Assembly: GCA_039801725.1 (NCBI GenBank)
Contig: JBDRVE010000001.1
Span: 14,833 to 78,832 of the forward strand
Direction of reading: 5' to 3'
DNA: 64,000 nt
Source of the DNA: a candidate division WOR-3 bacterium
Lineage (GTDB): Bacteria; Hydrothermota; Tepidihabitantia; Tepidihabitantales; DTDR01
Positions within the stretch are counted from its first letter, which is position 1. Each line of letters begins with the position of its first letter. Position numbers and translations under genes: made by a program. A model generated the notes under the pieces. It did no database searches and was not told the origin of the DNA. It worked only from the letters and a program-made list of their open reading frames with translations. This document shows positions 1 to 64,000 of this stretch, piece by piece.

Positions 1-2
1 TC

Positions 3-467
3 CAACAAGGAAATGTGATTATCACTGGCGAAGAATTTGAAGCAGCCCCTAATGGTATATATGTAAAAACCTATCTTTTAGATACCCTATCTCCTGCCCA
101 TTGGTGTTGGGTAAAAGCACAAGCAGTAGAGGACTCAGGGATAATACGATGGATTCATACTTCCTTTTGGTGTCAGAGAAATCCACAAGGAGAGCCTATT
201 TGGCCCTATTATAGTAATGAGGGACGATTTGCTGCCTATGATAGAAGAATTTTCGTTCCTTATGGTTATGAGTATTATATTTATGCTTTTCGTTGGCTAC
301 CGGCAGACGAGAGTCATGCTTACTATGTAGAACTTCCGGTTGATGAACCCTGGAAACCTGATTGGGCAGAAGGTTATCAATTTTCGCCTGTTTATAAGAC
401 CGATCGATATCACGAGCGTATACAAATACATGTAAATTGCTTTTTAACCCAGACAGTAATGTGGTAG
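3..467 (+). CDS. Hypothetical protein, 5' truncated by window edge
   Basis: The reading frame is open from the first bases of the window, so the visible 150 residues after the GTG at 15 are the C-terminal part of a longer protein. It is rich in Trp, Tyr and Pro, with no transmembrane stretch and no motif I recognise. The 3' end is followed within 11 bp by a GC-rich hairpin. The aromatic-rich composition resembles the secreted proteins encoded just downstream, so an extracytoplasmic location is a guess only. Confidence 0.6.
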   Translation, partial: QQGNVIITGEEFEAAPNGIYVKTYLLDTLSPAHWCWVKAQAVEDSGIIRWIHTSFWCQRNPQGEPIWPYYSNEGRFAAYDRRIFVPYGYEYYIYAFRWLPADESHAYYVELPVDEPWKPDWAEGYQFSPVYKTDRYHERIQIHVNCFLTQTVMW

Positions 468-477
468 AAATAAGGAG

Positions 478-520
478 GGGAGCCAAGTTGTTCTGCTTGG
501 CTCCCTTGATAACTTTTAAA
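478..520 (+). terminator. Intrinsic terminator-like hairpin
   Basis: A perfect 10-bp stem (GGGAGCCAAG at 478-487, CTTGGCTCCC at 496-505) encloses an 8-nt loop. It is followed by a T-rich but interrupted tail. It separates the truncated first gene from the promoter of the LVIVD-repeat gene. Confidence 0.65.
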
Positions 521-533
521 ATTTATTTATAAT
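506..533 (+). promoter_or_regulatory. Sigma70-type promoter, predicted leaderless
   Basis: TTGATA (506-511), 16-bp spacer, TATAAT (528-533). Only 6 nt separate the -10 box from the ATG at 540, so transcription should begin at or next to the start codon. The -35 begins one base after the terminator stem. Confidence 0.7.
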
Positions 534-539
534 TTTAAT

Positions 540-2696
540 ATGAGTTTAATTATTGTTTTACTTTTGTTTTATGATACTTCTAATGTTTGGAATGTTCGAC
601 TTTTAGGGAAATGGGGATTTGGATTACCTTATTTTCCGGGAGAGGTAATTTCTGAAAGTATAACCTATGTAGGTTCAGGCAGTGGTTTTTATATATTTGA
701 TATTAGCAATCCCCGTTCCATTCAAAAAATCGGTGAATTTCAAACATTAGGGATATGCCTTAACTCTTTTTCGGTATATGAAACTCTTTTATGTATTCCT
801 GAAAATCGTTGGGGTATTGGTTTATATAACATTTCTAATTTAAGAAATCCGATTTTTATAAGTAGATACACTAATTATAGACTTTTAGGAAGGGCACATT
901 CTGTTCGGTTTAATGGAAGATATGCCTATGTTGCGTGTGAAAGAGGGTTAGTAATAATTGATTTTTCAGATATTCATAATCCAAGAGAAATCGGACATTA
1001 TTATACTCCCGATGATGTCGCGCATTCTCTTTTTGTTTCAGGGAATTATGCTTATTTAGCAAATGGGTGGGGTGGCTTAAGGATAATAAATATAGAAAAT
1101 CCTTCCCAACCTTATGAAGTGGGAAGATATATTCTTCCTACTACTTGTGAAGATGTTTATGTAAGAGATACATTAGCCTTTACTTCTTTTCAAGAAGTTT
1201 TAGCAGGCGGTGGTTTTTTGGTTCTAAATATTTCTAATCCTTCTAATCCTACTTTGGTAAGTCGTATTGATGTGGGAAGTAATGCTCTTACGATGGCAGT
1301 AAATAACAATTACGCCTATCTTTTAACTGTTTATCCCACAGCAGTAAATATTATTGATATCTCAAGACCAGAGAGTTTGAAGTTATTGGGAAGATATCTT
1401 CCTCCTTCACAAATCGATCCTGCTTTTTGGGGAATTGGAGCGAAAGGAAATCTTTGTTTTACTTGTATGATCCATGATTTTGGAAGTAAGTTTATTATTT
1501 TAGATGTAAGTAATCCAAGTACTCCGGTAGTGTTAGATAGTTTTGGAGATTTCCCTTTGTCTACTTGGGAAATTTCAGGTTGTGGAAATTTTATCTATAC
1601 ATCACACCTTCCTGCAGACGGGATCAGTATCTTTGATATTTCTGAGCCTTCCCAAATTAGATTGACTGGCACTTGGCAAGAAGATACCGTTCATTATTTA
1701 CAGTTTAAAGTGGATGGTAATTTTTTATATACCGCAGGTCGGAGTTACACTAATAAAAAAAGGATTTTTCAAATTTTTGATATTACTGATCCTGAAAATC
1801 CAAGATTAATTGGTTATTTTGAAACCACTGGAATGGGGAAAGGAGTGGATAAAAAAGGAAATTATGTTTATTTTGTTTATAGTAATTATATGAGAAGGAA
1901 ATATAATTTATGGGTATTTGATATTAGCGAGCCTTCTCGCCCAAGAATAGTTGCTACTTGTTCTCTTCCTTATCCTGGAAAGATTTCAATTTCAGATAAG
2001 TATTGTGCTATCGCTGGTTGGAGCGAAGGAGTTATTTTAGTAGATATTTCTAACCCGACAAATCCTGTTTTAGTAAGTAGAATTAGAACCCCTGATATCG
2101 CGGTATATAGTTTAAAATTTAGATTTCCCTATGTCTATTTCGTGGAAGTTACTGGATTTGGAGTAGTTGACTTTTCTGAACCAACAAATCCTGTTTTAGT
2201 GTTTTATGATACTCTTATTAACCAATTTTACGAGGTTAGGGCGTGGGGAATAGATATATCGGAAGACCTTGCCTTTATAAGTGCTGGACCAAAAGGAGTT
2301 TTGGTTTACGATATAACTGACCCCAAAAGACCAAAATTGTGCGGTTTCCATAGAACTTTTGAATGGGCACAAATGGTTTTTTATAATGAAGGAAAAATTT
2401 GTATTGCCGATGCTGGTGGTATCGCTATTTTTGAATATACAGGTTCTCATATAAATCAAAAAAAATCTTTTTTATCAAAGAAGATAAAAATAAAAAATAA
2501 TTTATTAATTTTAGGAGACGAGTTCGAAAAAGTTCAAAATGTAAATATTTCAATATTTAATTCCTTAGGACAGATTTTAAAGATAATTAAAAATAAAAGG
2601 GAAATTCCATTATTTAAAATTAAAAAAGGTATATATTTTATTCTTATTGAAACCGATAAGAAAAAGATTAAGGAAAAGGTAGTATTAACCTATTAA
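540..2696 (+). CDS. LVIVD-repeat beta-propeller protein with type IX-like sorting domain
   Basis: A 718-residue exported protein. Many repeats of about 45 residues carry a Phe/Ile-Asp-Ile-Ser-Asn/Glu-Pro core followed by an (I/V)-G-x-Y/F strand, which is the LVIVD repeat pattern of surface beta-propellers. The first 12 or so residues are hydrophobic and could be a short signal peptide. The last 75 residues (from about 640) have the 'N-x-L-G-Q' and 'K-K-G-I-Y-F' pattern of a Por/type IX C-terminal sorting domain, which suggests secretion across the outer membrane. There is no Shine-Dalgarno site; the ATG sits 6 nt after a TATAAT box. Ligand and role are unknown. No type IX machinery genes are in the window. 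Confidence 0.8.
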   Translation: MSLIIVLLLFYDTSNVWNVRLLGKWGFGLPYFPGEVISESITYVGSGSGFYIFDISNPRSIQKIGEFQTLGICLNSFSVYETLLCIPENRWGIGLYNISNLRNPIFISRYTNYRLLGRAHSVRFNGRYAYVACERGLVIIDFSDIHNPREIGHYYTPDDVAHSLFVSGNYAYLANGWGGLRIINIENPSQPYEVGRYILPTTCEDVYVRDTLAFTSFQEVLAGGGFLVLNISNPSNPTLVSRIDVGSNALTMAVNNNYAYLLTVYPTAVNIIDISRPESLKLLGRYLPPSQIDPAFWGIGAKGNLCFTCMIHDFGSKFIILDVSNPSTPVVLDSFGDFPLSTWEISGCGNFIYTSHLPADGISIFDISEPSQIRLTGTWQEDTVHYLQFKVDGNFLYTAGRSYTNKKRIFQIFDITDPENPRLIGYFETTGMGKGVDKKGNYVYFVYSNYMRRKYNLWVFDISEPSRPRIVATCSLPYPGKISISDKYCAIAGWSEGVILVDISNPTNPVLVSRIRTPDIAVYSLKFRFPYVYFVEVTGFGVVDFSEPTNPVLVFYDTLINQFYEVRAWGIDISEDLAFISAGPKGVLVYDITDPKRPKLCGFHRTFEWAQMVFYNEGKICIADAGGIAIFEYTGSHINQKKSFLSKKIKIKNNLLILGDEFEKVQNVNISIFNSLGQILKIIKNKREIPLFKIKKGIYFILIETDKKKIKEKVVLTY

Positions 2697-3056
2697 ACTT
2701 ACTTCTTTTTCTAACCAATCAATATACTATCGCCTCTTTTAATTTCCCGTTGTAAAAGGCAATTAGTTTCGTAGGAGTGCAAGTCTTTTATTATTTTTAT
2801 TTTTTTATTCCTTTAAAAATTTGTACTTGGTTACCAACTATAAAGTGACAATAATCAAAAATTAGCAAAATATCCAAACAGCTATGTTAATGTTTTTATT
2901 ATTTTTGTCAGCAGATTTTCTTCACCACTTACTTTTTTATTTTATTGACTTTTTTTTTGTGATTATAATTATAAGGAGTTATAAGTAATTTATGCTAAAA
3001 TATGTTAAAAATTATTGAAATCAAAGGAAAAATTTTCAAAATAAAAAGGAGGAGAA
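2697..3056. other. Gene-poor intergenic stretch with transposase-like remnant
   Basis: No intact gene is visible over 360 bp. On the minus strand at about 2797-2880 a short frame reads D-Y-C-H-F-I-V-G-N. It matches the C-terminal part of the larger decayed transposase-like frame at 5021-5200. The 3' part leads to the Shine-Dalgarno site of the gene at 3057. Confidence 0.5.
2797..2880 (-). pseudogene. Short degenerate copy of transposase-like C-terminus
   Basis: The minus-strand frame ending at TAA 2797-2799 reads DYCHFIVGNQVQIFKG, against DYCHLMVGNDVLINYKE in the 5021-5200 frame. The nucleotide identity around 'TTACCAAC.ATAA.GTGACAATAATCA' is obvious. Relative to the other copy, about 29 bp are missing between the shared 'GCTAATTTT' and 'TGATTATTG' blocks, so this copy is internally deleted. 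Confidence 0.4.
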
Positions 3057-3707
3057 ATGAAGAGAATGATTAAAAATTTATTTTTTAATTTTGGGTTTAT
3101 TTTTTCTTTGTCTTTGAGTGCCCAACAGCAAACACTGCCACAAGATACTATTTTTTATTTTATTAAAGAATTTCCTAACGAGGAATACGAAAGTGGTTTG
3201 ATAACCAACGTTGTGGCAATAATTGAGGTAATTACATCTTCTCAGGATACTTCATTTTTAGAAATTCCTGCGGGTTTTAGATATGTAACATTAGAGGAAT
3301 TACATAATATGGGTATTTTATCGCCGTCCGAATCACAGGATACAACTTCTTTAGGAGAATTAGATTTTTATGTAGAAGATAGAAGGCAATACCAAGGCGA
3401 CAAATGGGCTGTCTCTTGGATACGAGGTACATATGTCTCACAAACTCCTTTAAAATGTATATATTGTGGTTCTGAAACCTATGGAGAATGGTGGCCGGGT
3501 AGATTATGGTTAAGAGGATATACTTCTAGGAACGGATGGTTGGTTTATGATTCTGGTCCAATTAGAAAATGGGGATGGAGTATTAAATGCGTATATCGTG
3601 CTACATATCCACAAAGTACTGTTTTTCATTGGGGCCAAGAAGGTTTTCATAGGTGGAACGGCCCTTATAATTCTCCTCTTAGAACATTAGTAGGTGCAGA
3701 GTGGTAA
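3057..3707 (+). CDS. Secreted hypothetical protein
   Basis: 216 residues. A strong GGAGG site lies just upstream of the ATG. The N-terminus (MKRMIKNLFFNFGFIFSLSL then S-A-Q) is a typical signal peptide with cleavage after Ala. The mature part is Trp/Tyr/Gly-rich, with two cysteines in a C-I-Y-C arrangement near residue 140. I do not recognise the family. It overlaps the next reading frame by 7 bp, so the three genes to 4887 look like one unit with two barrel-like partners, which suggests an envelope or extracellular role. Confidence 0.75.
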   Translation: MKRMIKNLFFNFGFIFSLSLSAQQQTLPQDTIFYFIKEFPNEEYESGLITNVVAIIEVITSSQDTSFLEIPAGFRYVTLEELHNMGILSPSESQDTTSLGELDFYVEDRRQYQGDKWAVSWIRGTYVSQTPLKCIYCGSETYGEWWPGRLWLRGYTSRNGWLVYDSGPIRKWGWSIKCVYRATYPQSTVFHWGQEGFHRWNGPYNSPLRTLVGAEW

Positions 3708-4300
3708 TATTTTTATTATTAATTTTTTCTTTCGCTAATGAAAAAATTGAATTTGGAGTAAAATCTACTTATTATATTGGTCTTCATTGGTATGAAGTTC
3801 ATTGGCCTGGTGATACTAACGCTTATAATTATACTGTGTTTTATGAGGATTATTTTAGTTTAAGCGGAGAATTGCGCTATGAGCTTTTAAAAAATTTATA
3901 CCTTCGGCTTGAGCTATGGGAATTAAGATTTTATACCTATTCCGAATTAGGAAAAGGTAAAAGTTTTCATCTTTTTTCTCATTTAGATTGCGATTTTATT
4001 TACCTCTTACCAATTAGTCGTAAATTATCACCGTTAATTTACTGCGGTTTAAATTATGAAAAATATTGGGGAAAAGATTACCAGGATATAAGAATTTTTC
4101 ATCCTGCTTTTGAATTTCGTCTCGGTATGGGTTTAATCTATCGTTTCAAAAAAAATAGAAAAATTTTTTTGGAAGTTCAAACATATGAAAAATATCAAAT
4201 TTATGAAAGGGATATCATTTGGGCAAGTTTACTAAATAGCTGGCTGGTGGAGACAATTGGTGTACAAAGAATTAATTTGGGACTTTGTTTTTCATTATGA
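3701..4300 (+). CDS. Putative outer-membrane barrel protein, tandem paralogue 1
   Basis: 199 residues from a GTG that overlaps the preceding stop. A hydrophobic N-terminal segment ending F-S-F-A is a signal peptide. The rest alternates polar and aromatic residues in short strands and ends with a C-terminal hydrophobic strand (LGLCFSL), as in small outer-membrane beta-barrels. It is clearly homologous to the next gene (shared Y-N-Y-T-V-F-Y-E, E-L-R-F-Y-T, D-C-D-F and Y-E-K-Y-Q-I-Y-E-R blocks). Function unknown. Confidence 0.7.
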   Translation: MVIFLLLIFSFANEKIEFGVKSTYYIGLHWYEVHWPGDTNAYNYTVFYEDYFSLSGELRYELLKNLYLRLELWELRFYTYSELGKGKSFHLFSHLDCDFIYLLPISRKLSPLIYCGLNYEKYWGKDYQDIRIFHPAFEFRLGMGLIYRFKKNRKIFLEVQTYEKYQIYERDIIWASLLNSWLVETIGVQRINLGLCFSL

Positions 4301-4887
4301 AAATTTTTATTTCTATTATTCTCTTTTTCTCTTTTCTTTTTGCTAAATTACAATTACAAGGGGGGTTAAAATTTTCTCGTTTTTCCATTACTGATTGGTA
4401 TTCATCTGATACCGGTCTCTTTAACTACACCGTTTTTTACGAACCCTATTTAGGAATTAGTGGCGAAGTACTTTTAAGTTTTAAAAATCTCTCTTTTAGA
4501 AGCGAAATTTTTGAATTAAGATTTTATACCAAATTTAGCAAAAGAAGAAGTTTTCATTTCTTTTCCAATCTTGATTGTGATTTCCTTTATACTATTGCTA
4601 TCACAAAAATTCTTTCTTTTTTCCCTTACCTTGGATTTAATTATGAGCAATATTTTAATAAACCAAAAAAAGATATAAGAAGTTGTGGACCTATTTATGA
4701 AGCAAGATTCGGTTTAGGAATGAATTATTCATTAAAAAGGCGAATAAAGATTTTTTTAGAAAGTCAAATTATAACAAAATATCAAATTTATGAAAGAAAA
4801 ATTGGTAATCCTTACGAGATTTATAAAACAACAAAATTGCTCTTGGGTGTTAAAAGGATTAATCTTGGATTTCGTTATCTTTTATAA
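4297..4887 (+). CDS. Putative outer-membrane barrel protein, tandem paralogue 2
   Basis: I place the start at ATG 4297, which overlaps the stop of paralogue 1 as ATGA, rather than at the TTG 12 bp upstream. The product begins MKIFISIILFFSFLFAK, a signal peptide. It aligns over its whole length with the upstream gene, including a C-terminal strand with R-I-N-L-G. The pair arose by tandem duplication. The role is unknown but the envelope is likely. Confidence 0.7.
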   Translation: MKIFISIILFFSFLFAKLQLQGGLKFSRFSITDWYSSDTGLFNYTVFYEPYLGISGEVLLSFKNLSFRSEIFELRFYTKFSKRRSFHFFSNLDCDFLYTIAITKILSFFPYLGFNYEQYFNKPKKDIRSCGPIYEARFGLGMNYSLKRRIKIFLESQIITKYQIYERKIGNPYEIYKTTKLLLGVKRINLGFRYLL

Positions 4888-5020
4888 AACCTTTGTCTGC
4901 CAAGCAACTTTTTAATCGTTTATGTTGATTAATAGTTTTTAATATCTCTTTGTCTTCTGAGATCAGCAAAATTTAAATATTTTTCAATTTACTGGTTTCT
5001 AATAGTTTTTTTACTAAAAA

Positions 5021-5650
5021 TTAATCTAAATTTCTTATTCTATATTCTTTGTAATTGATTAAGACATCGTTACCAACCATAAGGTGACAATAATCAGGAG
5101 AATAATAATCTAAAATAACAACCGGAAAATTAGCAAAATTCTCATCTAAATGAGTTAATCCTAAAGAGGTAAGTTTTCTAAAGAAGTTTAAATTATTCAT
5201 ACTATAATCAAGTTGCTATTTTTGTGCTTCTTTTAGAAAAGGAGACAATTTATGGGAAATTATCTCCGCCTATTCTCTTAACAATCTTTCTAATAAGATA
5301 CTTCTTTATCTATTTCTCCAGCATCTTAACCACATTATTAATCCCACAATAAAACAACCATTTTTCTGATTTAAATTATAACTAAATGTTCCATTGGTAT
5401 TTGGGCAGTTTAAGAAGAGAAAATATCCTTACTATTTACTTGGACGTAAGTAGAAGGCTTTTTTAATAACTCCAAGATGTCGGAATAAAACCCTTTTTCT
5501 TTTCTTTATTCCACTCTGCCTGAATACATTTCTTACCGTCCATTTGTTTAAATTAAATCCCAAAACAATCCTTTTTCTTACCCAATTAATTTTCTTATAT
5601 AATTCCAGTATTTTCTCTTTGGATTTCTTTAAAAGTTCTGTAATGTGGAA
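5021..5650 (-). pseudogene. Decayed transposase-like gene (integrase-core type suspected)
   Basis: Several minus-strand frames interrupted by stops and frameshifts. Positions 5650-5432 hold a 72-codon open stretch with a helix-turn-helix look (R-I-V-L-G-F-N-L-N-K-W-T-V-R-N-V then basic residues, ending L-R-P-S). Positions 5200-5021 hold a 59-codon ATG-initiated frame reading N-F-F-R-K-L-T-S-L-G-L and later FPVVILDYYSPDYCHLMVGN. The order HTH, R-P-S, then a 'yN.fR...SLGL' C-terminus resembles IS481-like integrase-core transposases. The middle portion is unreadable. The assignment is by pattern only. Confidence 0.4.
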
Positions 5651-5771
5651 TTATGCGATTTTCTTAGAAGTTCTCTAAGTCTGGTTTCTCTTTTTTAATT
5701 TCTTTATTTTCTTATTATTTTAAGAAATTATTAAATAATTCCGATAATTTCCTTAACTTAATATTATTCCC

Positions 5772-5799
5772 TTGACATTTTAAAATTTTTGACTATATT
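5772..5799 (+). promoter_or_regulatory. Orphan sigma70-type promoter
   Basis: TTGACA (5772-5777), 16-bp spacer, TATATT (5794-5799). No convincing gene follows: the nearest ATG (5810) opens only 13 codons. It could drive a non-coding transcript toward the G-rich stretch and the repeat array, or be a relic. Confidence 0.4.
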
Positions 5800-5923
5800 T
5801 GTATTAGTTATGTTTATAGAATGTTATAAATTCTTAATAGAAATATATTAAAAAATGGGAAAAAATTTGCACAGAAGAAGAAAAAACCTAATGGAGGGGG
5901 TAATAGGGGGTAGGTGTATCATA

Positions 5924-6043
5924 CGGGAATATTTTTAACTCTATTAGTGTTAATAATGATACTTTTATTAATGGTAATAACAATAACTTTATTAAGGCGA
6001 ATAACAATAATCTTATTAATGGCCTTATAAATAAGCGGATTTT
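5924..6043 (-). repeat. Diverged 24-bp tandem repeat array A
   Basis: About five units of exactly 24 bp; on the minus strand the clear ones begin TTAATAA or CTAATAG. Individual units match units of array B (32947-33114) at about 20 of 24 positions although the arrays are 27 kb apart and in opposite orientation. Each unit contains an AATAA...TTATT dyad. Two frames stay open across the array, one hydrophobic (Leu/Ile) and one reading N-K-x-I-I-I-x-x. Confidence 0.75.
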
Positions 6044-6442
6044 TAAGAATTTCATAGTGCTTAAATAACCCCTGGATGTTGGACTATGTAGACAGAACTC
6101 CCTCATTAGATAGAAAGAAAAGTAAAGTCAAATATAATAAATAAGGCTGTAAGATGAGAATAGTCAAGAGAACGATAACCTAACATAATAAAATGTTACT
6201 TTTATTCAGGATATTTTAGGTATTCTTTGAGTATAAGTAAAAGATTTTTTTGTCTTAAGGGAATTCTTTTAAATAACTTCAAGGTATTTTTATCTTAATA
6301 CTCTTATTAAGTTGGTAATTATCTCTTAGCACATTTACTTTTTTTCCTTGATTTTTAAAATTATTTCTTTAAAATATTTATTTTTGGGAAAATGGTTGAG
6401 GATTATATTTATTGGGCTTGTGAAGTCCGCATAAGCGGAGCA

Positions 6443-6590
6443 CCAGATTTTCTGGTGTCAGGGAAGGCGGTGAAAATCCGCCACGGTCCTGCCCACTGTG
6501 AGCAACCGAAAAACCTATCCCAAATGCCACTGTCGGTTTTATGCCGATGGGAAGGCGGGATAGGAATGGTTGCAAGTCAGGAGACCTGTC
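6443..6590 (+). ncRNA. Cobalamin riboswitch
   Basis: The sequence has the conserved core of the B12-sensing leader: a 'GGGAAGGCGGTGAAAATCCG' block, 'CCACGGTCCTGCCCACTGTG', 'GATGGGAAGGCGGGATAGGA', and the B12 box AGTCAGGAGACCTGTC at 6575-6590. It lies 50 bp upstream of a BtuB-like TonB receptor, the usual target. In this family adenosylcobalamin binding represses expression of the downstream uptake gene. Confidence 0.95.
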
Positions 6591-6607
6591 ACAAGCCCGA
6601 GAAACTA

Positions 6608-6632
6608 TTTCCCTCCTGGCAGGGAAAGGAGG
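6608..6632 (+). promoter_or_regulatory. Riboswitch expression platform, RBS-sequestering hairpin
   Basis: TTTCCCT (6608-6614) can pair with AGGGAAA (6621-6627), and the CCTCC inside it (6612-6616) is complementary to the GGAGG Shine-Dalgarno at 6628-6632. No U-run follows. This arrangement fits control of translation initiation rather than transcription termination. Confidence 0.6.
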
Positions 6633-6638
6633 TGAAAG

Positions 6639-8513
6639 ATGAAAAAAAGCCTTTATTTTCTTTTAATTTTTATTAATTTTTCTTTCATTTTCTCCCAGGT
6701 TTATCAAACAGAAACCGTTTATGTGTATGCGAAGAGGATAAAAGAAAATCTTTTTACCCTTTCTTTACCGATTACCGTTATTGACGAGCCAACATTAAAA
6801 ATTTTCCCAACAGTTGAAAAGAAAAATATTCTTAACTACTTTTCCGGAGTTAGTCTTAATTCCTATTCTTTCTTTAAAGGATTAACCGGAATTTCTTTGC
6901 AAGGAAATCCTAACTCTTCCCATACTTTAATTCTCTTTGATAATCTACCTTTAAATCAACCTTCTTCCCAAACTGCTGATTTAGGACTTCTGCCTTCTGG
7001 TTTGATTAGAAAGATAGAAATCTATAAAGGTCCTATTTCTAATATTTATGGTACAAATGCTTTAAATGGTGCTATTAATTTCCTTCCGATGATTGAAGAA
7101 AAACCGCTAACAGCAGAAATTTCTTACGGTAATTTTAAAACCTATCAATTATTAATGAAAACCGGTTGGCGAATAAAAGATTTTCTATTTTCTTTAAACG
7201 GAGAGCAATTTAAGACTAACGGGATAAGAACAAATGATGACCAAAAATTTTATAATCTTACTTTTCTTGCAAAGATATCAGAAATATTTAAATTAAGCAG
7301 CGGTTTTACCTTAAGAGAAATTGGCGTTCCTGGACCAAAGCCTAATCCCAATTATATTCCTCCTCTTGGTGATTCCTTATCTTACTCAAAAATTGACCGA
7401 CAACGAGATACTTTTTACTTTTTTAACTTGAATTTTTCACCCAAATTAGAAGATATTATTTCTTTTAACTATCAAATTTATAGCACCTATCAAAAAACAA
7501 ATTTTGCCTCTTATGAAACCACCTCGCTAAAAAATACTGTTTACGGCACTAATTTAATAATTTCTTATCCTTTTGGTAAGGAGAATAATTTTAATTTTGG
7601 TTTAGATATTAAATGGGAAAATGTAAAATACAAAAGCCGCTCTCCTTTTGAAGTTTTCCGAACTCCCTTCTCCTTATTTTCTAATTTAAAACATCAAGTT
7701 TTCGAAAAGTTATTTATTGAGTTGGGCATTAGATTAGATGATTACGAATTTGGTAGACCTTTAAGTTATAGTTTTGGAATTCTTTATCCCCATAAGAATC
7801 AATTGTTAAAATTATATTTTGGAAACTCCTTTAAAGCACCAGCAATTAATGACCTATATTGGCCGAAAACCGAAATTTTTCCCAATTTTTATCTATCCGG
7901 CAACTCAGATTTAAAGAAAGAGATTGCTAATGTTTTAGAAGTGAATTACCAAATCTTACAAGAGAAATATAATATTTCGGTGACTCCTTTTGTTAAAAAA
8001 ATAAAAGACCTTATCCGCTGGTCTCTCGATCAGACAATGACCAAATATACTCCTTTCAATTTAGATAGAAGTTTTATTTACGGAACGGAAATCACCTTCA
8101 AAATAAACATTGCCAATTTAGTAATTGGATCAAACATAACTCTTCTTAATGGCAACGAAGAGATAAAAAAAGATACCCTTTTCCAAAAACGCGAACTTAC
8201 TTATGTTCCTAAGTTCACCAATTCCTTTTATTTTAATTATTCAGTATTAAAAAATCTTAATCTTTCTCTCTTTACTTATTACCGAACAAAAAAGATAAAC
8301 TATTATGGAGAAGAAATCAAATCTCTTCCTTCCTATTTTACCTTTGACTTAAAAATAAGTTACCAATTAACAAAGTTTTTAAATTTAGAAGCAGCGATTT
8401 TAAATCTATTTAATAAGGAGTATGCTGAGATGTTTGGTTATACTCTTGATGATTTAGACTACCCAATTGGAAAAAGAAAAATCTTTTTATCCCTTATTTT
8501 TCAACCTTTTTAA
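6639..8513 (+). CDS. TonB-dependent outer-membrane receptor, probable cobalamin transporter (BtuB-like)
   Basis: 624 residues with a signal peptide (MKKSLYFLLIFINFSFIFSQ). The N-terminal plug domain contains V-S-L-N-S-Y, L-I-L-F-D-N-L-P-L-N and I-E-I-Y-K-G-P-I-S-N-I-Y-G, typical of TonB receptors. A 22-strand barrel domain follows and ends in Phe. The start is set by the AAAGGAGG site 6 nt upstream. The cobalamin riboswitch directly upstream is the main reason for proposing corrinoid transport. TonB, ExbB/D and an ABC importer are not in the window. The 3' end overlaps the convergent glycosyltransferase gene by 27 bp. Confidence 0.88.
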   Translation: MKKSLYFLLIFINFSFIFSQVYQTETVYVYAKRIKENLFTLSLPITVIDEPTLKIFPTVEKKNILNYFSGVSLNSYSFFKGLTGISLQGNPNSSHTLILFDNLPLNQPSSQTADLGLLPSGLIRKIEIYKGPISNIYGTNALNGAINFLPMIEEKPLTAEISYGNFKTYQLLMKTGWRIKDFLFSLNGEQFKTNGIRTNDDQKFYNLTFLAKISEIFKLSSGFTLREIGVPGPKPNPNYIPPLGDSLSYSKIDRQRDTFYFFNLNFSPKLEDIISFNYQIYSTYQKTNFASYETTSLKNTVYGTNLIISYPFGKENNFNFGLDIKWENVKYKSRSPFEVFRTPFSLFSNLKHQVFEKLFIELGIRLDDYEFGRPLSYSFGILYPHKNQLLKLYFGNSFKAPAINDLYWPKTEIFPNFYLSGNSDLKKEIANVLEVNYQILQEKYNISVTPFVKKIKDLIRWSLDQTMTKYTPFNLDRSFIYGTEITFKINIANLVIGSNITLLNGNEEIKKDTLFQKRELTYVPKFTNSFYFNYSVLKNLNLSLFTYYRTKKINYYGEEIKSLPSYFTFDLKISYQLTKFLNLEAAILNLFNKEYAEMFGYTLDDLDYPIGKRKIFLSLIFQPF

Positions 8514-9635
8514 GTTAATTAAATAATAATAATAATCCTCAACCATTTTCCCAATTTTTTCCCAAGAATAATTTTGAGCGGTTAAATAGGCATTTTGTTC
8601 AATCTCTTTTTTTAATTCTTTATTTTCTAATATCAATAAAATCTTTTGAGCCAAATCTTCAAAAGAATTCGCTTTAAATAGTAATCCATTTTCTTTATCT
8701 TTAATTACTGTTTTATATCCTTCAATATCAGAAGCAATCACTAACTTTTTTGTTGCCATTGCTTCTAATAAAATTATTCCTTGGGCTTCACCACCCAAGG
8801 CGGGAGCAACAAAAATATCACAACTGGCATAATATCTTGGTAAATCCTCTCTTTTTACATAGCCTAAAAAATCACAAAGATTTTCAATATTTAACTCTCT
8901 AACCAAATCTTTCAACATTTTTTCTTCTGGTCCTTTACCAATAATTAAAAGTTTGGGATTAGTGAAAAAAGAATAGATTTTGCTAAAAGCTCTTATTGCT
9001 ATTTCTGCTCCCTTTCTTTTATCTAAACGACCAACAAAAAGAATTACTGGAAAATATTTCTTATATTCTAAAAAAGGTCTATTATCCGGATTAAACCTTT
9101 TTAAATCTACTCCATTAGGAATAATTCGAAAATTATTAGGCAAAAATTCTTCAATCCATTTTTTTGCTATTTCCGAGACAGCAATTTTGCCATCTATTTT
9201 ATTATTATATTTTTTATACAAAGGAGTAAAAATCTTTAAAAAATTTAATTTTTTAAAGCCGACAGTATGAAAGGTTACACAATTAACACTTTTTGAAAAA
9301 TGTAATGCCCAAAAACCAATTTCCGGTGGAAAACAACCATGCATATGAATGATATCAAAATTTTCTTTTCTTAAATAATTTTTAACCAAAGTTGGCATCT
9401 TCAGACTGAAAGGAAGAGTAGCAAAAGACTTATTAAGGGGTAAAAAAATTACTTTACCAAACCGAATAACTTCTACATCAAATATCGGTTTATCCTCCCA
9501 TAATTTAGGATAATTTGTTGTCAAAATTTTTACATTGTGACCCAGGTTTTTCAATTCACAGGCTAAATGATAAACATGCTCCGAAATCCCCGAAGGATAA
9601 GGATAAAAAGCCGAAGAAACTAAAAGAACTTCCAT
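8487..9635 (-). CDS. Glycosyltransferase family 4
   Basis: 382 residues with the GT-B fold of GT4 retaining transferases. The N-terminal G-I-S-E-H-V loop binds the acceptor side. R-I-I-P-N-G-V-D-L-K-R-F opens the C-terminal nucleotide-sugar domain. The E-x7-E motif is within G-G-E-A-Q-G-I-I-L-L-E-A-M-A. It is last in a minus-strand run behind dut and an LpxL-like acyltransferase, so it may glycosylate a lipid acceptor. It is a close paralogue of the GT4 at 50397-51554 (shared N-K-S-F-A and H-M/I-H-G-C blocks). Sugar and acceptor cannot be read from sequence. Confidence 0.88.
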   Translation of the reverse strand: MEVLLVSSAFYPYPSGISEHVYHLACELKNLGHNVKILTTNYPKLWEDKPIFDVEVIRFGKVIFLPLNKSFATLPFSLKMPTLVKNYLRKENFDIIHMHGCFPPEIGFWALHFSKSVNCVTFHTVGFKKLNFLKIFTPLYKKYNNKIDGKIAVSEIAKKWIEEFLPNNFRIIPNGVDLKRFNPDNRPFLEYKKYFPVILFVGRLDKRKGAEIAIRAFSKIYSFFTNPKLLIIGKGPEEKMLKDLVRELNIENLCDFLGYVKREDLPRYYASCDIFVAPALGGEAQGIILLEAMATKKLVIASDIEGYKTVIKDKENGLLFKANSFEDLAQKILLILENKELKKEIEQNAYLTAQNYSWEKIGKMVEDYYYYLINLKRLKNKG

Positions 9636-10070
9636 TTATTTTCCCGTATGACCAAACCCACCTTTATCTCTTTTACTTTTTTTTAATTCTTTTACTTCTA
9701 CCCACTCAATTTTCACTACTGGCGAAAAAACTAATTGGGCAATTCTTTCTCCTTTTTTAATTTTAAAATCTCTGTTACTAAAATTAAATAAAATTACCAT
9801 AACTTCTCCTCGATAATCAGCATCAATTGTTCCGGGACTATTTAAAATTCCAATTCCATAGTTTTTTGCCAAACCACTTCTCGGTCTTACTTGAGCTTCG
9901 TAACCATCAGGAATCTCAATGGCTATTCCCGTTCTCACAATATCAAAGGATTTTTTTTTAATTATTTTATCTTCTGCTGAATATAAATCTACACCGGAAG
10001 CACCGGGTGTTTGATATTGAGGTAACGGCAAATCTGTGATTCTTTTTATTTTTACTTTAATCTTCTTCAT
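9636..10070 (-). CDS. dut: dUTP diphosphatase
   Basis: 144 residues, the normal size for trimeric dUTPase, which hydrolyses dUTP to dUMP and pyrophosphate. Conserved motifs occur in order: G-V-D-L-Y (motif 1), P-R-S-G-L-A (motif 2), G-T-I-D-A-D-Y-R-G-E (motif 3, with the catalytic Asp), R-I-A-Q-L-V (motif 4) and the flexible C-terminal R-D-K-G-G-F-G-H-T-G (motif 5). Its start overlaps the acyltransferase gene by 14 bp, and it abuts the glycosyltransferase start, indicating one transcript. Confidence 0.96.
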   Translation of the reverse strand: MKKIKVKIKRITDLPLPQYQTPGASGVDLYSAEDKIIKKKSFDIVRTGIAIEIPDGYEAQVRPRSGLAKNYGIGILNSPGTIDADYRGEVMVILFNFSNRDFKIKKGERIAQLVFSPVVKIEWVEVKELKKSKRDKGGFGHTGK

Positions 10071-10938
10071 TTATAAAATCACTTTGAAAAACAAACCATT
10101 GGGTAGGATATTTTATTATTGCTTTTTCTATTTTTTGAGCGATAATTCTTGTTAATCTTTCGACTTCCTTTTCAAAATCTTCATTCTCGCTATATTCCGT
10201 TTTTATTTTTTCATCCATCATTAAATATTTTTTATCTTTTTCTTTTAAAACAAAATAACCAAAATATAAAGGAATTTTATATTTTTGTGCTAAATAAGCA
10301 GAACCCTTAGGAAAAATTCTTTTCCCTTTACCTAAAGGCAACAATAAACCTTGCCGATTTAATGAACGATCGGAAAGAATTGCTAAATTATAACCGTTCT
10401 TTAAAGAGTTAATTATTTCTTTTGTTGAATTATAGGGAATTGGCTTTAAATAATTTTTTTTTCTTAACCAATTAAAAACATTGCTCATACCAAAAGGCAA
10501 AACTTCAATTAAACAAGAAAAATTTAATCCCATTCTTGATAAAGTAATACCGCCCAGTTCCCAGTTACCTAAATGTAAAGTAGCCAAAATTAGTTTTTTT
10601 GTTTTGGCGTCCCGAAAAAAATCAGCCGATACTCGATTTTCTATTAAAGAGAAAAAATGGCGGTCTTTATAACTTGGTGATTTTAAAAAATCGGCAATAC
10701 AGATTGCTAAATTTATAAAAAGTTTCTTAGTAAGTTCTCTTGCTTTTCTCTCTCCAATTTCTTTTCCAAAAATATGAAAATAGTTATTCATCATTCTCCT
10801 TCTTTGATTTTTCATTAGCCGAAAACAACTGTAACCAATAATTTTTGCCAAGATCAAACAAAACCAACGAGGCAAAAAAGTTCCCATTAATATTCCTAAA
10901 TACATTAAATATTTTTTGAAAAGTTGTGTTAAGGGCAT
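10057..10938 (-). CDS. LpxL/HtrB-family lysophospholipid acyltransferase
   Basis: 293 residues of the late acyltransferase family that acylates lipid A or, in other bacteria, mannosylated phosphatidylinositol. The catalytic H-x4-E motif is H-L-G-N-W-E near residue 122, and a conserved S-D-R-S block follows. A hydrophobic N-terminal segment (about 10-30) should anchor it to the inner membrane. It abuts the start-side zinc-ribbon gene and overlaps dut. Its pairing with a GT4 in the same run fits glycolipid synthesis. Whether the acceptor is lipid A cannot be told here, as no lpx genes are visible. Confidence 0.85.
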   Translation of the reverse strand: MPLTQLFKKYLMYLGILMGTFLPRWFCLILAKIIGYSCFRLMKNQRRRMMNNYFHIFGKEIGERKARELTKKLFINLAICIADFLKSPSYKDRHFFSLIENRVSADFFRDAKTKKLILATLHLGNWELGGITLSRMGLNFSCLIEVLPFGMSNVFNWLRKKNYLKPIPYNSTKEIINSLKNGYNLAILSDRSLNRQGLLLPLGKGKRIFPKGSAYLAQKYKIPLYFGYFVLKEKDKKYLMMDEKIKTEYSENEDFEKEVERLTRIIAQKIEKAIIKYPTQWFVFQSDFINEED

Positions 10939-11646
10939 TTATTCAATAACTACTAATATCCGACCGCAATAATCGCAGTAATGAATTTTTTCATTCTTTC
11001 TTATTTCAATAATTATTTGAGGAGGAATTGGATTAAAACAAATACTACAAGTTTCATTTTCTATTTTAGCAACAGCAATTCCATTCCTTCGCTGTTTAAT
11101 TTTCTCGTAAATTGAATAATAATTTGTCGGTAAAGCCATTATTAATTCTTTCCTTCTTTCTTCCCTTTTTCTGATTTCTTCTTTTATTTTTTCTTCTTCT
11201 CCTTTAAGCTCTTCAATTTTTTTCTGAGTATCTTTTTTTATAATTTCGATCTCTTTTTCTTTTTGTTTAATATCCTCTTCGTTACTTTCAATTTTTTCTA
11301 AAAGTTCAATCATTCGATCTTCAATCTCGCTTTTTAACTTTTTCTGGCTCTCAATTTCTTTTAGAAATGCTTTGTATTGCTCATTAGTTTTGGCGCTATA
11401 CAACTGAATCTGATATTGGGCAATTTTTTCCTCGCAAGTTTTCAGATCAACCTCAGCAAGTTTATATTCCTTTTTATAATTAATAACATCTGCCTTTTTC
11501 TGCTCCAAATCTTTTACTTTCTGTTCCAAATAAAGATTTAAACCTTTAATTTTTTCAGGAATCTGATTTGCTTTTTTAGAGAGATAATCTATTTCATTGT
11601 CGACTTGTTGAAGCTCCCATAATAATTTAATTATTTCGGAAACCAT
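10939..11646 (-). CDS. Coiled-coil protein with C-terminal zinc ribbon (DUF164/zf-RING_7 type)
   Basis: 235 residues. Residues about 25-175 are an almost continuous charged coiled coil (Glu/Lys-rich heptads). The C-terminus carries C-S-I-C and C-D-Y-C pairs, a zinc ribbon. This is the widespread bacterial family often found near RNase H or Nif3-like genes, whose function is not firmly established. The start lies 26 bp behind tRNA-Val on the same strand with no evident promoter between them. Confidence 0.85.
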   Translation of the reverse strand: MVSEIIKLLWELQQVDNEIDYLSKKANQIPEKIKGLNLYLEQKVKDLEQKKADVINYKKEYKLAEVDLKTCEEKIAQYQIQLYSAKTNEQYKAFLKEIESQKKLKSEIEDRMIELLEKIESNEEDIKQKEKEIEIIKKDTQKKIEELKGEEEKIKEEIRKREERRKELIMALPTNYYSIYEKIKQRRNGIAVAKIENETCSICFNPIPPQIIIEIRKNEKIHYCDYCGRILVVIE

Positions 11647-11672
11647 CTATTTAAAAAATTAAAAGAAAAAAT

Positions 11673-11747
<75 letters not shown>

Positions 11748-11757
11748 ATTTTTTCTC

Positions 11758-11785
11758 ATTATAATATATTAATAAAAACTCTCAA
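11758..11785 (-). promoter_or_regulatory. Promoter of tRNA-Val
   Basis: On the minus strand: TTGAGA (11780-11785), 16-bp spacer, TATAAT (11758-11763). The predicted start is a few bases before the tRNA 5' end at 11747. The -35 overlaps the last codons of alr. Confidence 0.65.
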
Positions 11786-12933
11786 AAAGTCAAATTAAAC
11801 TTTTTGATTTTCCAAATCTGATTATTTTTAAAGTAAACTCTTGGTACTCTTGGGCTTAAACGAGTGATAACTTCGTAGGGAATAGTATTAGCCCATAAAG
11901 CAACATCATTCACAGTAATTTCCTCCTTTCCCTCTTTACCAATCAGAGTAACTACCTCTTCGATTTTCACATCTGAAAAATTATTTAGGTTAATCATTGT
12001 TAAATCCATACACACACTACCAACAATATTTACTCTTCTACCTTTTACTAACACTTCTCCACGATTAGAAAGTTGATAAGGATAACCATCGCCATAACCA
12101 CAGGAAATAACACCAATTAATGTCGGTTTAGAAGTAAAATAAGTGCGGCCGTAACTAATACTCATTTTTTCGTTAAAATATTTGAGACTTACGATCCGTG
12201 ACTTTAAGGAAATTACCGGCTTGATCAATTTTTTTATTTTCTCATTTTTAACGCCATTAGAAAGAATTCCATACACCACTAAACCAGGTCGTACCATATC
12301 TAAATGAGATTGGGGGATATTTAATACACCGCAGGAATTTGCAATATGAAGAATCTTTTTTTGTAGATTTAATTTTTTTATTAATTTTAAAAACTCTTCT
12401 AATTGTTTTTCACTAAATAGAATATCGCTATCAGCCACCGGGAAATGGGAAAAAATTCCCTCTATTTCTAAAAAATTTTGTTCTTTAATTAATTCGTATA
12501 TTTTTTCGAATTCTTTTACAAAAAAACCTGTTCTCCCCATTCCAGTATCAATTTCAATATGGATTTTTAATTTTTTATTATTATTTTGCGCATATTTGAT
12601 TAATTCTTTTAAAAATCCAGTATCGCTGACGTTAGGAATTAAATCATATTCAAATAAGTAAGGAATTGTTTTATAAGGTATTGGGCTTAAAATCAGAATT
12701 GGTGTTTTAATTTTTGCTTTTTCCCTTAAAATTACTCCTTCATCAACACTTGCCACTCCTAACATATCTATTTTATTTTCCAAAAATTGGGCGATCTCAC
12801 ATGCCCCTAATCCATAAGCATCTGCTTTAATTGCTAAAAGAATTTTTTTATTTTTTACTATTTTTTTTATAACTAAAAGATTAGATAAAAGATTATCTAA
12901 GTTAACTTCTACCCAGACTCTTTCTTTTTCCAT
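11782..12933 (-). CDS. alr: Alanine racemase
   Basis: 383 residues. PLP-dependent enzyme converting L- to D-alanine for peptidoglycan. The PLP lysine is K36 in K-A-D-A-Y-G-L-G. The second catalytic residue, a Tyr, lies in I-S-Y-G-R-T-Y near residue 265. The G-Y-G-D-G-Y-P and C-M-D-L-T-M blocks of the C-terminal beta domain are present. The ATG is 6 nt from a TATAAT box with a TTGACG -35, so the mRNA should be leaderless. It is transcribed divergently from the M20 peptidase gene. Confidence 0.96.
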   Translation of the reverse strand: MEKERVWVEVNLDNLLSNLLVIKKIVKNKKILLAIKADAYGLGACEIAQFLENKIDMLGVASVDEGVILREKAKIKTPILILSPIPYKTIPYLFEYDLIPNVSDTGFLKELIKYAQNNNKKLKIHIEIDTGMGRTGFFVKEFEKIYELIKEQNFLEIEGIFSHFPVADSDILFSEKQLEEFLKLIKKLNLQKKILHIANSCGVLNIPQSHLDMVRPGLVVYGILSNGVKNEKIKKLIKPVISLKSRIVSLKYFNEKMSISYGRTYFTSKPTLIGVISCGYGDGYPYQLSNRGEVLVKGRRVNIVGSVCMDLTMINLNNFSDVKIEEVVTLIGKEGKEEITVNDVALWANTIPYEVITRLSPRVPRVYFKNNQIWKIKKFNLTF

Positions 12934-12939
12934 TTTTAG

Positions 12940-12967
12940 ATTATATCAAAAAGAAATATTTCGTCAA
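12940..12967 (-). promoter_or_regulatory. Promoter of alr, predicted leaderless
   Basis: Minus strand: TTGACG (12962-12967), 16-bp spacer, TATAAT (12940-12945), then 6 nt to the alr ATG at 12933. Its -35 is separated by one base from the -35 of the divergent M20 promoter. Confidence 0.75.
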
Positions 12968-12968
12968 A

Positions 12969-12996
12969 TTGCAAATAAGTAAAATTTAACTATCAT
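12969..12996 (+). promoter_or_regulatory. Promoter of M20 peptidase gene, predicted leaderless
   Basis: TTGCAA (12969-12974), 16-bp spacer, TATCAT (12991-12996), 6 nt to ATG 13003. Back-to-back with the alr promoter. Confidence 0.65.
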
Positions 12997-13002
12997 TTAA
13001 TT

Positions 13003-14253
13003 ATGTGGGGAAAAAAAGAGATTGAAAAAATATTTAAGAAAATTGAAGAATATAAAGAAGAAATGATCGAATTACAAAAAGGACTGACTGAAATACCAGC
13101 AATTGGTCCGGAAAATAGTGGAGAAGGTGAATACGAAAAAGCAAAATTTTTGAAAGAAAAATTATTAAAATGGGGATTTTCAGTAGAAGAGTATAATGCT
13201 GTCGATGAACGGGTAAAAAGTAAAATAAGACCCAATCTCCTTACTTTTTATCAGGGCAGAAAATCGGACAAAAAAATTTGGATTATTACCCATTTAGATG
13301 TTGTACCAGCGGGTAATGAAAACTTATGGAAAACGCCTCCTTTTAAAGCAATAGTAAAAGATGGAAAGATCTACGGAAGAGGAACGGAGGATAATCAGCA
13401 GGAAATGGTCTCCTCCATCTTTGCCCTAAAAGTAATAAAAGATTTAGATTTAATTCCTAGTTATTCAGTCAATTTACTTTTCGTGAGCGACGAAGAAACA
13501 GGAAGTAATTTTGGAATAAAATATCTTTTAGAGAATTTTAATTTCTTTAATACTGAAGATATAATTATCATTCCTGACGCGGGCAGTGAAAAGGGAGATG
13601 CTATTGAAATTGCTGAAAAGGGAATAATATGGTTAAAATTTGAAATCATTGGTTTACAAACTCATGCTTCTACCCCACATAAAGGAATAAATGCTCATAA
13701 AATTGGTGCTCTTTTAATCAGTTATTTAGTAGAAAACTTTGAGAAAAAATTTGGTAAAAAAGACTCTTTATTCGAACCACCAATAACAACTTTTGAACCC
13801 ACAAAAAAAGAAAAAAATATCTCCAACATTAACACCATTCCCGGAGAAGATGTTTTTTATTTTGATTGTCGTTATCTTCCTGATTATAATTTTTCAGAAA
13901 TAATTAATTATTTAAAAGAAGTAATAAATTTATGGCAAGAAAAATACAAGGTGAAAATAAATTTAAAAATTATTCACCACGAAGAAGTAGCTCCTAAAAC
14001 TAACAAAGAAGCACCAACTGTAAAATTTCTTAAAAAAGCGATTAAAGATGTCTTAAACCAAAATCCTCGATTAATTGGTATTGGTGGTGGAACAGTAGCA
14101 GCGATCTTTCGGAAAAAAGGATTCCAACCTGTCGTTTGGGGAAAAATTGCTGGTGTCGCCCATCAACCAAACGAATATTCGGTTATCGAAAATATGATTG
14201 ATTCTACTAAGATATATGCTTATCTTTTTGGTCTTGACTTTAATGATTTTTAA
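13003..14253 (+). CDS. M20-family metallopeptidase (ArgE/DapE/dipeptidase-like)
   Basis: 416 residues of the dizinc M20 family. Metal and catalytic motifs are visible: T-H-L-D-V-V-P (first His and the catalytic Asp), G-R-G-T-E-D-N (bridging Asp), S-D-E-E-T-G (catalytic Glu and metal Glu), I-P-D-A-G-S (metal Asp) and G-V-A-H-Q-P-N-E (last His). A dimerisation domain is inserted from about residue 210 to 320. The substrate is probably a small peptide or N-acyl amino acid; the subgroup cannot be fixed by eye. No Shine-Dalgarno; leaderless start. Confidence 0.88.
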   Translation: MWGKKEIEKIFKKIEEYKEEMIELQKGLTEIPAIGPENSGEGEYEKAKFLKEKLLKWGFSVEEYNAVDERVKSKIRPNLLTFYQGRKSDKKIWIITHLDVVPAGNENLWKTPPFKAIVKDGKIYGRGTEDNQQEMVSSIFALKVIKDLDLIPSYSVNLLFVSDEETGSNFGIKYLLENFNFFNTEDIIIIPDAGSEKGDAIEIAEKGIIWLKFEIIGLQTHASTPHKGINAHKIGALLISYLVENFEKKFGKKDSLFEPPITTFEPTKKEKNISNINTIPGEDVFYFDCRYLPDYNFSEIINYLKEVINLWQEKYKVKINLKIIHHEEVAPKTNKEAPTVKFLKKAIKDVLNQNPRLIGIGGGTVAAIFRKKGFQPVVWGKIAGVAHQPNEYSVIENMIDSTKIYAYLFGLDFNDF

Positions 14254-14267
14254 GTTAATAATATATT

Positions 14268-14630
14268 ATGGATTTAAGAAATTATTTTGATTTAAAAAAA
14301 ACTCGATTAGATGACATTAGAGAGTACGGAGGCGAAGTAATTCTTCTTTTTTTAAAAGAAGGAATATCCCTTAATGAAGCGATAGAGGTATTAAGTTGGG
14401 AAATTGCTAAATTTTTGCAGAACGAAACAGGTAAAGGATATTCTCCTTCAAAAGAACCAGGTATGGGAATAGAATGGATTGTACGGGAACCAGGACACGA
14501 AACTTATGGATTGAAAATTGTCGGTGAAGGAAACCGAGTAATTATTAAAAGGGTAGCAATTTTAGAAGACGAAACCTTTATGAATCGATATGCTCGGTAT
14601 CTCAAACAATTAGCAGAAAAAGAAGATTAA
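14268..14630 (+). CDS. Hypothetical protein, 120 aa
   Basis: A small soluble, charged protein beginning MDLRNYFDLKK, with no signal peptide or membrane segment. It contains E-P-G-M-G-I-E-W-I-V-R-E-P-G-H-E-T-Y-G near the middle. I do not recognise the family. It starts 14 bp after the M20 gene with no evident promoter, so it is probably cotranscribed with it. The stop codon overlaps the convergent vWA gene by 4 bp. Confidence 0.7.
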   Translation: MDLRNYFDLKKTRLDDIREYGGEVILLFLKEGISLNEAIEVLSWEIAKFLQNETGKGYSPSKEPGMGIEWIVREPGHETYGLKIVGEGNRVIIKRVAILEDETFMNRYARYLKQLAEKED

Positions 14631-16492
14631 ATTAAAATAAGAATTGCCTCTATCACAAAGATTAAAAGAGCCAAAAATAAAAAAAGATAGGTTAATTCAT
14701 ATTCTAATTTTACCTCTCCCTTTATTATTTTTAAATTATTATTTTCTTTTAAATTTATTTTTTTTAAATTACCCTCTTCTCCTCGAACATTCACTGAAAT
14801 TTTTTTATCTTCAAATTGATATATTCCCGGTATTTCTGTTTCAGAAAATTTTATAATCTTCATCCCCTTTTCTACTTCCGTATTTCTTAAAAAATTTCCT
14901 AAAGGAGTAATAATTTTTATCTGGGAGGAATTAAAATTTAATATTATTGTTTCACCAACAAAAAAGTTATTTTTCTTTTTAATCTTACAATATTCTATTG
15001 TTCGAAATATTAATGGTAAAAATAATATTTTCATTGGCATATCAGTGTAACCGTCCGAAAAATTGCTGGTAAAAATCATCAAGTTATTCAAAGTGTCTTC
15101 TAAAAGAAAAGGAAAATTATTATTGAAATACGCTAATATTTTTAAATTTTCTCCTTTTAAAGGAATCATTCGATAAAACTTTGGCTCTTTGATCGTCTTT
15201 TCTGGGAGGTTTTGAAAAATAAAATGCTCTTTTTCCCATTTATCAATCACCAAAAATTCTTTTCTTTCCCAAATTTCGGAAGTTTCAAAAATTTCATTTA
15301 ATCTATTTTCTTTTAAGTTTTGACCTAAAATCAAAATAACTTTTCCATTATTTTTTAAATAATTTAACAGTTGCCATTTTAAAAATTGATCAATTTTAGA
15401 AGGGTTAACTAAAAGAATCAAAGAATAAGAAGAAAAGGAAACCTTCTTTATTTCTCCTAAAGATACATAATCTACTTGATAATCTTTACTAGATAAAAAT
15501 AGTTTTTTTAAATAAAAGAGATCGCCCTCTTTTTCATAAATAACTAAGATAGGAAAATGTTCTGTTTTATCATAAACAAAGTAATAAACATTATCACTTT
15601 TTAGATTTTCTTCTTCAATTTCAACTTTGCCAGTGATTATTCCTTGAGCGGATTTTTGAGGAATCTCTAAATTAAATTCTTTTATACCAGGGGGAAGAGT
15701 TAAAAAATTTTTGAAATTAAAATCTTCTATCGAAAGGATAAAGGGAACCTCTACAGGAGAAGAAGAATAATTAATTAATTTTATTTGTAGATTAATCTTA
15801 TCTTCTCTTGAAGGCAAGAAACGAAGCCCAATAATTCCACAATTTTTAAAATTATCTTTTCCCAAATCAATAATTTTTAACTGAAAATTACCTTTAAAAT
15901 TTTTCAGAAAAGAATAAGAATATTCTTGCAAATCAGTAATTAAAAAAATTTCACCCTCTAAATTTTTTAATTCCTCCAAAATTTCTTGGGCATAAGAAAT
16001 ATCATAAGAAATTTTCAAATCTTCAATTACCCTATCAGAAATATTTGTCACTTTTTCATTTTCTATAATCTTTTTCCTACTGGTTAATAAAATTGTAACT
16101 CTTGAATTTTGAGAAAGATTTTTAATAATTTCTTTTAGAATCTTTTTCCCTTTTTCAAAATTATCTTCGTATTCCATACTGTAGGAATCATCTAAAATAA
16201 GAATAATCTTTTCTGCCTTTTGAGGCAAAATTTTTAAAATAGAGGACCCTTTTCTAATAAAGTATGGTCGACTTAGATTCAAGATCAAAAAAGTAATAAA
16301 GAAAGTCCTTAAAAAGAGCAATAAAATGTCTCTTAACCGATAAAAATTAAATTTTTCCTTTTTAAAATCAATCAAAAAAAACAAAGAAGAGAAATCAATC
16401 TTTTTAAGTTGAAAGCGAAAAATGAAATGTAAAAGTAATGGCAAAGAGGCCAATGGTAAAAGATAAAGAAAAAAAGGAATAAAAAAATTCAT
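14627..16492 (-). CDS. BatA-like membrane protein with von Willebrand A domain
   Basis: 621 residues. The N-terminus (about 1-80) has two membrane segments joined by a loop, the 'aerotolerance regulator' BatA domain. A vWA domain starts near residue 90 with a MIDAS motif D-D-S-Y-S. A long C-terminal half has a gatase-like L-I-L-L-V-N-P-S region, and a final transmembrane helix ends the protein. Its start overlaps the DUF58 gene as ATGA. In this family such proteins pair with DUF58 and a MoxR ATPase; no MoxR gene is here. Confidence 0.82.
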   Translation of the reverse strand: MNFFIPFFLYLLPLASLPLLLHFIFRFQLKKIDFSSLFFLIDFKKEKFNFYRLRDILLLFLRTFFITFLILNLSRPYFIRKGSSILKILPQKAEKIILILDDSYSMEYEDNFEKGKKILKEIIKNLSQNSRVTILLTSRKKIIENEKVTNISDRVIEDLKISYDISYAQEILEELKNLEGEIFLITDLQEYSYSFLKNFKGNFQLKIIDLGKDNFKNCGIIGLRFLPSREDKINLQIKLINYSSSPVEVPFILSIEDFNFKNFLTLPPGIKEFNLEIPQKSAQGIITGKVEIEEENLKSDNVYYFVYDKTEHFPILVIYEKEGDLFYLKKLFLSSKDYQVDYVSLGEIKKVSFSSYSLILLVNPSKIDQFLKWQLLNYLKNNGKVILILGQNLKENRLNEIFETSEIWERKEFLVIDKWEKEHFIFQNLPEKTIKEPKFYRMIPLKGENLKILAYFNNNFPFLLEDTLNNLMIFTSNFSDGYTDMPMKILFLPLIFRTIEYCKIKKKNNFFVGETIILNFNSSQIKIITPLGNFLRNTEVEKGMKIIKFSETEIPGIYQFEDKKISVNVRGEEGNLKKINLKENNNLKIIKGEVKLEYELTYLFLFLALLIFVIEAILILI

Positions 16493-17370
16493 CTAATTCT
16501 TGCTCTTTTTTCTAGATAGTTAAAGAAAACGAAATCAAAAGGCATATTGGTAAGAATAAGATTATAATCGATATAATGAGCAGCGCACTCTTTCTTATAA
16601 TGAAGAAATAAATTTTTCAAATTTTCTTGATATTCTTTTTTTATTCCCCTTGGGTCTAAAGTGATTTCTCTTTTTGTTTCTAAATCCTTAAAAATTAATG
16701 GTTCGTTATAATCTAAATTTATCTCGTTTGGATCAAGAATATGAAAAACTAAAACTTCATTTTTCTTATGACGCAAATTTTTCAATGCTTTTAGTACATT
16801 CTCTTGGTTATCAAAGAGGTCAGAAAAAACAATAATTAATCCTCTTTTTTTTATTTTCTTCCCAATTTCAGTTAAACTTTTTAAAATATCTGTTTCTCCT
16901 TCTGGTTTTACCTCTTCAATTATCTTCAATATTTTTGATAAATGAAATTTAGAACACTGTGGAGGAAAATATTGATAATCTTTTTTATTAAAAATGGCTA
17001 TTCCTACGCTGTCATGTTGCTTAAATAATAAGTAGGCAAAACAAGCAGTTAAAAAAGAAGCATATTCAAATTTGCTTATTTCCCAACTTTTATAAGCCAT
17101 TGAACCTGAATTATCTAAAAGGAGATAGGCTCGTAAATTGGTTTCTTCTTCATACTCTCTAACCCAAAATCTATCAGTTTTCGCAAATATTTTCCAATCA
17201 ATTTTTTTAAGCTCATCACCAGGTAAATAAGGACGATAATCAGCAAACTCTATTGACTGGCCTTTATAGGGACTCTTATGAAAACCAGAAAGAAAACCTT
17301 CCACAACTAATTTTGCTTTTAAATCCAATCTTTTTATCTTATGAATTATTTCCGGTAAAAGATATTTCAT
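16489..17370 (-). CDS. DUF58-family protein with vWA-like fold
   Basis: 293 residues. It has the DUF58 signature S-P-Y-K-G-Q-S-I-E-F-A-D-Y-R-P-Y-x-P-G-D and D-W-K-I-F-A-K-T, followed by a MIDAS-like L-D-N-S-G-S-M. No membrane segment. It is translationally coupled to the BatA-like gene after it and to the aminotransferase gene before it (4-bp overlaps). DUF58 proteins normally work with MoxR AAA ATPases in assembly or maturation of envelope complexes; the exact role is unknown. Confidence 0.85.
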   Translation of the reverse strand: MKYLLPEIIHKIKRLDLKAKLVVEGFLSGFHKSPYKGQSIEFADYRPYLPGDELKKIDWKIFAKTDRFWVREYEEETNLRAYLLLDNSGSMAYKSWEISKFEYASFLTACFAYLLFKQHDSVGIAIFNKKDYQYFPPQCSKFHLSKILKIIEEVKPEGETDILKSLTEIGKKIKKRGLIIVFSDLFDNQENVLKALKNLRHKKNEVLVFHILDPNEINLDYNEPLIFKDLETKREITLDPRGIKKEYQENLKNLFLHYKKECAAHYIDYNLILTNMPFDFVFFNYLEKRARIR

Positions 17371-18488
17371 TTTATTAAAAAAGTTAATGTTTCAATTAAA
17401 TTATCTATTTCCTCTTTGGTATTATAAAAATGAGGAGAGATTCTTAAATAATTTTCTCTTAAAGAAATTTTAAAACCTTTTTCTAAAATCTTATGATAAA
17501 AAATTTTGCTTTCTTTATCTTTTCTTTTACAAGCAACAATGCCACTTCCTTTATTTCTTTCTAAGATATTAAAATTTAAATCTTTTAATCGCTCGATTAA
17601 ATAATTAGTTAAAAATAAAAGATAGTTTTGTATATTTTTAATTCCAATTTCATTCAAAAATTTTATATTTTCTTTTAAACCAATAATCCCTAAATAATTT
17701 TTTGTTCCCTCTTCTAATTTATCAGCACTTTTTTTCAATCTTTTTTTGGCAAATATTTTATTAAATTCTTTCCATTCGTATCCTAACCAGCCAATAAGCT
17801 CTATTTTTAATTTTTTTAAAGTTTCCTTTTTAATATGTAATACGCCAATGCCTTGTGGCAGAAAAATCCATTTACCGCCGCCAAAGACAAGAAAATCAAT
17901 ATCTATCTCTTTTAAATCAATTTCTAATGCTCCAACTCCTTGAATTCCATCAATCAATAAAAAACAATCATAATTTTTACAAAAATTACTTATTTCTTTT
18001 AAAGGAATTTGATAACCAGAAAGAAAATGTATCCAATCCAAAGCAATCAATTTTGTTTTCCTATTAAATACTTTTTTAATTTGTTTCAGAATGTCGCCTT
18101 GTAAGATTGAAATATATCTCTTTTCTACTTTATCAAAATTTTGATAAGGCAAAAAATTTGCAGGGAAATTATCTTTCGCAATAATTATATTATCATTTTT
18201 ATTAAACCTAATAAGACTTAGAACCGTTAAAATTCCTTCGCTGGTGTTTCTTTTAAAACAAATCTCTTCTTTATTAGCATTTAAAAACTTAGCAACGATT
18301 TCTCTTGTCTCTTCTGATAATCTCTCGCATTCTTCCCATTCAATATTTCCTTCATAAACATACTTATCAAGCCACTTCTCTATTGCCTTTTTGGTTCGTA
18401 GAGGCATTGGGCCACAAGCAGCGTTATTCAGATAAATATACTTCTCTAAAATCGGAAATTCCTTTCGATAAAGAGAAAAATTAATCAT
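17367..18488 (-). CDS. Class V aminotransferase-fold PLP enzyme
   Basis: 373 residues of the cysteine desulfurase/isopenicillin N epimerase superfamily. It has L-N-N-A-A-C-G-P-M-P at the N-terminus, D-G-I-Q-G-V-G-A (PLP-contacting Asp/Gln), and the PLP lysine in F-G-G-G-K-W near residue 212. The C-terminus reads R-E-N-Y-L-R-I-S-P-H-F-Y-N-T. It lacks the G-H-H-C-A-Q-P loop that carries the active-site Cys in SufS, so it is unlikely to be a desulfurase. The reaction is unknown. It is first in an operon with the DUF58 and BatA-like genes. Confidence 0.82.
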   Translation of the reverse strand: MINFSLYRKEFPILEKYIYLNNAACGPMPLRTKKAIEKWLDKYVYEGNIEWEECERLSEETREIVAKFLNANKEEICFKRNTSEGILTVLSLIRFNKNDNIIIAKDNFPANFLPYQNFDKVEKRYISILQGDILKQIKKVFNRKTKLIALDWIHFLSGYQIPLKEISNFCKNYDCFLLIDGIQGVGALEIDLKEIDIDFLVFGGGKWIFLPQGIGVLHIKKETLKKLKIELIGWLGYEWKEFNKIFAKKRLKKSADKLEEGTKNYLGIIGLKENIKFLNEIGIKNIQNYLLFLTNYLIERLKDLNFNILERNKGSGIVACKRKDKESKIFYHKILEKGFKISLRENYLRISPHFYNTKEEIDNLIETLTFLIK

Positions 18489-18496
18489 AATAAATA

Positions 18497-18525
18497 ATTA
18501 TAATTAATTAATTCTTAAAAATCAA
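18497..18525 (-). promoter_or_regulatory. Promoter of the aminotransferase-DUF58-BatA operon
   Basis: Minus strand: TTGATT (18520-18525), 17-bp spacer, TATAAT (18497-18502), then 8 nt to the ATG at 18488. Leader of at most one or two bases expected. Confidence 0.65.
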
Positions 18526-18543
18526 AAATACTTAGAAAAAAAC

Positions 18544-18571
18544 TTGAAAAAAATATTTATTTATTTAAAAT
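18544..18571 (+). promoter_or_regulatory. Promoter of tRNA-Gln
   Basis: TTGAAA (18544-18549), 16-bp spacer, TAAAAT (18566-18571), start expected just before the tRNA at 18580. Confidence 0.6.
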
Positions 18572-18579
18572 TTACTAAT

Positions 18580-18651
18580 TGGGGGATCGTCTAACTGGCA
18601 GGACATCTGACTCTGGATCAGATGGTCGGGGTTCGAATCCCTGTCCCCCAG
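18580..18651 (+). tRNA. tRNA-Gln(CTG)
   Basis: 72 nt. Acceptor TGGGGGA pairs with TCCCCCA. The anticodon stem TCTGA/TCAGA surrounds loop CTCTGGA, giving anticodon CTG. The U at position 1 and the overall sequence are typical of bacterial tRNA-Gln. T-arm GTTCGAATC. No CCA is encoded; the tRNA ends at the base before the convergent DUF2723 stop codon. Confidence 0.96.
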
Positions 18652-20337
18652 TTAAAATTTTTTAAGTACTTCTTTAAGTTCATTTATCTCTTCTTTTTTT
18701 CCTAATTTTTCTAAAAAATAAATATTGGCATTAACCATTTTTTTATAATAATCAATAACCAAATTTTCTCGTTCATCTAAAATCTTCTTTGGTTTTCGGT
18801 AATATAAATTTTTAAAATCATAATATTGGCATTCCAAAGTGTCTTTAATTTGGAAAGTTAAAAAATAAGGAATAACTTTTTTATTTGTGAGAAAAGCTTT
18901 TAAATCGGGGTCGTTTAAATTTAAATACACAAGGTAAGCATTCTCCTTTTTGGTTTCAATAAAACTTATAAGTAAATTTATGTAAGCATTTTGAATTCCC
19001 CAAGGCTCTTTTAATTTGTTATATTCAAACTGATAAAGATATTTTTCATATTCTTCCAATTCCCTTTTTATTTTACTTATAAAATCAGGATAGGTTTTCC
19101 TTAAATACTCTAAATAAAAAGTCCTTCTCAAAAGTTCCTTATCAATAATAATTAAATCTTTACGAAAATTTTTAAGATAACGAAAGTATAATGAGGATGA
19201 GTAAAAATCCCACCAATCAGTTAATATTAAAGAATTTTTCGGCAAAGAATTTAAAACATTATAAGTAAAATCATAAGCCAAATAAAAATCTCTCTTATTA
19301 TTTTTGGGATAATTAAAAACCAATAATATCAAAAGGGTGATAAAAAGAATCAAAAATCTTATAATTTTTTGAGAAAAAATTTTAATATGGGAAAATCCAT
19401 AAGAAGAGAAGATAATCAACGGAATAAAAGCAGGTAAATAATAGGGTTGAATATCAGGGATGCTATAATTTATGGAATTCAAAATACCAATAATTATTGT
19501 AATAATTAAAATTATGGCTAATTCCCGATTCTTTTGAAAAAGAAAATAAATTCCAATGATTGCGAAAAGAAAATAAATATAAATCATTTCTTTAATTAGG
19601 AAACTTATTTCGTTAACAAAATTTTTTATAACTTCATTAATAGGCAAAGAAAAAGACCAAACCCGATATTGTCTACCACTAATATGCCAGAAAAGTCGTA
19701 AAAAATCTTTGGGATTTCCCCAATTAAATATTGGGTCTGAATTTGCTCTGATTAGCAAATAAAAATAAAGAGAAAAACCAATAAGAAAGGAAATAATAAA
19801 TAAGAAAAGTTTTTTCTTTTCTTTTAAAATAAAATAGAGTATCATTGGCAAAACTATTGAAAGTAACATTAAATGATGGGTTAAAGATATTCCTAAAACA
19901 TAAGCAATAAAGAGAAAAATATTTTTCTCTTCTTTTTTTAAAAACAGATATATTAATAACACCAGAAAAAAAGCAGTTAGAGAATAGACTTCTATTTCGT
20001 TAACTATTGACCAAAAAAGATTATTGAAAGAAAAAAGAGTAACATAAATTAAAGAAACAATATTATCTTGGGTAATTTTTTTAATTAAAAAATATAAAAG
20101 TATTATCGTAAAAAAACCAAACAAAAAAGAAAAGAGATTTCCTTTGAAAGCTGGTTCTAAAAAAGGTAAAAAAGAAAATATTCTACCTAATAAAGTAAAT
20201 AATGGGTAACCAGTAGGATGTAAGATATTTAAATAGTGAATACCAAAAATGATTTCTCCACAATCAATTAAACCAACAGTGGGTGAAAGGGTAGAAAATA
20301 AAATAAGAAAAATAATTAGGAAATAAAGATAAACCAA
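18652..20337 (-). CDS. DUF2723 multi-pass membrane protein (TMEM260/protein O-mannosyltransferase-like)
   Basis: 561 residues with about ten transmembrane helices in the first 350 and a soluble C-terminal part. The N-terminal loop S-P-T-V-G-L-I-D-C-G-E-I followed by L-H-P-T-G-Y-P-L-F-T-L-L-G matches the DUF2723 signature, where the Asp/Glu in the first loop is the expected catalytic position of polyprenol-dependent mannosyltransferases. Probably a GT-C glycosyltransferase acting on exported proteins. It abuts fabD with no gap and is likely in the lipB-M50-fabD transcript. Confidence 0.82.
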   Translation of the reverse strand: MVYLYFLIIFLILFSTLSPTVGLIDCGEIIFGIHYLNILHPTGYPLFTLLGRIFSFLPFLEPAFKGNLFSFLFGFFTIILLYFLIKKITQDNIVSLIYVTLFSFNNLFWSIVNEIEVYSLTAFFLVLLIYLFLKKEEKNIFLFIAYVLGISLTHHLMLLSIVLPMILYFILKEKKKLFLFIISFLIGFSLYFYLLIRANSDPIFNWGNPKDFLRLFWHISGRQYRVWSFSLPINEVIKNFVNEISFLIKEMIYIYFLFAIIGIYFLFQKNRELAIILIITIIIGILNSINYSIPDIQPYYLPAFIPLIIFSSYGFSHIKIFSQKIIRFLILFITLLILLVFNYPKNNKRDFYLAYDFTYNVLNSLPKNSLILTDWWDFYSSSLYFRYLKNFRKDLIIIDKELLRRTFYLEYLRKTYPDFISKIKRELEEYEKYLYQFEYNKLKEPWGIQNAYINLLISFIETKKENAYLVYLNLNDPDLKAFLTNKKVIPYFLTFQIKDTLECQYYDFKNLYYRKPKKILDERENLVIDYYKKMVNANIYFLEKLGKKEEINELKEVLKKF

Positions 20338-21252
20338 TTAATTAGATGAAAAATCTTCTTTTTTGCCCAAATTATATACCACTGCTTTTTCTTCTGTTTT
20401 TTTAACAAGACTGGTTAAAACCTTTCCCGGACCAAGTTCGTAAAAAGTCTCGCAACCATAATTAATCGCTGTCTCTACGCTTTTTTTCCACAAAACTGGC
20501 GAAATAATTTGGATTTCTAAATTTCTTTTAATTGTATTAACATCATTACAAAGTTCGCCAGTAGCATTCATAATTATTGGTATTTGAGGAGCATTAAAAT
20601 TAAATTGGAAAAGATATTCTTTGAACTCTAAATAAGCCGGCTCCATTAATGGCGAATGAAAAGCACCTGAAACCGGTAGCATTATAACTTTTGCTTTTTC
20701 CTTTGTTAATATCTCATAGGCTTCTTTTACAGCCGAAACATCGCCAGCAATTACTATTTGGGAAGGGCTATTAAAATTTGCCGGTACACAAATACCTGAA
20801 ACTTTTTTACACACTTCTTTTATTTTATCTTCTGACAAACCAATAACCGCAGCCATTGTTCCTGGTCTTTCCTTTCCTGCCTTTTCCATTAATTCTCCCC
20901 TTTTTTTAACCAATTTTAATACTGTGAAAAAATCAAAAACACCACTGGCATATAAAGCAGTGTATTCTCCTAAACTATGTCCCATTACTAAATCAAATTT
21001 TTCATTTTTAAAAGTTTTGAATAATTCTAAACAAACAATTGAATGGAGAAGAACCGCTGGTTGGGTAATAGAAGTTCTTTTTAAATCTTCTTCATTTCCT
21101 TCGAAGGATATTTTCTTAATATCAAATCCTAAAATTTCACAAGCCTCATCATAGATTTTTTTGGCTATCGGAAAATTATCATATAAGTCTCTTCCCATTC
21201 CCACATATTGAGAACCCTGCCCAGGAAAAAGAGCACAAATCTTTTTTTTCAT
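20338..21252 (-). CDS. fabD: Malonyl-CoA:ACP transacylase
   Basis: 304 residues from ATG 21252, preferred over a TTG 15 bp upstream that lies inside the previous gene. It transfers malonyl from CoA to acyl carrier protein for fatty-acid synthesis. Motifs: F-P-G-Q-G-S-Q near the N-terminus, G-H-S-L-G-E-Y with nucleophile Ser93, an Arg in the K-R-G-E-L-M-E block, and the catalytic His in G-A-F-H-S-P-L-M. It sits between an M50 protease and a DUF2723 protein rather than with other fab genes. Confidence 0.95.
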   Translation of the reverse strand: MKKKICALFPGQGSQYVGMGRDLYDNFPIAKKIYDEACEILGFDIKKISFEGNEEDLKRTSITQPAVLLHSIVCLELFKTFKNEKFDLVMGHSLGEYTALYASGVFDFFTVLKLVKKRGELMEKAGKERPGTMAAVIGLSEDKIKEVCKKVSGICVPANFNSPSQIVIAGDVSAVKEAYEILTKEKAKVIMLPVSGAFHSPLMEPAYLEFKEYLFQFNFNAPQIPIIMNATGELCNDVNTIKRNLEIQIISPVLWKKSVETAINYGCETFYELGPGKVLTSLVKKTEEKAVVYNLGKKEDFSSN

Positions 21253-21253
21253 T

Positions 21254-22309
21254 TTACATTGTTCCAAAGGGTTTTGGTGGAAACGTTAACAACAAAATTA
21301 TTAAAGCCAAAGTTGCTAATAATATGTCTTTCTTTGTTAACGGCGTAATCTCATCTTGAACCGGTGGATGTTTTAAACTAAGTAAAGAGACAATAATTAC
21401 CCAAAATAACCAACCAAGCCAATATCTACTAAGATAGATAAGAATTCCCAAAACAACAATTATAAATACTTTAAAACGACCAAAGAGAGCATAGGCAATA
21501 TGACCACCGTCCAATTGTCCTAAAGGAATAAGGTTTAAAGCCGTTACAAAAAATCCTAACCAACCAGCAAAAGCCATTGGATGTAAAAGAATATCAAATC
21601 CTTGGGGAATATCTTTAAAAACAATTTTTGTTAATGCGGAAAAGATAATCGAATTTCCTAAAGATAGACCGTATCTTATCTCTTCTAATTTTATTATTTT
21701 AGAAAGTTTTAGACCAAAATAGGTTATTGGTAAAGCAACTAAAAAGCCGGTTAAAGGCCCAGCAATACCCACTCTAATTAAAGATTTCTTGGAAGGTATA
21801 ATTGAGCGCATTTTAATAAAGGCACCCATTGTGCCAATCAAGGGATGAGGAACAGGTAAAAAATAAGGCAAACTTACCGAAACCTTTTCTCTTTTTGCTA
21901 TAAAATAATGTCCCAATTCATGGGAACCTAAAATTGCTAAGAGAGAAAAAGAAAAAGGAATTCCCAAAAAAATATCAGTAATTCTTAAAAAGGGATTACC
22001 ACCTTGATGAAAAGAACCAACCAATAAAGTAGTTAAAAGGGTTAAAAGAAACAAAATTAAATTTATCCAATAATTCTCTTTTTTTTCTTCTTTATAAATT
22101 TTTTCTGCCAAAGTTAATATGTGAAAATTTTTCCTTTTGGAAAAGAAAGGAATATAACCATAAGGCTCTAAAGCCATCTTTAAATTTCTTAAATTAATCT
22201 CCCAAGGCTCCCGTAATTTACCGACAAAAGTTTTTTCGCTAACTTGATAAATTTCAAAATAATTATTTATTAAAAACAATAAATTTTCTTTAGAATAATC
22301 AAAAGCCAT
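21254..22309 (-). CDS. Site-2-protease-type M50 membrane metalloprotease
   Basis: 351 residues, six or so transmembrane helices. The zinc-binding H-E-L-G-H is at 130-134, and the third ligand is in N-L-I-P-L-G-Q-L-D-G-G-H near residue 268. It belongs to the M50B-like group with a soluble N-terminal region of about 80 residues instead of PDZ domains. It overlaps lipB by 11 bp and is one base from fabD. It is likely to cleave a membrane substrate, but which one is unknown. Confidence 0.88.
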   Translation of the reverse strand: MAFDYSKENLLFLINNYFEIYQVSEKTFVGKLREPWEINLRNLKMALEPYGYIPFFSKRKNFHILTLAEKIYKEEKKENYWINLILFLLTLLTTLLVGSFHQGGNPFLRITDIFLGIPFSFSLLAILGSHELGHYFIAKREKVSVSLPYFLPVPHPLIGTMGAFIKMRSIIPSKKSLIRVGIAGPLTGFLVALPITYFGLKLSKIIKLEEIRYGLSLGNSIIFSALTKIVFKDIPQGFDILLHPMAFAGWLGFFVTALNLIPLGQLDGGHIAYALFGRFKVFIIVVLGILIYLSRYWLGWLFWVIIVSLLSLKHPPVQDEITPLTKKDILLATLALIILLLTFPPKPFGTM

Positions 22310-22919
22310 TTTTAAAAATTTTTATCAATTCTCTTTTTACTTCCTCCACTGTAATATCTTTTTTTATCTCTTCCTTTATTGAGGTCATTTTTAATCCCTT
22401 TATTCCGCAGGGGTTAATTAGTTGGAAATAACCTAAATCGTTATTCACATTTAAAGCAAATCCGTGGAAAGTAACATTTTTATCAATTGCCATTCCAATG
22501 GAACAAATTTTTCTATCTTCCACAAAAACTCCAATAAATTTTTCTTTTTTTTCGGCATTAATGTTAAAATACTTTAAAACTTGGATAATCAAACACTCAA
22601 TTTTATTTATAAATTTCTTCATATCCCAAAAACCATTTTTTAAATAAAAAATCGGATAGCCAACTAATTGACCATAATTATGGAGAGTAATATCTCCTCC
22701 CCTTTCAATTTGATAAAATTCTATATTTAACTCTTTTAATTTTTCTTTAGAAATCAGAAGGTTTTCTATCTTACCATTTCGACCAAGTGTGATAACCGGC
22801 GGATGTTCAACCAAAATTAATAAATCATCTATCTCATTATTTTTTCTTCTTTCAATATAAAACTTTTGTAACAAATAGGTCTCCCAAAAATTTTTTCTGC
22901 CTAAGTCAATAATTTCCAT
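22299..22919 (-). CDS. lipB: Octanoyltransferase, lipoate biosynthesis
   Basis: 206 residues from ATG 22919. LipB moves the octanoyl group from ACP to lipoyl domains. Motifs: R-G-G-D-I-T-L-H-N-Y-G-Q-L-V-G-Y-P, then K-I-C-S-I-G-M-A, F-H-G-F-A-L-N-V-N, and P-C-G-I-K-G-L with the nucleophilic Cys. I reject the longer TTG start at 22955 because those bases form the -35 box (TTGAAA) of a promoter whose TATAAT ends 7 nt before ATG 22919. lipA is not in the window. Confidence 0.92.
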   Translation of the reverse strand: MEIIDLGRKNFWETYLLQKFYIERRKNNEIDDLLILVEHPPVITLGRNGKIENLLISKEKLKELNIEFYQIERGGDITLHNYGQLVGYPIFYLKNGFWDMKKFINKIECLIIQVLKYFNINAEKKEKFIGVFVEDRKICSIGMAIDKNVTFHGFALNVNNDLGYFQLINPCGIKGLKMTSIKEEIKKDITVEEVKRELIKIFKNGF

Positions 22920-22926
22920 AAATTTA

Positions 22927-22955
22927 ATTATAAAGATTTTTCTTGAAATTTTCAA
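22927..22955 (-). promoter_or_regulatory. Promoter of lipB operon, predicted leaderless
   Basis: Minus strand: TTGAAA (22950-22955), 17-bp spacer, TATAAT (22927-22932), 7 nt to ATG 22919. It fixes the lipB start. Confidence 0.65.
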
Positions 22956-22994
22956 ATTTTTAAATATTATAAAACATAAGTTATAATTTTTAAG

Positions 22995-23675
22995 ATGAGA
23001 AAAAAAGAGCCAATAATTGAAATCAACGGTAAAAGATATTTAAGAATACCGATAAAAACTGCATTAATTAAAAAAGGGGATGATTTAATTCAAGTAATTA
23101 AAGAAAATAGTAAAGGAGTTTTACAAAAAAATGATATAATTACGATAAGTGAAAGCGCGGTTGCTTGTAGCCAAGGAAGGGCAATACCGATAAAGGAAAT
23201 AAAAGTTTCTCTATTAGCAAAATTTCTTTGGCGATTTGTTAGAAAAGTTCCTTATGGAACTGGTTTAAGAAATCCTTATAGTATGGAATGCGCAATAAGA
23301 GAATGTGGAAAAATAAGAATATTAATAGCCGCGATTATTGGCGGAATTACTAAACTCTTAGGTAGAAGGGGCGATTTCTATCGAATTGCCGGTAAACAGG
23401 CAGCAATGATTGACGCTCCTTATACATCAGGAATAAAGGAATATTATGAATGTGTAATAATGGGTCCCAAAAACCCCCAAGAGGTTGTTAAGAAAATAAG
23501 TTATTCTTTATCTCTACCAGTAGCTATTGTAGATGTTAACGATATTGGCGGTAGTTGGGTTATTGCTTCTTCTAATAATGTAGATAAAAAATTAATAGAA
23601 CAAATATTAAAAGATAATCCAGCAGGTCAAGGTAACGAAATGACACCAATTGTTATAATAAGAGAGTTAAAATAA
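22995..23675 (+). CDS. CofE-like protein (coenzyme F420-0:L-glutamate ligase fold)
   Basis: 226 residues. The pattern I-S-E-S-A-V-A-C-S-Q-G-R, G-T-G-L-R-N-P-Y-S-M-E-C-A, A-G-K-Q-A-A-M-I-D-A-P-Y and V-D-V-N-D-I-G-G matches the CofE/F420 gamma-glutamyl ligase family. Many bacteria without F420 carry such single-domain homologues whose substrate is unknown, so I do not assign the F420 reaction. ATG is 7 nt after TATAAT (22982-22987), though a good -35 is lacking. Confidence 0.78.
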   Translation: MRKKEPIIEINGKRYLRIPIKTALIKKGDDLIQVIKENSKGVLQKNDIITISESAVACSQGRAIPIKEIKVSLLAKFLWRFVRKVPYGTGLRNPYSMECAIRECGKIRILIAAIIGGITKLLGRRGDFYRIAGKQAAMIDAPYTSGIKEYYECVIMGPKNPQEVVKKISYSLSLPVAIVDVNDIGGSWVIASSNNVDKKLIEQILKDNPAGQGNEMTPIVIIRELK

Positions 23676-23812
23676 ATGGAATCTATACTATATCCTATAC
23701 AGCTCCCTCTTATAATAAGTATAAAATAAAATTAGACTCCTTTAAGCCTGTTTTGGTTTCTTAAAATTTTAATAAAATTTATAAATAGGTTATAATTTAT
23801 AAGGAAATAAAT

Positions 23813-23971
23813 TTATTCTTTCTTCCCTTTTACTAACCAGAGATAGACTGACCAGAAAATTATTGAGAATAATAAAAATCCTAAAAGAAGATAGATAAAC
23901 CCTAAAAACCCAACTCCAAATCTTCTAATAAAGGATTGGGCAAAAATTTGTTGAGAGAGCAAAAAAATCAC
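23813..23971 (-). CDS. 52-aa small membrane protein coupled to rpsH
   Basis: Starts at a GTG that overlaps the rpsH stop as GTGA; the sequence GGAGG inside the last rpsH codons is a Shine-Dalgarno site 4 nt upstream. The product begins [13 protein letters not shown], which reads like a short signal sequence, then [10 protein letters not shown] and one long hydrophobic segment, and ends L-V-K-G-K-K-E. It occupies the position where rplF follows rpsH in most bacteria. I cannot name the family. The coupling makes translation likely. Confidence 0.6.
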
Positions 23972-24363
23972 CAAACCTCCAAGAGAAGTTCACCGCCAAC
24001 CTTTTCTTTTCTTGCCTCTCGGTCGGTAAGAATACCTTTGGGAGTGGAAAGAATCGCAATTCCTAATCCCCCTTTCACTTTAGGAATATCTTTCACACCA
24101 ACATATATTCGACGGCTAGGCTTGGAAATTCTTTTCAAACCATAAATCACTGGTTTGCCTTCAGGAGTGTATTTTAAAATAATATTAATCTCTTTTTTTA
24201 CCCCTTCACCAATAACTTGAAAATTAGTAATATAACCCTCTTCTAAAAGAATCCGAACAATTTCTAATTTCATTTTTGAATAAGGAACCCTTACCTCTTT
24301 ATGACGAACCATTAAAGCGTTCCTTATTCTTGTCAGCATATCGCTTATGGGATCCGTAATCAT
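23968..24363 (-). CDS. rpsH: 30S ribosomal protein S8
   Basis: 131 residues, beginning [16 protein letters not shown] as usual for S8, which binds 16S rRNA helix 21. The C-terminal block [13 protein letters not shown] is conserved. This is the last recognisable ribosomal gene of the cluster: rplF, rplR, rpsE, rpmD, rplO and secY do not follow. It carries a GGAGG near its end that probably serves the small downstream ORF. Confidence 0.98.
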
Positions 24364-24376
24364 CTTACCTCCTACA

Positions 24377-24562
24377 TTACCAACTTGCTTTTCTCACACC
24401 CGGTATCTCACCTTTTAGAGCTAATTCGCGAAAACAAATCCGGCATAATCCAAACTTTCTTAAATAGCCCCGAGGACGAAAACATCTTTGACAACGAAAT
24501 CTTATTCGGGTTTTATACTTTGGTTCTTTTTTACTTTTTTCAATATGACACTTTCTTGCCAT
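24377..24562 (-). CDS. rpsZ: 30S ribosomal protein S14, zinc-binding type
   Basis: 61 residues, the short C+ form of S14. Two Cys pairs (C-Q-R-C and C-R-I-C) bind zinc, and the C-terminus [11 protein letters not shown] is conserved. Located between rplE and rpsH, its normal position. Confidence 0.97.
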
Positions 24563-24563
24563 T

Positions 24564-25136
24564 TTACTCCTTTCTAAATACCATTCCCAATTCTTCTAAT
24601 AATGCTTTCGCCTCATCATCGCTCTTAGCAGTTGTGACAATTGCAATATCCATTCCAAAAATCTTTTTTACTTTACCAGCGTCAACTTCGGGAAAAATAA
24701 CTTGTTCATCAATTCCTAAATTATAATTTCCACGAGTATCAAAAGAAGAAGGATCAAAGCCTCGAAAATCCCTTATTCTTGGCGCAGCAAAATTAAGAAA
24801 CCGATCCAAAAATTCATACATTCGATAACCTCTCAATGTTACCTTACACGCAATGGGCATACCTTTTCTTAATTTAAAAGCAGAAACCGATCTCTTCGCA
24901 CGAACAATCATTGGTCTTTGGCCAGTGATTAAACTCAAATCCTCACTAATAATATCTAAAATTTTAGGATCAGAGATTGCTTCACCGGCAGCAACATTTA
25001 TCACAATCTTTTCTAACTTAGGAACTTGCATCGGATTTTTGTAACCAAATTTTTTCATTAAAGTTGGTACAATACGTTTTCGATATTCTTCTAATAATCT
25101 TGGAATATATTTAGCTTTTTCAGTCGATGATTTCAT
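24564..25136 (-). CDS. rplE: 50S ribosomal protein L5
   Basis: 190 residues, slightly longer than usual at the N-terminus. L5 binds 5S rRNA in the central protuberance. Conserved blocks are [14 protein letters not shown]-x-x-x-R-A-K, F-R-G-F-D and [10 protein letters not shown]. The start overlaps rplX by 17 bp. Confidence 0.98.
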
Positions 25137-25452
25137 TGCATTTTTTACAAATTCTAACTCTTCTATTTTCTATTTTTTCTCTTCTCACTTTTGTTTTCTG
25201 ACCGCATTTTGGACAAATAAGCGCCAACTTACACACTGGTAGAGGCAAGGGAATATCAATAATTCCGCCTGGTTGATCTACTCCTCGAGGTCTTTGGTGC
25301 TTCTTATGTAAATTTACTCCTTCTACCACCGCTCTTACTAAATTCTTATCTCTTTCATAAAGCATTTTAATAATCTTTCCTCTTTTTCCTTTTTCTTCTC
25401 CAGAAATTACTTCCACAATATCATTCTTTTTAAGATAAGTTTTAAGTCTCAT
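25120..25452 (-). CDS. rplX: 50S ribosomal protein L24 with C-terminal Cys pairs
   Basis: 110 residues. N-terminal KOW domain with [16 protein letters not shown], then E-G-V-N-L-H-K-K-H. The C-terminus has C-P-K-C and C-K-K-C, a zinc-binding variant seen in several phyla. It overlaps rplN as ATGA. Confidence 0.97.
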
Positions 25453-25817
25453 ACAACCTCAGCAGCAAGAGAAATTATTTTTGTAAACATTTTGTCTCTT
25501 AATTCCCGAGCAACTGGTCCAAATACTCTTGTACCTCTTGGTTCTCCCTTCTCATCAATCAAAACGCAGGCATTATCATCAAACCGAATGTAAGAACCGT
25601 CCGGACGACGATACTCTTTTTTTGTCCGCACGATTACCGCCCTAGCTTTATCACCTTTTTTAATTGGCGCCTGAGGCACAGCATCTTTAATTGTTACCAC
25701 CACAATATCGCCAACATAACCGTATCTTCTTTTTGAACCACCTAAAACTTTTATTACCATTGCCTCTTTGGCACCAGTATTATCAGCAACTACTAATCTT
25801 GTAAAATCTTGAATCAT
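25449..25817 (-). CDS. rplN: 50S ribosomal protein L14
   Basis: 122 residues from ATG 25817, the usual L14 start (M-I-Q-D-F-T-R-L) and an ATGA overlap with the rpsQ stop. An earlier in-frame start inside rpsQ is rejected. Contains V-A-D-N-T-G-A-K and [13 protein letters not shown]. Confidence 0.98.
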
Positions 25818-26053
25818 AGTTTCTTCACCACCCGCCAACGTTTTAATTTTGATAAAGGTCTTGTTTCCATTAATAAAACCTTATCTCCTACCTGACATTC
25901 GTTATTGGGGTCGTGAGCATATAATTTAGTTTTTTTTCTAATATATTTTTTATACTTTGGATGCATTACTAACCTTTCTACTTCACAAACTACGGTCTTA
26001 TCCATTTTATTACTTTTCACCACTGCGATAACTGTTTTTCTACGTCCGCGCAT
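25814..26053 (-). CDS. rpsQ: 30S ribosomal protein S17
   Basis: 79 residues. OB-fold protein binding 16S r[15 protein letters not shown] and the E-T-R-P-L-S-K-x-K-R-W block are conserved. Overlaps rpmC by 14 bp. Confidence 0.98.
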
Positions 26054-26273
26054 TTTTTCTGCCCCACATTAAAACTTTTTCTTTAGTATAACCCCTTTCT
26101 CGTAAAATAGTTAAAACTCGAGCAATATCTCTTTTTAACATTGTTAATCTCTTAGGATTGGGTAAAGTCTCAGTCACTTTTCTAATTCTTAACTTAAAAT
26201 ACTCATCACTCAGCTCAAAATATTTTCGCAAAAGTTCTTCGTCAGAAAGTTCCCGCAGTTCAAATGGTTTCAT
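26040..26273 (-). CDS. rpmC: 50S ribosomal protein L29
   Basis: 77 residues from ATG 26273 (M-K-P-F-E-L-R-E-L), a little longer than the typical 65 because of a basic C-terminal tail. Helical hairpin with R[13 protein letters not shown]. Overlaps both neighbours. Confidence 0.96.
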
Positions 26274-26688
26274 AAACAATCTCTTCTCTTTTCAATACTC
26301 TCGTTTTACAAGGTAATTTAGCACTGGCTAAACTAAAAGCCCTCTTGGCTTCTTCTTCGGTTACACCTTCTACTTCAAAAATTACTCTTCCTGGTTTCAC
26401 TACCGCCACCCAGAAAGCCACATCTCCTTTTCCTTTTCCCATTCGAGTTTCGGCTGGTTTTTTAGTCACTGGTTTATCAGGAAATATTCTTACCCATAAT
26501 TTACCACTCTTTTTGAGCGATTTCATAATCGCCACCCTTGCGGCTTCTAATTGAGCAGCCGTAATCCACGCGGGTTCCAAAACTTGTAAACCATATTCAC
26601 CAAAATCTAATTTATTAGCACTAGTTGCTTTTCCTCTTCTTCTTCCTCGATGGTGCTTCCGAAATTTTACTCTTTTGGGCATTAACAT
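26260..26688 (-). CDS. rplP: 50S ribosomal protein L16
   Basis: 142 residues. Characteristic K-F-R-K-x-H-R-G-R-R-x-G, [22 protein letters not shown] and E-A-K-R-A-F-x-x-A-x-x-K-L-P. A GGAGG site lies 5 nt before the ATG; a second ATG two codons later is possible. Confidence 0.98.
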
Positions 26689-26698
26689 ATTTTCCTCC

Positions 26699-27334
26699 TT
26701 ATGGTGTTTCTAAATCTCCTTTATAAATCCAAACTTTTACTCCAATTGTTCCATAAACGGTAAAGGCAGTATCTGTTCCATAATCAATATCAGCTTTAAT
26801 CGTTTGTAACGGAACCCTTCCTTCTTGTAACCACTCAGAACGAGCAATTTCCGCACCCGCAATTCTTCCGGAAATCCTTATTTTTATTCCCTTAGCACCC
26901 AGCCTCATTGCTTGACTAATATGCCTTTTCATTGCTCGCCGATGAGCTACACGTTTTTCTAATTCGCGTGCCAATTGAAATGCGACGATTTTAGCGTCCA
27001 ACTCTGGAACCCTTATTCCTTCCAAATCAATATCCACATCCACTTTCCGATCTATTAACTTTAAAATTTCTTCACGCAATTTATCTTTACTTTTCCCACT
27101 TCGACCACTAATAAAACCAGGCCGAGCGGTATAAATAAAAATATTGATTCTTTCAGGAAATCTTAAAATCTCAATATCGGAAATTAGTGCATCTTCATAT
27201 TTTTCTTTTATAAAATCTTTTATTTTTAAATCTTCTAAAAGATATTTTCGATAATTTCTTTCATCAAACCATTGAGATTTCCAGGTTTTAGTAATGCCTA
27301 ATCGAAATCCGTAAGGATGTGTCTTTTGTCCCAT
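26699..27334 (-). CDS. rpsC: 30S ribosomal protein S3
   Basis: 211 residues. N-terminal [12 protein letters not shown], a KH domain with P-G-x-I-S-G-R-S-G, and [13 protein letters not shown] in the C-terminal domain, which faces the mRNA entry. Its start overlaps the rplV stop by one base. Confidence 0.98.
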
Positions 27335-27702
27335 TATTCCTCCTTTCCTATCTCTTCTTCTTTAGTTGCTACGGTAATATAAATATGAGAACTTCTTCTT
27401 CTTATCATCATCGCTCTTCCCATCGGTCCGGCTTGCCATCTTTTTAACATCGGACCAGGGGTTACTCTCGCTTCTTTTACATATAAATCTTCTTCTTTTA
27501 TTTTTGCTTTTCCTGCTTTATAAATTGCATTGGCAATTGCTGATTTTAAAGCCTTTAAAATCGGTACTTTATGTCTTGGCTTTGGTAAGAAATAAAGAAT
27601 ATTTAAAGCCTCTTTAGCATTTTTCCCACGAATCAACTCCAATATCCGATTAGCCTTTTTTACTGAAATTCTTTGATAACGACTAATCGCCCTTGCTTCC
27701 AT
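27334..27702 (-). CDS. rplV: 50S ribosomal protein L22
   Basis: 122 residues. The conserved S-V-K-K-A-N-R-I start, the extended loop K-R-W-x-x-G-P-M-G-R-A that lines the exit tunnel, and the I-R-R-R-S-S-H-I-Y-I motif are all present. Short Glu-rich C-terminal tail. Confidence 0.98.
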   Translation of the reverse strand: MEARAISRYQRISVKKANRILELIRGKNAKEALNILYFLPKPRHKVPILKALKSAIANAIYKAGKAKIKEEDLYVKEARVTPGPMLKRWQAGPMGRAMMIRRRSSHIYITVATKEEEIGKEE

Positions 27703-27708
27703 AAATTA

Positions 27709-27999
27709 TTATTTCTCCTTTTCTTTACCTTTCTCTTTTCTTTGACCCGCATGGGCTCTAAATGTTCTTGTGGGAGCAAATTCGCCCAAACGATGACCCA
27801 CCATTCTTTCGGTAATATATACTGGAATAAATTTTATTCCATTATGAACCGCAATCGTATGACCAACAAATTCCGGTACAATCATACAAGCACGAGCATA
27901 GGTCTTTACTACTTTTTTTATCCCCTTTTCGTTCATTTCCATTATTCTTTTGTATAATTTCTGGTCAATATAAGGTCCCTTTTTAGAACTTCTCCCCAT
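27709..27999 (-). CDS. rpsS: 30S ribosomal protein S19
   Basis: 96 residues. [12 protein letters not shown], followed by [15 protein letters not shown] and [14 protein letters not shown] identify S19. Lys/Glu-rich tail at the C-terminus. Confidence 0.98.
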
Positions 28000-28001
28000 A
28001 A

Positions 28002-28844
28002 CTATTTCCTTCGCTGAACAATAAATTTATCTGATGCCTTTCCTCTTTTTCTTGTTTTCTTTCCTTTTGCTAACAACCCTTTTTCTGAACAAGGATGCCT
28101 ACCACCGTGGGACCTTCCTTCTCCACCACCCATTGGATGATCTATCGGATTCATAGCCACTGCTCTTGTTCTCGGTCTTCTTCCCATATGTCTTTTTCTA
28201 CCGGCTTTTCCAATAGTTACGTCTTTATGTTCTGGTTTAGAAACTTTACCAATAGTAGCCATACAGTCTAAATGAAATTTTCTTATTTCTCCTGATGGCA
28301 ATTTTACTACTGCATATTTTTCTTCTTTTGCTAAAATTTGACAAGATGTTCCGGCTGCCCGAGCGATGTAAGATGGATAATTAGGATAAAGTTGTAGGTT
28401 ATGAATTTCCACTCCCACAGGAATTAACCTGAGAGGCATAGCATTACCAATCTTTATCGGTATTTCTTTATCTCGCGTCGACATAACAATATCACCAATC
28501 TGTAAACCATCGGGAGCAATAATATAACGATATTCGCCATCTTGGTAACAAACCAAAGCAATCCAGGCAGTCCGATTTGGGTCATATTCGATAGAAACAA
28601 CCTTTGCCGGTATATCGTATTTATCTCTCTTAAAATCAATAATCCGATAATATTTCTTCTCTCCGCCACCCCGATATTTTGCGGTTATCCTACCTAAATT
28701 ATTTCTTCCAGCTTTGCTCTTTTTAATTACTAAGAGAGGTTTATAAGGCTCTCTTTTAGGAACCCCCTCTAATTTAATAACGCTATAAAATCTTCGTGCT
28801 GGAGTAATTGGTCGATACTTTTTTATGTAAGTTCTAACTGCCAT
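28002..28844 (-). CDS. rplB: 50S ribosomal protein L2
   Basis: 280 residues, full length. Near the C-terminus [16 protein letters not shown] carries the His important for peptidyl transferase structure. The N-terminal OB and SH3 domains are intact. Two bases separate it from rpsS. Confidence 0.98.
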
Positions 28845-28846
28845 AA

Positions 28847-29131
28847 TTACCTCTCTAAACCTTCAATTCTTTCGCCTTCTTTTAAAGTAACTATTGCTTT
28901 CTTCCAAGAAGCAGTCCTTCCTTCAAAAAATCCCATTCTCCTTGGCTTTCCACGCACATTCATTGTTCTAACTTTTTCTACCTTTACTTTAAATAACTCT
29001 TCAATCGCTCTTTTAATATCAATCTTATTAGCATTTTTAGCAACTTGAAAAACATACTGATTATATTCTCTTAATCTTAAAGCCTTTTCGCTTAAAATTG
29101 GTCTAATTATTATTTTTCTTGGGTCAAACAT
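28847..29131 (-). CDS. rplW: 50S ribosomal protein L23
   Basis: 94 residues. [11 protein letters not shown] and K[15 protein letters not shown] are conserved. The start overlaps rplD by 22 bp. Confidence 0.98.
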
Positions 29132-29745
29132 AATTCTTTTAAACCCTCTAATCCACTTTCGGTAAATACAATCTTGTCATTTACCAAAACTTCGTAAGCA
29201 TTCAAACTATTTGCTGGCATCAAAGTAAGATTGGGAATATTTCTTGAAGCCAATTTTATATTTTGGTCCATCTCTTTTACTACTAATAAAACATTCTCAC
29301 CGTTCATTTTCAGATTTTTTAAAATATTATATATTAACTTAGTTTTTGGTTGTTCCAAAGTAAAGTTTTCCAAAAATAATACTGCCTTATCTTGATAGCG
29401 AGCAGAAAGCGCGGAAAGCAAAGCCAACCTTTTTTTCTTTTTTGGCAAAGAATAATAATAGTCTCTCGGTTTAGGACCAAAGACAATCCCTCCTTTTCGC
29501 CAAATCGGCGAACGAATAGAACCATGCCTTGCTCTACCAGTATGTTTTTGTGGCCAAGGTTTTCTTCCTCCTCCTCTTACTTCGCCGCGAGTTTTAGTAC
29601 AAGCGGTTCCTTGTCTTTGATTATTTAAATAATTGGTAACCGCTTCCCAAATTAAACCCTGATTTACTTCGCAACCAAAAATCTCTTCTGGTATCTCAAT
29701 CTCTCCCTTTATTTCGCCATTAATTGATAAAAGTTCTGCCTTCAT
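29110..29745 (-). CDS. rplD: 50S ribosomal protein L4
   Basis: 211 residues. The long tunnel loop R-Q-G-T-A-x-T-K-T-R-G-E-V-x-G-G-G-R-K-P-W-x-Q-K and G-R-A-R-H-G-S are present. In E. coli L4 represses its own operon through the S10 leader; here the predicted leader is too short for that structure. Confidence 0.98.
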
Positions 29746-29747
29746 AG

Positions 29748-30377
29748 TTATTTACTAGTAGTTTTAGCTTTTTTAACTATTACTAAACTATTCCGATATC
29801 CAGGAATAGCACCGGAAATATAGGCCAAATGATTCTCTTCATCAATTTTTACAATTCTTAAATTTTTTACTGTTACTCTTTCGCAGCCATAATGACCAGG
29901 TAAAGTCCTTCCTTTCCAAGGTCTTCCGGGATCCGTACCACTTCCTAAAGAGCCTATTCGGCGATGAGATTGCGAACCATGAGAAGCCGGACCGCCACTC
30001 CATCCCCATCTCTTCATACCGCCTGCAAAACCTCTTCCTTTTGTCCAACCGGTAACATCAACCAAATCCCCTTCTTTAAAAACATCCCTAATTTTTATCT
30101 CTTTTCCCAGTTCAAATCCATCAGGATTATCTACCTTAAATTCCTTTAAATATCTCAAAGGTGGCAAATTTGCCTTTTTAAAATGACCACCCATTGGTTT
30201 ATTGACTTTTTTAACTTCCTCAAATCCTAACTGAATAGCGCAGTAATTATCTTTTTCTTTAGTTTTTTTCTGAACAACATAACAAGGACCAAGTTTCACA
30301 ATCGTGCACGGAATTACTCGACCTTTCTCATCAAATAACTGGGTCATCCTTATTTTTTTACCTAATAATCCCATCAT
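29748..30377 (-). CDS. rplC: 50S ribosomal protein L3
   Basis: 209 residues. G-L-L-G-K-K-I-R-M-T-Q at the N-terminus and G-W-S-G-G-P-A-S-H-G-S-Q-S-H-R-R-I-G-S-L-G in the central loop identify L3, an early assembly protein of the 50S subunit. Confidence 0.98.
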   Translation of the reverse strand: MMGLLGKKIRMTQLFDEKGRVIPCTIVKLGPCYVVQKKTKEKDNYCAIQLGFEEVKKVNKPMGGHFKKANLPPLRYLKEFKVDNPDGFELGKEIKIRDVFKEGDLVDVTGWTKGRGFAGGMKRWGWSGGPASHGSQSHRRIGSLGSGTDPGRPWKGRTLPGHYGCERVTVKNLRIVKIDEENHLAYISGAIPGYRNSLVIVKKAKTTSK

Positions 30378-30379
30378 AA

Positions 30380-30709
30380 TTAGGCTATTTTAATCTCCAC
30401 ATCAACACCGGCCGGTACTTCTAAACGAATTAAGGCATTGATCATCTCCGGAGTAGCATTATCAATTTCAATCAATCTTTTATGCACCCGTAGTTCAAAC
30501 TGCTCACGCGATTTCTTATCAATAAAGGTTGAACGCAAAACCGTAAAGAGCGACCGCTTTGTCGGCAAAGGTATTGGTCCGGAAACATTTCCACCCAGTT
30601 GCTTAATAACATCCACAATTTGCCTTGCTGATTGATCCAATATCCGATGGTCATAACTCTTTAGTTTAATTCTCACCTTTTCACCCTTAAATTCTTCAAA
30701 TTCTTTCAT
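30380..30709 (-). CDS. rpsJ: 30S ribosomal protein S10
   Basis: 109 residues. [22 protein letters not shown] and R-V-H-K-R-L-I-E-I are conserved. First gene of the ribosomal cluster. No Shine-Dalgarno site is evident; a TTGACT-16-TAAAAT promoter lies just upstream, predicting a leader of only about 16 nt. The str genes (rpsL, rpsG, fusA, tuf) do not precede it. Confidence 0.98.
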
Positions 30710-30731
30710 AATAACGTAAAATTAGTTAATA

Positions 30732-30759
30732 ATTTTAATAAAAATTTTTGAAAAGTCAA
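30732..30759 (-). promoter_or_regulatory. Promoter of the S10-spc ribosomal operon
   Basis: Minus strand: TTGACT (30754-30759), 16-bp spacer, TAAAAT (30732-30737). The -35 overlaps the stop codon of the upstream PTPS-like gene. Expected start near 30725, about 16 nt before rpsJ. Confidence 0.6.
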
Positions 30760-31106
30760 GAAGAGTTTTCTTCATATTCGCAAGCATATTTTTCATTTTC
30801 CCATAGTCTAATTTTTTTAATCGGATATTTCTCTTTTATCTTATAAAACAAATATTTCGCAACATTTTCACAAGTTGGTAGGAAATCAAATATTTCATTT
30901 AGAAACTTATGTTCGGGCAGAATACTTTTTAAATACTTTTCCACCTCACGAAAATCAAATTGATAACCTTTCTTTTCAATATCTTCCTCTTTAATAAAAA
31001 CTTCTACTAAATAATTATGACCATGTATTTCTTCATCCCCCAAGAAATCAGTCAATCGATGAGCCGCACTAAAATAAGAACGAATAATAATATAATAGAA
31101 ACCCAT
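30756..31106 (-). CDS. 6-pyruvoyl-tetrahydropterin synthase family protein, PTPS-III-like
   Basis: 116 residues from ATG 31106; a TTG 18 bp upstream is less likely. Zinc ligands H16, H28 and H30 occur in A-A-H-R-L and H-G-H-N-Y. The catalytic Cys of QueD, normally four residues before HGH, is Asp here; instead Glu25 forms E-x-x-H-G-H. That substitution is the hallmark I recall for PTPS-III, which replaces FolB (dihydroneopterin aldolase) in folate synthesis in some bacteria. So a folate role is more likely than queuosine. It lies behind a terminator hairpin and in front of the ribosomal operon. Confidence 0.8.
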   Translation of the reverse strand: MGFYYIIIRSYFSAAHRLTDFLGDEEIHGHNYLVEVFIKEEDIEKKGYQFDFREVEKYLKSILPEHKFLNEIFDFLPTCENVAKYLFYKIKEKYPIKKIRLWENEKYACEYEENSS

Positions 31107-31118
31107 AATAATTTTAAA

Positions 31119-31164
31119 AATCAAATTAAAAACCGGATTGAAAAGTTATATAGGCAATCCGGTT
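31119..31164 (-). terminator. Intrinsic terminator overlapping the stop codon of the barrel gene
   Basis: A perfect 10-bp stem, AACCGGATTG (31131-31140) against CAATCCGGTT (31155-31164), with a 14-nt loop. On the minus strand it is followed by TTTTTAATTTG and further T-runs. The stem begins inside the last codons of the 31126-31818 gene. Confidence 0.7.
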
Positions 31165-31818
31165 TAAGTGACAACTATTATTATGATGATTTTTAATAAT
31201 TTCTCTTAAAGCAAAAAGAAAGCGAACCTGCTCACTAAAATTCCAGGCAATTCCTGTATTTAAAAAGCCATAATTTCTAATATCTCTTTTCTCATCATAA
31301 AAAGAAGAAGAATATTCTAATATCAAATTAAAATCGCTTGGTAATAATTGGCTTATTGATAAAAAGAAATTAACTTTATCCCGATAATTAACTCCGCCCG
31401 AAATATTGGTATTAGTAAAATCAATTGTTTTGCCTAATAATAAATAAAACATCTTTTCTGGAACAGTATAACCATTTTTCGTTGAGTCATAACTACCAAA
31501 TCCTTGGGTATCAAAACCCAAAATTACATCAGGAAAAACAAAACTTTCTTCGCCAATAATCTTTAAACGGATTTGAAATTCGGGTCCTCTTTTTTGGGGA
31601 AAGGTTGGCTTACCACTTCCTAAAATACTATCCCCCGAATAAGAGACACCCATATTTAACCTATCAAAAAGTCCAATCCCAAAGTTTGCCATTATTCCAT
31701 TATTTCCTTGCAGTCTAAATCCAATTAAATATTCACCATGACTTAAAAAACTTGGTGAAGGGTTATCAATAAGATAGGTTTGATTAAAAATAATAGATGT
31801 TAAAATAATAAATATCAT
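31126..31818 (-). CDS. Putative outer-membrane beta-barrel protein
   Basis: 230 residues with a hydrophobic N-terminus (MIFIILTSIIFN) and regular amphipathic strands: G-E-Y-L-I-G-F-R-L-Q-G, L-N-M-G-V-S-Y-S-G, G-G-V-N-Y-R-D-K-V-N-F-F-L-S. It ends with F-Q-S-G-F, a typical barrel C-terminus. The pattern recalls YjbH-type domains common in uncultured FCB bacteria. Function unknown. It has its own leaderless-type promoter and its own terminator, so it is a single-gene unit. Confidence 0.72.
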   Translation of the reverse strand: MIFIILTSIIFNQTYLIDNPSPSFLSHGEYLIGFRLQGNNGIMANFGIGLFDRLNMGVSYSGDSILGSGKPTFPQKRGPEFQIRLKIIGEESFVFPDVILGFDTQGFGSYDSTKNGYTVPEKMFYLLLGKTIDFTNTNISGGVNYRDKVNFFLSISQLLPSDFNLILEYSSSFYDEKRDIRNYGFLNTGIAWNFSEQVRFLFALREIIKNHHNNSCHLNRIAYITFQSGF

Positions 31819-31824
31819 AGATAA

Positions 31825-31852
31825 ATATTAACAAAAAAATAGATAATGTCAA
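31825..31852 (-). promoter_or_regulatory. Promoter of the barrel gene, predicted leaderless
   Basis: Minus strand: TTGACA (31847-31852), 16-bp spacer, TAATAT (31825-31830), 6 nt to ATG 31818. Confidence 0.7.
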
Positions 31853-31902
31853 ATTGATTGACAAAAATATTATCCTTCACTTATTTTGATAAATTAAAGG
31901 AG

Positions 31903-32100
31903 TTAATTAAGTAATCTTCCTTTTTTTATCACATCTTTTATAATCTCTTTTATTCCGTCTAATATCTCTTTTTTTAAACCTTCTTTTATTGCCTTTTCAT
32001 CTGTCTCCTTTATCTTCTCTAATCTCTTTTTCTTTAATAGTTTGCGATATTTTCTCGCCTTGTTTAGATAATAAAATGTAAAGGTAAGGGCACCCCTTTT
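31903..32100 (-). pseudogene. 65-codon open frame without start codon, -1 relative to XRE gene
   Basis: After a TGA at 32101-32103 the minus strand stays open for 65 codons, reading Y-Y-L-N-K-A-R-K-Y-R-K-L-L and then a Lys/Glu/Ile-rich helix ending I-K-K-G-R-L-L-N. No ATG, GTG or TTG suitable as a start is present in its first 50 codons. It overlaps the last 12 codons of the XRE gene in the -1 frame, so it looks like a lost or frameshifted C-terminal extension of that protein. A separate helical peptide is an alternative. Confidence 0.5.
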
Positions 32101-32792
32101 TCACATAAATATTTTTTTATTAAATATTCTAATTTTATACATTCCCTCCGATATTTTAAATAGCCTTCAGCCATTCTTTTCCTCTTTTTATCAGTTATTG
32201 GTTTCACTTGATTTATTCTTTTTAATGCCATTTTATAAGCCTCGTAAGTAATTTTTGCTATTTTTGCTAAATGAAGTTTGTCTAAATTTCCTTCTTCTGC
32301 CTTCTTGTTTATCTCTAAAAAATAATTCTCATCTTTTCCATCTAAAAGACCATAAAATACCTTTTCACTAAACTTGATATATTTTCTAACTATTGAAGGT
32401 TCATAACCAAAAGGAAGCAAATAATTTTTTATCTTCCATTCTAATTCCTTCGGATAATTAATAAAAGGCTTTGATGAAAACCTTAATCCAAAACTATAAC
32501 GAAGTTTTTCTCTTACTAATTTCATTCCATTGCTTGCCTTTGCTTTCTCTTTTATCTTTAATAAGTTTTCTATTTCATATCCCTGGATTTTGCTGAAAAA
32601 TTCTCCATAATGAATATTTATTGCCTTTAAATAATTTAAAATCAAAAATATGGAAGGATTTTTAATCTCGCCCCTTTCTAATCTTGATAAATCACTTATA
32701 CTTTTCCTACAATATTTGGCAATCTCTTTTAAACTATATCCCCTTTCTTTCCTCATTTCTCTTAATAACTTTCCTATAAATTTTCTTAACAT
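32064..32792 (-). CDS. XRE-family transcriptional regulator
   Basis: 242 residues from ATG 32792. An N-terminal helix-turn-helix of the Cro/CI type occupies about residues 5-60 (R-K-E-R-G-Y-S-L-K-E-I-A-K-Y-C-R-K-S-I-S-D-L-S-R-L-E-R-G). The remaining 180 residues are helical, basic and unfamiliar. The ATG follows TATAAT by 6 nt; the TTG codon at 32825 is part of the -35 box and is rejected as start. A perfect 8-bp inverted repeat abuts the -35, suggesting autoregulation. The protein may once have continued into the -1 frame. Confidence 0.85.
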   Translation of the reverse strand: MLRKFIGKLLREMRKERGYSLKEIAKYCRKSISDLSRLERGEIKNPSIFLILNYLKAINIHYGEFFSKIQGYEIENLLKIKEKAKASNGMKLVREKLRYSFGLRFSSKPFINYPKELEWKIKNYLLPFGYEPSIVRKYIKFSEKVFYGLLDGKDENYFLEINKKAEEGNLDKLHLAKIAKITYEAYKMALKRINQVKPITDKKRKRMAEGYLKYRRECIKLEYLIKKYLCEKGVPLPLHFII

Positions 32793-32798
32793 CACCTT

Positions 32799-32825
32799 AT
32801 TATAACCATTAAAGATTTTTTTCAA
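32799..32825 (-). promoter_or_regulatory. Promoter of XRE regulator, predicted leaderless
   Basis: Minus strand: TTGAAA (32820-32825), 15-bp spacer, TATAAT (32799-32804), 6 nt to ATG 32792. The operator palindrome at 32826-32842 lies directly upstream. Confidence 0.6.
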
Positions 32826-32842
32826 TTTGCATAGTATGCAAA
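32826..32842. promoter_or_regulatory. Palindromic operator
   Basis: TTTGCATA-G-TATGCAAA, a perfect 8-bp inverted repeat with a single central base. It directly abuts the -35 box of the XRE gene, which is the natural candidate to bind it. Confidence 0.7.
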
Positions 32843-33175
32843 AATTTTAAAAATAGAAATTTCTTATAAGTCTTTATATTTCAAATACTTATTTTAGATT
32901 TAATAAAAAGATAGGGAACGTATCTCTCCAGCCTATTCTGTCCGTCTTAATAAGTCTCTTATTGCTAACTTTAATAAGGTTCTTGTTATTCGTTTTCATA
33001 ATGGTATTATCATTAATTCTAATAAAAGTATTATTATTAATTTTAATAAGCATATTATTATTGGTTTATATAAGCCTATTACCGTTGCTATAATAAAGTT
33101 TATTATCCATAAACTTCTTATGATTTTGGCTATTTGTTGATTGTTGAGAAAATTTTTATATACTACCTGGTCTTT
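32843..33175. other. Intergenic stretch between XRE operator and pyrE
   Basis: About 330 bp without a convincing gene. The first 100 bp are very AT-rich. The rest is array B and about 60 bp leading to the pyrE stop. Two plus-strand frames run open across the array only because the 24-bp unit lacks stops in them; neither has a ribosome-binding site. Confidence 0.6.
32947..33114 (+). repeat. 24-bp tandem repeat array B, seven units
   Basis: Seven contiguous units of exactly 24 bp starting at 32947, 32971, 32995, 33019, 33043, 33067 and 33091. Most begin with TTAATAAG or a one- or two-base variant and carry TTATT at a fixed distance, giving an AATAA/TTATT dyad in each. Units are diverged, not identical. 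They match array A at 5924-6043 at about 20 of 24 positions for the best pairs. There are no spacers, so this is not a CRISPR array. Confidence 0.85.
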
Positions 33176-33718
33176 CTAAGGGAGATATTTTTTACAAAGG
33201 GGACATTCTTCTTTCTCAAAAATTGGCACCTTTTTTTTGTAAAGAGCAATATATTTAAAATCTTTTATCTTCTCAGTACTTCTATCAATTAAAACAGCGA
33301 TACCAGCAATTTTACAACCAAAAGGCTTTAAGGCATTGATTGTTTCCCTTATTGAGTTACCCGTTGTTAATACATCGTCAATGATTAAAACTCGGTCGGT
33401 TTTCTTAATAACAAACCCTCTTTTTATTATCCTTCTTCCATTTTCTTTTTCAGCAATAACTAATCTTTTTTTTAGTTGCCGAGCAAGTTCATAGGCAATA
33501 ATTGCGCCACCTGTTGTCGGTCCACAAACAACATCAATCTTTTTATCTTTAAATTCTTTTTTAATCAAACTACAAAATTTTGTTAATAAATTTGGGTGTT
33601 CAATAATTCGAAATTTTTCAAAATAATATTGGGAATGATAACCAGAAGATAATAAGAAATGTCCTTCTTTTAATACTTGATATTTCAACAAAAGTTTCTC
33701 AATCTCCTTTGGTTTCAT
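33176..33718 (-). CDS. pyrE: Orotate phosphoribosyltransferase
   Basis: 180 residues. Forms OMP from orotate and PRPP. The PRPP-binding motif is V-L-I-I-D-D-V-L-T-T-G-N-S, and V-C-G-P-T-T-G-G is the flexible-loop region. The C-terminus has an added C-P-L-C pair. Last gene of the pyrK-pyrD-pyrF-pyrE run; overlaps pyrF by 20 bp. Confidence 0.95.
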   Translation of the reverse strand: MKPKEIEKLLLKYQVLKEGHFLLSSGYHSQYYFEKFRIIEHPNLLTKFCSLIKKEFKDKKIDVVCGPTTGGAIIAYELARQLKKRLVIAEKENGRRIIKRGFVIKKTDRVLIIDDVLTTGNSIRETINALKPFGCKIAGIAVLIDRSTEKIKDFKYIALYKKKVPIFEKEECPLCKKYLP

Positions 33719-34439
33719 ATACTTTTTTTATCTCTTCTTTAATTTTTAATATTAATTCTATCGGATCTTCGGCTTTTAATATTGGTCGGCCAATCACAAT
33801 ATAATCAGCACCGGCTTCCGCTGCTTCGCCAGGAGTCAATGTCCTTTGTTGATCATCTTTTGGTATCTCAATTTCTGGTATTCTTATCCCTGGTGAAACA
33901 ACTAAAAAATCTTTGCCACATTCTTCTTTTATTCTTTTTATATCGCGAGGCGAAGCAACCACACCATCTAAATTAGCTTTTTTAGCGATTAAGGCTAATT
34001 TTATTACCATATCTTGGAAATTTTCTTCTTTTATATTTAAGGTTTCTAATAAACTATATTCTTTAAAACTTGTTAGCAAAGTCACACCAATAATTTTCGG
34101 TCTTTCTTTTATTTTTTTCCTCTCACAATAGTTAAACACAAAATCGACTGTCCTTTTTAGCATTTCATAACCACCAAGAATATGTAAATTAAACATATCC
34201 ACTTGCCATTTTAGACAACTCTCACAAGCCTTTTCAACAATAGAGGGAATATCAAAGAATTTTAAGTCTAAAAACACCTTTTCATTATATTTTTTTATCA
34301 TCTTTAACACATTGGGACCAATCCGCGTAAAAAGATATAAACCAACTTTAAACATATCGGGCCAGCCTTTTAAACGGTTAACAATCTTTCTTGCTTTTTG
34401 GGCAGAATCAACGTCTAAAGCAATAATTATTTTGGTCAT
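33699..34439 (-). CDS. pyrF: Orotidine 5'-phosphate decarboxylase
   Basis: 246 residues. Decarboxylates OMP to UMP. The catalytic block V-F-L-D-L-K-F-F-D-I-P is present, as are the P-G-I-R and D-Y-I-V-I-G-R-P-I phosphate-binding motifs near the C-terminus. Two bases separate its start from the pyrD stop. Confidence 0.96.
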   Translation of the reverse strand: MTKIIIALDVDSAQKARKIVNRLKGWPDMFKVGLYLFTRIGPNVLKMIKKYNEKVFLDLKFFDIPSIVEKACESCLKWQVDMFNLHILGGYEMLKRTVDFVFNYCERKKIKERPKIIGVTLLTSFKEYSLLETLNIKEENFQDMVIKLALIAKKANLDGVVASPRDIKRIKEECGKDFLVVSPGIRIPEIEIPKDDQQRTLTPGEAAEAGADYIVIGRPILKAEDPIELILKIKEEIKKVYETKGD

Positions 34440-34441
34440 AT

Positions 34442-35347
34442 TTATAATTCAATTTTTATTTTTCTTATTATCTCTTTAATACTTTTAATCTCTTTTTCTT
34501 TTCCCCATTTTTTAATATCTTCAATAATTTTAATCACCATAAAAGGATTTGATAAATTTAAACTACCAATCTCTACTAGTACTGCTCCACAAAACAAATA
34601 TTCCAAAACATCTTGATAACTTCTAACTCCACCGCAACCAATTATTGGTATTTTAACAATGTTTCTAATTTTTGCAATAAGATAAAGAGCATAATATTTT
34701 AAAAAAGAACCAGAAATTCCGCCGCTTATTCCTCCCAAAAAGGGTTTCTGTCTTTCAATATCAATCACCAAACCGGGAATAGTATTAGTAATTGTTATAA
34801 AATCAGCGCCTCCTCTTTCGGCTGATTGAGCAATCACAAGGGGGTTGCAAAAAAATGTTGGTATCTTAGCAATTATTGACTTTTTGGTTATCTTTTTTAC
34901 TTCCTGACAAATATTTTCAACTAATTTTGGGTCCTGTCCTAAACTAATCCCTCCTTCTTTTATATTTGGACAAGAAAGATTCAATTCGTAAGCAGAAATT
35001 ATCTCTTCCTCAACAATTTTTATCACATTAACTATTTCCTCTAAAGAAGTCCCACCAACACTAACAATAAGATTGGTATCTAAATTTTTAAGGGTGGGTA
35101 AGATTTTATTTTTAAAATATATCGCTCCGGGATTTTCTAAACCAATAGAGTTAATAATACCGCCTTCAAATTCATAAATTCTTGGTGGCGGATTACCAAC
35201 AATTGGGTTAAAAGTAATTGTTTTGGTGATAACTCCACCAGTTAAATTTATTATCTCTTTAAATTTTTGACCAAAACCATAAGTACCGCTGGCTAATAAT
35301 ATTGGATTTGGGAAAGTGATATCTTTAATTCTTTGGGCTAAATTCAT
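34442..35347 (-). CDS. pyrD: Dihydroorotate dehydrogenase, class 1B catalytic subunit
   Basis: 301 residues. FMN enzyme oxidising dihydroorotate to orotate. N-x-I-G-L-E-N-P-G, N-L-S-C-P-N-I-K-E-G-G with the catalytic Cys, and I-G-C-G-G-V-R-S identify the 1B class, which uses NAD+ through PyrK. It overlaps pyrK as ATGA, as expected for partner subunits. Confidence 0.95.
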   Translation of the reverse strand: MNLAQRIKDITFPNPILLASGTYGFGQKFKEIINLTGGVITKTITFNPIVGNPPPRIYEFEGGIINSIGLENPGAIYFKNKILPTLKNLDTNLIVSVGGTSLEEIVNVIKIVEEEIISAYELNLSCPNIKEGGISLGQDPKLVENICQEVKKITKKSIIAKIPTFFCNPLVIAQSAERGGADFITITNTIPGLVIDIERQKPFLGGISGGISGSFLKYYALYLIAKIRNIVKIPIIGCGGVRSYQDVLEYLFCGAVLVEIGSLNLSNPFMVIKIIEDIKKWGKEKEIKSIKEIIRKIKIEL

Positions 35348-36117
35348 AATAAAATCTCATTCAACATTAAACACGGACCTTCTTCACATAAATGGAGATA
35401 GGTTCCATCTTTTTTAGGAATCGCACATGCGGCACATAATCCAACACCACAGCCCATCCGTTCCTCTAAGAAACCATAAATTTTTATTTCCTCTTTCAAA
35501 AGGAATTTTATTTTTCTTAACATTTCAATAGGACCAGCAGAATAGACAATTTTAAACTCTTTTTCTTTTAATATATTAGTAAGACCATCGGAAACCTTTC
35601 CTTTCTCTCCATAACTCCCATCTTCTGTATAAAAGATTAGTTTTTTTAAATTTAATTTTTCAAATCTTTCTTTTAAAATTAATTCTTCTTTCTTCTTCGC
35701 ACCAAGAATAACATATAACTCTTTCTTATTATTAGAAAAAATTTTCGTAAGAAAATAAAGAGGAGCAATCCCTAAACCACCCCCCAAAATTAAAATATCT
35801 TTTTCTTCCGGTATTTCAATTGGTTTTCCTAAAGGTCCTAAAATATCTAACTCATCATCTTTCTTTAATTTACTTAACCAAAAAGTCCCTTGACCAACTA
35901 CTCGAAAAATAAAAAAAATTTTATCTCCTTCTCGATCAGCAATTGAAAAAGGTCTCCGCAAAAAAAATCCGTAATTATCTCCAATTTTTATATGAACAAA
36001 TTGACCGATTTTACTGTTTTTAGCAATTTTCTCTGTTGTCAACCAAAAACCAATAATCTTATCAGAAAAATCTATTCTTTTTTTTATTTTCACTTTCTCC
36101 CAAAAAATTCCATTCAT
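35344..36117 (-). CDS. pyrK: Dihydroorotate dehydrogenase electron-transfer subunit
   Basis: 257 residues. FAD-binding R-P-F-S-I-A near residue 55, NAD-binding I-L-G-G-G-L-G-I-A-P-L, and the C-terminal [2Fe-2S] cluster with four Cys in M-G-C-G-V-G-L-C-A-A-C-A and C-E-E-G-P-C. Passes electrons from PyrD to NAD+. Overlaps the TPR lipoprotein gene as ATGA. Confidence 0.95.
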   Translation of the reverse strand: MNGIFWEKVKIKKRIDFSDKIIGFWLTTEKIAKNSKIGQFVHIKIGDNYGFFLRRPFSIADREGDKIFFIFRVVGQGTFWLSKLKKDDELDILGPLGKPIEIPEEKDILILGGGLGIAPLYFLTKIFSNNKKELYVILGAKKKEELILKERFEKLNLKKLIFYTEDGSYGEKGKVSDGLTNILKEKEFKIVYSAGPIEMLRKIKFLLKEEIKIYGFLEERMGCGVGLCAACAIPKKDGTYLHLCEEGPCLMLNEILL

Positions 36118-37388
36118 TTTTTTAAAATCTCCTTTGCCTTTTTCGCGTACTCACTTCCCGGAAATTCCTCAATAACTTCTTGAAAAAGCTTTTCGCCTCT
36201 TTCTTTATCAATTTTCGTATAATAAAGATAAGCCGAAGCGAATTTTGCTTTTAAAGCATATTTACTATTTGGATAATTTTTATAAATTTTCTCATATTCT
36301 TTTAAGGCTAAAGAGTTATTATTTAAAGAAAGAAGATAAATTTCCGCTAATTTAAGATGATAAAAAGCTGGCTCCAAAGTATCTTCGGCTACTGAATTTA
36401 ATACCTTTTTAAGTAAGTTTCTTTTCCCATTTATTATTAAGCCCAGTTCCGATTGAGGATTTTTTTGATAAGAAGAGTCATAATAGACTAAAGCACTATC
36501 AAATATCCCTTTTTCTTCCCAATATTCTCCAATGAGATAATAAGCCATTTGGGCTTCATTACCCTTAACTTTAGTAAGATTTAAAAAAGCCTTTTTCTCA
36601 TCTTTAAGCAATAGATAAATCTTACCAATGGTTAAATAAAGCAAATTGTTTAAATCTGGATAACGGTCTAAATATCTCTCCAATTTTTTTAGATAAATTT
36701 TAAGAGTTTCCTGATCTTCGCTATTTAAACAATCTACCATCTGTGTAAGAATTTTAATTCTCTCCTTTTCATCTTTTTCAATTTCAAATAACTCATTATA
36801 AAAATTTTTTGCTTCGACTAATTTACCCAATTCTTTTTTTGCCTCGGCAATTTTTAATAGACCTTCTTTTCTTAAAGGATGTTTTTTAAAATTATTTATA
36901 AAACTGGTCATGGAATCTAAAAATATTTGGTAATTTTTTTGAAAATAATAAACCATTGCTATTTGGTATTTAGCGAAGGTTGAATATTTTCCTTTATCAT
37001 CACTGAGATTTCTTAAAATCTCCATTGCCTTCGGGTATTCTTTAAGTTCCAAATAAGTAAGGGCTTGGTAATAAAGAGCCTCCTCTCTTTTTTTATGATT
37101 AGGAAAATAAGATAAAAATATATCAAGTTGTTCAAGAGCCTTTTTATACTCTTTTAAATAATAATTGCTAACCGCGATAATAAAAAGAGCATCGCCCTCC
37201 CATTTAGAATTAGGATATTTAACTAAAAGCAAATTACTTTTTTCTTTTGCTTTATTAAATTTTATTTGTGCCTCACTAATATTTTTTGTTTTTAAACCTT
37301 CTTGAAAAAATTTATTGGCATTATAAAACAGATTAAAATAAGCACAATTAATCAAAAAAAGAATCAAAATTATAAGCAGTTTTCGCAT
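36114..37388 (-). CDS. TPR-repeat lipoprotein
   Basis: 424 residues. The signal peptide ends in a lipobox (L-I-N-C), so the mature protein is lipid-anchored. The rest is a string of tetratricopeptide-like helical hairpins, including A-L-Y-Y-Q-A-L-T-Y-L-E-L-K-E-Y and a last copy A-S-A-Y-L-Y-Y-T-K-I. The architecture resembles BamD/YbgF-type envelope scaffolds, but it has about twice the repeats of BamD. It lies between ndk and the pyr genes in the same transcript. Confidence 0.82.
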   Translation of the reverse strand: MRKLLIILILFLINCAYFNLFYNANKFFQEGLKTKNISEAQIKFNKAKEKSNLLLVKYPNSKWEGDALFIIAVSNYYLKEYKKALEQLDIFLSYFPNHKKREEALYYQALTYLELKEYPKAMEILRNLSDDKGKYSTFAKYQIAMVYYFQKNYQIFLDSMTSFINNFKKHPLRKEGLLKIAEAKKELGKLVEAKNFYNELFEIEKDEKERIKILTQMVDCLNSEDQETLKIYLKKLERYLDRYPDLNNLLYLTIGKIYLLLKDEKKAFLNLTKVKGNEAQMAYYLIGEYWEEKGIFDSALVYYDSSYQKNPQSELGLIINGKRNLLKKVLNSVAEDTLEPAFYHLKLAEIYLLSLNNNSLALKEYEKIYKNYPNSKYALKAKFASAYLYYTKIDKERGEKLFQEVIEEFPGSEYAKKAKEILKK

Positions 37389-37395
37389 TACCCTT

Positions 37396-37809
37396 TTAAA
37401 TTGCTATTTCTGGAAAGAAAAATTTTATCTCTCTTTCTACATCCTCTTCTGGATTTGCAGCGTGAACCACATTTTCTTGAACTGAACTGCCGAACTCCCG
37501 CCGAATAGTGCCTTCGACCGCCTTTTTGGGATCAGTAGCACCTACTACTTTCCGAAGCCTCTCACGAGCATTTTCACCTTCCAAAAGGAGAACAACAATG
37601 GGACCACTTGCCATAAATTCACAAAGGGAGAGATAGAAATCTTTTCCTTGATGAATTTTATAAAACTCCTTAGCCTGTTCAACTGTTAACTTCAAAAACT
37701 TGATATCCAGAATATCAAAACTTTCCTTTTCTATCCGCAAGATAATCTGACCAATTAATTTTCTTTTTACTCCATCGGGCTTAATAATCAATAAAGTCTT
37801 TTCCCTCAT
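37396..37809 (-). CDS. ndk: Nucleoside diphosphate kinase
   Basis: 137 residues, normal length. K-P-D-G-V near the N-terminus and the phospho-accepting His116 in N-V-V-H-A-A are present. The residues after the His (A-A-N-P-E-E-D) replace the usual G-S-D-S, a modest variation close to the active site. It transfers gamma-phosphates among NTPs and abuts the barrel gene start. Confidence 0.93.
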   Translation of the reverse strand: MREKTLLIIKPDGVKRKLIGQIILRIEKESFDILDIKFLKLTVEQAKEFYKIHQGKDFYLSLCEFMASGPIVVLLLEGENARERLRKVVGATDPKKAVEGTIRREFGSSVQENVVHAANPEEDVEREIKFFFPEIAI

Positions 37810-38787
37810 TTAACTCCCCCATCTTCTTACTCGCTTACGCCAAAATTCTTCAAAAAGAGTATTAAATTTAAAAGCAAAAAGTATTTCTGATAAATTCCCT
37901 TTTCGGTGATAACCTATTGATAATTCCGGATAAAAACTGCCGTAATTCTTAATAATTATTTCCGAAAGCACGTCCAAATAAATTTTTTTTATATCTTTTA
38001 AAGAAAAGCCAATGCTTATTCTGTTTATCCGATTTAAGAAAGAGAAATCCAAAGAAAAAGAAAAAGTATTTTTTAAAGGAAAAAGCAAACTATCTTGCTG
38101 ATAAAAATAACTGGAACTAAATCGAAAATTATCTTTTAGATAAATACTGAAAAAAATTTTAAAATCTGGTTTTAAAAGATATTTTTTGGATCTTCTCTTT
38201 TCTTTTATCTCTTTTAAAAAATTATTTTGAAAACCTAAAGAGAATCTATTTAATTTTAAAAGAAAACCCAATTTAAAATTTTTGCCAACATAATCATAAG
38301 AAACTGTTTCGCAAGCAAAAATGTTTTTATCTTTTTCTACAGCAAAGATTTCTAAATTATTTCCCAAGTTAAAATTTCCTTCACCGAATAAGAAAAGATT
38401 ATTAAAAGTTTTAGCAAGAATAAGACCAAAATTATAAATTCCACCTTGTGAAGTGACATGCCAAAAATACCCTTCTTTTTTAAAATTTTCTGGTTGGTAA
38501 TATATATCATATTCTTGATTTAAATATTCATCTATTTTTAAACCAATATGATAAGTTTTCAAAAAGGGAATAAAAAAATAAAACTCTTCAGGGTGAAAAT
38601 TAAAAACTAATCTTTTTTCCTTATCTGCCATTCCTAAAAAAAAGCAATTACTAAAAGAAAAAAATACCTTGGTTTTAGGAGTGAAAAATAGATCTTCTTT
38701 CTTAAATAAAAATTTATCTTTTTCTTGTCCAAAAAAAAGGGGGTTAAAAAAAGATTGGCTTAAAAGATAAAAAACAAGTAAATTCAT
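37810..38787 (-). CDS. Putative outer-membrane barrel protein
   Basis: 325 residues, Phe-, Tyr- and Lys-rich. A short hydrophobic N-terminus (M-N-L-L-V-F-Y-L-L-S-Q-S) may be a signal peptide. The body is a series of alternating strands such as F-K-L-G-F-L-L-K-L-N-R-F-S-L-G-F-Q. No motif I can name. It overlaps the DNRLRE-like lipoprotein gene by 4 bp, so the two are likely partners. Confidence 0.65.
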   Translation of the reverse strand: MNLLVFYLLSQSFFNPLFFGQEKDKFLFKKEDLFFTPKTKVFFSFSNCFFLGMADKEKRLVFNFHPEEFYFFIPFLKTYHIGLKIDEYLNQEYDIYYQPENFKKEGYFWHVTSQGGIYNFGLILAKTFNNLFLFGEGNFNLGNNLEIFAVEKDKNIFACETVSYDYVGKNFKLGFLLKLNRFSLGFQNNFLKEIKEKRRSKKYLLKPDFKIFFSIYLKDNFRFSSSYFYQQDSLLFPLKNTFSFSLDFSFLNRINRISIGFSLKDIKKIYLDVLSEIIIKNYGSFYPELSIGYHRKGNLSEILFAFKFNTLFEEFWRKRVRRWGS

Positions 38788-39890
38788 GGCCTTTCTTTTG
38801 GTTTCAAGAAATAAAAAATTTCAATCTTTGGAATTTTTTCATTTTGATTTTTAAGTAAAAGAAATCGAGGATAAGAACCAAAAGGATAAAGAGAAACAAA
38901 TAATCCAAAATTAGAATCAGGTTTTTCCCGCCAGAAATTAATTAAATTTTTAATATCAATTTTTATTAATGAATCTTCTTTAAAGAACAGAGTTCTCTTA
39001 AAAATTTCGTAAGGGGTATTTTCTCTATTTATCGAATAATCCTTAATAAGTTTTAATATAACAATTTCATTAGTATCCACAGGAAAATAAGTATTATCAA
39101 TTTTCGGATATAAAAATAAATCAGCATTAATAATAGTGGCTTCTTGAGGAAGATCACCTAAATCAAATTTTAAATAACTAAAAAAGGAATAACCACTGCC
39201 AATAACCAAATAATTTTCAGGAATTTCAAAAAGGGTATCAACAATATAAGCATTGGCTATTGGATAAAAGATGGTTTCTCTACTTTCTTTTTTAAAATAA
39301 ATTTTGGGTGGTTTAATTTCGGTCCGACTGTAAAAAGAAATAAATTTCTCGACTGTCTCCTGAGGAATTAAAATAATTCCACAATTAATTTTAAAGAGAG
39401 TATCAAAATAATGAGAGTTTAATTCAATTATTGTTGAGTCTTCGTTTGCTTCTCCTTCTCCCAACAAAACTTCGTGATAATCACCGCCGTAATTAATCCA
39501 ACGAACATTAGCCCTGGCCAATTTCCAAGTTACCTCATTTTCGTCCCATTCTAAAAATAGAGGATATACTTTAAATTTTACCGGAGAAAAATATCTGGCT
39601 TTGGGATAAAGAATAAGTTTAATCTTTTCGCTATTTTTAAACGAAGTATCTAAAGGAAAATTTAATAGAACTCGACATTCATAAAAACTGTTTTTTCCTA
39701 AAAATAAACCTTGGACTCCACCACAAGGATAAAATTTACCAATTTTATCAAATTGACAAGGACTAAGAAAAATTAAAGTATCTTTGCCAACTTTTTCCTT
39801 TATCCCCTCTTTACCAACTTGGGTAATCTCGCAAGAAAAGAAGATTAGCAAGATAAAAAAAATTGAAAGAGAAAATTTTTCAATTTTCAT
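38784..39890 (-). CDS. DNRLRE-like lipoprotein
   Basis: 368 residues. A lipobox follows the signal segment (I-F-F-S-C-E). The central part resembles DNRLRE domains: a conserved N-E-V-T-W-K-L-A-R-A-N-V-R-W-I-N-Y-G-G-D-Y stretch of the 'vTW..a..g..W...Gg.y' type and repeated beta-strand segments. Such domains occur in surface proteins; a precise role is unknown. Overlaps plsX by 11 bp. Confidence 0.72.
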   Translation of the reverse strand: MKIEKFSLSIFFILLIFFSCEITQVGKEGIKEKVGKDTLIFLSPCQFDKIGKFYPCGGVQGLFLGKNSFYECRVLLNFPLDTSFKNSEKIKLILYPKARYFSPVKFKVYPLFLEWDENEVTWKLARANVRWINYGGDYHEVLLGEGEANEDSTIIELNSHYFDTLFKINCGIILIPQETVEKFISFYSRTEIKPPKIYFKKESRETIFYPIANAYIVDTLFEIPENYLVIGSGYSFFSYLKFDLGDLPQEATIINADLFLYPKIDNTYFPVDTNEIVILKLIKDYSINRENTPYEIFKRTLFFKEDSLIKIDIKNLINFWREKPDSNFGLFVSLYPFGSYPRFLLLKNQNEKIPKIEIFYFLKPKERP

Positions 39891-40893
39891 TTTTGGTATT
39901 GAGATAAAAGGGTAAATTTTCTCTTAAAAATTGTACTAAATTAGTTTGAGCAAAAAAAACAGCAGTTTGAATAGCATTTTTAATTGCCTTTTCATTACTC
40001 CTTCCGTGAGCCACCACTACTGTACCATTAATCCCTAATAAAATTCCGCCTCCCTGTTCTTCATAGTTAAGTTTTTCAATAAATTCTTCTAAAACCGGTT
40101 TAGAAAACCATCTTCTCATCCGATATTTTGTTTCTGAAGAGAAATAATCTTTCAATGCTTGATTAAGAGTTTCCACAATTCCTTCACCAAATTTTAAAAG
40201 GATATTACCCACAAAACCATCACACACAATCACATCGGCGATTCCTTTAAATATTTCACAACCTTCAATATTACCAATAAAGTTTAAAGGCGAATTTTTT
40301 AATAAATTATAACCTTGTTGATATAATTCACTTCCTTTATTTTCTTCTTTCCCAATATTTAGCAACCCAACACTAGGATTCGCTTTTTTAAATAATAACT
40401 CATAGGTTAAAGAACCTAAAATCGCAAACTGTTGAAGATTAATTGGTTTTACTGTTGGATTAGCACCCGCATCAATTAAAAGAGAAAATCCCACTTTAGT
40501 AGGCAAAATAATGCCAATCGCCGGTCGCAAAATTCCAGGCAAAGTTCCTAAAATTTTTAAAGCAACTACCAATAGACTCCCGGTATCTCCAGCACTTACT
40601 GCCGCAGAAACCTTGTTTTCTTTTAGAAGAGAGATGGTATTGACAATTGAATTATTAACCTTTTTTCTCCATAATTCTACCGGTGATTCCAAAGAAAAGG
40701 AAATTGTCTCACACTCCAAAAATTCAATCCGTTCACCAAACTTCTCCTTCAAGGAAGCAAGTGGAAATAACTCTTTTTTACCAATAAGAATAATACCTAA
40801 ATCCAAATTTTCTTCCAAAGCCTTTTCTACTCCTAAGATTTCCGGTTTAGGTGCTAAATCACTTCCTAAACCATCGACAGCAATTTTTATCAT
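39880..40893 (-). CDS. plsX: Phosphate acyltransferase PlsX
   Basis: 337 residues. Converts acyl-ACP to acyl-phosphate for phospholipid synthesis. Signature [11 protein letters not shown] at the N-terminus, S-A-G-D-T-G-S-L, and D-A-G-A-N and V-C-D-G-F-V-G-N blocks. It overlaps rpmF by 4 bp, the classic rpmF-plsX order. fabH does not follow. Confidence 0.96.
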
Positions 40894-41078
40894 TCTTCTT
40901 TTTTACTTACCACTATTACCTCTTTTCCTTTATAATACCCACAATGGGGACATACTGTATGGGGCAATTTAAATTGGTGACAATGAGGACATTCTACCCA
41001 TTGAGGAGTTTTTAATTTCCAATGGGTTCTTCTTTTTCTGCCTCTTGATTTAGAATGTCTTCTTTTTGGAACTGGCAT
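40890..41078 (-). CDS. rpmF: 50S ribosomal protein L32, zinc-binding
   Basis: 62 residues. [17 protein letters not shown] start and two Cys pairs (C-P-H-C twice) forming the zinc ribbon. A GGAGAG Shine-Dalgarno precedes the ATG. First gene of a ten-gene minus-strand cluster that runs to pyrE. Confidence 0.97.
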
Positions 41079-41100
41079 ATCCTCTCCTTTTTAAAAAATT

Positions 41101-41128
41101 ATTATAATTAGAAATTTAAAAATGTCAA
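41101..41128 (-). promoter_or_regulatory. Consensus promoter of the rpmF-plsX-...-pyrE cluster
   Basis: Minus strand: perfect TTGACA (41123-41128), 16-bp spacer, perfect TATAAT (41101-41106). The 22 nt to ATG 41078 leave room for a leader with a Shine-Dalgarno site. Confidence 0.8.
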
Positions 41129-41150
41129 TTTATAATGTTAACCAAACTCT

Positions 41151-41178
41151 TTGACATTCAGATAAAATTTTTTATAAT
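41151..41178 (+). promoter_or_regulatory. Consensus promoter of smc, predicted leaderless
   Basis: Perfect TTGACA (41151-41156), 16-bp spacer, perfect TATAAT (41173-41178), 7 nt to ATG 41186. Divergent from the rpmF promoter with 22 bp between the -35 boxes. Confidence 0.8.
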
Positions 41179-41185
41179 TTTAAAA

Positions 41186-44100
41186 ATGCGGATTAAAGAG
41201 TTAAGTATTTTCGGATTTAAATCTTTTCCTGAAAAAGTTCGTATTTTATTCCCCAAAGGGATTACTGCGATCCTAGGACCAAATGGTTGTGGAAAAACCA
41301 ACATTTTTGATGCTTTTCGTTGGGTATTAGGTGAACAATCTCTCACCTTATTACGGTGTAGTAAAACCGAAGAGTTAATTTTTAGTGGCACCAAGGAAAT
41401 TCCGCCGTTAAATTATTGTGAAGTAAAATTAATCATCGAAAACGAAGGAGAATGGCAAGAATATGGTAACGAGATCGAAATAAAAAGATGTTATTACCGT
41501 TCAGGTGAAAGTGAATATTTTATTAATCGGCAACCCTGTCGTTTAAAAGATATCGAAGCTCTCTTTGGTAAGGTTGGCTCTTATGTTTATTCTATATTTG
41601 ATATTGCCCAAATGCGCAGGATTATCCAAGGAGAAGTGAAAGAATTATTCTTTGAAGTAGCAAATTTAAAAGAATATTTCGAAAATAGAAAAGAAATAGA
41701 TAAAAAATTAATAAATTTGAATCAGGAATTAGAAAATTTAGAAATAATCATTAAAGAGAAACAACGAATTGTCCGGAACCTCCAAAGGCAAGTAAGAATA
41801 TTTAACGAATATTTACAATTAAAAGAAAAAGAAAAGGAGTATCAACAAAAATTGCTTATTAAGGAAATCAAAAATCAAGAAGAAAAAAGAGAAAAATTAA
41901 AAAAAGAAATTTCGGAATACTTAGAAAAAATTTCTCAAAAAGAAAAAGAGATAGAAATTTTGAGTGAAGAAATTAATAAAAACCAACGCCAAATTACCGA
42001 ACTTAAAGATCAACAAGAAAATATTCATCATATTTATCAAAATTTATTAAATGAATTAAACTCTTTAGAAAAAGAAAAAATTATTTACGAAGAACGAATT
42101 AATTTTTTATCAAAAGAGTTAACCGAAAGGGAAAACCAAAAGGAAAATTTATTATCTTGGCAAAAAAATTTAACCGAAGAGATTAAATTGCTAAAAGAAG
42201 ATTTAATAAAAATTAATTTTGAAAAAGAAGCCTTAGAAACCAAAATTAAAGAGTTTCAAAAAGAAATCCAAGAAAAAGAAGCAAAAATAACTGAGATAGA
42301 AAAAGAAATAAAGATTCTTTGGGAGACTTTAAAAGAAAATTTTGAAAAAAATAAAAAAGAAGAAACTTTCTTATTTCAAATAAATCAAGAAATAAACAAA
42401 ATTGATGAAGAATTAAGGGAAAGAAAAAAAGAAATCAAAGAATTAGAAACGGAACTAAAAGAGATAGAAGAAAAGATAGTTAAAAAAGAAGAGCTCATTG
42501 CTGAATTAAAAGAAAAATATCTTTTTTTTATAGAAAAAGAAAAAAGAGAAAAAAGAGAATTAATAAAAGAGCAATTGGGAGAAAATTTTTTGGGAACTTT
42601 AGCAGAATTTTTAGAAATTGAACCCGGTTACGAGATTTTAGTTGATAAATTATTAAAAGGCTATTTAAATTTTTATTTAATAAAAAATCTTTCCTTTTTA
42701 TTAGAAAACAATTCTCTTGATTTTATCAATCATATTAACAGTGGATTTATCTCATTATCTTCTGAGAAAAATTGCAAAAATTTAACCTCTCTCGGGAAAA
42801 AATCACCTATACCTTTAAAAAATTTTGTAAAATTCAAGGAAAATTGTCCTTCTTTCATCAAAGAGAAAATTATCGAATGTTATTTGGTAGACAATTTAAC
42901 GGAAGCTTGTTATTTTTATTTAAAAAACCCTAATTTTACTTATATTACTAAAAAAGAAGAAATTTTAACAAAAGAAGGTGTTATCGACTTACAGAAAATT
43001 AAAAATTGGGAAGTTCCTCCTACAGAATTATTAAAAATTTATTGGGAAATTTATCATTTAAATAACTTATCAGAAATTTATAATCAAAAGAAGAAAGCAA
43101 TTTTACAATTAGAAGAAGAAATAAAAGAAAAAATTAATAAATTAAATTCTTTTTCCAACCAAAGAGAAGAAATAAAAGAAAAAATTAATAAAATAAAAGA
43201 AGAGGAAATTTACTTAAGAGAACAACTTAAAAACAAAGAAGAAAATTTAAATTTTTTAAAGCAAGAATTCAAATCAAAAAATGAAGCACTTCAGATGCTT
43301 ATTAATGAACTTTTTAAATTAAAAGAAAATTGTTACCAAAAAGAGCAAAAAGTATATGAAAAAGAAATTGAAGAAGAAAAAGTTAAAAAAGAATTAGAGA
43401 TATTAATAGAAAAAGTAAAAAGAATCAAGGAAGAGTTTTTAGAAGGAGAAAAGAAAAAAAAGGAATTATTAAATAGAATTTCTCAATTACAAAAAGAGAT
43501 CCTCACTGTTGAAAAACAACTACCTGAAAAAACAATCAATCTTCTTCTAAGTGAAATTCAAGAAAAAAATAAAAAAATCAACGAGTATCAAAAAGAAATC
43601 TCTTTGATAAAAGATAATCTTACTAACTGCCAAATTGTTTTAGCAGGTATTGAGAAAGAATTAGAAATAAATATGAATAACCTTAAAGAATTTAATAGTA
43701 GTTTTTCATGGGAAGAGATCGCCACTTCTTCTATCGATTATGAGAAGGAATTAGAAAATATCCGCAAGAAAATTTTAGAAATTGGTAATGTTAACCCATT
43801 GGCAACGGAAGATTATAATTACGAAAAGAATGAATTATTAAAGCTTTTAGAACAAAAAAAAGACATATTAAAGGGAATAACTAACTTAAAAAAAACTGCG
43901 GAAGAACTCGAAAGAAAAGCAAAAGAAATTTTTTATAATGTCTTCCAAAAAGTAAGAGAAGGATTTAAAAAAACTTTTATTGAAATCTTTACCGAAGGAG
44001 AAGCTGACATCATCCTTTCCCAACCCGAAAATCCTTTCGACTCTTCCGTTATAATCACTGCTAAACCAAAAGGAAAAAATCCTAAAAGATTGGAACACCT

Positions 44101-44374
44101 TTCGGACGGTGAGAAGGCTTTGTTAGCCCTTTCTTTACTTTTTTCTTTTTACCGAATTAAAAGAACGCCCTTTTTATTTTTAGATGAAGTAGACGCTCCT
44201 TTAGACGACATAAATGTTCGAAGGTTTGTTAAATTTTTAAAAGAGTTGTCTAAAGAAACACAAATAATAATTATCACTCATAATCGATTAACTTTAGAAA
44301 ATGCCGATGTTCTTTTAGGGGTAACTAATCCTCAACCAGGTGTTTCAAAAGTATATACAATAAAAGTTGATTAA
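41186..44374 (+). CDS. smc: Chromosome segregation protein SMC
   Basis: 1062 residues from ATG 41186; an upstream in-frame start lies within the promoter. Walker A is G-P-N-G-C-G-K-T-N near residue 32. Long Lys/Glu coiled coils flank a hinge around residues 470-610. The C-terminal head has the ABC signature H-L-S-D-G-E-K-A-L and Walker B F-L-F-L-D-E-V-D-A-P-L-D-D. SMC is somewhat shorter than the usual 1150-1190 residues because the coiled coils are short. It organises chromosomal DNA with ScpA/ScpB, which are not in the window. ftsY follows 8 bp later. Confidence 0.96.
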   Translation: MRIKELSIFGFKSFPEKVRILFPKGITAILGPNGCGKTNIFDAFRWVLGEQSLTLLRCSKTEELIFSGTKEIPPLNYCEVKLIIENEGEWQEYGNEIEIKRCYYRSGESEYFINRQPCRLKDIEALFGKVGSYVYSIFDIAQMRRIIQGEVKELFFEVANLKEYFENRKEIDKKLINLNQELENLEIIIKEKQRIVRNLQRQVRIFNEYLQLKEKEKEYQQKLLIKEIKNQEEKREKLKKEISEYLEKISQKEKEIEILSEEINKNQRQITELKDQQENIHHIYQNLLNELNSLEKEKIIYEERINFLSKELTERENQKENLLSWQKNLTEEIKLLKEDLIKINFEKEALETKIKEFQKEIQEKEAKITEIEKEIKILWETLKENFEKNKKEETFLFQINQEINKIDEELRERKKEIKELETELKEIEEKIVKKEELIAELKEKYLFFIEKEKREKRELIKEQLGENFLGTLAEFLEIEPGYEILVDKLLKGYLNFYLIKNLSFLLENNSLDFINHINSGFISLSSEKNCKNLTSLGKKSPIPLKNFVKFKENCPSFIKEKIIECYLVDNLTEACYFYLKNPNFTYITKKEEILTKEGVIDLQKIKNWEVPPTELLKIYWEIYHLNNLSEIYNQKKKAILQLEEEIKEKINKLNSFSNQREEIKEKINKIKEEEIYLREQLKNKEENLNFLKQEFKSKNEALQMLINELFKLKENCYQKEQKVYEKEIEEEKVKKELEILIEKVKRIKEEFLEGEKKKKELLNRISQLQKEILTVEKQLPEKTINLLLSEIQEKNKKINEYQKEISLIKDNLTNCQIVLAGIEKELEINMNNLKEFNSSFSWEEIATSSIDYEKELENIRKKILEIGNVNPLATEDYNYEKNELLKLLEQKKDILKGITNLKKTAEELERKAKEIFYNVFQKVREGFKKTFIEIFTEGEADIILSQPENPFDSSVIITAKPKGKNPKRLEHLSDGEKALLALSLLFSFYRIKRTPFLFLDEVDAPLDDINVRRFVKFLKELSKETQIIIITHNRLTLENADVLLGVTNPQPGVSKVYTIKVD

Positions 44375-44382
44375 AGAATATC

Positions 44383-45237
44383 ATGAATATATTCGAAAAA
44401 CTAAAAAATACCTTAAAAAAAACAAAAGAACAATTTAAAAAAATATTTTTATCAGATAACTTAGAAGAATTGGAAGAAGCCTTACTTTCTGCCGATATTG
44501 GAACTCAATTAACTCAAAAATTAATTGAAAAATGTAAAAAAATAAAAAACAATAAAAAAGAATTTTTAAAAAAAGAACTCCTTAATATCTTATCTCTACC
44601 TTATGAGGAAAGATTTTTTTCTTTTCCCAAAGTTATTTTAATAATCGGTGTAAATGGTAGTGGTAAAACTACCACCGTAGGTAAACTTGCGTATTATTAT
44701 AAAATTAAAGGACAGAACGTTATCATTGCTTCTGCCGACACTTATCGAGATGCTGCTACTGAACAGTTAAAAATTTGGGCGGAAAAAATTAAAACCGAAA
44801 TTATCCTTTCCCAAAAAGGTCAAGATGCTGCGGCGATTGTTTTCGACGCCATCCAATCAGCACAGAAGAGAGGAAAAGATATTGTGATAGTTGATACAGC
44901 CGGGAGATTACATACTCGCAAAGAATTGATTGAAGAACTTAAAAAAATTATTCGGGTGATAAATAAAATAAAAAAAAGTGAACCGGAGGAAATATTTCTA
45001 ACAATAGATGCTTCGGTAGGACAAAATGGGATTGAACAAGCAAAAATCTTCAAAGAAGAAATTGGAGTTACTGGTATTATTGTAACGAAATTAGATGGCA
45101 CGGCTAAAGGAGGAATAATTATTCCTATTGCTTATGAACTTAAATTACCGATTTGTTATATAGGATGTGGTGAAGAATTAAACGATTTAATTCCTTTTTC
45201 TGCGGAAGCCTTCATTAAAGCAATCTTAGAAGATTAA
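44383..45237 (+). CDS. ftsY: Signal recognition particle receptor FtsY
   Basis: 284 residues. SRP GTPase with the N domain (about 1-75), then the G domain: G-V-N-G-S-G-K-T-T-T (G1), D-T-Y-R-D-A-A-T-E-Q-L, D-T-A-G-R-L (G3) and T-K-L-D-G-T-A-K-G-G (G4 and following). It lacks the acidic A domain, as in many bacteria. Probably cotranscribed with smc, an order shared with many genomes. Confidence 0.96.
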   Translation: MNIFEKLKNTLKKTKEQFKKIFLSDNLEELEEALLSADIGTQLTQKLIEKCKKIKNNKKEFLKKELLNILSLPYEERFFSFPKVILIIGVNGSGKTTTVGKLAYYYKIKGQNVIIASADTYRDAATEQLKIWAEKIKTEIILSQKGQDAAAIVFDAIQSAQKRGKDIVIVDTAGRLHTRKELIEELKKIIRVINKIKKSEPEEIFLTIDASVGQNGIEQAKIFKEEIGVTGIIVTKLDGTAKGGIIIPIAYELKLPICYIGCGEELNDLIPFSAEAFIKAILED

Positions 45238-45239
45238 TA

Positions 45240-45267
45240 TTGAAAGTAAATCATAAGATTTTATAAT
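45240..45267 (+). promoter_or_regulatory. Promoter of efp
   Basis: TTGAAA (45240-45245), 16-bp spacer, TATAAT (45262-45267). A leader of about 12 nt with an AGGGGG ribosome site precedes ATG 45286. Confidence 0.65.
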
Positions 45268-45285
45268 TTTAAAAAGGGGGTTAAT

Positions 45286-45846
45286 ATGATTTCAGCTAGT
45301 GAAGTAAAAGAGGGCATGGTATTAAAAATGGAAGATGGATTTTACAAAGTAATAACAAGTGAATACAAAGCAGGAACAGCAAAATTTGGTAGTCTTGTTC
45401 ATTTAAAATTAAAAAATCTCCAAACCGGTTCCTTCACTGAAAGAAGATTTAGCCCCGATGATAAATTGCAAGCTGTTCACTTAGAGATTGTAGAAATGGA
45501 GTATCTATATAACGATGGTGAGAATTTCTATTTTATGCATCCCGAAACTTACGAACAATTTTCTTTATCAAAAAAAATTATTGGTGACTTTGCTATTTTC
45601 TTAAAGGAGGGTTTCAAAATTAAAGTAGAATTTTATGAAGGAAAACCCATTGATTTCATAATGCCCAAAACCGTCGACCTGCGAGTAATAGAAACCGGTG
45701 CTGGCGTTAAAAGTGAAACAGACGCGGCCTACAAAACTGCTAAATTAGAAAATGGACTCGAAATTATGGTTCCTCAATTTATTAAGATAAATGATATTGT
45801 AAGAATAAGTACCGAAACAAAAAAATATATCGAAAGAGTAAAATAA
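45286..45846 (+). CDS. efp: Elongation factor P, variant modification loop
   Basis: 186 residues, three beta-barrel domains as in EF-P, which relieves ribosome stalling at polyproline. The C-terminal part with V-I-E-T-G-A-G-V-K and E-T-D-A-A-Y-K is standard. The domain I loop reads Y-K-A-G-T-A-K-F-G-S rather than the common K-P-G-K-G-x-A-F, and is about two residues longer, so the modifiable Lys and its modification are uncertain. No EpmA/B or EarP gene is seen nearby. Confidence 0.9.
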   Translation: MISASEVKEGMVLKMEDGFYKVITSEYKAGTAKFGSLVHLKLKNLQTGSFTERRFSPDDKLQAVHLEIVEMEYLYNDGENFYFMHPETYEQFSLSKKIIGDFAIFLKEGFKIKVEFYEGKPIDFIMPKTVDLRVIETGAGVKSETDAAYKTAKLENGLEIMVPQFIKINDIVRISTETKKYIERVK

Positions 45847-47115
45847 TTATTTAGCAGTATATAAAATTGTTAAAATAATTGGGAAAAGAGTAGAAAAGAT
45901 CTGTAAATAATCTTCCCAGAATTTTATTGGTATCCGAGGCACATAGATAATATCACCGGGATTGAGTTCTAAATTATTAAGTTGAGTAATTTTCTTACCT
46001 TTTCTTATTACATAAACTTTTCTTCTGTCGGCATATTGAGTATATCCTCCGGCTATTGCAATGTACTGAGAAATAGTTAAATTTTCTTGAAATTTTATTA
46101 CCTGAGGATTGGCCACTTCTCCATTTACATAGATATTGTTTTCCTTTTCTGGTATGTAAATAATATCACCATTTTTTAATTCCAAATTATAAGAAAGATC
46201 GTTTTCTATTAATAATTTTCTTAAATTAAGAGGAATTTTAATTTTTGAAGCATTTGAAATTTCTCTTTCTAAATAACTATTATCTAAATCTGCCCAAGGA
46301 GTAACTCCACCGGCTTTTTTTAATACTTCTAATAATCTTTCATTTTCTCTTATTTCATACCTTCCTTCGCTTACTCGTTCTCTTTCAACAGTAGTTACAG
46401 AAGTACGTAAACGATATTCTCCACGTCCAAAAATAGCACCTTTGATTTGAACACTATTGATTATGGGCGGTACATAAATTTTATCTCCTGATTGTACAAA
46501 AGGATTAGCCGTAATATCTCCTTCATTTTCAAATTTCTCAATATCTACTTTTAAAGTGTCTTTACCCCTTATTAATCGAATATTTATTTTTGAACCATTA
46601 GGAGTAATTCCTCCAGCTTTAGCAATTATTTGAGAAACCCTTTCTACCGGCATTGCATAATAAGTTCCGGGATAATAGACTTCTCCAGTAACCAAAACAA
46701 CTCCCGAACGAAGTCCCACTAGCGTAAGTTTGACAAATACATCATTATAATATTTTAAAAATACTTTAGTCAAGGAATCTTGGGCTTCCTTTATTGTCAA
46801 TCCACTAATCCGAATTACATCTACCGTTTCCATTTTTTCTAATCCTCCGGGAAAATTAGATTTTAATATTATTTGAACTTTCCCTTCATAAGTCACCCAA
46901 GTAGTGTATGAATAATTTACTTTGCCTTTAATAGTTATCAACAAATTATCGCCGGGCATTAAAATATATTCTTCTGAAATTATTGGTGCTTCGACTCCTA
47001 CAAGTTCGCTACCACGTACAGGCGCAGAGGAAATATTGGTTGCTGGCGTAATTTGAGAAGGAACAAAAGAAGGGGAAATTTGTTGGTAAATAATCAAAAA
47101 AACAAAATACCACAT
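45847..47115 (-). CDS. Polysaccharide export protein with SLBB domains (Wza-like)
   Basis: 422 residues. The N-terminal signal segment is followed by a polysaccharide export domain (L-M-P-G-D-N-L-L-I-T-I). Three SLBB-type repeats follow, each with the V-x-G-x-V-x-x-P-G and G-D-x-I-Y-V-P pattern, for example G-E-V-Y-Y-P-G-T-Y and the last near residue 395. A C-terminal helix could cross the outer membrane. Divergent from a priming sugar transferase, so the pair probably serves capsule or exopolysaccharide export. Confidence 0.88.
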   Translation of the reverse strand: MWYFVFLIIYQQISPSFVPSQITPATNISSAPVRGSELVGVEAPIISEEYILMPGDNLLITIKGKVNYSYTTWVTYEGKVQIILKSNFPGGLEKMETVDVIRISGLTIKEAQDSLTKVFLKYYNDVFVKLTLVGLRSGVVLVTGEVYYPGTYYAMPVERVSQIIAKAGGITPNGSKINIRLIRGKDTLKVDIEKFENEGDITANPFVQSGDKIYVPPIINSVQIKGAIFGRGEYRLRTSVTTVERERVSEGRYEIRENERLLEVLKKAGGVTPWADLDNSYLEREISNASKIKIPLNLRKLLIENDLSYNLELKNGDIIYIPEKENNIYVNGEVANPQVIKFQENLTISQYIAIAGGYTQYADRRKVYVIRKGKKITQLNNLELNPGDIIYVPRIPIKFWEDYLQIFSTLFPIILTILYTAK

Positions 47116-47123
47116 TTATTAAA

Positions 47124-47151
47124 ATTTTATTAATTTCTTATAAAAAATCAA
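47124..47151 (-). promoter_or_regulatory. Promoter of SLBB export gene
   Basis: Minus strand: TTGATT (47146-47151), 16-bp spacer, TAAAAT (47124-47129), 8 nt to ATG 47115. Its -35 is 2 bp from the -35 of the divergent sugar-transferase promoter. Confidence 0.6.
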
Positions 47152-47153
47152 GG

Positions 47154-47182
47154 TTGACATTAATTAAAAATCTATTTATAAT
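47154..47182 (+). promoter_or_regulatory. Consensus promoter of sugar transferase, predicted leaderless GTG
   Basis: Perfect TTGACA (47154-47159), 17-bp spacer, perfect TATAAT (47177-47182), 6 nt to GTG 47189. Confidence 0.78.
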
Positions 47183-47188
47183 CAATAA

Positions 47189-48487
47189 GTGAAAAAAAAT
47201 TTATTAGTAAATATTATCCTTTTCTTATTAGACTTCTTAGTATTATCCTTTTCTTATTTTTTAGGTTATATTACCAGAGCCTTATTTTTGCCAAAAATTT
47301 TTCCTCAACTTTCTTTTCCTTTGCCTTTCAAGATATTCTCTGATCGATTTTATTTTTTGTTTATTTATTTTTTAATATTCTTTTTTAATGATTTATATGG
47401 TAAAAGATTTGACCTAACTGAAGAACTTCAAAAATTATGGAAAGGACTTTTATTGGGAACAATAATTATTATTTTTATTGCTTATCTTACTCAAATTTAT
47501 AGCTTTTCGCGGATTGTAATCCTGCTGGCTTTCATTTTTTCTTTAATTCTTCTTCCCATTACCCGGTGGGCAGCTAAATTACTTTTAGCAAAGGTTGGTT
47601 TGTTTGTAAAAAAAGTAAAAATTATTGGAGAAAAAGAAATAATAGAAGATTTAAAAAAAGAGATTACCCGCCAACGGTACTTAGGTTATCAATTAATTAA
47701 AAAAGAAGAACAACCCGATATTCTAATCGTGGCGGACAAATTTTTTAAAGAAAAATTTCCTTCTTTCTTTTCGGAAATTTTTATTCTTGCTGATTTAAAT
47801 CTTTTACAAACCCAAAATGTTGAAATTGAAAAAATTGGTAAATATTTATTTTTAAAACCAAAGTATAATCTTTTAAAACCTTTTAATCTCTTTATCAAAA
47901 CGGTAATAGAATATTCATTATCGCTAATTATCTTTATAATCTCTTTGCCGCTATTTTTCCTAATTTCTTTCTTAATAAAAATTACCTCTCCTGGCCCGGT
48001 TTTTTATAAACAAAAAAGAATTGGACTTCAAGGTAAATTTTTTACTCTTTATAAATTCCGTACAATGAAAATGGAGGCTCAAAAATATCAAGAAATTTTT
48101 AAAGAAAAACATTTTAATGAATGGCAGAAAAAATTAAAAATTCCTGGAACGGAAAAATTAATAACACCTTTAGGAAAATTTCTAAGAAGATTTAGTTTAG
48201 ATGAATTACCTCAATTAATAAATATATTAAAAGGAGAGATGGCTTTAGTAGGTCCACGTCCTTATTTACTAGAAGAAAAAGAACTAATAAAAGATTATTT
48301 GCCAATTATTTCTAAAGTAAAACCAGGGTTAACCGGTTTATGGCAAATTTCTGGCCGAGGCAATTTAACCTTACAAGAGCGATTGATGCTTGATGAATAT
48401 TATGTAAAAAATTGGTCACTCTGGTTAGATTTTTCAATTTTACTGTTGACCTTTAAGGCAATACTTATGTACGAAAATCCTTATTAA
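47189..48487 (+). CDS. Undecaprenyl-phosphate sugar-1-phosphate transferase (WbaP/WcaJ type)
   Basis: 432 residues. Four to five N-terminal membrane helices, a cytoplasmic linker, another helix near residue 245, then the bacterial sugar transferase domain: S-P-G-P-V-F-Y-K-Q-K-R-I-G, K-F-R-T-M, D-E-L-P-Q-L, G-P-R-P and K-P-G-L-T-G-L-W-Q-I-S-G-R. It primes polysaccharide synthesis by loading the first sugar-phosphate on undecaprenyl phosphate. GTG start set by the promoter. Linked to the Wza-like gene. Confidence 0.92.
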   Translation: MKKNLLVNIILFLLDFLVLSFSYFLGYITRALFLPKIFPQLSFPLPFKIFSDRFYFLFIYFLIFFFNDLYGKRFDLTEELQKLWKGLLLGTIIIIFIAYLTQIYSFSRIVILLAFIFSLILLPITRWAAKLLLAKVGLFVKKVKIIGEKEIIEDLKKEITRQRYLGYQLIKKEEQPDILIVADKFFKEKFPSFFSEIFILADLNLLQTQNVEIEKIGKYLFLKPKYNLLKPFNLFIKTVIEYSLSLIIFIISLPLFFLISFLIKITSPGPVFYKQKRIGLQGKFFTLYKFRTMKMEAQKYQEIFKEKHFNEWQKKLKIPGTEKLITPLGKFLRRFSLDELPQLINILKGEMALVGPRPYLLEEKELIKDYLPIISKVKPGLTGLWQISGRGNLTLQERLMLDEYYVKNWSLWLDFSILLLTFKAILMYENPY

Positions 48488-49110
48488 TGAAAATCAATTT
48501 TCGGATAATTTCTTTCTTAGTTTTTGTCTTTCTTTTCTTATTGACTTTTCTTTTTACTAAAAAAAGTAAAAAGTCAATTTTTTATTTAGATGAGAAGAAT
48601 CTAATAGTCGATAGTATCAATAAAACAATAATATTTTCAGGAGAAATAAGTAAAAATAAAGGAGAAGTTCAATTTTTAATAAATTTAAAAGGTTATGAAT
48701 GGTTAAACGAAAAAGCAAGCATTTTAAGTAATACCCCTCTTATTGCTTTGCAGAATGCCTTAAGTTTTTTAGATTGGTCCTTTTGGGAAAGTTTATACTT
48801 TTATAATAAAATAACAAGAAAAATCTCCCTATTGATAGTAACGGATAAAAAAGAAATACCTGCAGAAAGTCTCCTCATAACAAAAGAAAGGCAGATTTCC
48901 TTTTCAAATTTAATTTTTCTTGGCAATCCCTATTGGGATAATCTTATTTTAAAAGAAGATCGTATCAACTGTAAAAAATGTCCTTTTTTAGAGGAGGAGG
49001 CAAAATGGCTAAATAAATCCTTTCCCCAAAAATATGTTCTTAATACCAAATTTTTTCCCGTTAATAAAAAAGTTAAAATTAAATTAATTCTTTCTGGCGG
49101 CGATAAATAA
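48487..49110 (+). CDS. YdjY-like domain protein
   Basis: 207 residues, one N-terminal membrane segment (about 7-24). The stretch T-I-I-F-S-G-E-I-S, G-E-V-Q-F-L-I-N, followed by K-A-S-I-L-S-N-T-P-L-I-A-L-Q-N-A-L, recalls YdjY domains (a small family of unknown function). Start overlaps the stop of the transferase gene by one base (TAATG). Its last 32 bp overlap the convergent MFS gene. Weak family assignment. Confidence 0.6.
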   Translation: MKINFRIISFLVFVFLFLLTFLFTKKSKKSIFYLDEKNLIVDSINKTIIFSGEISKNKGEVQFLINLKGYEWLNEKASILSNTPLIALQNALSFLDWSFWESLYFYNKITRKISLLIVTDKKEIPAESLLITKERQISFSNLIFLGNPYWDNLILKEDRINCKKCPFLEEEAKWLNKSFPQKYVLNTKFFPVNKKVKIKLILSGGDK

Positions 49111-50410
49111 GAAAAATAATCAAAGAAGAGAACATCACAAAAACTCCTATAGAAAACAAAATTGTTGTTCTTGGGAAAAAGTAGGTTAATTGACCAATAA
49201 TAAAAGCAAAAATGCCAAAAAATAAATGTAAAAACCATTCTTTGAGAGAAAAAATCTTACCTCGTAGTTCTTCAGGAACATTTTCCTGCAAAATAGTATC
49301 TTGAATCACAAAAATCGGTGAAAGAAAAAAACCGCACATAAAAAGTAAAAAAATCACCAATGGTAATATTTTCGTAAGAGACAAGATGATTGTTAAAATC
49401 CCAAAAAGAAAAAAAGTTATAATTAACACCAAATTTTTCTCAAATTTGTGTCCCCAAATTCCATAAGTTAATGAACTTAAGATTAAACCTATTGAACCGA
49501 TAGTGCCTAAGAAACCCACTCCGGAGGTTCCCAATTTAAGACCTTCTGACTCCTGAATAATTGGCACATAAAGTACCAATGCCCCAGTGCCCAAAATTAC
49601 AAATAAAAAAACTGAAAGAATTACTATTTGAACTTTACGATTCTTTAAAATATATTGGGAAGCCTCTTTCAAATCATTAATCATTAATTTTAATTTGGAT
49701 AAAATCAAAGAAAAAAAATTCCTTGACTGTTGAGAAATTACAGTTGGAGAAGAAATTCTTTTTATTTTTATTTTAGTAGAAAGATAGATTAATGCTAAAA
49801 CTGAAATCCAATAGGTAAAAGAATCAATATAAAAACCAGCAGCCCAACTATAGGAAATACCGATTTTCTTCCAAATTTGCCAATCCACAATAAACCCACC
49901 AACTAGCATACCTAAAAGAGTGGCGATTCTTCCTAATAGATTATTGAAAGAATTAGCCGCTAAAAGTCTTCTCTTAGCTACTAAATAAGGAACAATCGAT
50001 AACCGAGTAGCGTTAAAAAACAAACCTAACAGAAAAACAAAAAAACAGATAATATAAACCAAGGATAAATTAAATAACCTTAACACCAAAAAAGGAATGA
50101 AGGCAACTAATATAGCTCGGAATAAGTCACAAAAAATTAAAATTTTTCTCTTATCCCATCGATCAATAAAAATTCCCGCAAAAGGACCAAACAGTATCGT
50201 TGGTAAAGTAACAACAACAGATAGAAAAGAAATCGCCCGAGAGGTATTTAAATTTTTTTTTTGCGCCAGAAAGCTAATCATTGCCAAAATCGCCATATAA
50301 TCCAATTTATCACCGAAGAGGGAGAAAGCTTGAGAAATTGAAAAAATCATAAATTTTTTTATTTTAAAAAGGTTAAAAAATTCACTTTTTTGGATATTAA
50401 CCTCTGCCAT
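49079..50410 (-). CDS. MFS transporter
   Basis: 443 residues with 12 predicted membrane helices. The loop after helix 2 reads G-I-F-I-D-R-W-D-K-R-K, the MFS motif A variant seen in the MFS_3/enterobactin-exporter-like group of drug and macrolide exporters. The C-terminus is short and basic. It overlaps the GT4 gene start by 14 bp. Substrate unknown. Confidence 0.85.
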   Translation of the reverse strand: MAEVNIQKSEFFNLFKIKKFMIFSISQAFSLFGDKLDYMAILAMISFLAQKKNLNTSRAISFLSVVVTLPTILFGPFAGIFIDRWDKRKILIFCDLFRAILVAFIPFLVLRLFNLSLVYIICFFVFLLGLFFNATRLSIVPYLVAKRRLLAANSFNNLLGRIATLLGMLVGGFIVDWQIWKKIGISYSWAAGFYIDSFTYWISVLALIYLSTKIKIKRISSPTVISQQSRNFFSLILSKLKLMINDLKEASQYILKNRKVQIVILSVFLFVILGTGALVLYVPIIQESEGLKLGTSGVGFLGTIGSIGLILSSLTYGIWGHKFEKNLVLIITFFLFGILTIILSLTKILPLVIFLLFMCGFFLSPIFVIQDTILQENVPEELRGKIFSLKEWFLHLFFGIFAFIIGQLTYFFPRTTILFSIGVFVMFSSLIIFLIYRRQKELI

Positions 50411-51554
50411 TATTGTGAATTATCTGATAATAAAATTTTTCTACTTGGAAACTTATTTTTTCCCAAGAATAGTTTAAAGCCTTTTCTCGACCTAATTTCC
50501 CCATTTCTTCAGCTCTTCTTGGTTCCCTAGCTAATTCAATTATTTTTTCACCAATTTCCCGAGAATCACAAGGTCTTACTAAAAAACCTTCTCTGCCGTT
50601 CTTTAAGATCTCGCGATATCCCGGAATGTTAGAAGCCACAATCGGTTTTCCGCAAGCCATTGCTTCTAAGAGAACAATTCCAAAACTTTCTGCCCCAATC
50701 GAAGGAGCCACAAAAATATTGGCGGTAGCATAAAATCTGGGTAACTCTTCAAAAGAAACAGCTCCACAAAAAACAATGTTTTTTTTCACTTCTTCTGAAA
50801 GATATTCTTGATAGGAATAACCAAAGACTCCCTTTCCCACAATCAAAAGAAGAAAATTAGGAAATTCTTTTTTTATTATTGATAAAGCACGCAAAAGATA
50901 TTTCAGACCTTTTCGTGGTTCGAATCTTCCCACAAATAATAGTCGAGGGTAATATTCTAAATATTCCTGTAAGGGTTTAATGTCGGGACGGAAAAAATTA
51001 GTATCTACTCCGTTAGGAATTATATGATATTTCCCAGGGAAATATTTCTGGGTAGCTTTTTTAGCTGCGTTAGAGACCGCAATAATTCCATCAAGTTTTT
51101 TAAAAAAAGGATATAGAAAGGGACGGAAAATAGTATATCCCAAACTATTTTTAAAATAAGAATGAAGAGTAATAATATTTTTTGTTTTAGAGAACTTCAA
51201 CACATATAGAGGAAGTAAAGGAGCTAAACAGCCATGAATATGAATAATATCAAAATTGTTCTTCTCCAATATCTCTTTTATTTGGGCTCCCAATTGCCAT
51301 CCGATAGGAAAAGAAGCAAAAGATTTGTTAGCCCGAAAAATTATTGCTCTACCTACCCGGTAAACATGTTTTTCATCTTCTTCATAGTTATACAAATTAT
51401 TATCAATCTTTAAAAAATGGTTGGTTGAAAAATTTGTTGTCAAAATTTTTACCGTATGATTCCGTTTTCTTAACTCTTGTGATAAATTATAAATATGAAC
51501 CGGAATGCCACCGATATAAGGAAAATAAACATCAGAAACCATTAAAATCTTCAT
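50397..51554 (-). CDS. Glycosyltransferase family 4
   Basis: 385 residues of the GT-B fold. G-G-I-P-V-H-I-Y at the acceptor loop, I-I-P-N-G-V-D-T-N-F-F, R-F-E-P-R-K-G-L, and the E-x7-E motif in G-A-E-S-F-G-I-V-L-L-E-A-M-A. Closely related to the GT4 at 8487-9635. Within a minus-strand run downstream of an ornithine cyclodeaminase-like gene and overlapping an MFS exporter gene. Sugar and acceptor unknown. Confidence 0.9.
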   Translation of the reverse strand: MKILMVSDVYFPYIGGIPVHIYNLSQELRKRNHTVKILTTNFSTNHFLKIDNNLYNYEEDEKHVYRVGRAIIFRANKSFASFPIGWQLGAQIKEILEKNNFDIIHIHGCLAPLLPLYVLKFSKTKNIITLHSYFKNSLGYTIFRPFLYPFFKKLDGIIAVSNAAKKATQKYFPGKYHIIPNGVDTNFFRPDIKPLQEYLEYYPRLLFVGRFEPRKGLKYLLRALSIIKKEFPNFLLLIVGKGVFGYSYQEYLSEEVKKNIVFCGAVSFEELPRFYATANIFVAPSIGAESFGIVLLEAMACGKPIVASNIPGYREILKNGREGFLVRPCDSREIGEKIIELAREPRRAEEMGKLGREKALNYSWEKISFQVEKFYYQIIHNNGRG

Positions 51555-51567
51555 TAATTTATTAAGA

Positions 51568-52554
51568 TTAAAAAATAGTGATTCTTTTACCGATTTTCTT
51601 TCTTTTTGCTATTTTATAAACTTGGTAAGCACAAACTAAATCTTGAATTCCTAAACCGGTAGAATCAAAAATAGTAATTTCTTCATCCTTTTCTCTACCA
51701 GGAATTTTTCCACAAATAACTTCGCCAATTTCGCCTTTAATATCTTCTTTTTTAATAAATCCCTTTTCTAAAGGAACATTTATTTCCCCAGAATGAGATG
51801 CTTGCTCCCAATCATCAACATAAACTTTTCCTTTCTTCAGAATCTCCCAATCTAATTCTTCTTTTCCTGGGGCATCGGCACCAATCGCATTGATGTGAAC
51901 ACCCGGTTTGATCCATTCGACTTTAATTATTGGCTCTCTTACGGGTGTTTGGGTAGAAATGATATCAGCATCTCTGACACATTCTTCAATTGAAGAACAA
52001 ATAACAATTGGTATTTTCACAAGTGATTGAAACTTTCTTTGAAAGTTTTTTGCTACTTTGATGTTTATATCATAAACTTTCACCTGTTTAATTTTTCTCA
52101 CCCGGATAATTGCTAAAAGCTGCGTTTCAGCCTGTACTCCGGCACCTACTAAAGAAAGTATTGAAGCATCTTTCCTTGCCAGGTATTTAGTAGCTATTCC
52201 TCCAGCTGCTCCGGTACGAATATTAGTAATTGCTGTTCCATCTAAAATAGCTAAAGGAGCGCCATTCTTAGGAGAAATCAAAATAATTGTTGCCATTACG
52301 CTGGGAATTTTGTATTTTGAAGGGTTGTTCGGATGCACATTAACTACTTTAACACCAGAAATTTCGTAAGTAGGCAAATAGGCTGGCATTACCCGGATAT
52401 CGCCTTGATATTTTTCGTAAAAAAGATAAACCTTAGGAGGCATAATTACACGACCCATTCCTTTTTCATAAAAGGCTTTTTCTACTGCCTTTAAGGCTAA
52501 ATCCATTTTTAAAATCTTTGTTACTTCTTTTAGATTTAAAAATAATACTTCCAT
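51568..52554 (-). CDS. Ornithine cyclodeaminase/mu-crystallin family protein
   Basis: 328 residues. NAD(P)-binding V-G-A-G-V-Q-A-E-T-Q near residue 140, the substrate Arg/Lys region G-V-K-V-V-N-V-H-P-N, and the D-G-T-A-I-T-N-I-R-T-G-A-A-G block. The family includes ornithine cyclodeaminase and archaeal alanine dehydrogenase, so the substrate is unsettled. Starts 13 bp after the M16 protease gene. Confidence 0.87.
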   Translation of the reverse strand: MEVLFLNLKEVTKILKMDLALKAVEKAFYEKGMGRVIMPPKVYLFYEKYQGDIRVMPAYLPTYEISGVKVVNVHPNNPSKYKIPSVMATIILISPKNGAPLAILDGTAITNIRTGAAGGIATKYLARKDASILSLVGAGVQAETQLLAIIRVRKIKQVKVYDINIKVAKNFQRKFQSLVKIPIVICSSIEECVRDADIISTQTPVREPIIKVEWIKPGVHINAIGADAPGKEELDWEILKKGKVYVDDWEQASHSGEINVPLEKGFIKKEDIKGEIGEVICGKIPGREKDEEITIFDSTGLGIQDLVCAYQVYKIAKRKKIGKRITIF

Positions 52555-52567
52555 TTCATCTCCTTTT

Positions 52568-53830
52568 TTAATATATTTCTTTAGGTAATATTTTTATAAC
52601 ATCTGACTCTTCAACATTGCCAACACTGGCGACACTGAATTCATTTAAAGAAGATAAAACTTTTTCTGTTATTAAATCTAATTGTTCTTTTTTCACTTGA
52701 TTATAGGCATCCAAAATTTCTTCAACAGTAAAAGAACGACCATAAATAAATTCATTTTTAGCCAAATTAAAACTGCGGTTTAACGGATTTTCCAAATGAA
52801 TCACGATTGCACTTTTAGTATAATTTAATGCTATCTCGTATTCTCTTTTTGTGAACCCCTCTTTCTTTAATTTTATCAATTCTTCAGTAACAATGTTAAG
52901 GGTCTTTTCTAATTTCGCTTTATCACACACAAAATAGATACCAAAAATTGTTACATCTTCATAAAAATCAACGAAGGAAGAAATTTGGTACACTAAACCT
53001 TCTTCTTCCCTTAATCTTTGAAAAAGACGCGAAGAAAGAGAACCGCCCAAGGAGGTGTTAAAAATGGATAGAGCATATTTTTCTTTCTCTTCTTGAAAAA
53101 AAATTTTTTTCCCTAAAATAAAATATACACTGTCTAAATCCGTCTTATTTTTTACGCTAATTTTTAAAGATCCGCCTTCTTTTATTATTTCTCTTTTATT
53201 TTCACTTCCTTCTTTAAGAAGTAAATTCTCGCTCATTTTTTGATAAACCTCTTTCTCTAAATCGCCAACCACTGAAATCACAACTTTACTTTTAGTGTAA
53301 TTTTCCCAATAAAACTGTTTTATTATTTCGGGAGTAAACTTTTTAATAGTCTCGATTTTACCAGCAATTGGAAGTCCAAGAGAAGCATTAGGAAAAAGGG
53401 TATTAAAAAAAAGATTAAAAAGAAGATCTTCGTCATCCTCATTAGACTGTTTTATTTCTTCAATAATTACTTCTCGTTCCTTTTCAAATTCCTGAGAATT
53501 AAAAAGAGGATAACAAATAATTTCCTTTAATAAATCACAAACTGGTTCAGCAAATTCTTTTAAGAAACGAGCGTAAATTCCGGTCATCTCTCTTCCAGTA
53601 AAAGCATCCAATATACAACCAATCGATTCCGCATAATAAGAAATTTCTTTTGCCGTCTTATTTTTTGTTCCCTTAAATAACATATGTTCAACAAAATGAG
53701 AAATACCGTTCATTTCTTTCGGTTCATCTCGAGAACCATGATTAAAAGCCACACACAATGCCACTGAAGGATAAAAAGGACGATGTTCTAAAACTAAAGT
53801 AACACCATTAATTTTTTCTTTTTGTATCAT
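52568..53830 (-). CDS. M16-family zinc peptidase
   Basis: 420 residues. Inverted zinc motif H-F-V-E-H at 45-49, and the distal Glu lies in E-R-E-V-I-I-E-E-I about 75 residues later. Two M16 halves are present. It resembles processing-peptidase-like proteins encoded next to pnp in many bacteria, as here: the start overlaps pnp by 23 bp. No signal peptide, so cytoplasmic. Confidence 0.92.
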   Translation of the reverse strand: MIQKEKINGVTLVLEHRPFYPSVALCVAFNHGSRDEPKEMNGISHFVEHMLFKGTKNKTAKEISYYAESIGCILDAFTGREMTGIYARFLKEFAEPVCDLLKEIICYPLFNSQEFEKEREVIIEEIKQSNEDDEDLLFNLFFNTLFPNASLGLPIAGKIETIKKFTPEIIKQFYWENYTKSKVVISVVGDLEKEVYQKMSENLLLKEGSENKREIIKEGGSLKISVKNKTDLDSVYFILGKKIFFQEEKEKYALSIFNTSLGGSLSSRLFQRLREEEGLVYQISSFVDFYEDVTIFGIYFVCDKAKLEKTLNIVTEELIKLKKEGFTKREYEIALNYTKSAIVIHLENPLNRSFNLAKNEFIYGRSFTVEEILDAYNQVKKEQLDLITEKVLSSLNEFSVASVGNVEESDVIKILPKEIY

Positions 53831-55904
53831 TGGTTGTTATTCCTACTGCTTTTCGGGAAAGTTGAATTCTCCCCATCTCATCAATAGCAATCACTCTCAC
53901 AAAAACTTTGTCCCCAACCTTCACTTCACTTGTTAAATTTTTAACTCGGTAATTAGCCCATTGAGAAATATGACAAAGTCCTTCTTTGCCAGGAGCAATT
54001 TCAATAAACACGCCAAAGGGAACTATTCTTTTTACTTCCCCTAAATATACTTTTCCAACTTCAACGTCTTCAACAATTGCTAAAATTCGAGATTTTGCTT
54101 TTTCAATCGCTTCCTCATTAGGTCCAGAAATTGTTATTTTTCCATCATCTTCAATAAAAATTTCAGTGTTTGTTTCGTCAATTATTTTTCTTATTACTTT
54201 GCCTCCGGTGCCAATTACTGCACCAATTTTATCCTTAGGAATTTGGAAAGCAAATACTCGAGGAGCAAAGGTAGAAAGACATTTTCTTGGTTGGTCAATC
54301 GATTTCGCCATCAATTCTAATATTTTTCTGTGAGCCACCCGAGCCTTTTCTATTGCTTCTTTCAAAATTTCTAAAGAAACTCCTTGAATTTTTAAATCTA
54401 ATTGAATAGCAGTGATACCATCTTTTGTCCCAGCCAATTTAAAATCCATATCTCCGTAATGGTCTTCTGTACCTGTAATATCAGTTAAAATTACATAATC
54501 GTTATCTTCCTTTACCAATCCCATGGCGATACCAGCTACCGCTTTCTTCAAAGGTACTCCGGCATCCATTAAAGATAAAGTGGCGCCACAAACTGTCGCC
54601 ATCGAAGAAGAACCGTTTGATTCTAAAATATCAGAAACCACTCGAATAGTATAGGGAAACTCTTCTTCACTGGGCAAGAGATATTTAAAAGCCCGTTCGG
54701 CTAAATAACCATGACCAATTTCTCTTCTGGTAGGGGCTCGTAAGGGTTTTATCTCACCGGTAGAGAAAGGTGGGAAATTATAATGAAGCATAAAACGTTT
54801 TGTCCCTTCACCTTCTAAATCATCAACGATCTGTTCGTCGCTTTTTGTTCCTAAAGTGACAACAGCTAAACATTGTGTTTGACCTCGGGTAAAAATAGCT
54901 GAACCATGGGTTCGTGGCAGTACCGAAACAGCACAAGAAAGTGGTCGGATTTCATCAGGGGTACGACCGTCTATTCTTCTATGTTCTTTAAGTATTAATT
55001 TTCTCACATATTCCCGCGCACATTCTTCGATTACATATTGAATTTGGTTTTCACAATCAGGATATTTATCTTTTAGAAGATTAAAAGCTTCTTCCCGAAT
55101 TTTTCTTAAACTCTCCTGCCTTTCTTTTTTGTCAACAATCTGATAAGCCTGAATTGTTTTTTCTTCAATTATCTCTTTTACTTCTTTAATAAACTCTTCG
55201 GGTAATAACTTCTCGGGTACTTCTAACTTAGAAACATCAATAATTAATCTTTCTTGTGCATCAATGATTTTTCTTATCTCTCCCATTGCTATTTCAATTG
55301 CTTCGATAATATCTTCCGGTTGAACCTCTTTACCATCACCTTCTAACATTACTGGCGCATTTTTAGTAGCGCTAACTACTAAATCTAAAGTAGACACCTC
55401 CAATTCTTTAAGAGTTGGATTAACTATATATTTATTATCAATCTTACCAATGCGAACAGCAGCAATTGGTTGAGAAAAAGGAATCTCTGATAGAAGAAGA
55501 CTAGTTGAAGCACCAATAATTCCTAAAATATCGCCTTCATTTTCTTGATCAAAAGAAAGAAGAAAACTAATCACCTGCACATCTTGGTTAAAGGTTTTTG
55601 GGAAAAGCGGCCTTATAGAACGGTCAATTAAACGGGAAACAATAATCTCTTTATCCCTTGGTTTCCCTTCTCTTTTAAAAAAACCACCAGGAATTTTACC
55701 GGCCGCATAAGCGAGTTCCCGATAATCAACAGTTAAAGGTAAAAAATCTTGAAAAGTATTCTTCTTTTCTTTTTTATAAGTGGCAGTAGTAAGCACAATT
55801 GTGTCGCCATAACGAACTAAAGCGCTACCATCAGCTTGGCGGGCGAGGTTACCAGTCTCGATTGATAAAATCCTGCCTCCGATTTCTATCTCTACCTTAC
55901 TCAT
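53808..55904 (-). CDS. pnp: Polyribonucleotide nucleotidyltransferase (PNPase)
   Basis: 698 residues, the usual length. Two RNase PH-like domains (the second with T-R-G-Q-T-Q and S-D-I-L-E-S-N-G-S-S-S-M-A), a KH domain with I-G-A-V-I-G-T-G-G-K-V-I-R near residue 560, and a C-terminal S1 domain (about 620-690). Phosphorolytic 3'-5' RNA degradation. Follows rpsO with a one-base overlap, the conserved rpsO-pnp order. Confidence 0.97.
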   Translation of the reverse strand: MSKVEIEIGGRILSIETGNLARQADGSALVRYGDTIVLTTATYKKEKKNTFQDFLPLTVDYRELAYAAGKIPGGFFKREGKPRDKEIIVSRLIDRSIRPLFPKTFNQDVQVISFLLSFDQENEGDILGIIGASTSLLLSEIPFSQPIAAVRIGKIDNKYIVNPTLKELEVSTLDLVVSATKNAPVMLEGDGKEVQPEDIIEAIEIAMGEIRKIIDAQERLIIDVSKLEVPEKLLPEEFIKEVKEIIEEKTIQAYQIVDKKERQESLRKIREEAFNLLKDKYPDCENQIQYVIEECAREYVRKLILKEHRRIDGRTPDEIRPLSCAVSVLPRTHGSAIFTRGQTQCLAVVTLGTKSDEQIVDDLEGEGTKRFMLHYNFPPFSTGEIKPLRAPTRREIGHGYLAERAFKYLLPSEEEFPYTIRVVSDILESNGSSSMATVCGATLSLMDAGVPLKKAVAGIAMGLVKEDNDYVILTDITGTEDHYGDMDFKLAGTKDGITAIQLDLKIQGVSLEILKEAIEKARVAHRKILELMAKSIDQPRKCLSTFAPRVFAFQIPKDKIGAVIGTGGKVIRKIIDETNTEIFIEDDGKITISGPNEEAIEKAKSRILAIVEDVEVGKVYLGEVKRIVPFGVFIEIAPGKEGLCHISQWANYRVKNLTSEVKVGDKVFVRVIAIDEMGRIQLSRKAVGITTNDTKRKN

Positions 55905-56173
55905 TACCCTCTGAGACCAAGTTTTTCAACTATTTTTAAGTATCTTTCTTTATGATATTTCATTAGATAATTAAGATGCCGACGCCGTTGATTTATCAAT
56001 TTTATTAACCCTCTGCGGGAATGTTTATCTTTTTTATGCTTTTGTAAATGTTCTGTTAAAAGTTTTATCCTTTCAGTCAAAATAGCAATCTGGACTTCAG
56101 GTGAACCAGTGTCTTTTTCATGAAGTCTAAATTTTTCAATTATTTCTTTTTTTCTTTCTTTTGTTAAAGCCAT
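55904..56173 (-). CDS. rpsO: 30S ribosomal protein S15
   Basis: 89 residues. H[18 protein letters not shown] and [11 protein letters not shown] are typical. Directly upstream of pnp. Confidence 0.98.
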
Positions 56174-56180
56174 ACTCTCC

Positions 56181-56747
56181 TCATTTTTTAAGATTATATT
56201 CTTTTAATTCTAAAATTGTAATTTCTCCATCTTCTTCTCTTTGGAATTTTACAATCCCTATCTCTTCTTTTACCCAGATGTGTTTTTGAATATCACCGTC
56301 TTCATTTTGATATCTTATCCGCCAACAATTCGAATAATTTTCGATTCCAATTCTTAAGTCTTCAATATCCAGCACTTCTGCAGTAAATTCCTCGTTCACT
56401 TGCCACGAATTTCCTGCTTTTAATGGTAAAACAAATTGAGTATCCGGTTCATCATCGGTATAACTTAAATATAAACTATCCTTAACCACTATTTTTACCG
56501 TTTCATCCTCTGCCAATTCTTCTAAAGCAAATAAAGAGCCGGTGAGACAAAAAGTATCGTTATTCTCGCCAATCACTTCCATTTTAAAGCTATCTACCAA
56601 ACTAGTATCGCCATTCTCAATCTGCCAAACACGATAAATCCAATAATTTCCAGGACTTAAAGGTATTAACTCTTTCTTTTCTTCTTTTTTCTTACAACTT
56701 ATTAGAAAAGCTGATATTCCTAATAGAATTATAACACTCTTCTTCAT
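56181..56747 (-). CDS. Hypothetical lipoprotein
   Basis: 188 residues from ATG 56747, chosen because GGAGG lies 5 nt upstream; an earlier ATG at 56759 is part of that ribosome site. The signal peptide ends with a lipobox (F-L-I-S-C-K). The mature part is acidic and beta-rich, with [12 protein letters not shown] near its start, a pattern of small periplasmic lipoproteins in uncultured bacteria. Function unknown. First gene of the transcript carrying rpsO and pnp. Confidence 0.78.
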
Positions 56748-56771
56748 CTTCTCCTCCATATTTTGTTAATA

Positions 56772-56799
56772 ATTATAATCAGAGAATCAAATAAGTCAA
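56772..56799 (-). promoter_or_regulatory. Promoter of lipoprotein-rpsO-pnp transcript
   Basis: Minus strand: TTGACT (56794-56799), 16-bp spacer, TATAAT (56772-56777). Here the leader has about 17 nt and a Shine-Dalgarno site, unlike the leaderless units. Confidence 0.65.
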
Positions 56800-57313
56800 C
56801 AATATGTTAAGCCACAATTCTCAGAAAAAATAAGACCATTAATGTGAAAAATGATTATAGTTTCTTTAAAATATACAGATTAGCAAAATAAATTATAATT
56901 TCTTAATCAATTAATTTCTATGATTATCTCTTATTTTCTTCGCTGAAAAACTTATCCAGCCCGTTTTTAATATTTTCCTAACCTTTATCAATAAATTTAA
57001 AACCTTTTTGCTGTCCCTAAATCCCAAATTAGATAACATAGCGCCTCTAAAAATCTATATGAAAAAATTTTATCATACCAATTCAATACGTTCCTTACTT
57101 CATTATACCATCCATAAAGTAATAAATATCATAAACATTTAAATTATCTTATCTACCTTAAATACTTAAATAATTTAAATTCATCTGCTATACCTAAATA
57201 CCTAACATAGCAGAAAAAGATTATCGATGCCTTTCATGGAAAATTTATTAATAAAAACTCTTACAAAGTTATTAACCTCCTTCTTTTTAGAATTAACATC
57301 TCTCTCCTTTTAA
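56800..57313. other. Gene-poor AT-rich stretch
   Basis: No gene is supported. A 42-codon minus-strand ORF (56911-57039) has no ribosome site. Around 57105-57130 the sequence weakly resembles the 'TACCAACCATAA' block of the transposase-like remnants at 2.8 and 5.1 kb. Multiple stops in every frame. Confidence 0.45.
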
Positions 57314-57636
57314 GGCTCATCTTTTTCATTCCTCTCAAAATCGTTATCGCTAACCCTTGGAAACCCATCTCAGTGTCACTTCTTCTCCCCTGGGTTGTTA
57401 ATAGTAACCGACCCACCTTTTGCTATTGATTTTAAGACAATAAAGAATAATTATCATGGGAAAGAAGAAAGTTATCAAAAGGTTATTGTGGGATACCAAA
57501 AGATAAGTATTATGAATTTTCTGTGAATTGGCTAAAAGAGATATATCGAACATTAAAAGACACTAGTAGTTTTTATTTATCGGGCTATAAGAAATATAAG
57601 TTTAATAAAGATGAGAATTACCTTAAAGATTTTTAG
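57314..57636 (+). pseudogene. Broken N4/N6-type DNA methyltransferase fragment
   Basis: One frame (open from 57314 to TGA 57524) contains S-P-G-L-L-I-V-T-D-P-P-F-A-I-D-F, the D-P-P-F catalytic motif IV of amino-methyltransferases. Near 57490 the coding sense moves to another frame, which reads Y-Y-E-F-S-V-N-W-L-K-E-I-Y-R-T-L-K-D and then S-S-F-Y-L-S-G-Y up to TAG 57634, the next conserved block of PF01555-type enzymes. No start codon and at least one frameshift, so it is a relic. Possibly part of a former restriction-modification locus. Confidence 0.65.
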
Positions 57637-58029
57637 TAATTAATGGAGTATTGAGCAAACATAATAACACACTAACAAAATTACTTTAGAGATTATAAAA
57701 TAAGAGAAAAAAACAATTTTACCAAGAGCGATATTAGGCTGGCAAATATTTTGGGTTCTCGCAAAACGATTTAGGCAGAGGCTAATTACTTTTTATTAGC
57801 AGCGCAGGAATTTGTTATGTTGATTACTAAATAGGTTTAAAGACCAGAAAAACAAAAGATGCTTTAACGATTGATATTCAAGAAATCAAAGATTTTACTG
57901 AAAAGAATTTTTTTCGGAGGAAAATAAAAAATCTTTTCCAATTAAAAAGGCTTCTTTTTTTCAGTTTTGTAAATTAATATTAGAAGGAATAATCAGCGGA
58001 ATTTTTAAAAATATATCTAACACTTTAAA
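57637..58029. other. Decayed DNA downstream of methyltransferase relic
   Basis: Short plus-strand frames interrupted by stops, e.g. S-F-P-I-K-K-A-S-F-F-Q-F-C-K-L-I-L-E-G near 57930-57990. They may be the remaining 3' part of the methyltransferase or a lost partner gene. Nothing identifiable. Confidence 0.35.
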
Positions 58030-58057
58030 TTGACAGATTTTTATATTTTATTAAAAT
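58030..58057 (+). promoter_or_regulatory. Promoter of tRNA-Pro (and probably hpt)
   Basis: TTGACA (58030-58035), 16-bp spacer, TAAAAT (58052-58057). The tRNA begins at 58066. Confidence 0.68.
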
Positions 58058-58065
58058 AGAATTAA

Positions 58066-58139
58066 CGGGGCGTAGCGCAGTGGTTTAGCGCGCTTGGTTC
58101 GGGACCAAGAGGTCGCTGGTTCAAATCCAGTCGCCCCGA
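58066..58139 (+). tRNA. tRNA-Pro(CGG)
   Basis: 74 nt. Acceptor CGGGGCG pairs with CGCCCCG. The anticodon stem CTTGG/CCAAG closes loop TTCGGGA, giving anticodon CGG. T-arm GTTCAAATC. No encoded CCA. Only 13 bp separate it from the hpt ATG. Confidence 0.96.
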
Positions 58140-58152
58140 TTTTTAATATTTT

Positions 58153-58689
58153 ATGATAAATATCAAAGTTTTTAAGTTGATTGGTGAAGAAGATATCAAA
58201 GAGAAAGTTAAAGAACTGGCTGATAGAATAAGTAAAGATTATTGCAATAAGGATTTGGTTTTGATCGGTGTGCTAAAAGGTGCCTTTGTCTTTCTAGCTG
58301 ATTTAATCAGAAACTTAACCATTCCCTGTTGTTGTGATTTTATAAAAGTTAGTAGCTATGGCCAAGGTACCGAAACTTCAGGAGTAGTGAAAATTGTGGC
58401 TGATATCTCAACACCAATTGAAAATAAAGATGTCTTATTGGTAGAAGATATTGTTGATACCGGTTTAACTTTGAAGTATTTAATTGACCATTTATCTCTT
58501 AAGAAGCCAAAGTCATTAAAAATTTGTGCCTTGCTTGATAAACCTGAAAAACATAGATTAAAAATTTCGATTGATTATCTTGGTTTTACTATTCCAAACA
58601 AGTTTGTTGTTGGGTATGGAATCGATTATGATGAAAAATTTCGTTATCTTCCTTATATTGGTTATATTGAATTAAATGAAAAAGAATAA
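58153..58689 (+). CDS. hpt: Hypoxanthine phosphoribosyltransferase
   Basis: 178 residues. Salvages hypoxanthine (and often guanine) with PRPP. The PRPP motif is L-L-V-E-D-I-V-D-T-G-L-T near residue 100, and V-L-K-G-A-F-V-F and V-G-Y-G-I-D-Y-D-E blocks are typical. No Shine-Dalgarno site; the gene directly follows tRNA-Pro and precedes adenine deaminase (14-bp overlap), a purine salvage pair. Confidence 0.94.
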   Translation: MINIKVFKLIGEEDIKEKVKELADRISKDYCNKDLVLIGVLKGAFVFLADLIRNLTIPCCCDFIKVSSYGQGTETSGVVKIVADISTPIENKDVLLVEDIVDTGLTLKYLIDHLSLKKPKSLKICALLDKPEKHRLKISIDYLGFTIPNKFVVGYGIDYDEKFRYLPYIGYIELNEKE

Positions 58690-60418
58690 TCTCTTCTCGT
58701 TAATAAAAGCAGCAAAAGGAGAAAAGAAAGGTTCTTTACTTATTAAAAATTGCCAACTTTTAAATCTTTTTACGGGCGAATTAGAAGAGACAAATATTTT
58801 AATTGATGGTGACTATATCTGCGGTATTGGTAAGGAATATCACGATGGAGAAAGAATAATTGATGGCAAAGGCTTATATGCACTGCCAGGATTTATTGAA
58901 AGTCATATTCATATCGAGAGTTCCCTCTTATCATTGGCAGAATTTAGTTATTATGCCTTGCTTTCAGGAACCACTACTTGTGTTTGCGATCCCCATGAGA
59001 TTACTAATGTCTTAGGAATTGACGGCATAAAATATTTCTTAAAGGAAAGTGAAAATTTAATACTCAATTTTTATTTTTATTTTCCTTCTTGTGTGCCAGC
59101 AACACCTTTTGAAGACCTGCCTTTTAAAATCTCTCTTGCTTCTTTTCTCAAACTACTCAAAAACAAAAGAATAATTGGTTTAGGCGAAGTGATGAATTTT
59201 CCTGGAGTGATAAATTGCGAAAAAGATTTAATTAACAAAATTTATTATACACAAAAATTTAACAAAATTATTGATGGCCATTCTCCTTTACTTTTGGGAA
59301 CTAATCTAAATGCCTATCTTTCTTCGGGTATCTATTCTGACCACGAAATAACCAACTTAGAAGAAGCAAAAGAAAAATTGAAAAAAGGGATGTGGTTAAT
59401 GATAAGGGAAGGGAGTGCGGCCAAAAATTTTTTAGATTTAAAAGAGATAATAAAATCTGATAGTATTGACCGCTTGATCTTTATTTCCGATGATATTCAT
59501 CCCGAAGAACTTATCAATTTAGGTCATTTAAACCGAATATTAAAAAAGGCAATCAATCATAATATTCCTGTTCATTGGGCAGTGAGAATGGTTAGCTTTA
59601 ATCCAGCAAATTTCTTTGGTTTTAAAAGGTTGGGATTAGTGGCACCAGGTTATCGAGCAGACGTAAATCTTGTGGATAATTTGAAAGATTTTAAAACTAT
59701 CTATCTTATCAAAGATGGTAAATTGGTGGTTGATAACGGTAAGATTTTAGATATTAGAAAAGCAGGTTATTCATTTTCTCTAATTAAAAAAATTTACCAA
59801 ACTATAAAAGTAAAAAAGATAAAAAAAGAACTTCTAAAGGTCTTCGGAAACCGGAGGGGGTTATTACGAGTGATTAAAATTATTCCTAACCAAATTATTA
59901 CCGAAGAACTTTTAACTTATCCAAAAATGGAAAATGATTTGGTAGTAAGTGACCGAGAAAGGGATATATTAAAACTGGTTGTTATTAATCGACATAAAAA
60001 AGAACCACAAATGGGTATTGGTTTCGTAACTGGTTTTAATTTAAAAGAAGGAGCAATTGCTTCTTCGGTTGCTCACGATTCTCACCATCTTGTTGCCTGT
60101 GGTGTCGATGATGAAAGTATTGTTACCGCAATAAATAAGATTATCGAAGAACAGGGTGGTTTAGCGATTAGCCGAGAAAAAGAAATTCTTTCTTTTTTAC
60201 CCTTAAAGATTGCTGGTCTAATGGCTAACTTAAAAGCACCAGAAGTTGCTAGTTCTTTAAATTTATTACTTAACCTTACAAAAAAATTGGGTTGCACCTT
60301 GGAAAACCCTTTTATTACTTTATCTTTTCTTGCTTTACCGGTAATACCAGAACTTAAATTAACTGATAAAGGATATTTTTCAGCCAAAAATTGGCAGTTT
60401 ATTAGTTTGTGGAGTTAG
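58676..60418 (+). CDS. ade: Adenine deaminase
   Basis: 580 residues. Amidohydrolase converting adenine to hypoxanthine, the substrate of the hpt product. Metal ligands in E-S-H-I-H-I-E-S near residue 80, G-L-G-E-V-M-N-F-P-G, D-G-H-S-P, and D-D-I-H-P-E. The C-terminal domain has S-V-A-H-D-S-H-H. Full length for the bacterial Ade family. Overlaps both neighbours. Confidence 0.95.
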   Translation: MKKNNLFSLIKAAKGEKKGSLLIKNCQLLNLFTGELEETNILIDGDYICGIGKEYHDGERIIDGKGLYALPGFIESHIHIESSLLSLAEFSYYALLSGTTTCVCDPHEITNVLGIDGIKYFLKESENLILNFYFYFPSCVPATPFEDLPFKISLASFLKLLKNKRIIGLGEVMNFPGVINCEKDLINKIYYTQKFNKIIDGHSPLLLGTNLNAYLSSGIYSDHEITNLEEAKEKLKKGMWLMIREGSAAKNFLDLKEIIKSDSIDRLIFISDDIHPEELINLGHLNRILKKAINHNIPVHWAVRMVSFNPANFFGFKRLGLVAPGYRADVNLVDNLKDFKTIYLIKDGKLVVDNGKILDIRKAGYSFSLIKKIYQTIKVKKIKKELLKVFGNRRGLLRVIKIIPNQIITEELLTYPKMENDLVVSDRERDILKLVVINRHKKEPQMGIGFVTGFNLKEGAIASSVAHDSHHLVACGVDDESIVTAINKIIEEQGGLAISREKEILSFLPLKIAGLMANLKAPEVASSLNLLLNLTKKLGCTLENPFITLSFLALPVIPELKLTDKGYFSAKNWQFISLWS

Positions 60419-60873
60419 AAAAAAAATTTTTTGTCGGAGTTATTGGTCCAAATAATCCAAGCAAAAAGATTTATCAACTTGCTTATCAAATTGGTAAAGA
60501 GATTGGTAAAAGAAATTGGGTGTTAATTTGTGGTGGTTTAGGTGGTATAATGGAAGCAGTTTCCAAAGGAGCAAAAGAGGAAGGTGGTTTAACAATTGGC
60601 ATCTTGCCTAATAGCGAAAAATCTTTTGCCAATCCCTATATTGATATTCCCATCGCTACCGGTTTAAACGAAGCAAGAAATTTAATAATTGTTTTAACCA
60701 GTGATGTGATTATTGCCGTTGGTAAAGGTTACGGCACATTATCCGAAATTGCTTTCGCCTTAAAATATAACAAAAAAGTATTTGGTTTAAAAACTTGGCA
60801 GAAAGAATTACCAATTATAAAAATAAAAAATATTAAAGAATTAATAAAAAAACTCATCAATCTTGCATATTAA
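60409..60873 (+). CDS. TIGR00725/LOG-like Rossmann protein
   Basis: 154 residues from GTG 60409, overlapping the ade stop. G-V-I-G-P, L-I-C-G-G-L-G-G-I-M-E-A-V-S-K-G-A, and G-K-G-Y-G-T-L-S-E-I-A identify the 'possible lysine decarboxylase' fold. Relatives with P-G-G-x-G-T-x-x-E hydrolyse nucleotide 5'-monophosphates to free bases; here the motif is V-G-K-G-Y-G-T-L-S-E. Its place behind hpt and ade fits nucleotide salvage, but activity is inferred only. Confidence 0.82.
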   Translation: MELEKKFFVGVIGPNNPSKKIYQLAYQIGKEIGKRNWVLICGGLGGIMEAVSKGAKEEGGLTIGILPNSEKSFANPYIDIPIATGLNEARNLIIVLTSDVIIAVGKGYGTLSEIAFALKYNKKVFGLKTWQKELPIIKIKNIKELIKKLINLAY

Positions 60874-60891
60874 ATATTGATTAATTATAAT
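60863..60891 (+). promoter_or_regulatory. Promoter of the HPr-EI operon
   Basis: TTGCAT (60863-60868), 17-bp spacer, TATAAT (60886-60891). It lies inside the end of the previous gene. The next start codons are GTG 60897 (5 nt away) and ATG 60903 (11 nt away). Confidence 0.6.
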
Positions 60892-60902
60892 TATTAGTGA
60901 AA

Positions 60903-61157
60903 ATGGTGAGGGAAAAGGCAAAAGTGGGGATTGAAATTGGCTTACACGCTCGACCAGCAGCCGAGTTTGTAAAGATTGCTGAAAGATTTAAATCAAAAAT
61001 AAGGGTTTGTAAAGATGGCATCTGGGTTAACGGAAAAAGTATTTTATCCCTACTAACCTTGGCAGCTGAAAGGGGAAGTGAACTTATCTTAGAAGCTGAT
61101 GGCCCAGATGAACAAGAAGCAATTGAAGCATTAAAAAAATTCCTTACTAACCAATGA
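60903..61157 (+). CDS. Phosphocarrier protein HPr
   Basis: 84 residues from ATG 60903, which places the phosphorylated His at the canonical position 15 (G-L-H15-A-R-P-A) and the regulatory Ser at 46 (N-G-K-S46-I). A GTG two codons upstream is 5 nt from the -10 box and could be the actual leaderless start. HPr carries phosphate from enzyme I. The Ser46 site is intact, so HPr kinase regulation is possible, but no hprK is in the window. Overlaps the EI gene by 4 bp. Confidence 0.94.
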   Translation: MVREKAKVGIEIGLHARPAAEFVKIAERFKSKIRVCKDGIWVNGKSILSLLTLAAERGSELILEADGPDEQEAIEALKKFLTNQ

Positions 61158-62908
61158 AAGAAAGAATTTTAAGAGGCATTCCCATAAACGGTGATTTCGG
61201 TTATGGTGAAATAGAAGTCTATTCACCACAATTGCCAGTTATTGAAAAAAAAGAAATCTCTGCCGAAGAAATTTTTCAAGAAAAAGAAAGGTTAGATAAA
61301 GCTATTACTCTAACAAAAGAAGATTTTGAAAAAATTTACCAAAAGGTAAGGGCAGAAATGGGAAAAGATATTGCCGAATTCATTAAAATCCAGATTGCTT
61401 TTCTCACTGATGAAACGGTTATAAAAGAGGCTAAAGAACTAATTGAAAAAGGAAGGGTATCTGCCGAATATGCTTATTCCGAAGTTATCAAAAGATATTA
61501 TCACAATTTAGCAAGTAAAGGAGTAAGCGTTTTTGTTGATAAAAGTTCAGAAATTTTTGATGTCTGTCTTTATGTGTTGAAAAAATTAAAAGATAGTAAA
61601 AAGGGATTCTCACTACTTTTTCCCGATAAAAAATGTCTTCTTTTTGCTCACACTTTAACCCCGATGAATATGGCAATTTTAGATAAAGAGTATATTTTAG
61701 GTATTGCCTTGGAAATGGGTGGTAAGACTTCCCATATTTCTATAATGGCAAAAGCAAAAGAGATTCCTGCCGTGGTGGGTGTAGAAAATCTTTTACAATT
61801 TAGCAGCAAAGTTAAGGAAGCAATAATTGACGGTAATCGAGGTTTAGTAATTCTTTCTCCTACAGAAAAGAGAATAAAATTTTACGAAAAAGAAAAAGAA
61901 GAATTAGGTAAGCGACGAAAGGCGCTAATCACCCAAAAAGAACAGGAAGCAAAAACAAAAGATGGAAAGTATGTGGACATCTCAGCTAATATTGAGTTTG
62001 TTTATGAAGCAGTAATGGCAAAAGAATATGGTGCGAAAGGAATCGGCCTTTTTCGAACTGAATATCTCTTTTTATCCAAAAGAGAATTACCAAGCGAAGA
62101 AGAGCAGTACCAATTTTATAAAGAGGTTGCCGAAAAGATGAAACCCTATTTTGTTATTATCCGGACTTTTGATTTAGGCGGTGATAAAATAATTCCTGGC
62201 TATTTTGAAAATAACCCTTTTTTAGGTTGGCGAGGAATAAGATTCTGTCTAAGCAATTTAAATTTCTTTAAAACTCAATTACGAGCAATCTTAAGGGCTT
62301 CCCAAACAAGAAATATTAAAGTGATGTTGCCGATGGTAAGTAATATTGATGAAGTTATCAAGACCAAAAATATCTTAGAAGAGATAAAACAAGAATTAAA
62401 AGAGAAAAATATCGATTTTGATGAGAATATTGAATTAGGAATTATGATTGAAACACCTTCTTCAGTTTTACTTTCGGATGTGTTAGCAAAATTATGTTCT
62501 TTCTTTTCTATCGGCTCCAATGACCTTACCCAATACACTTTGGCCTGTGACCGTGGAAACGAAAAAGTAAGTTATCTCTTCAGCCATTACCATCCGGCAG
62601 TTTTAAGACTAATAAAAGAAACGATAAAGAATGGCCACAGAAATGGTATTTGGGTTGGTTTATGTGGCGAATTGGCAAGCGAACCTTTCGGTATAATTAT
62701 TTTAATTGGTATGGGAATCGATGAACTATCAATGGCGCCACAATTTATTCCCTATGCAAAAGAACTTATCTCCTTCTTAGATACCGATTTTTGTAAAGAG
62801 ATTGCCGAGAAAGTAATAAACTTTTCTACCCCTTCGGAAGTATTACGTTATCTTAAAAAGAGAATTAAAAAGGAAAAAATTCCCTTAGAAAAATACTCCT
62901 ATGTTTGA
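61154..62908 (+). CDS. ptsI: Phosphoenolpyruvate-protein phosphotransferase (PTS enzyme I)
   Basis: 584 residues, standard length. N-terminal HPr-binding domain, active-site His194 in G-G-K-T-S-H-I-S-I, PEP-binding G-L-F-R-T-E-Y-L-F and R-T-F-D-L-G-G-D-K, and the C-terminal S-I-G-S-N-D-L-T-Q-Y and C-G-E-L-A blocks with the catalytic Cys. Autophosphorylates from PEP and passes phosphate to HPr. No EII permease is visible nearby. Confidence 0.96.
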   Translation: MKERILRGIPINGDFGYGEIEVYSPQLPVIEKKEISAEEIFQEKERLDKAITLTKEDFEKIYQKVRAEMGKDIAEFIKIQIAFLTDETVIKEAKELIEKGRVSAEYAYSEVIKRYYHNLASKGVSVFVDKSSEIFDVCLYVLKKLKDSKKGFSLLFPDKKCLLFAHTLTPMNMAILDKEYILGIALEMGGKTSHISIMAKAKEIPAVVGVENLLQFSSKVKEAIIDGNRGLVILSPTEKRIKFYEKEKEELGKRRKALITQKEQEAKTKDGKYVDISANIEFVYEAVMAKEYGAKGIGLFRTEYLFLSKRELPSEEEQYQFYKEVAEKMKPYFVIIRTFDLGGDKIIPGYFENNPFLGWRGIRFCLSNLNFFKTQLRAILRASQTRNIKVMLPMVSNIDEVIKTKNILEEIKQELKEKNIDFDENIELGIMIETPSSVLLSDVLAKLCSFFSIGSNDLTQYTLACDRGNEKVSYLFSHYHPAVLRLIKETIKNGHRNGIWVGLCGELASEPFGIIILIGMGIDELSMAPQFIPYAKELISFLDTDFCKEIAEKVINFSTPSEVLRYLKKRIKKEKIPLEKYSYV

Positions 62909-63908
62909 TTTAATCTACCACTTTCCCGAACAGTTAGAAGAGTCTTTAGCTCTCACTAATCAAGCACTGAAAGAAAGAAAAGATTTTTTAGATAAAATTA
63001 ATGATATTGAAAAAATTGTTGTTGTTGGAATGGGTGGCAGCGGCATTGCTGGCGATATTGTCTTTAGCCTCACCTATTCTTTTTTAAAATCTCCCATATT
63101 AGTAATAAAAGATTATTATCTACCTTTTTTCTGCAATAAAAAAACTCTTTATTTTGTTATCAGTTATTCGGGAGAGACCGAAGAGACAATTTTCAACTAC
63201 CAGCAACTTAAAAGAAACAAATTACCGTTAATTGTAATTACCGCTGGTGGTAAATTAAAAGTTTTGGCAGAAAAAAATCAAGACTTGCTTTTTATTTTGC
63301 CCCAAAACTATCCACCGCGTCAGGCTTTGGCCTATCTAACCATTCCAATATTACTAACCCTAAGCAGATTAGCAATTATCCCTAATTGTCAACAAGAGAT
63401 AGAAAAAACAATTTTATATCTAAAGAGAATGAGAAAAAGATTAAACGAAAGGGCCAAAAGAATTACTAAACTAATTGAAAATAAAATTCCCTATATTATT
63501 GTGGACTCTTATTCCTATCTGCCGATTGCTTATCGTTGGAAAAATCAATTTAATGAAAACACTAAGATTTTAGCCTTTTATAGTTATTTACCGGAGCAGA
63601 ATCATAATGAAATTAACGCCCTTCCTTTTTTAGAGCTTTTAAAAGATACTCTTTTTGTTTTCCTTTTAAAAAATCCCTTTTCTCATAAAAGAAATCTTAT
63701 AAGGATAAATTTTCTTTCCAAACTTTTAAAAGAAAATAAAGTGACTCATAAGATAATTCCACCCATTAGTAAAAACAACTTTTTTAATGTTTTTTCTCTA
63801 ATTCTCTTTGGTGATTTTATAAGTTATCATTGGGCATTAAAAAGAAATATCGACCCTTTAAAAATTGAATTAATTGAAAATTTAAAGAAATTTTTAGCAA
63901 AATTTTAA
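62901..63908 (+). CDS. Bifunctional phosphoglucose/phosphomannose isomerase (SIS domain)
   Basis: 335 residues. N-terminal SIS domain with V-G-M-G-G-S-G-I-A-G-D near residue 45 and Y-S-G-E-T-E-E-T, followed by P-P-R-Q-A-L-A-Y and a C-terminal N-H-N-E-I-N block typical of the archaeal/bacterial PGI/PMI family. Interconverts fructose-6-P with glucose-6-P and mannose-6-P. Overlaps the EI gene by 8 bp, which links PTS components to sugar phosphate metabolism. Confidence 0.9.
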   Translation: MFDLIYHFPEQLEESLALTNQALKERKDFLDKINDIEKIVVVGMGGSGIAGDIVFSLTYSFLKSPILVIKDYYLPFFCNKKTLYFVISYSGETEETIFNYQQLKRNKLPLIVITAGGKLKVLAEKNQDLLFILPQNYPPRQALAYLTIPILLTLSRLAIIPNCQQEIEKTILYLKRMRKRLNERAKRITKLIENKIPYIIVDSYSYLPIAYRWKNQFNENTKILAFYSYLPEQNHNEINALPFLELLKDTLFVFLLKNPFSHKRNLIRINFLSKLLKENKVTHKIIPPISKNNFFNVFSLILFGDFISYHWALKRNIDPLKIELIENLKKFLAKF

Positions 63909-63920
63909 AAAGGAGTTGAT

Positions 63921-64000
63921 ATGGAAAGTAAAGTTAAAGTGGTTATTCCGGCTGCTGGTGAAGGAAGAAGATTGAAACCCCATACTCATACCACTCCCAA
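63921..64000 (+). CDS. Sugar nucleotidyltransferase, cut by window edge
   Basis: An AAGGAG site 7 nt upstream supports ATG 63921. Only 26 residues are visible: after K-V-K-V-V-I-P-A-A-G-E-G-R-R-L-K-P the frame runs off the window. The A-A-G-x-G-x-R-L-x-P nucleotide-binding loop identifies an NTP-transferase (GalU/RfbA/ManC type); the sugar cannot be told. Confidence 0.85.
   Translation, partial: MESKVKVVIPAAGEGRRLKPHTHTTP

Follow-up and report, generated by a model that had tools for sequence, protein, structure and literature searches.

A frameshifted XRE-family regulator gene and the adjoining copy of an apparently undescribed family of dispersed array elements in a candidate division WOR-3 bacterium

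We analysed a 64,000-nt window, meaning the whole stretch of DNA under study (positions 14833–78832 of contig C1), from the 1.63-Mb draft genome of a candidate division WOR-3 bacterium (G000; 61 contigs). A minus-strand ORF at 32064–32825 encodes an HTH_3 protein (Pfam), and some of its relatives from a protein search are recorded as 'uncultured bacterium' or 'candidate division WOR-3 bacterium'. Next to the gene lies a tandem repeat, 'repeat array B', which an earlier note on this DNA had listed as a neighbour of the gene. The array is indeed adjacent, but it is more than a neighbour: as judged from copies elsewhere, the palindrome upstream of the gene, a leader and repeat array B make up one copy of a dispersed element family. 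The family is apparently undescribed and travels with the regulator family in WOR-3 bacteria. The features of the locus, and of a second element in the window, are as follows.

5767–6150 (right end approximate), plus strand: type-3 element carrying 'repeat array A', with a TTGACA...TATATT promoter-like sequence, leader, G-rich core and 24-nt array
31903–32072, minus strand: out-of-frame remainder of the regulator gene, described earlier as a −1 frame extension (pN/pS 0.26–0.28, like the rest of the gene)
31906–32207, minus strand: C-terminal helical module 2, interrupted by the indel (limits approximate; orthologue alignment, hhalign and frame check)
32064–32792, minus strand: XRE-family regulator gene, frameshifted copy, from ATG 32792 to a premature stop at 32064
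32072–32073, minus strand: one-base deficit relative to both intact orthologues (DNA alignment and frame check)
32208–32465, minus strand: C-terminal helical module 1 (approximate limits; model and hhalign of module 1 against module 2)
32598–32765, minus strand: helix-turn-helix domain, PF01381 HTH_3 (E 1.2e-9; converted from ORF residues 28–83)
32799–32804, minus strand: TATAAT-like −10 element of the regulator gene, lying 6 nt upstream of ATG 32792 (sequence reading)
32826–32842, no strand assigned: palindrome TTTGCATAGTATGCAAA, putative operator of the XRE protein, marking the left end of the dispersed element
32866–32892, plus strand: leader hairpin with an AAGT...ACTT stem (covariation across 18 element copies)
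32910–32929, plus strand: G-rich core GATAGGGAACGTATCTCTCC, a conserved motif immediately 5' of the array (copy comparison)
32947–33120, plus strand: tandem array ('repeat array B') of 24-nt units, a 2 x 12-nt register

The regulator orthologues in the congeners G001 and G002 are uninterrupted and ~300 residues long (299–300), and they begin at the codon matching ATG 32792 and not at the TTG at 32825 given as the start in the ORF list. The window copy reads 242 residues in frame. Its −1 frame is open for 65 codons (31903–32100) with no usable start, as the earlier note had said, and the joined length of ~295 residues proposed there agrees with the intact orthologues. The shift itself had been placed in the GAAAAAGGGG run at 32095–32103, which is wrong by ~25–30 nt; alignment of the DNA with the orthologues puts the missing base directly after CAT TTT, at window position 32072/32073. 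The two congeneric orthologues do not end at the window's stop, as the earlier note had allowed they might, but run through the out-of-frame segment and align with it at their C-termini, and the region is also present in 14 of 14 other family proteins aligned.

Upstream of the lost base the window copy and G001 are identical at 176 of 240 positions with a pN/pS of 0.25, and in the out-of-frame remainder at 40 of 52 with a pN/pS of 0.26. Against G002 the ratios are 0.36 upstream and 0.28 in the remainder. Because the orthologues are continuous and the segment has evolved as the other parts of the gene have, we read the window copy as one base short: the '−1 frame extension' is the normal C-terminus of a regulator gene frameshifted by one base. 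The match in pN/pS on the two sides of the break points to either a very recent deletion or an assembly error. Within a 10.9-kb syntenic block, compared by tblastn using 14 G001 ORFs of at least 100 residues (the regulator included), all 13 non-regulator ORFs align in one window frame over nearly their full length. The frame is also continuous in the G001 and G002 copies and in a paralogue on contig C16 of G000, the single other regulator copy in that genome. An intact member of the family would have two complete tandem C-terminal modules, and the window copy, frameshifted inside module 2, does not qualify; if the loss is real, its protein is probably impaired, because much of the second module is taken away. 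Taken alone, such a split gene is ordinary.

The protein is an XRE (HTH_3) regulator, matching HTH_3 at 38.5 bits against a curated cut-off of 23, and XRE-type structures align to its residues 1–90 (best Z 13.7). Pfam lists the HTH alone, with no transposase domain and no TPR model. We regard the C-terminus as a tandem duplication of one basic helical module because hhalign matches the two halves of a 14-member family alignment (residues 116–201 against 202–298) with probability 97 and E 2.8e-11. The calculated pI is 9.4–10.5 in 15 of 15 family sequences. The C-terminus is predicted to be all-helical both in the regulator model (mean pLDDT 77) and when modelled alone (mean pLDDT 80, pTM 0.68), the structure prediction of these modules drawing on 3–4 sequences. 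The best VIA Z of the C-terminal model is 7.9, to Cas9d (rmsd 3.4, 89 residues), with other Cas9d entries at 7.4–7.5 and cyclin/TFIIB below 5; we set a Cas9d-like fold aside, taking the likeness as possibly a common helical arrangement. Assignment as a defence or phage protein was rejected. PADLOC matches are confined to the HTH region, save weak RmrA matches that extend further in one protein, and the NCBIfam matches are to HTH regulators and all fall far below the cut-offs. Phage records searched with the regulator gave no match, and none of the viral contigs searched encodes a relative of it.

The regulator mRNA is probably leaderless, because ATG 32792 stands six bases past the TATAAT. The palindrome was described earlier as a perfect TTTGCATA-G-TATGCAAA operator; it is exact at 32826–32842, and the operator reading is plausible, but as a single site it is unremarkable. 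When the 110 nt 5' of the gene were shuffled 100 times, 12 shuffles matched its score. In AT-rich DNA single palindromes often do not go beyond shuffle expectation: among 17 regulator genes, the best palindrome in the 110 nt upstream is reached by at most 12 of 100 shuffles in 10 and by more in 7. A genome-wide pattern search allowing up to three mismatches found 24 sites, one of them exact, against 9 for a reversed control. We consider the window palindrome meaningful because it recurs across the genome and marks the left end of element copies, and it is a plausible predicted operator for autoregulation.

When the region was searched against the genome as DNA, several other contigs matched, over the palindrome-side leader only. 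Three of the four matched loci read have the layout palindrome, ~20 nt, hairpin, ~15 nt, GATAGGG core and tandem array; at the fourth (L007) the leader is present in part only. A sequence-only model built from four element copies (R1) gave 54 matches in five genomes at E ≤0.1, with 8 each in G000, G001, G002 and G003 and 22 in G006. Of 30 returned loci, 29 were oriented and read (6 each in G000, G001, G002 and G006, and 5 in G003). For G006, 20 of the 22 places were fetched and 18 were kept after reading, with C37 and C7b dropped as not element-like and left out of later counts. Two of the five printed G003 matches (C51 and C26) are not element-like and were kept in the neighbour listing and excluded from array counts. 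There are ~6 copies in each of the three congeners (G000, G001 and G002) and ~18 in G006. The palindrome of these elements, which we call type-1, is species-specific and common to most copies within a genome: TTTGCAT-n3-ATGCAAA in G000, TTGGCAT-n3-ATGCCAA in G001, TGTCC-n5-GGACA in G002 and AATTATCTGATGAGATAA in G006, where two copies are of other subtypes. No conserved rightward promoter was seen by eye in type-1 elements. An Rfam search of five loci placed tRNAs alone above the gathering score, with no other known RNA family.

The leader is predicted to form a stem in which 86.1% of cells hold standard pairs (18 copies, three congeners); sliding the partner strand by one column lowered pairing to 40.5% and 51.5%. 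Its covariation score of 0.134 was equalled by none of 500 shuffles, and four of the ten pairs vary on both sides, while one is mostly unpaired (13 of 18 copies). Several copies contain G-U pairs, which would favour a hairpin acting as RNA over a DNA-only dyad.

The arrays keep a fixed register. In 38 of 42 array regions, at most 2 of 200 dinucleotide shuffles came up to the identity seen at lag 12 or 24, and the best lag in the range 4–40 was 12, 24 or 36 in 37 of the 42, against 22 of 90 flanking control stretches (excluding the anchorless G000:C25 and two duplicate names). The three congeners have a 24-nt unit, whereas that of G003 and G006 is 12 nt long, and its sequence is unrelated between lineages, being AT-rich, pyrimidine-rich or purine-rich. 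Eight copies with a similar layout in G008, G014 and G005 have a best lag of 12 or 24 in seven cases, the exception being G005:C10. Since the register is fixed while the unit sequence is free, these data suggest a protein or structure that counts nucleotides.

Array A, itself at 5936–6022, belongs to a different, type-3 element with the promoter-like TTGACA/TATATT at the left end. G000 has seven further matches to this element that cover at least 176 of 301 query bases; five show 87–96% identity over ~290 nt, and searches of G001 and G002 gave no type-3 match. Type-3 appears to have undergone a recent burst of amplification in G000.

Pairing of regulator and element was surveyed across 18 regulator genes: 16 whose upstream region was read, plus G008:C13 and the window gene (G001:C23 and G002:C85 were examined together with the elements). 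Ten of the 18 have an element, or its leader, divergently adjacent, namely the window gene, G001:C23, G002:C85, G000:C16 (where the contig end cuts it), G001:C14, G003:C116, G003:C121, G003:C32, G003:C394 and G008:C13. Three more (G012, G014:C70 and G005:C68) adjoin a core-like motif without an array, the upstream region of G014:C122 is cut by a contig end, and no recognisable element lies beside the other four (G006:C30, G005:C2, G008:C26 and G010:C1); for G006:C30 the nearest element is ~2 kb away. Two partial copies, G014:C149 and G006:C21, begin too close to a contig end and were excluded from the count. The adjacency recurs in several families of the order. At E ≤0.001, R1 matches 8 of 80 relatives (G000, G001, G002, G005, G006, G008, G014 and G073), that is, 7 of the 10 genomes with a near full-length regulator against 1 of the 70 others. 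The G073 match reads as a terminator-like stem and was dropped; G003, G010 and G012, which have a near full-length regulator, gave no match in this run.

Paralogous regulators have, as their sequences read, different palindromes and different element subfamilies. The pair G001:C14 and G000:C16 is associated with a distinct palindrome, AGTTTCC...GGAAACT, and with a distinct element, type-2, which is found at further places (at least 13 in G000, 10 in G001 and 5 in G002, counted from 40 scored candidates per genome, with 20 of 28 places read). G003:C116 and C32 have recognition helix and palindrome in common, and the half-site ATTACT/AGTAAT occurs at both G012 and G014:C70. In type-2 elements a second AAGT...ACTT dyad is often found left of the palindrome (L113:1588–1748, L148–L167). 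These paired dyads resemble dif-like arms; a Xer/dif-like module was rejected, there being no convincing second dyad of that spacing beyond the regulator genes. Separately, an intergenic stretch in G002 (L135; C2:16600–18000) holds a degenerate type-2-like palindrome and a GGGGCAGTATAGG motif, the latter also present in G006:C3b.

The copy at G001:C4 is a ~345-nt insertion relative to G002 and G000. Its flanks are contiguous in both, at C12:25397–26878 and 26882–28210 in G002 and at C10:14875–15828 and 15807–17103 in G000. Because two congeners lack this copy at orthologous sites that are contiguous, we conclude from the alignments that the element is mobile and was recently inserted at some sites. 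The filled and empty versions of this one site show no clear target duplication, and no transposase or terminal repeat was noticed for the element. With many intergenic copies and movement, the family falls within the general BOX/REP/MITE kind of interspersed repeat. Three of the G000 copies (C1, C3 and C25) are matched in a congener by a counterpart beside the same gene. At the G000 C20 site there is no clean empty site, G001 and G002 carrying other sequence there; in G001 (L134; C18:9500–11200), ~1.3 kb of other sequence lies between the genes that flank the C20 element. The ancestral pyrE-side locus in G002 (C77; L116) retains the element and a regulator remnant, and an intact regulator with an element stands at C85. 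We do not take C85 as evidence that regulator and element inserted as a unit, because that locus sits at a synteny break.

Neighbouring ORFs of at least 90 residues were called mechanically. Of the 18 type-1 copies in the three congeners, 17 have a called left neighbour, which is divergent in 15; with both sides counted, 11 copies point against two co-directional genes and 1 with them. Over all 34 listing rows with a left neighbour, 27 are divergent. The bias of type-2 is opposite, with 8 copies oriented with co-directional genes and none against (21 rows), so one simple regulatory rule is not sufficient.

The adjacency of regulator and element, its recurrence, the leader structure, the array register, the movement and the tandem modules of the protein are the observations that an account of the locus has to accommodate. 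We think it somewhat probable that the XRE protein regulates its own gene and also works in trans on a cognate family of mobile array elements. The locus would then be a two-part system, made up of an XRE regulator, with an HTH and two basic helical modules in tandem, and a divergent copy of the mobile element. A regulator dimer would bind the palindrome at its own leaderless promoter and so autoregulate, binding of the same palindrome at the scattered copies would control element transcription in trans, and the two C-terminal modules may bind nucleic acid or oligomerise on the element. Weighing against this reading are the four regulators with no recognisable element alongside, the three regulator-bearing genomes that gave no R1 match, the palindromes that stay within shuffle expectation, the failure to find a conserved rightward type-1 promoter, a transposase, a terminal repeat or a target duplication, and the opposite orientation biases. 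That the protein binds, that the elements are transcribed and controlled in trans, and that the array has a role are all inferred; put most economically, a DNA-binding protein would regulate its own gene and have many private sites, each at the head of a structured array. A more ambitious version, which we hold to be unlikely, is a new mobile protein-array system in which the duplicated basic module reads the 12-nt-register array, as RNA or DNA, the HTH recognises every scattered copy by a private palindrome and each paralogue runs its own subfamily in the same cell.

Three other explanations were weighed. The dispersed copies may be selfish or passive interspersed repeats of the BOX, REP or MITE kind, mobilised in trans by an unrelated transposase, in which case the regulator merely adjoins one copy and its palindrome was captured. 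Dispersal, the empty-site comparison and the position of copies between genes all fit, as does an anatomy like that of pneumococcal BOX, which also has a tandem internal module (PMC3049150). The adjacency, however, recurs in several families and with several paralogues, each with its own palindrome and element, and regulator and element co-occur across genomes; we regard this explanation as rather unlikely.

That the array is a protein-coding repeat, the element encoding a small repeat peptide under control of the regulator, seems to us quite improbable. Its register is a multiple of three, and one frame is often open and reads tetrads or octads (x-L-G-S, x-L-I-x, NNxFIxxN), yet many copies are interrupted by stops and the start codon is not conserved (ATA or ATG before GGG; GAG in G003). 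Six of seven type-3 copies share an open frame to a common stop, but their substitutions fall over all codon positions, with pooled ratios of 0.59–0.82 across the three frames. Four G002 pairs give a dN/dS-like value of 0.51–0.67 in frame 0, whereas G006 pairs have no consistently favoured frame, and overall the pairwise substitution counts give no support to coding. For the regulator gene, the earlier note had held a mutation or assembly indel to be as likely as programmed −1 frameshifting. The indel is supported; a programmed shift yielding the full-length regulator in this species is scarcely credible, and unnecessary because the intact G001 and G002 relatives need none. The out-of-frame segment still looks selected, but a very recent indel would leave an identical pattern, and the absence of a canonical slippery heptamer noted earlier holds at the actual shift site too, on reading its sequence. 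What matters beyond this locus is that in several families of an order one regulator family is accompanied by dispersed elements that are structured and mobile, and that the arrays of these elements keep a 12-nt register while the unit sequence changes completely between lineages.

In the open-access literature we found no account of such WOR-3 elements, nor of an XRE partner for dispersed array elements. REP/REPIN sequences with their RAYT proteins are dispersed palindromic elements tied to one dedicated DNA-binding protein, as in the WOR-3 system, but the WOR-3 partner is an HTH protein with two helical modules and no Pfam transposase domain. The RRNPP regulators, including Rgg, ComR, PlcR and PrgX, resemble the WOR-3 protein in having an HTH_3 domain and an all-helical C-terminus in ~300 residues, with a divergent small unit adjoining the gene. 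They differ in that structure alignments extending past the HTH have rmsd >10 Å, and in that the WOR-3 C-terminus consists of two tandem homologous modules. RRNPP proteins are characterised by C-terminal TPR repeats and an adjacent signalling-peptide gene; for the WOR-3 protein no TPR model was reported and the C-terminal fold matches are weak, and the adjacent element gave no clear coding signal. TIGR-Tas systems (PMC12045711) likewise have a short tandem array adjoining a single protein gene, with 36-nt tigRNA units, two spacers, box C/D motifs and a Nop-domain protein. The WOR-3 array does not fall among TIGR arrays: its register is 12/24 nt, with 36 as a multiple, and the HTH is the sole Pfam domain of its protein. 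Also similar in layout are the pneumococcal BOX elements (boxA, tandem boxB, boxC), which are short, intergenic and dispersed, combine a conserved part with a tandem internal module and a predicted RNA structure, and proliferated in the genome in the past (PMC3049150). 'BOX-like' here denotes resemblance in layout, by description, with membership claimed for the general kind only. The WOR-3 element is set apart from BOX by its 12/24-nt register, by the operator-like palindrome at one end and by the cognate XRE gene that adjoins one copy.
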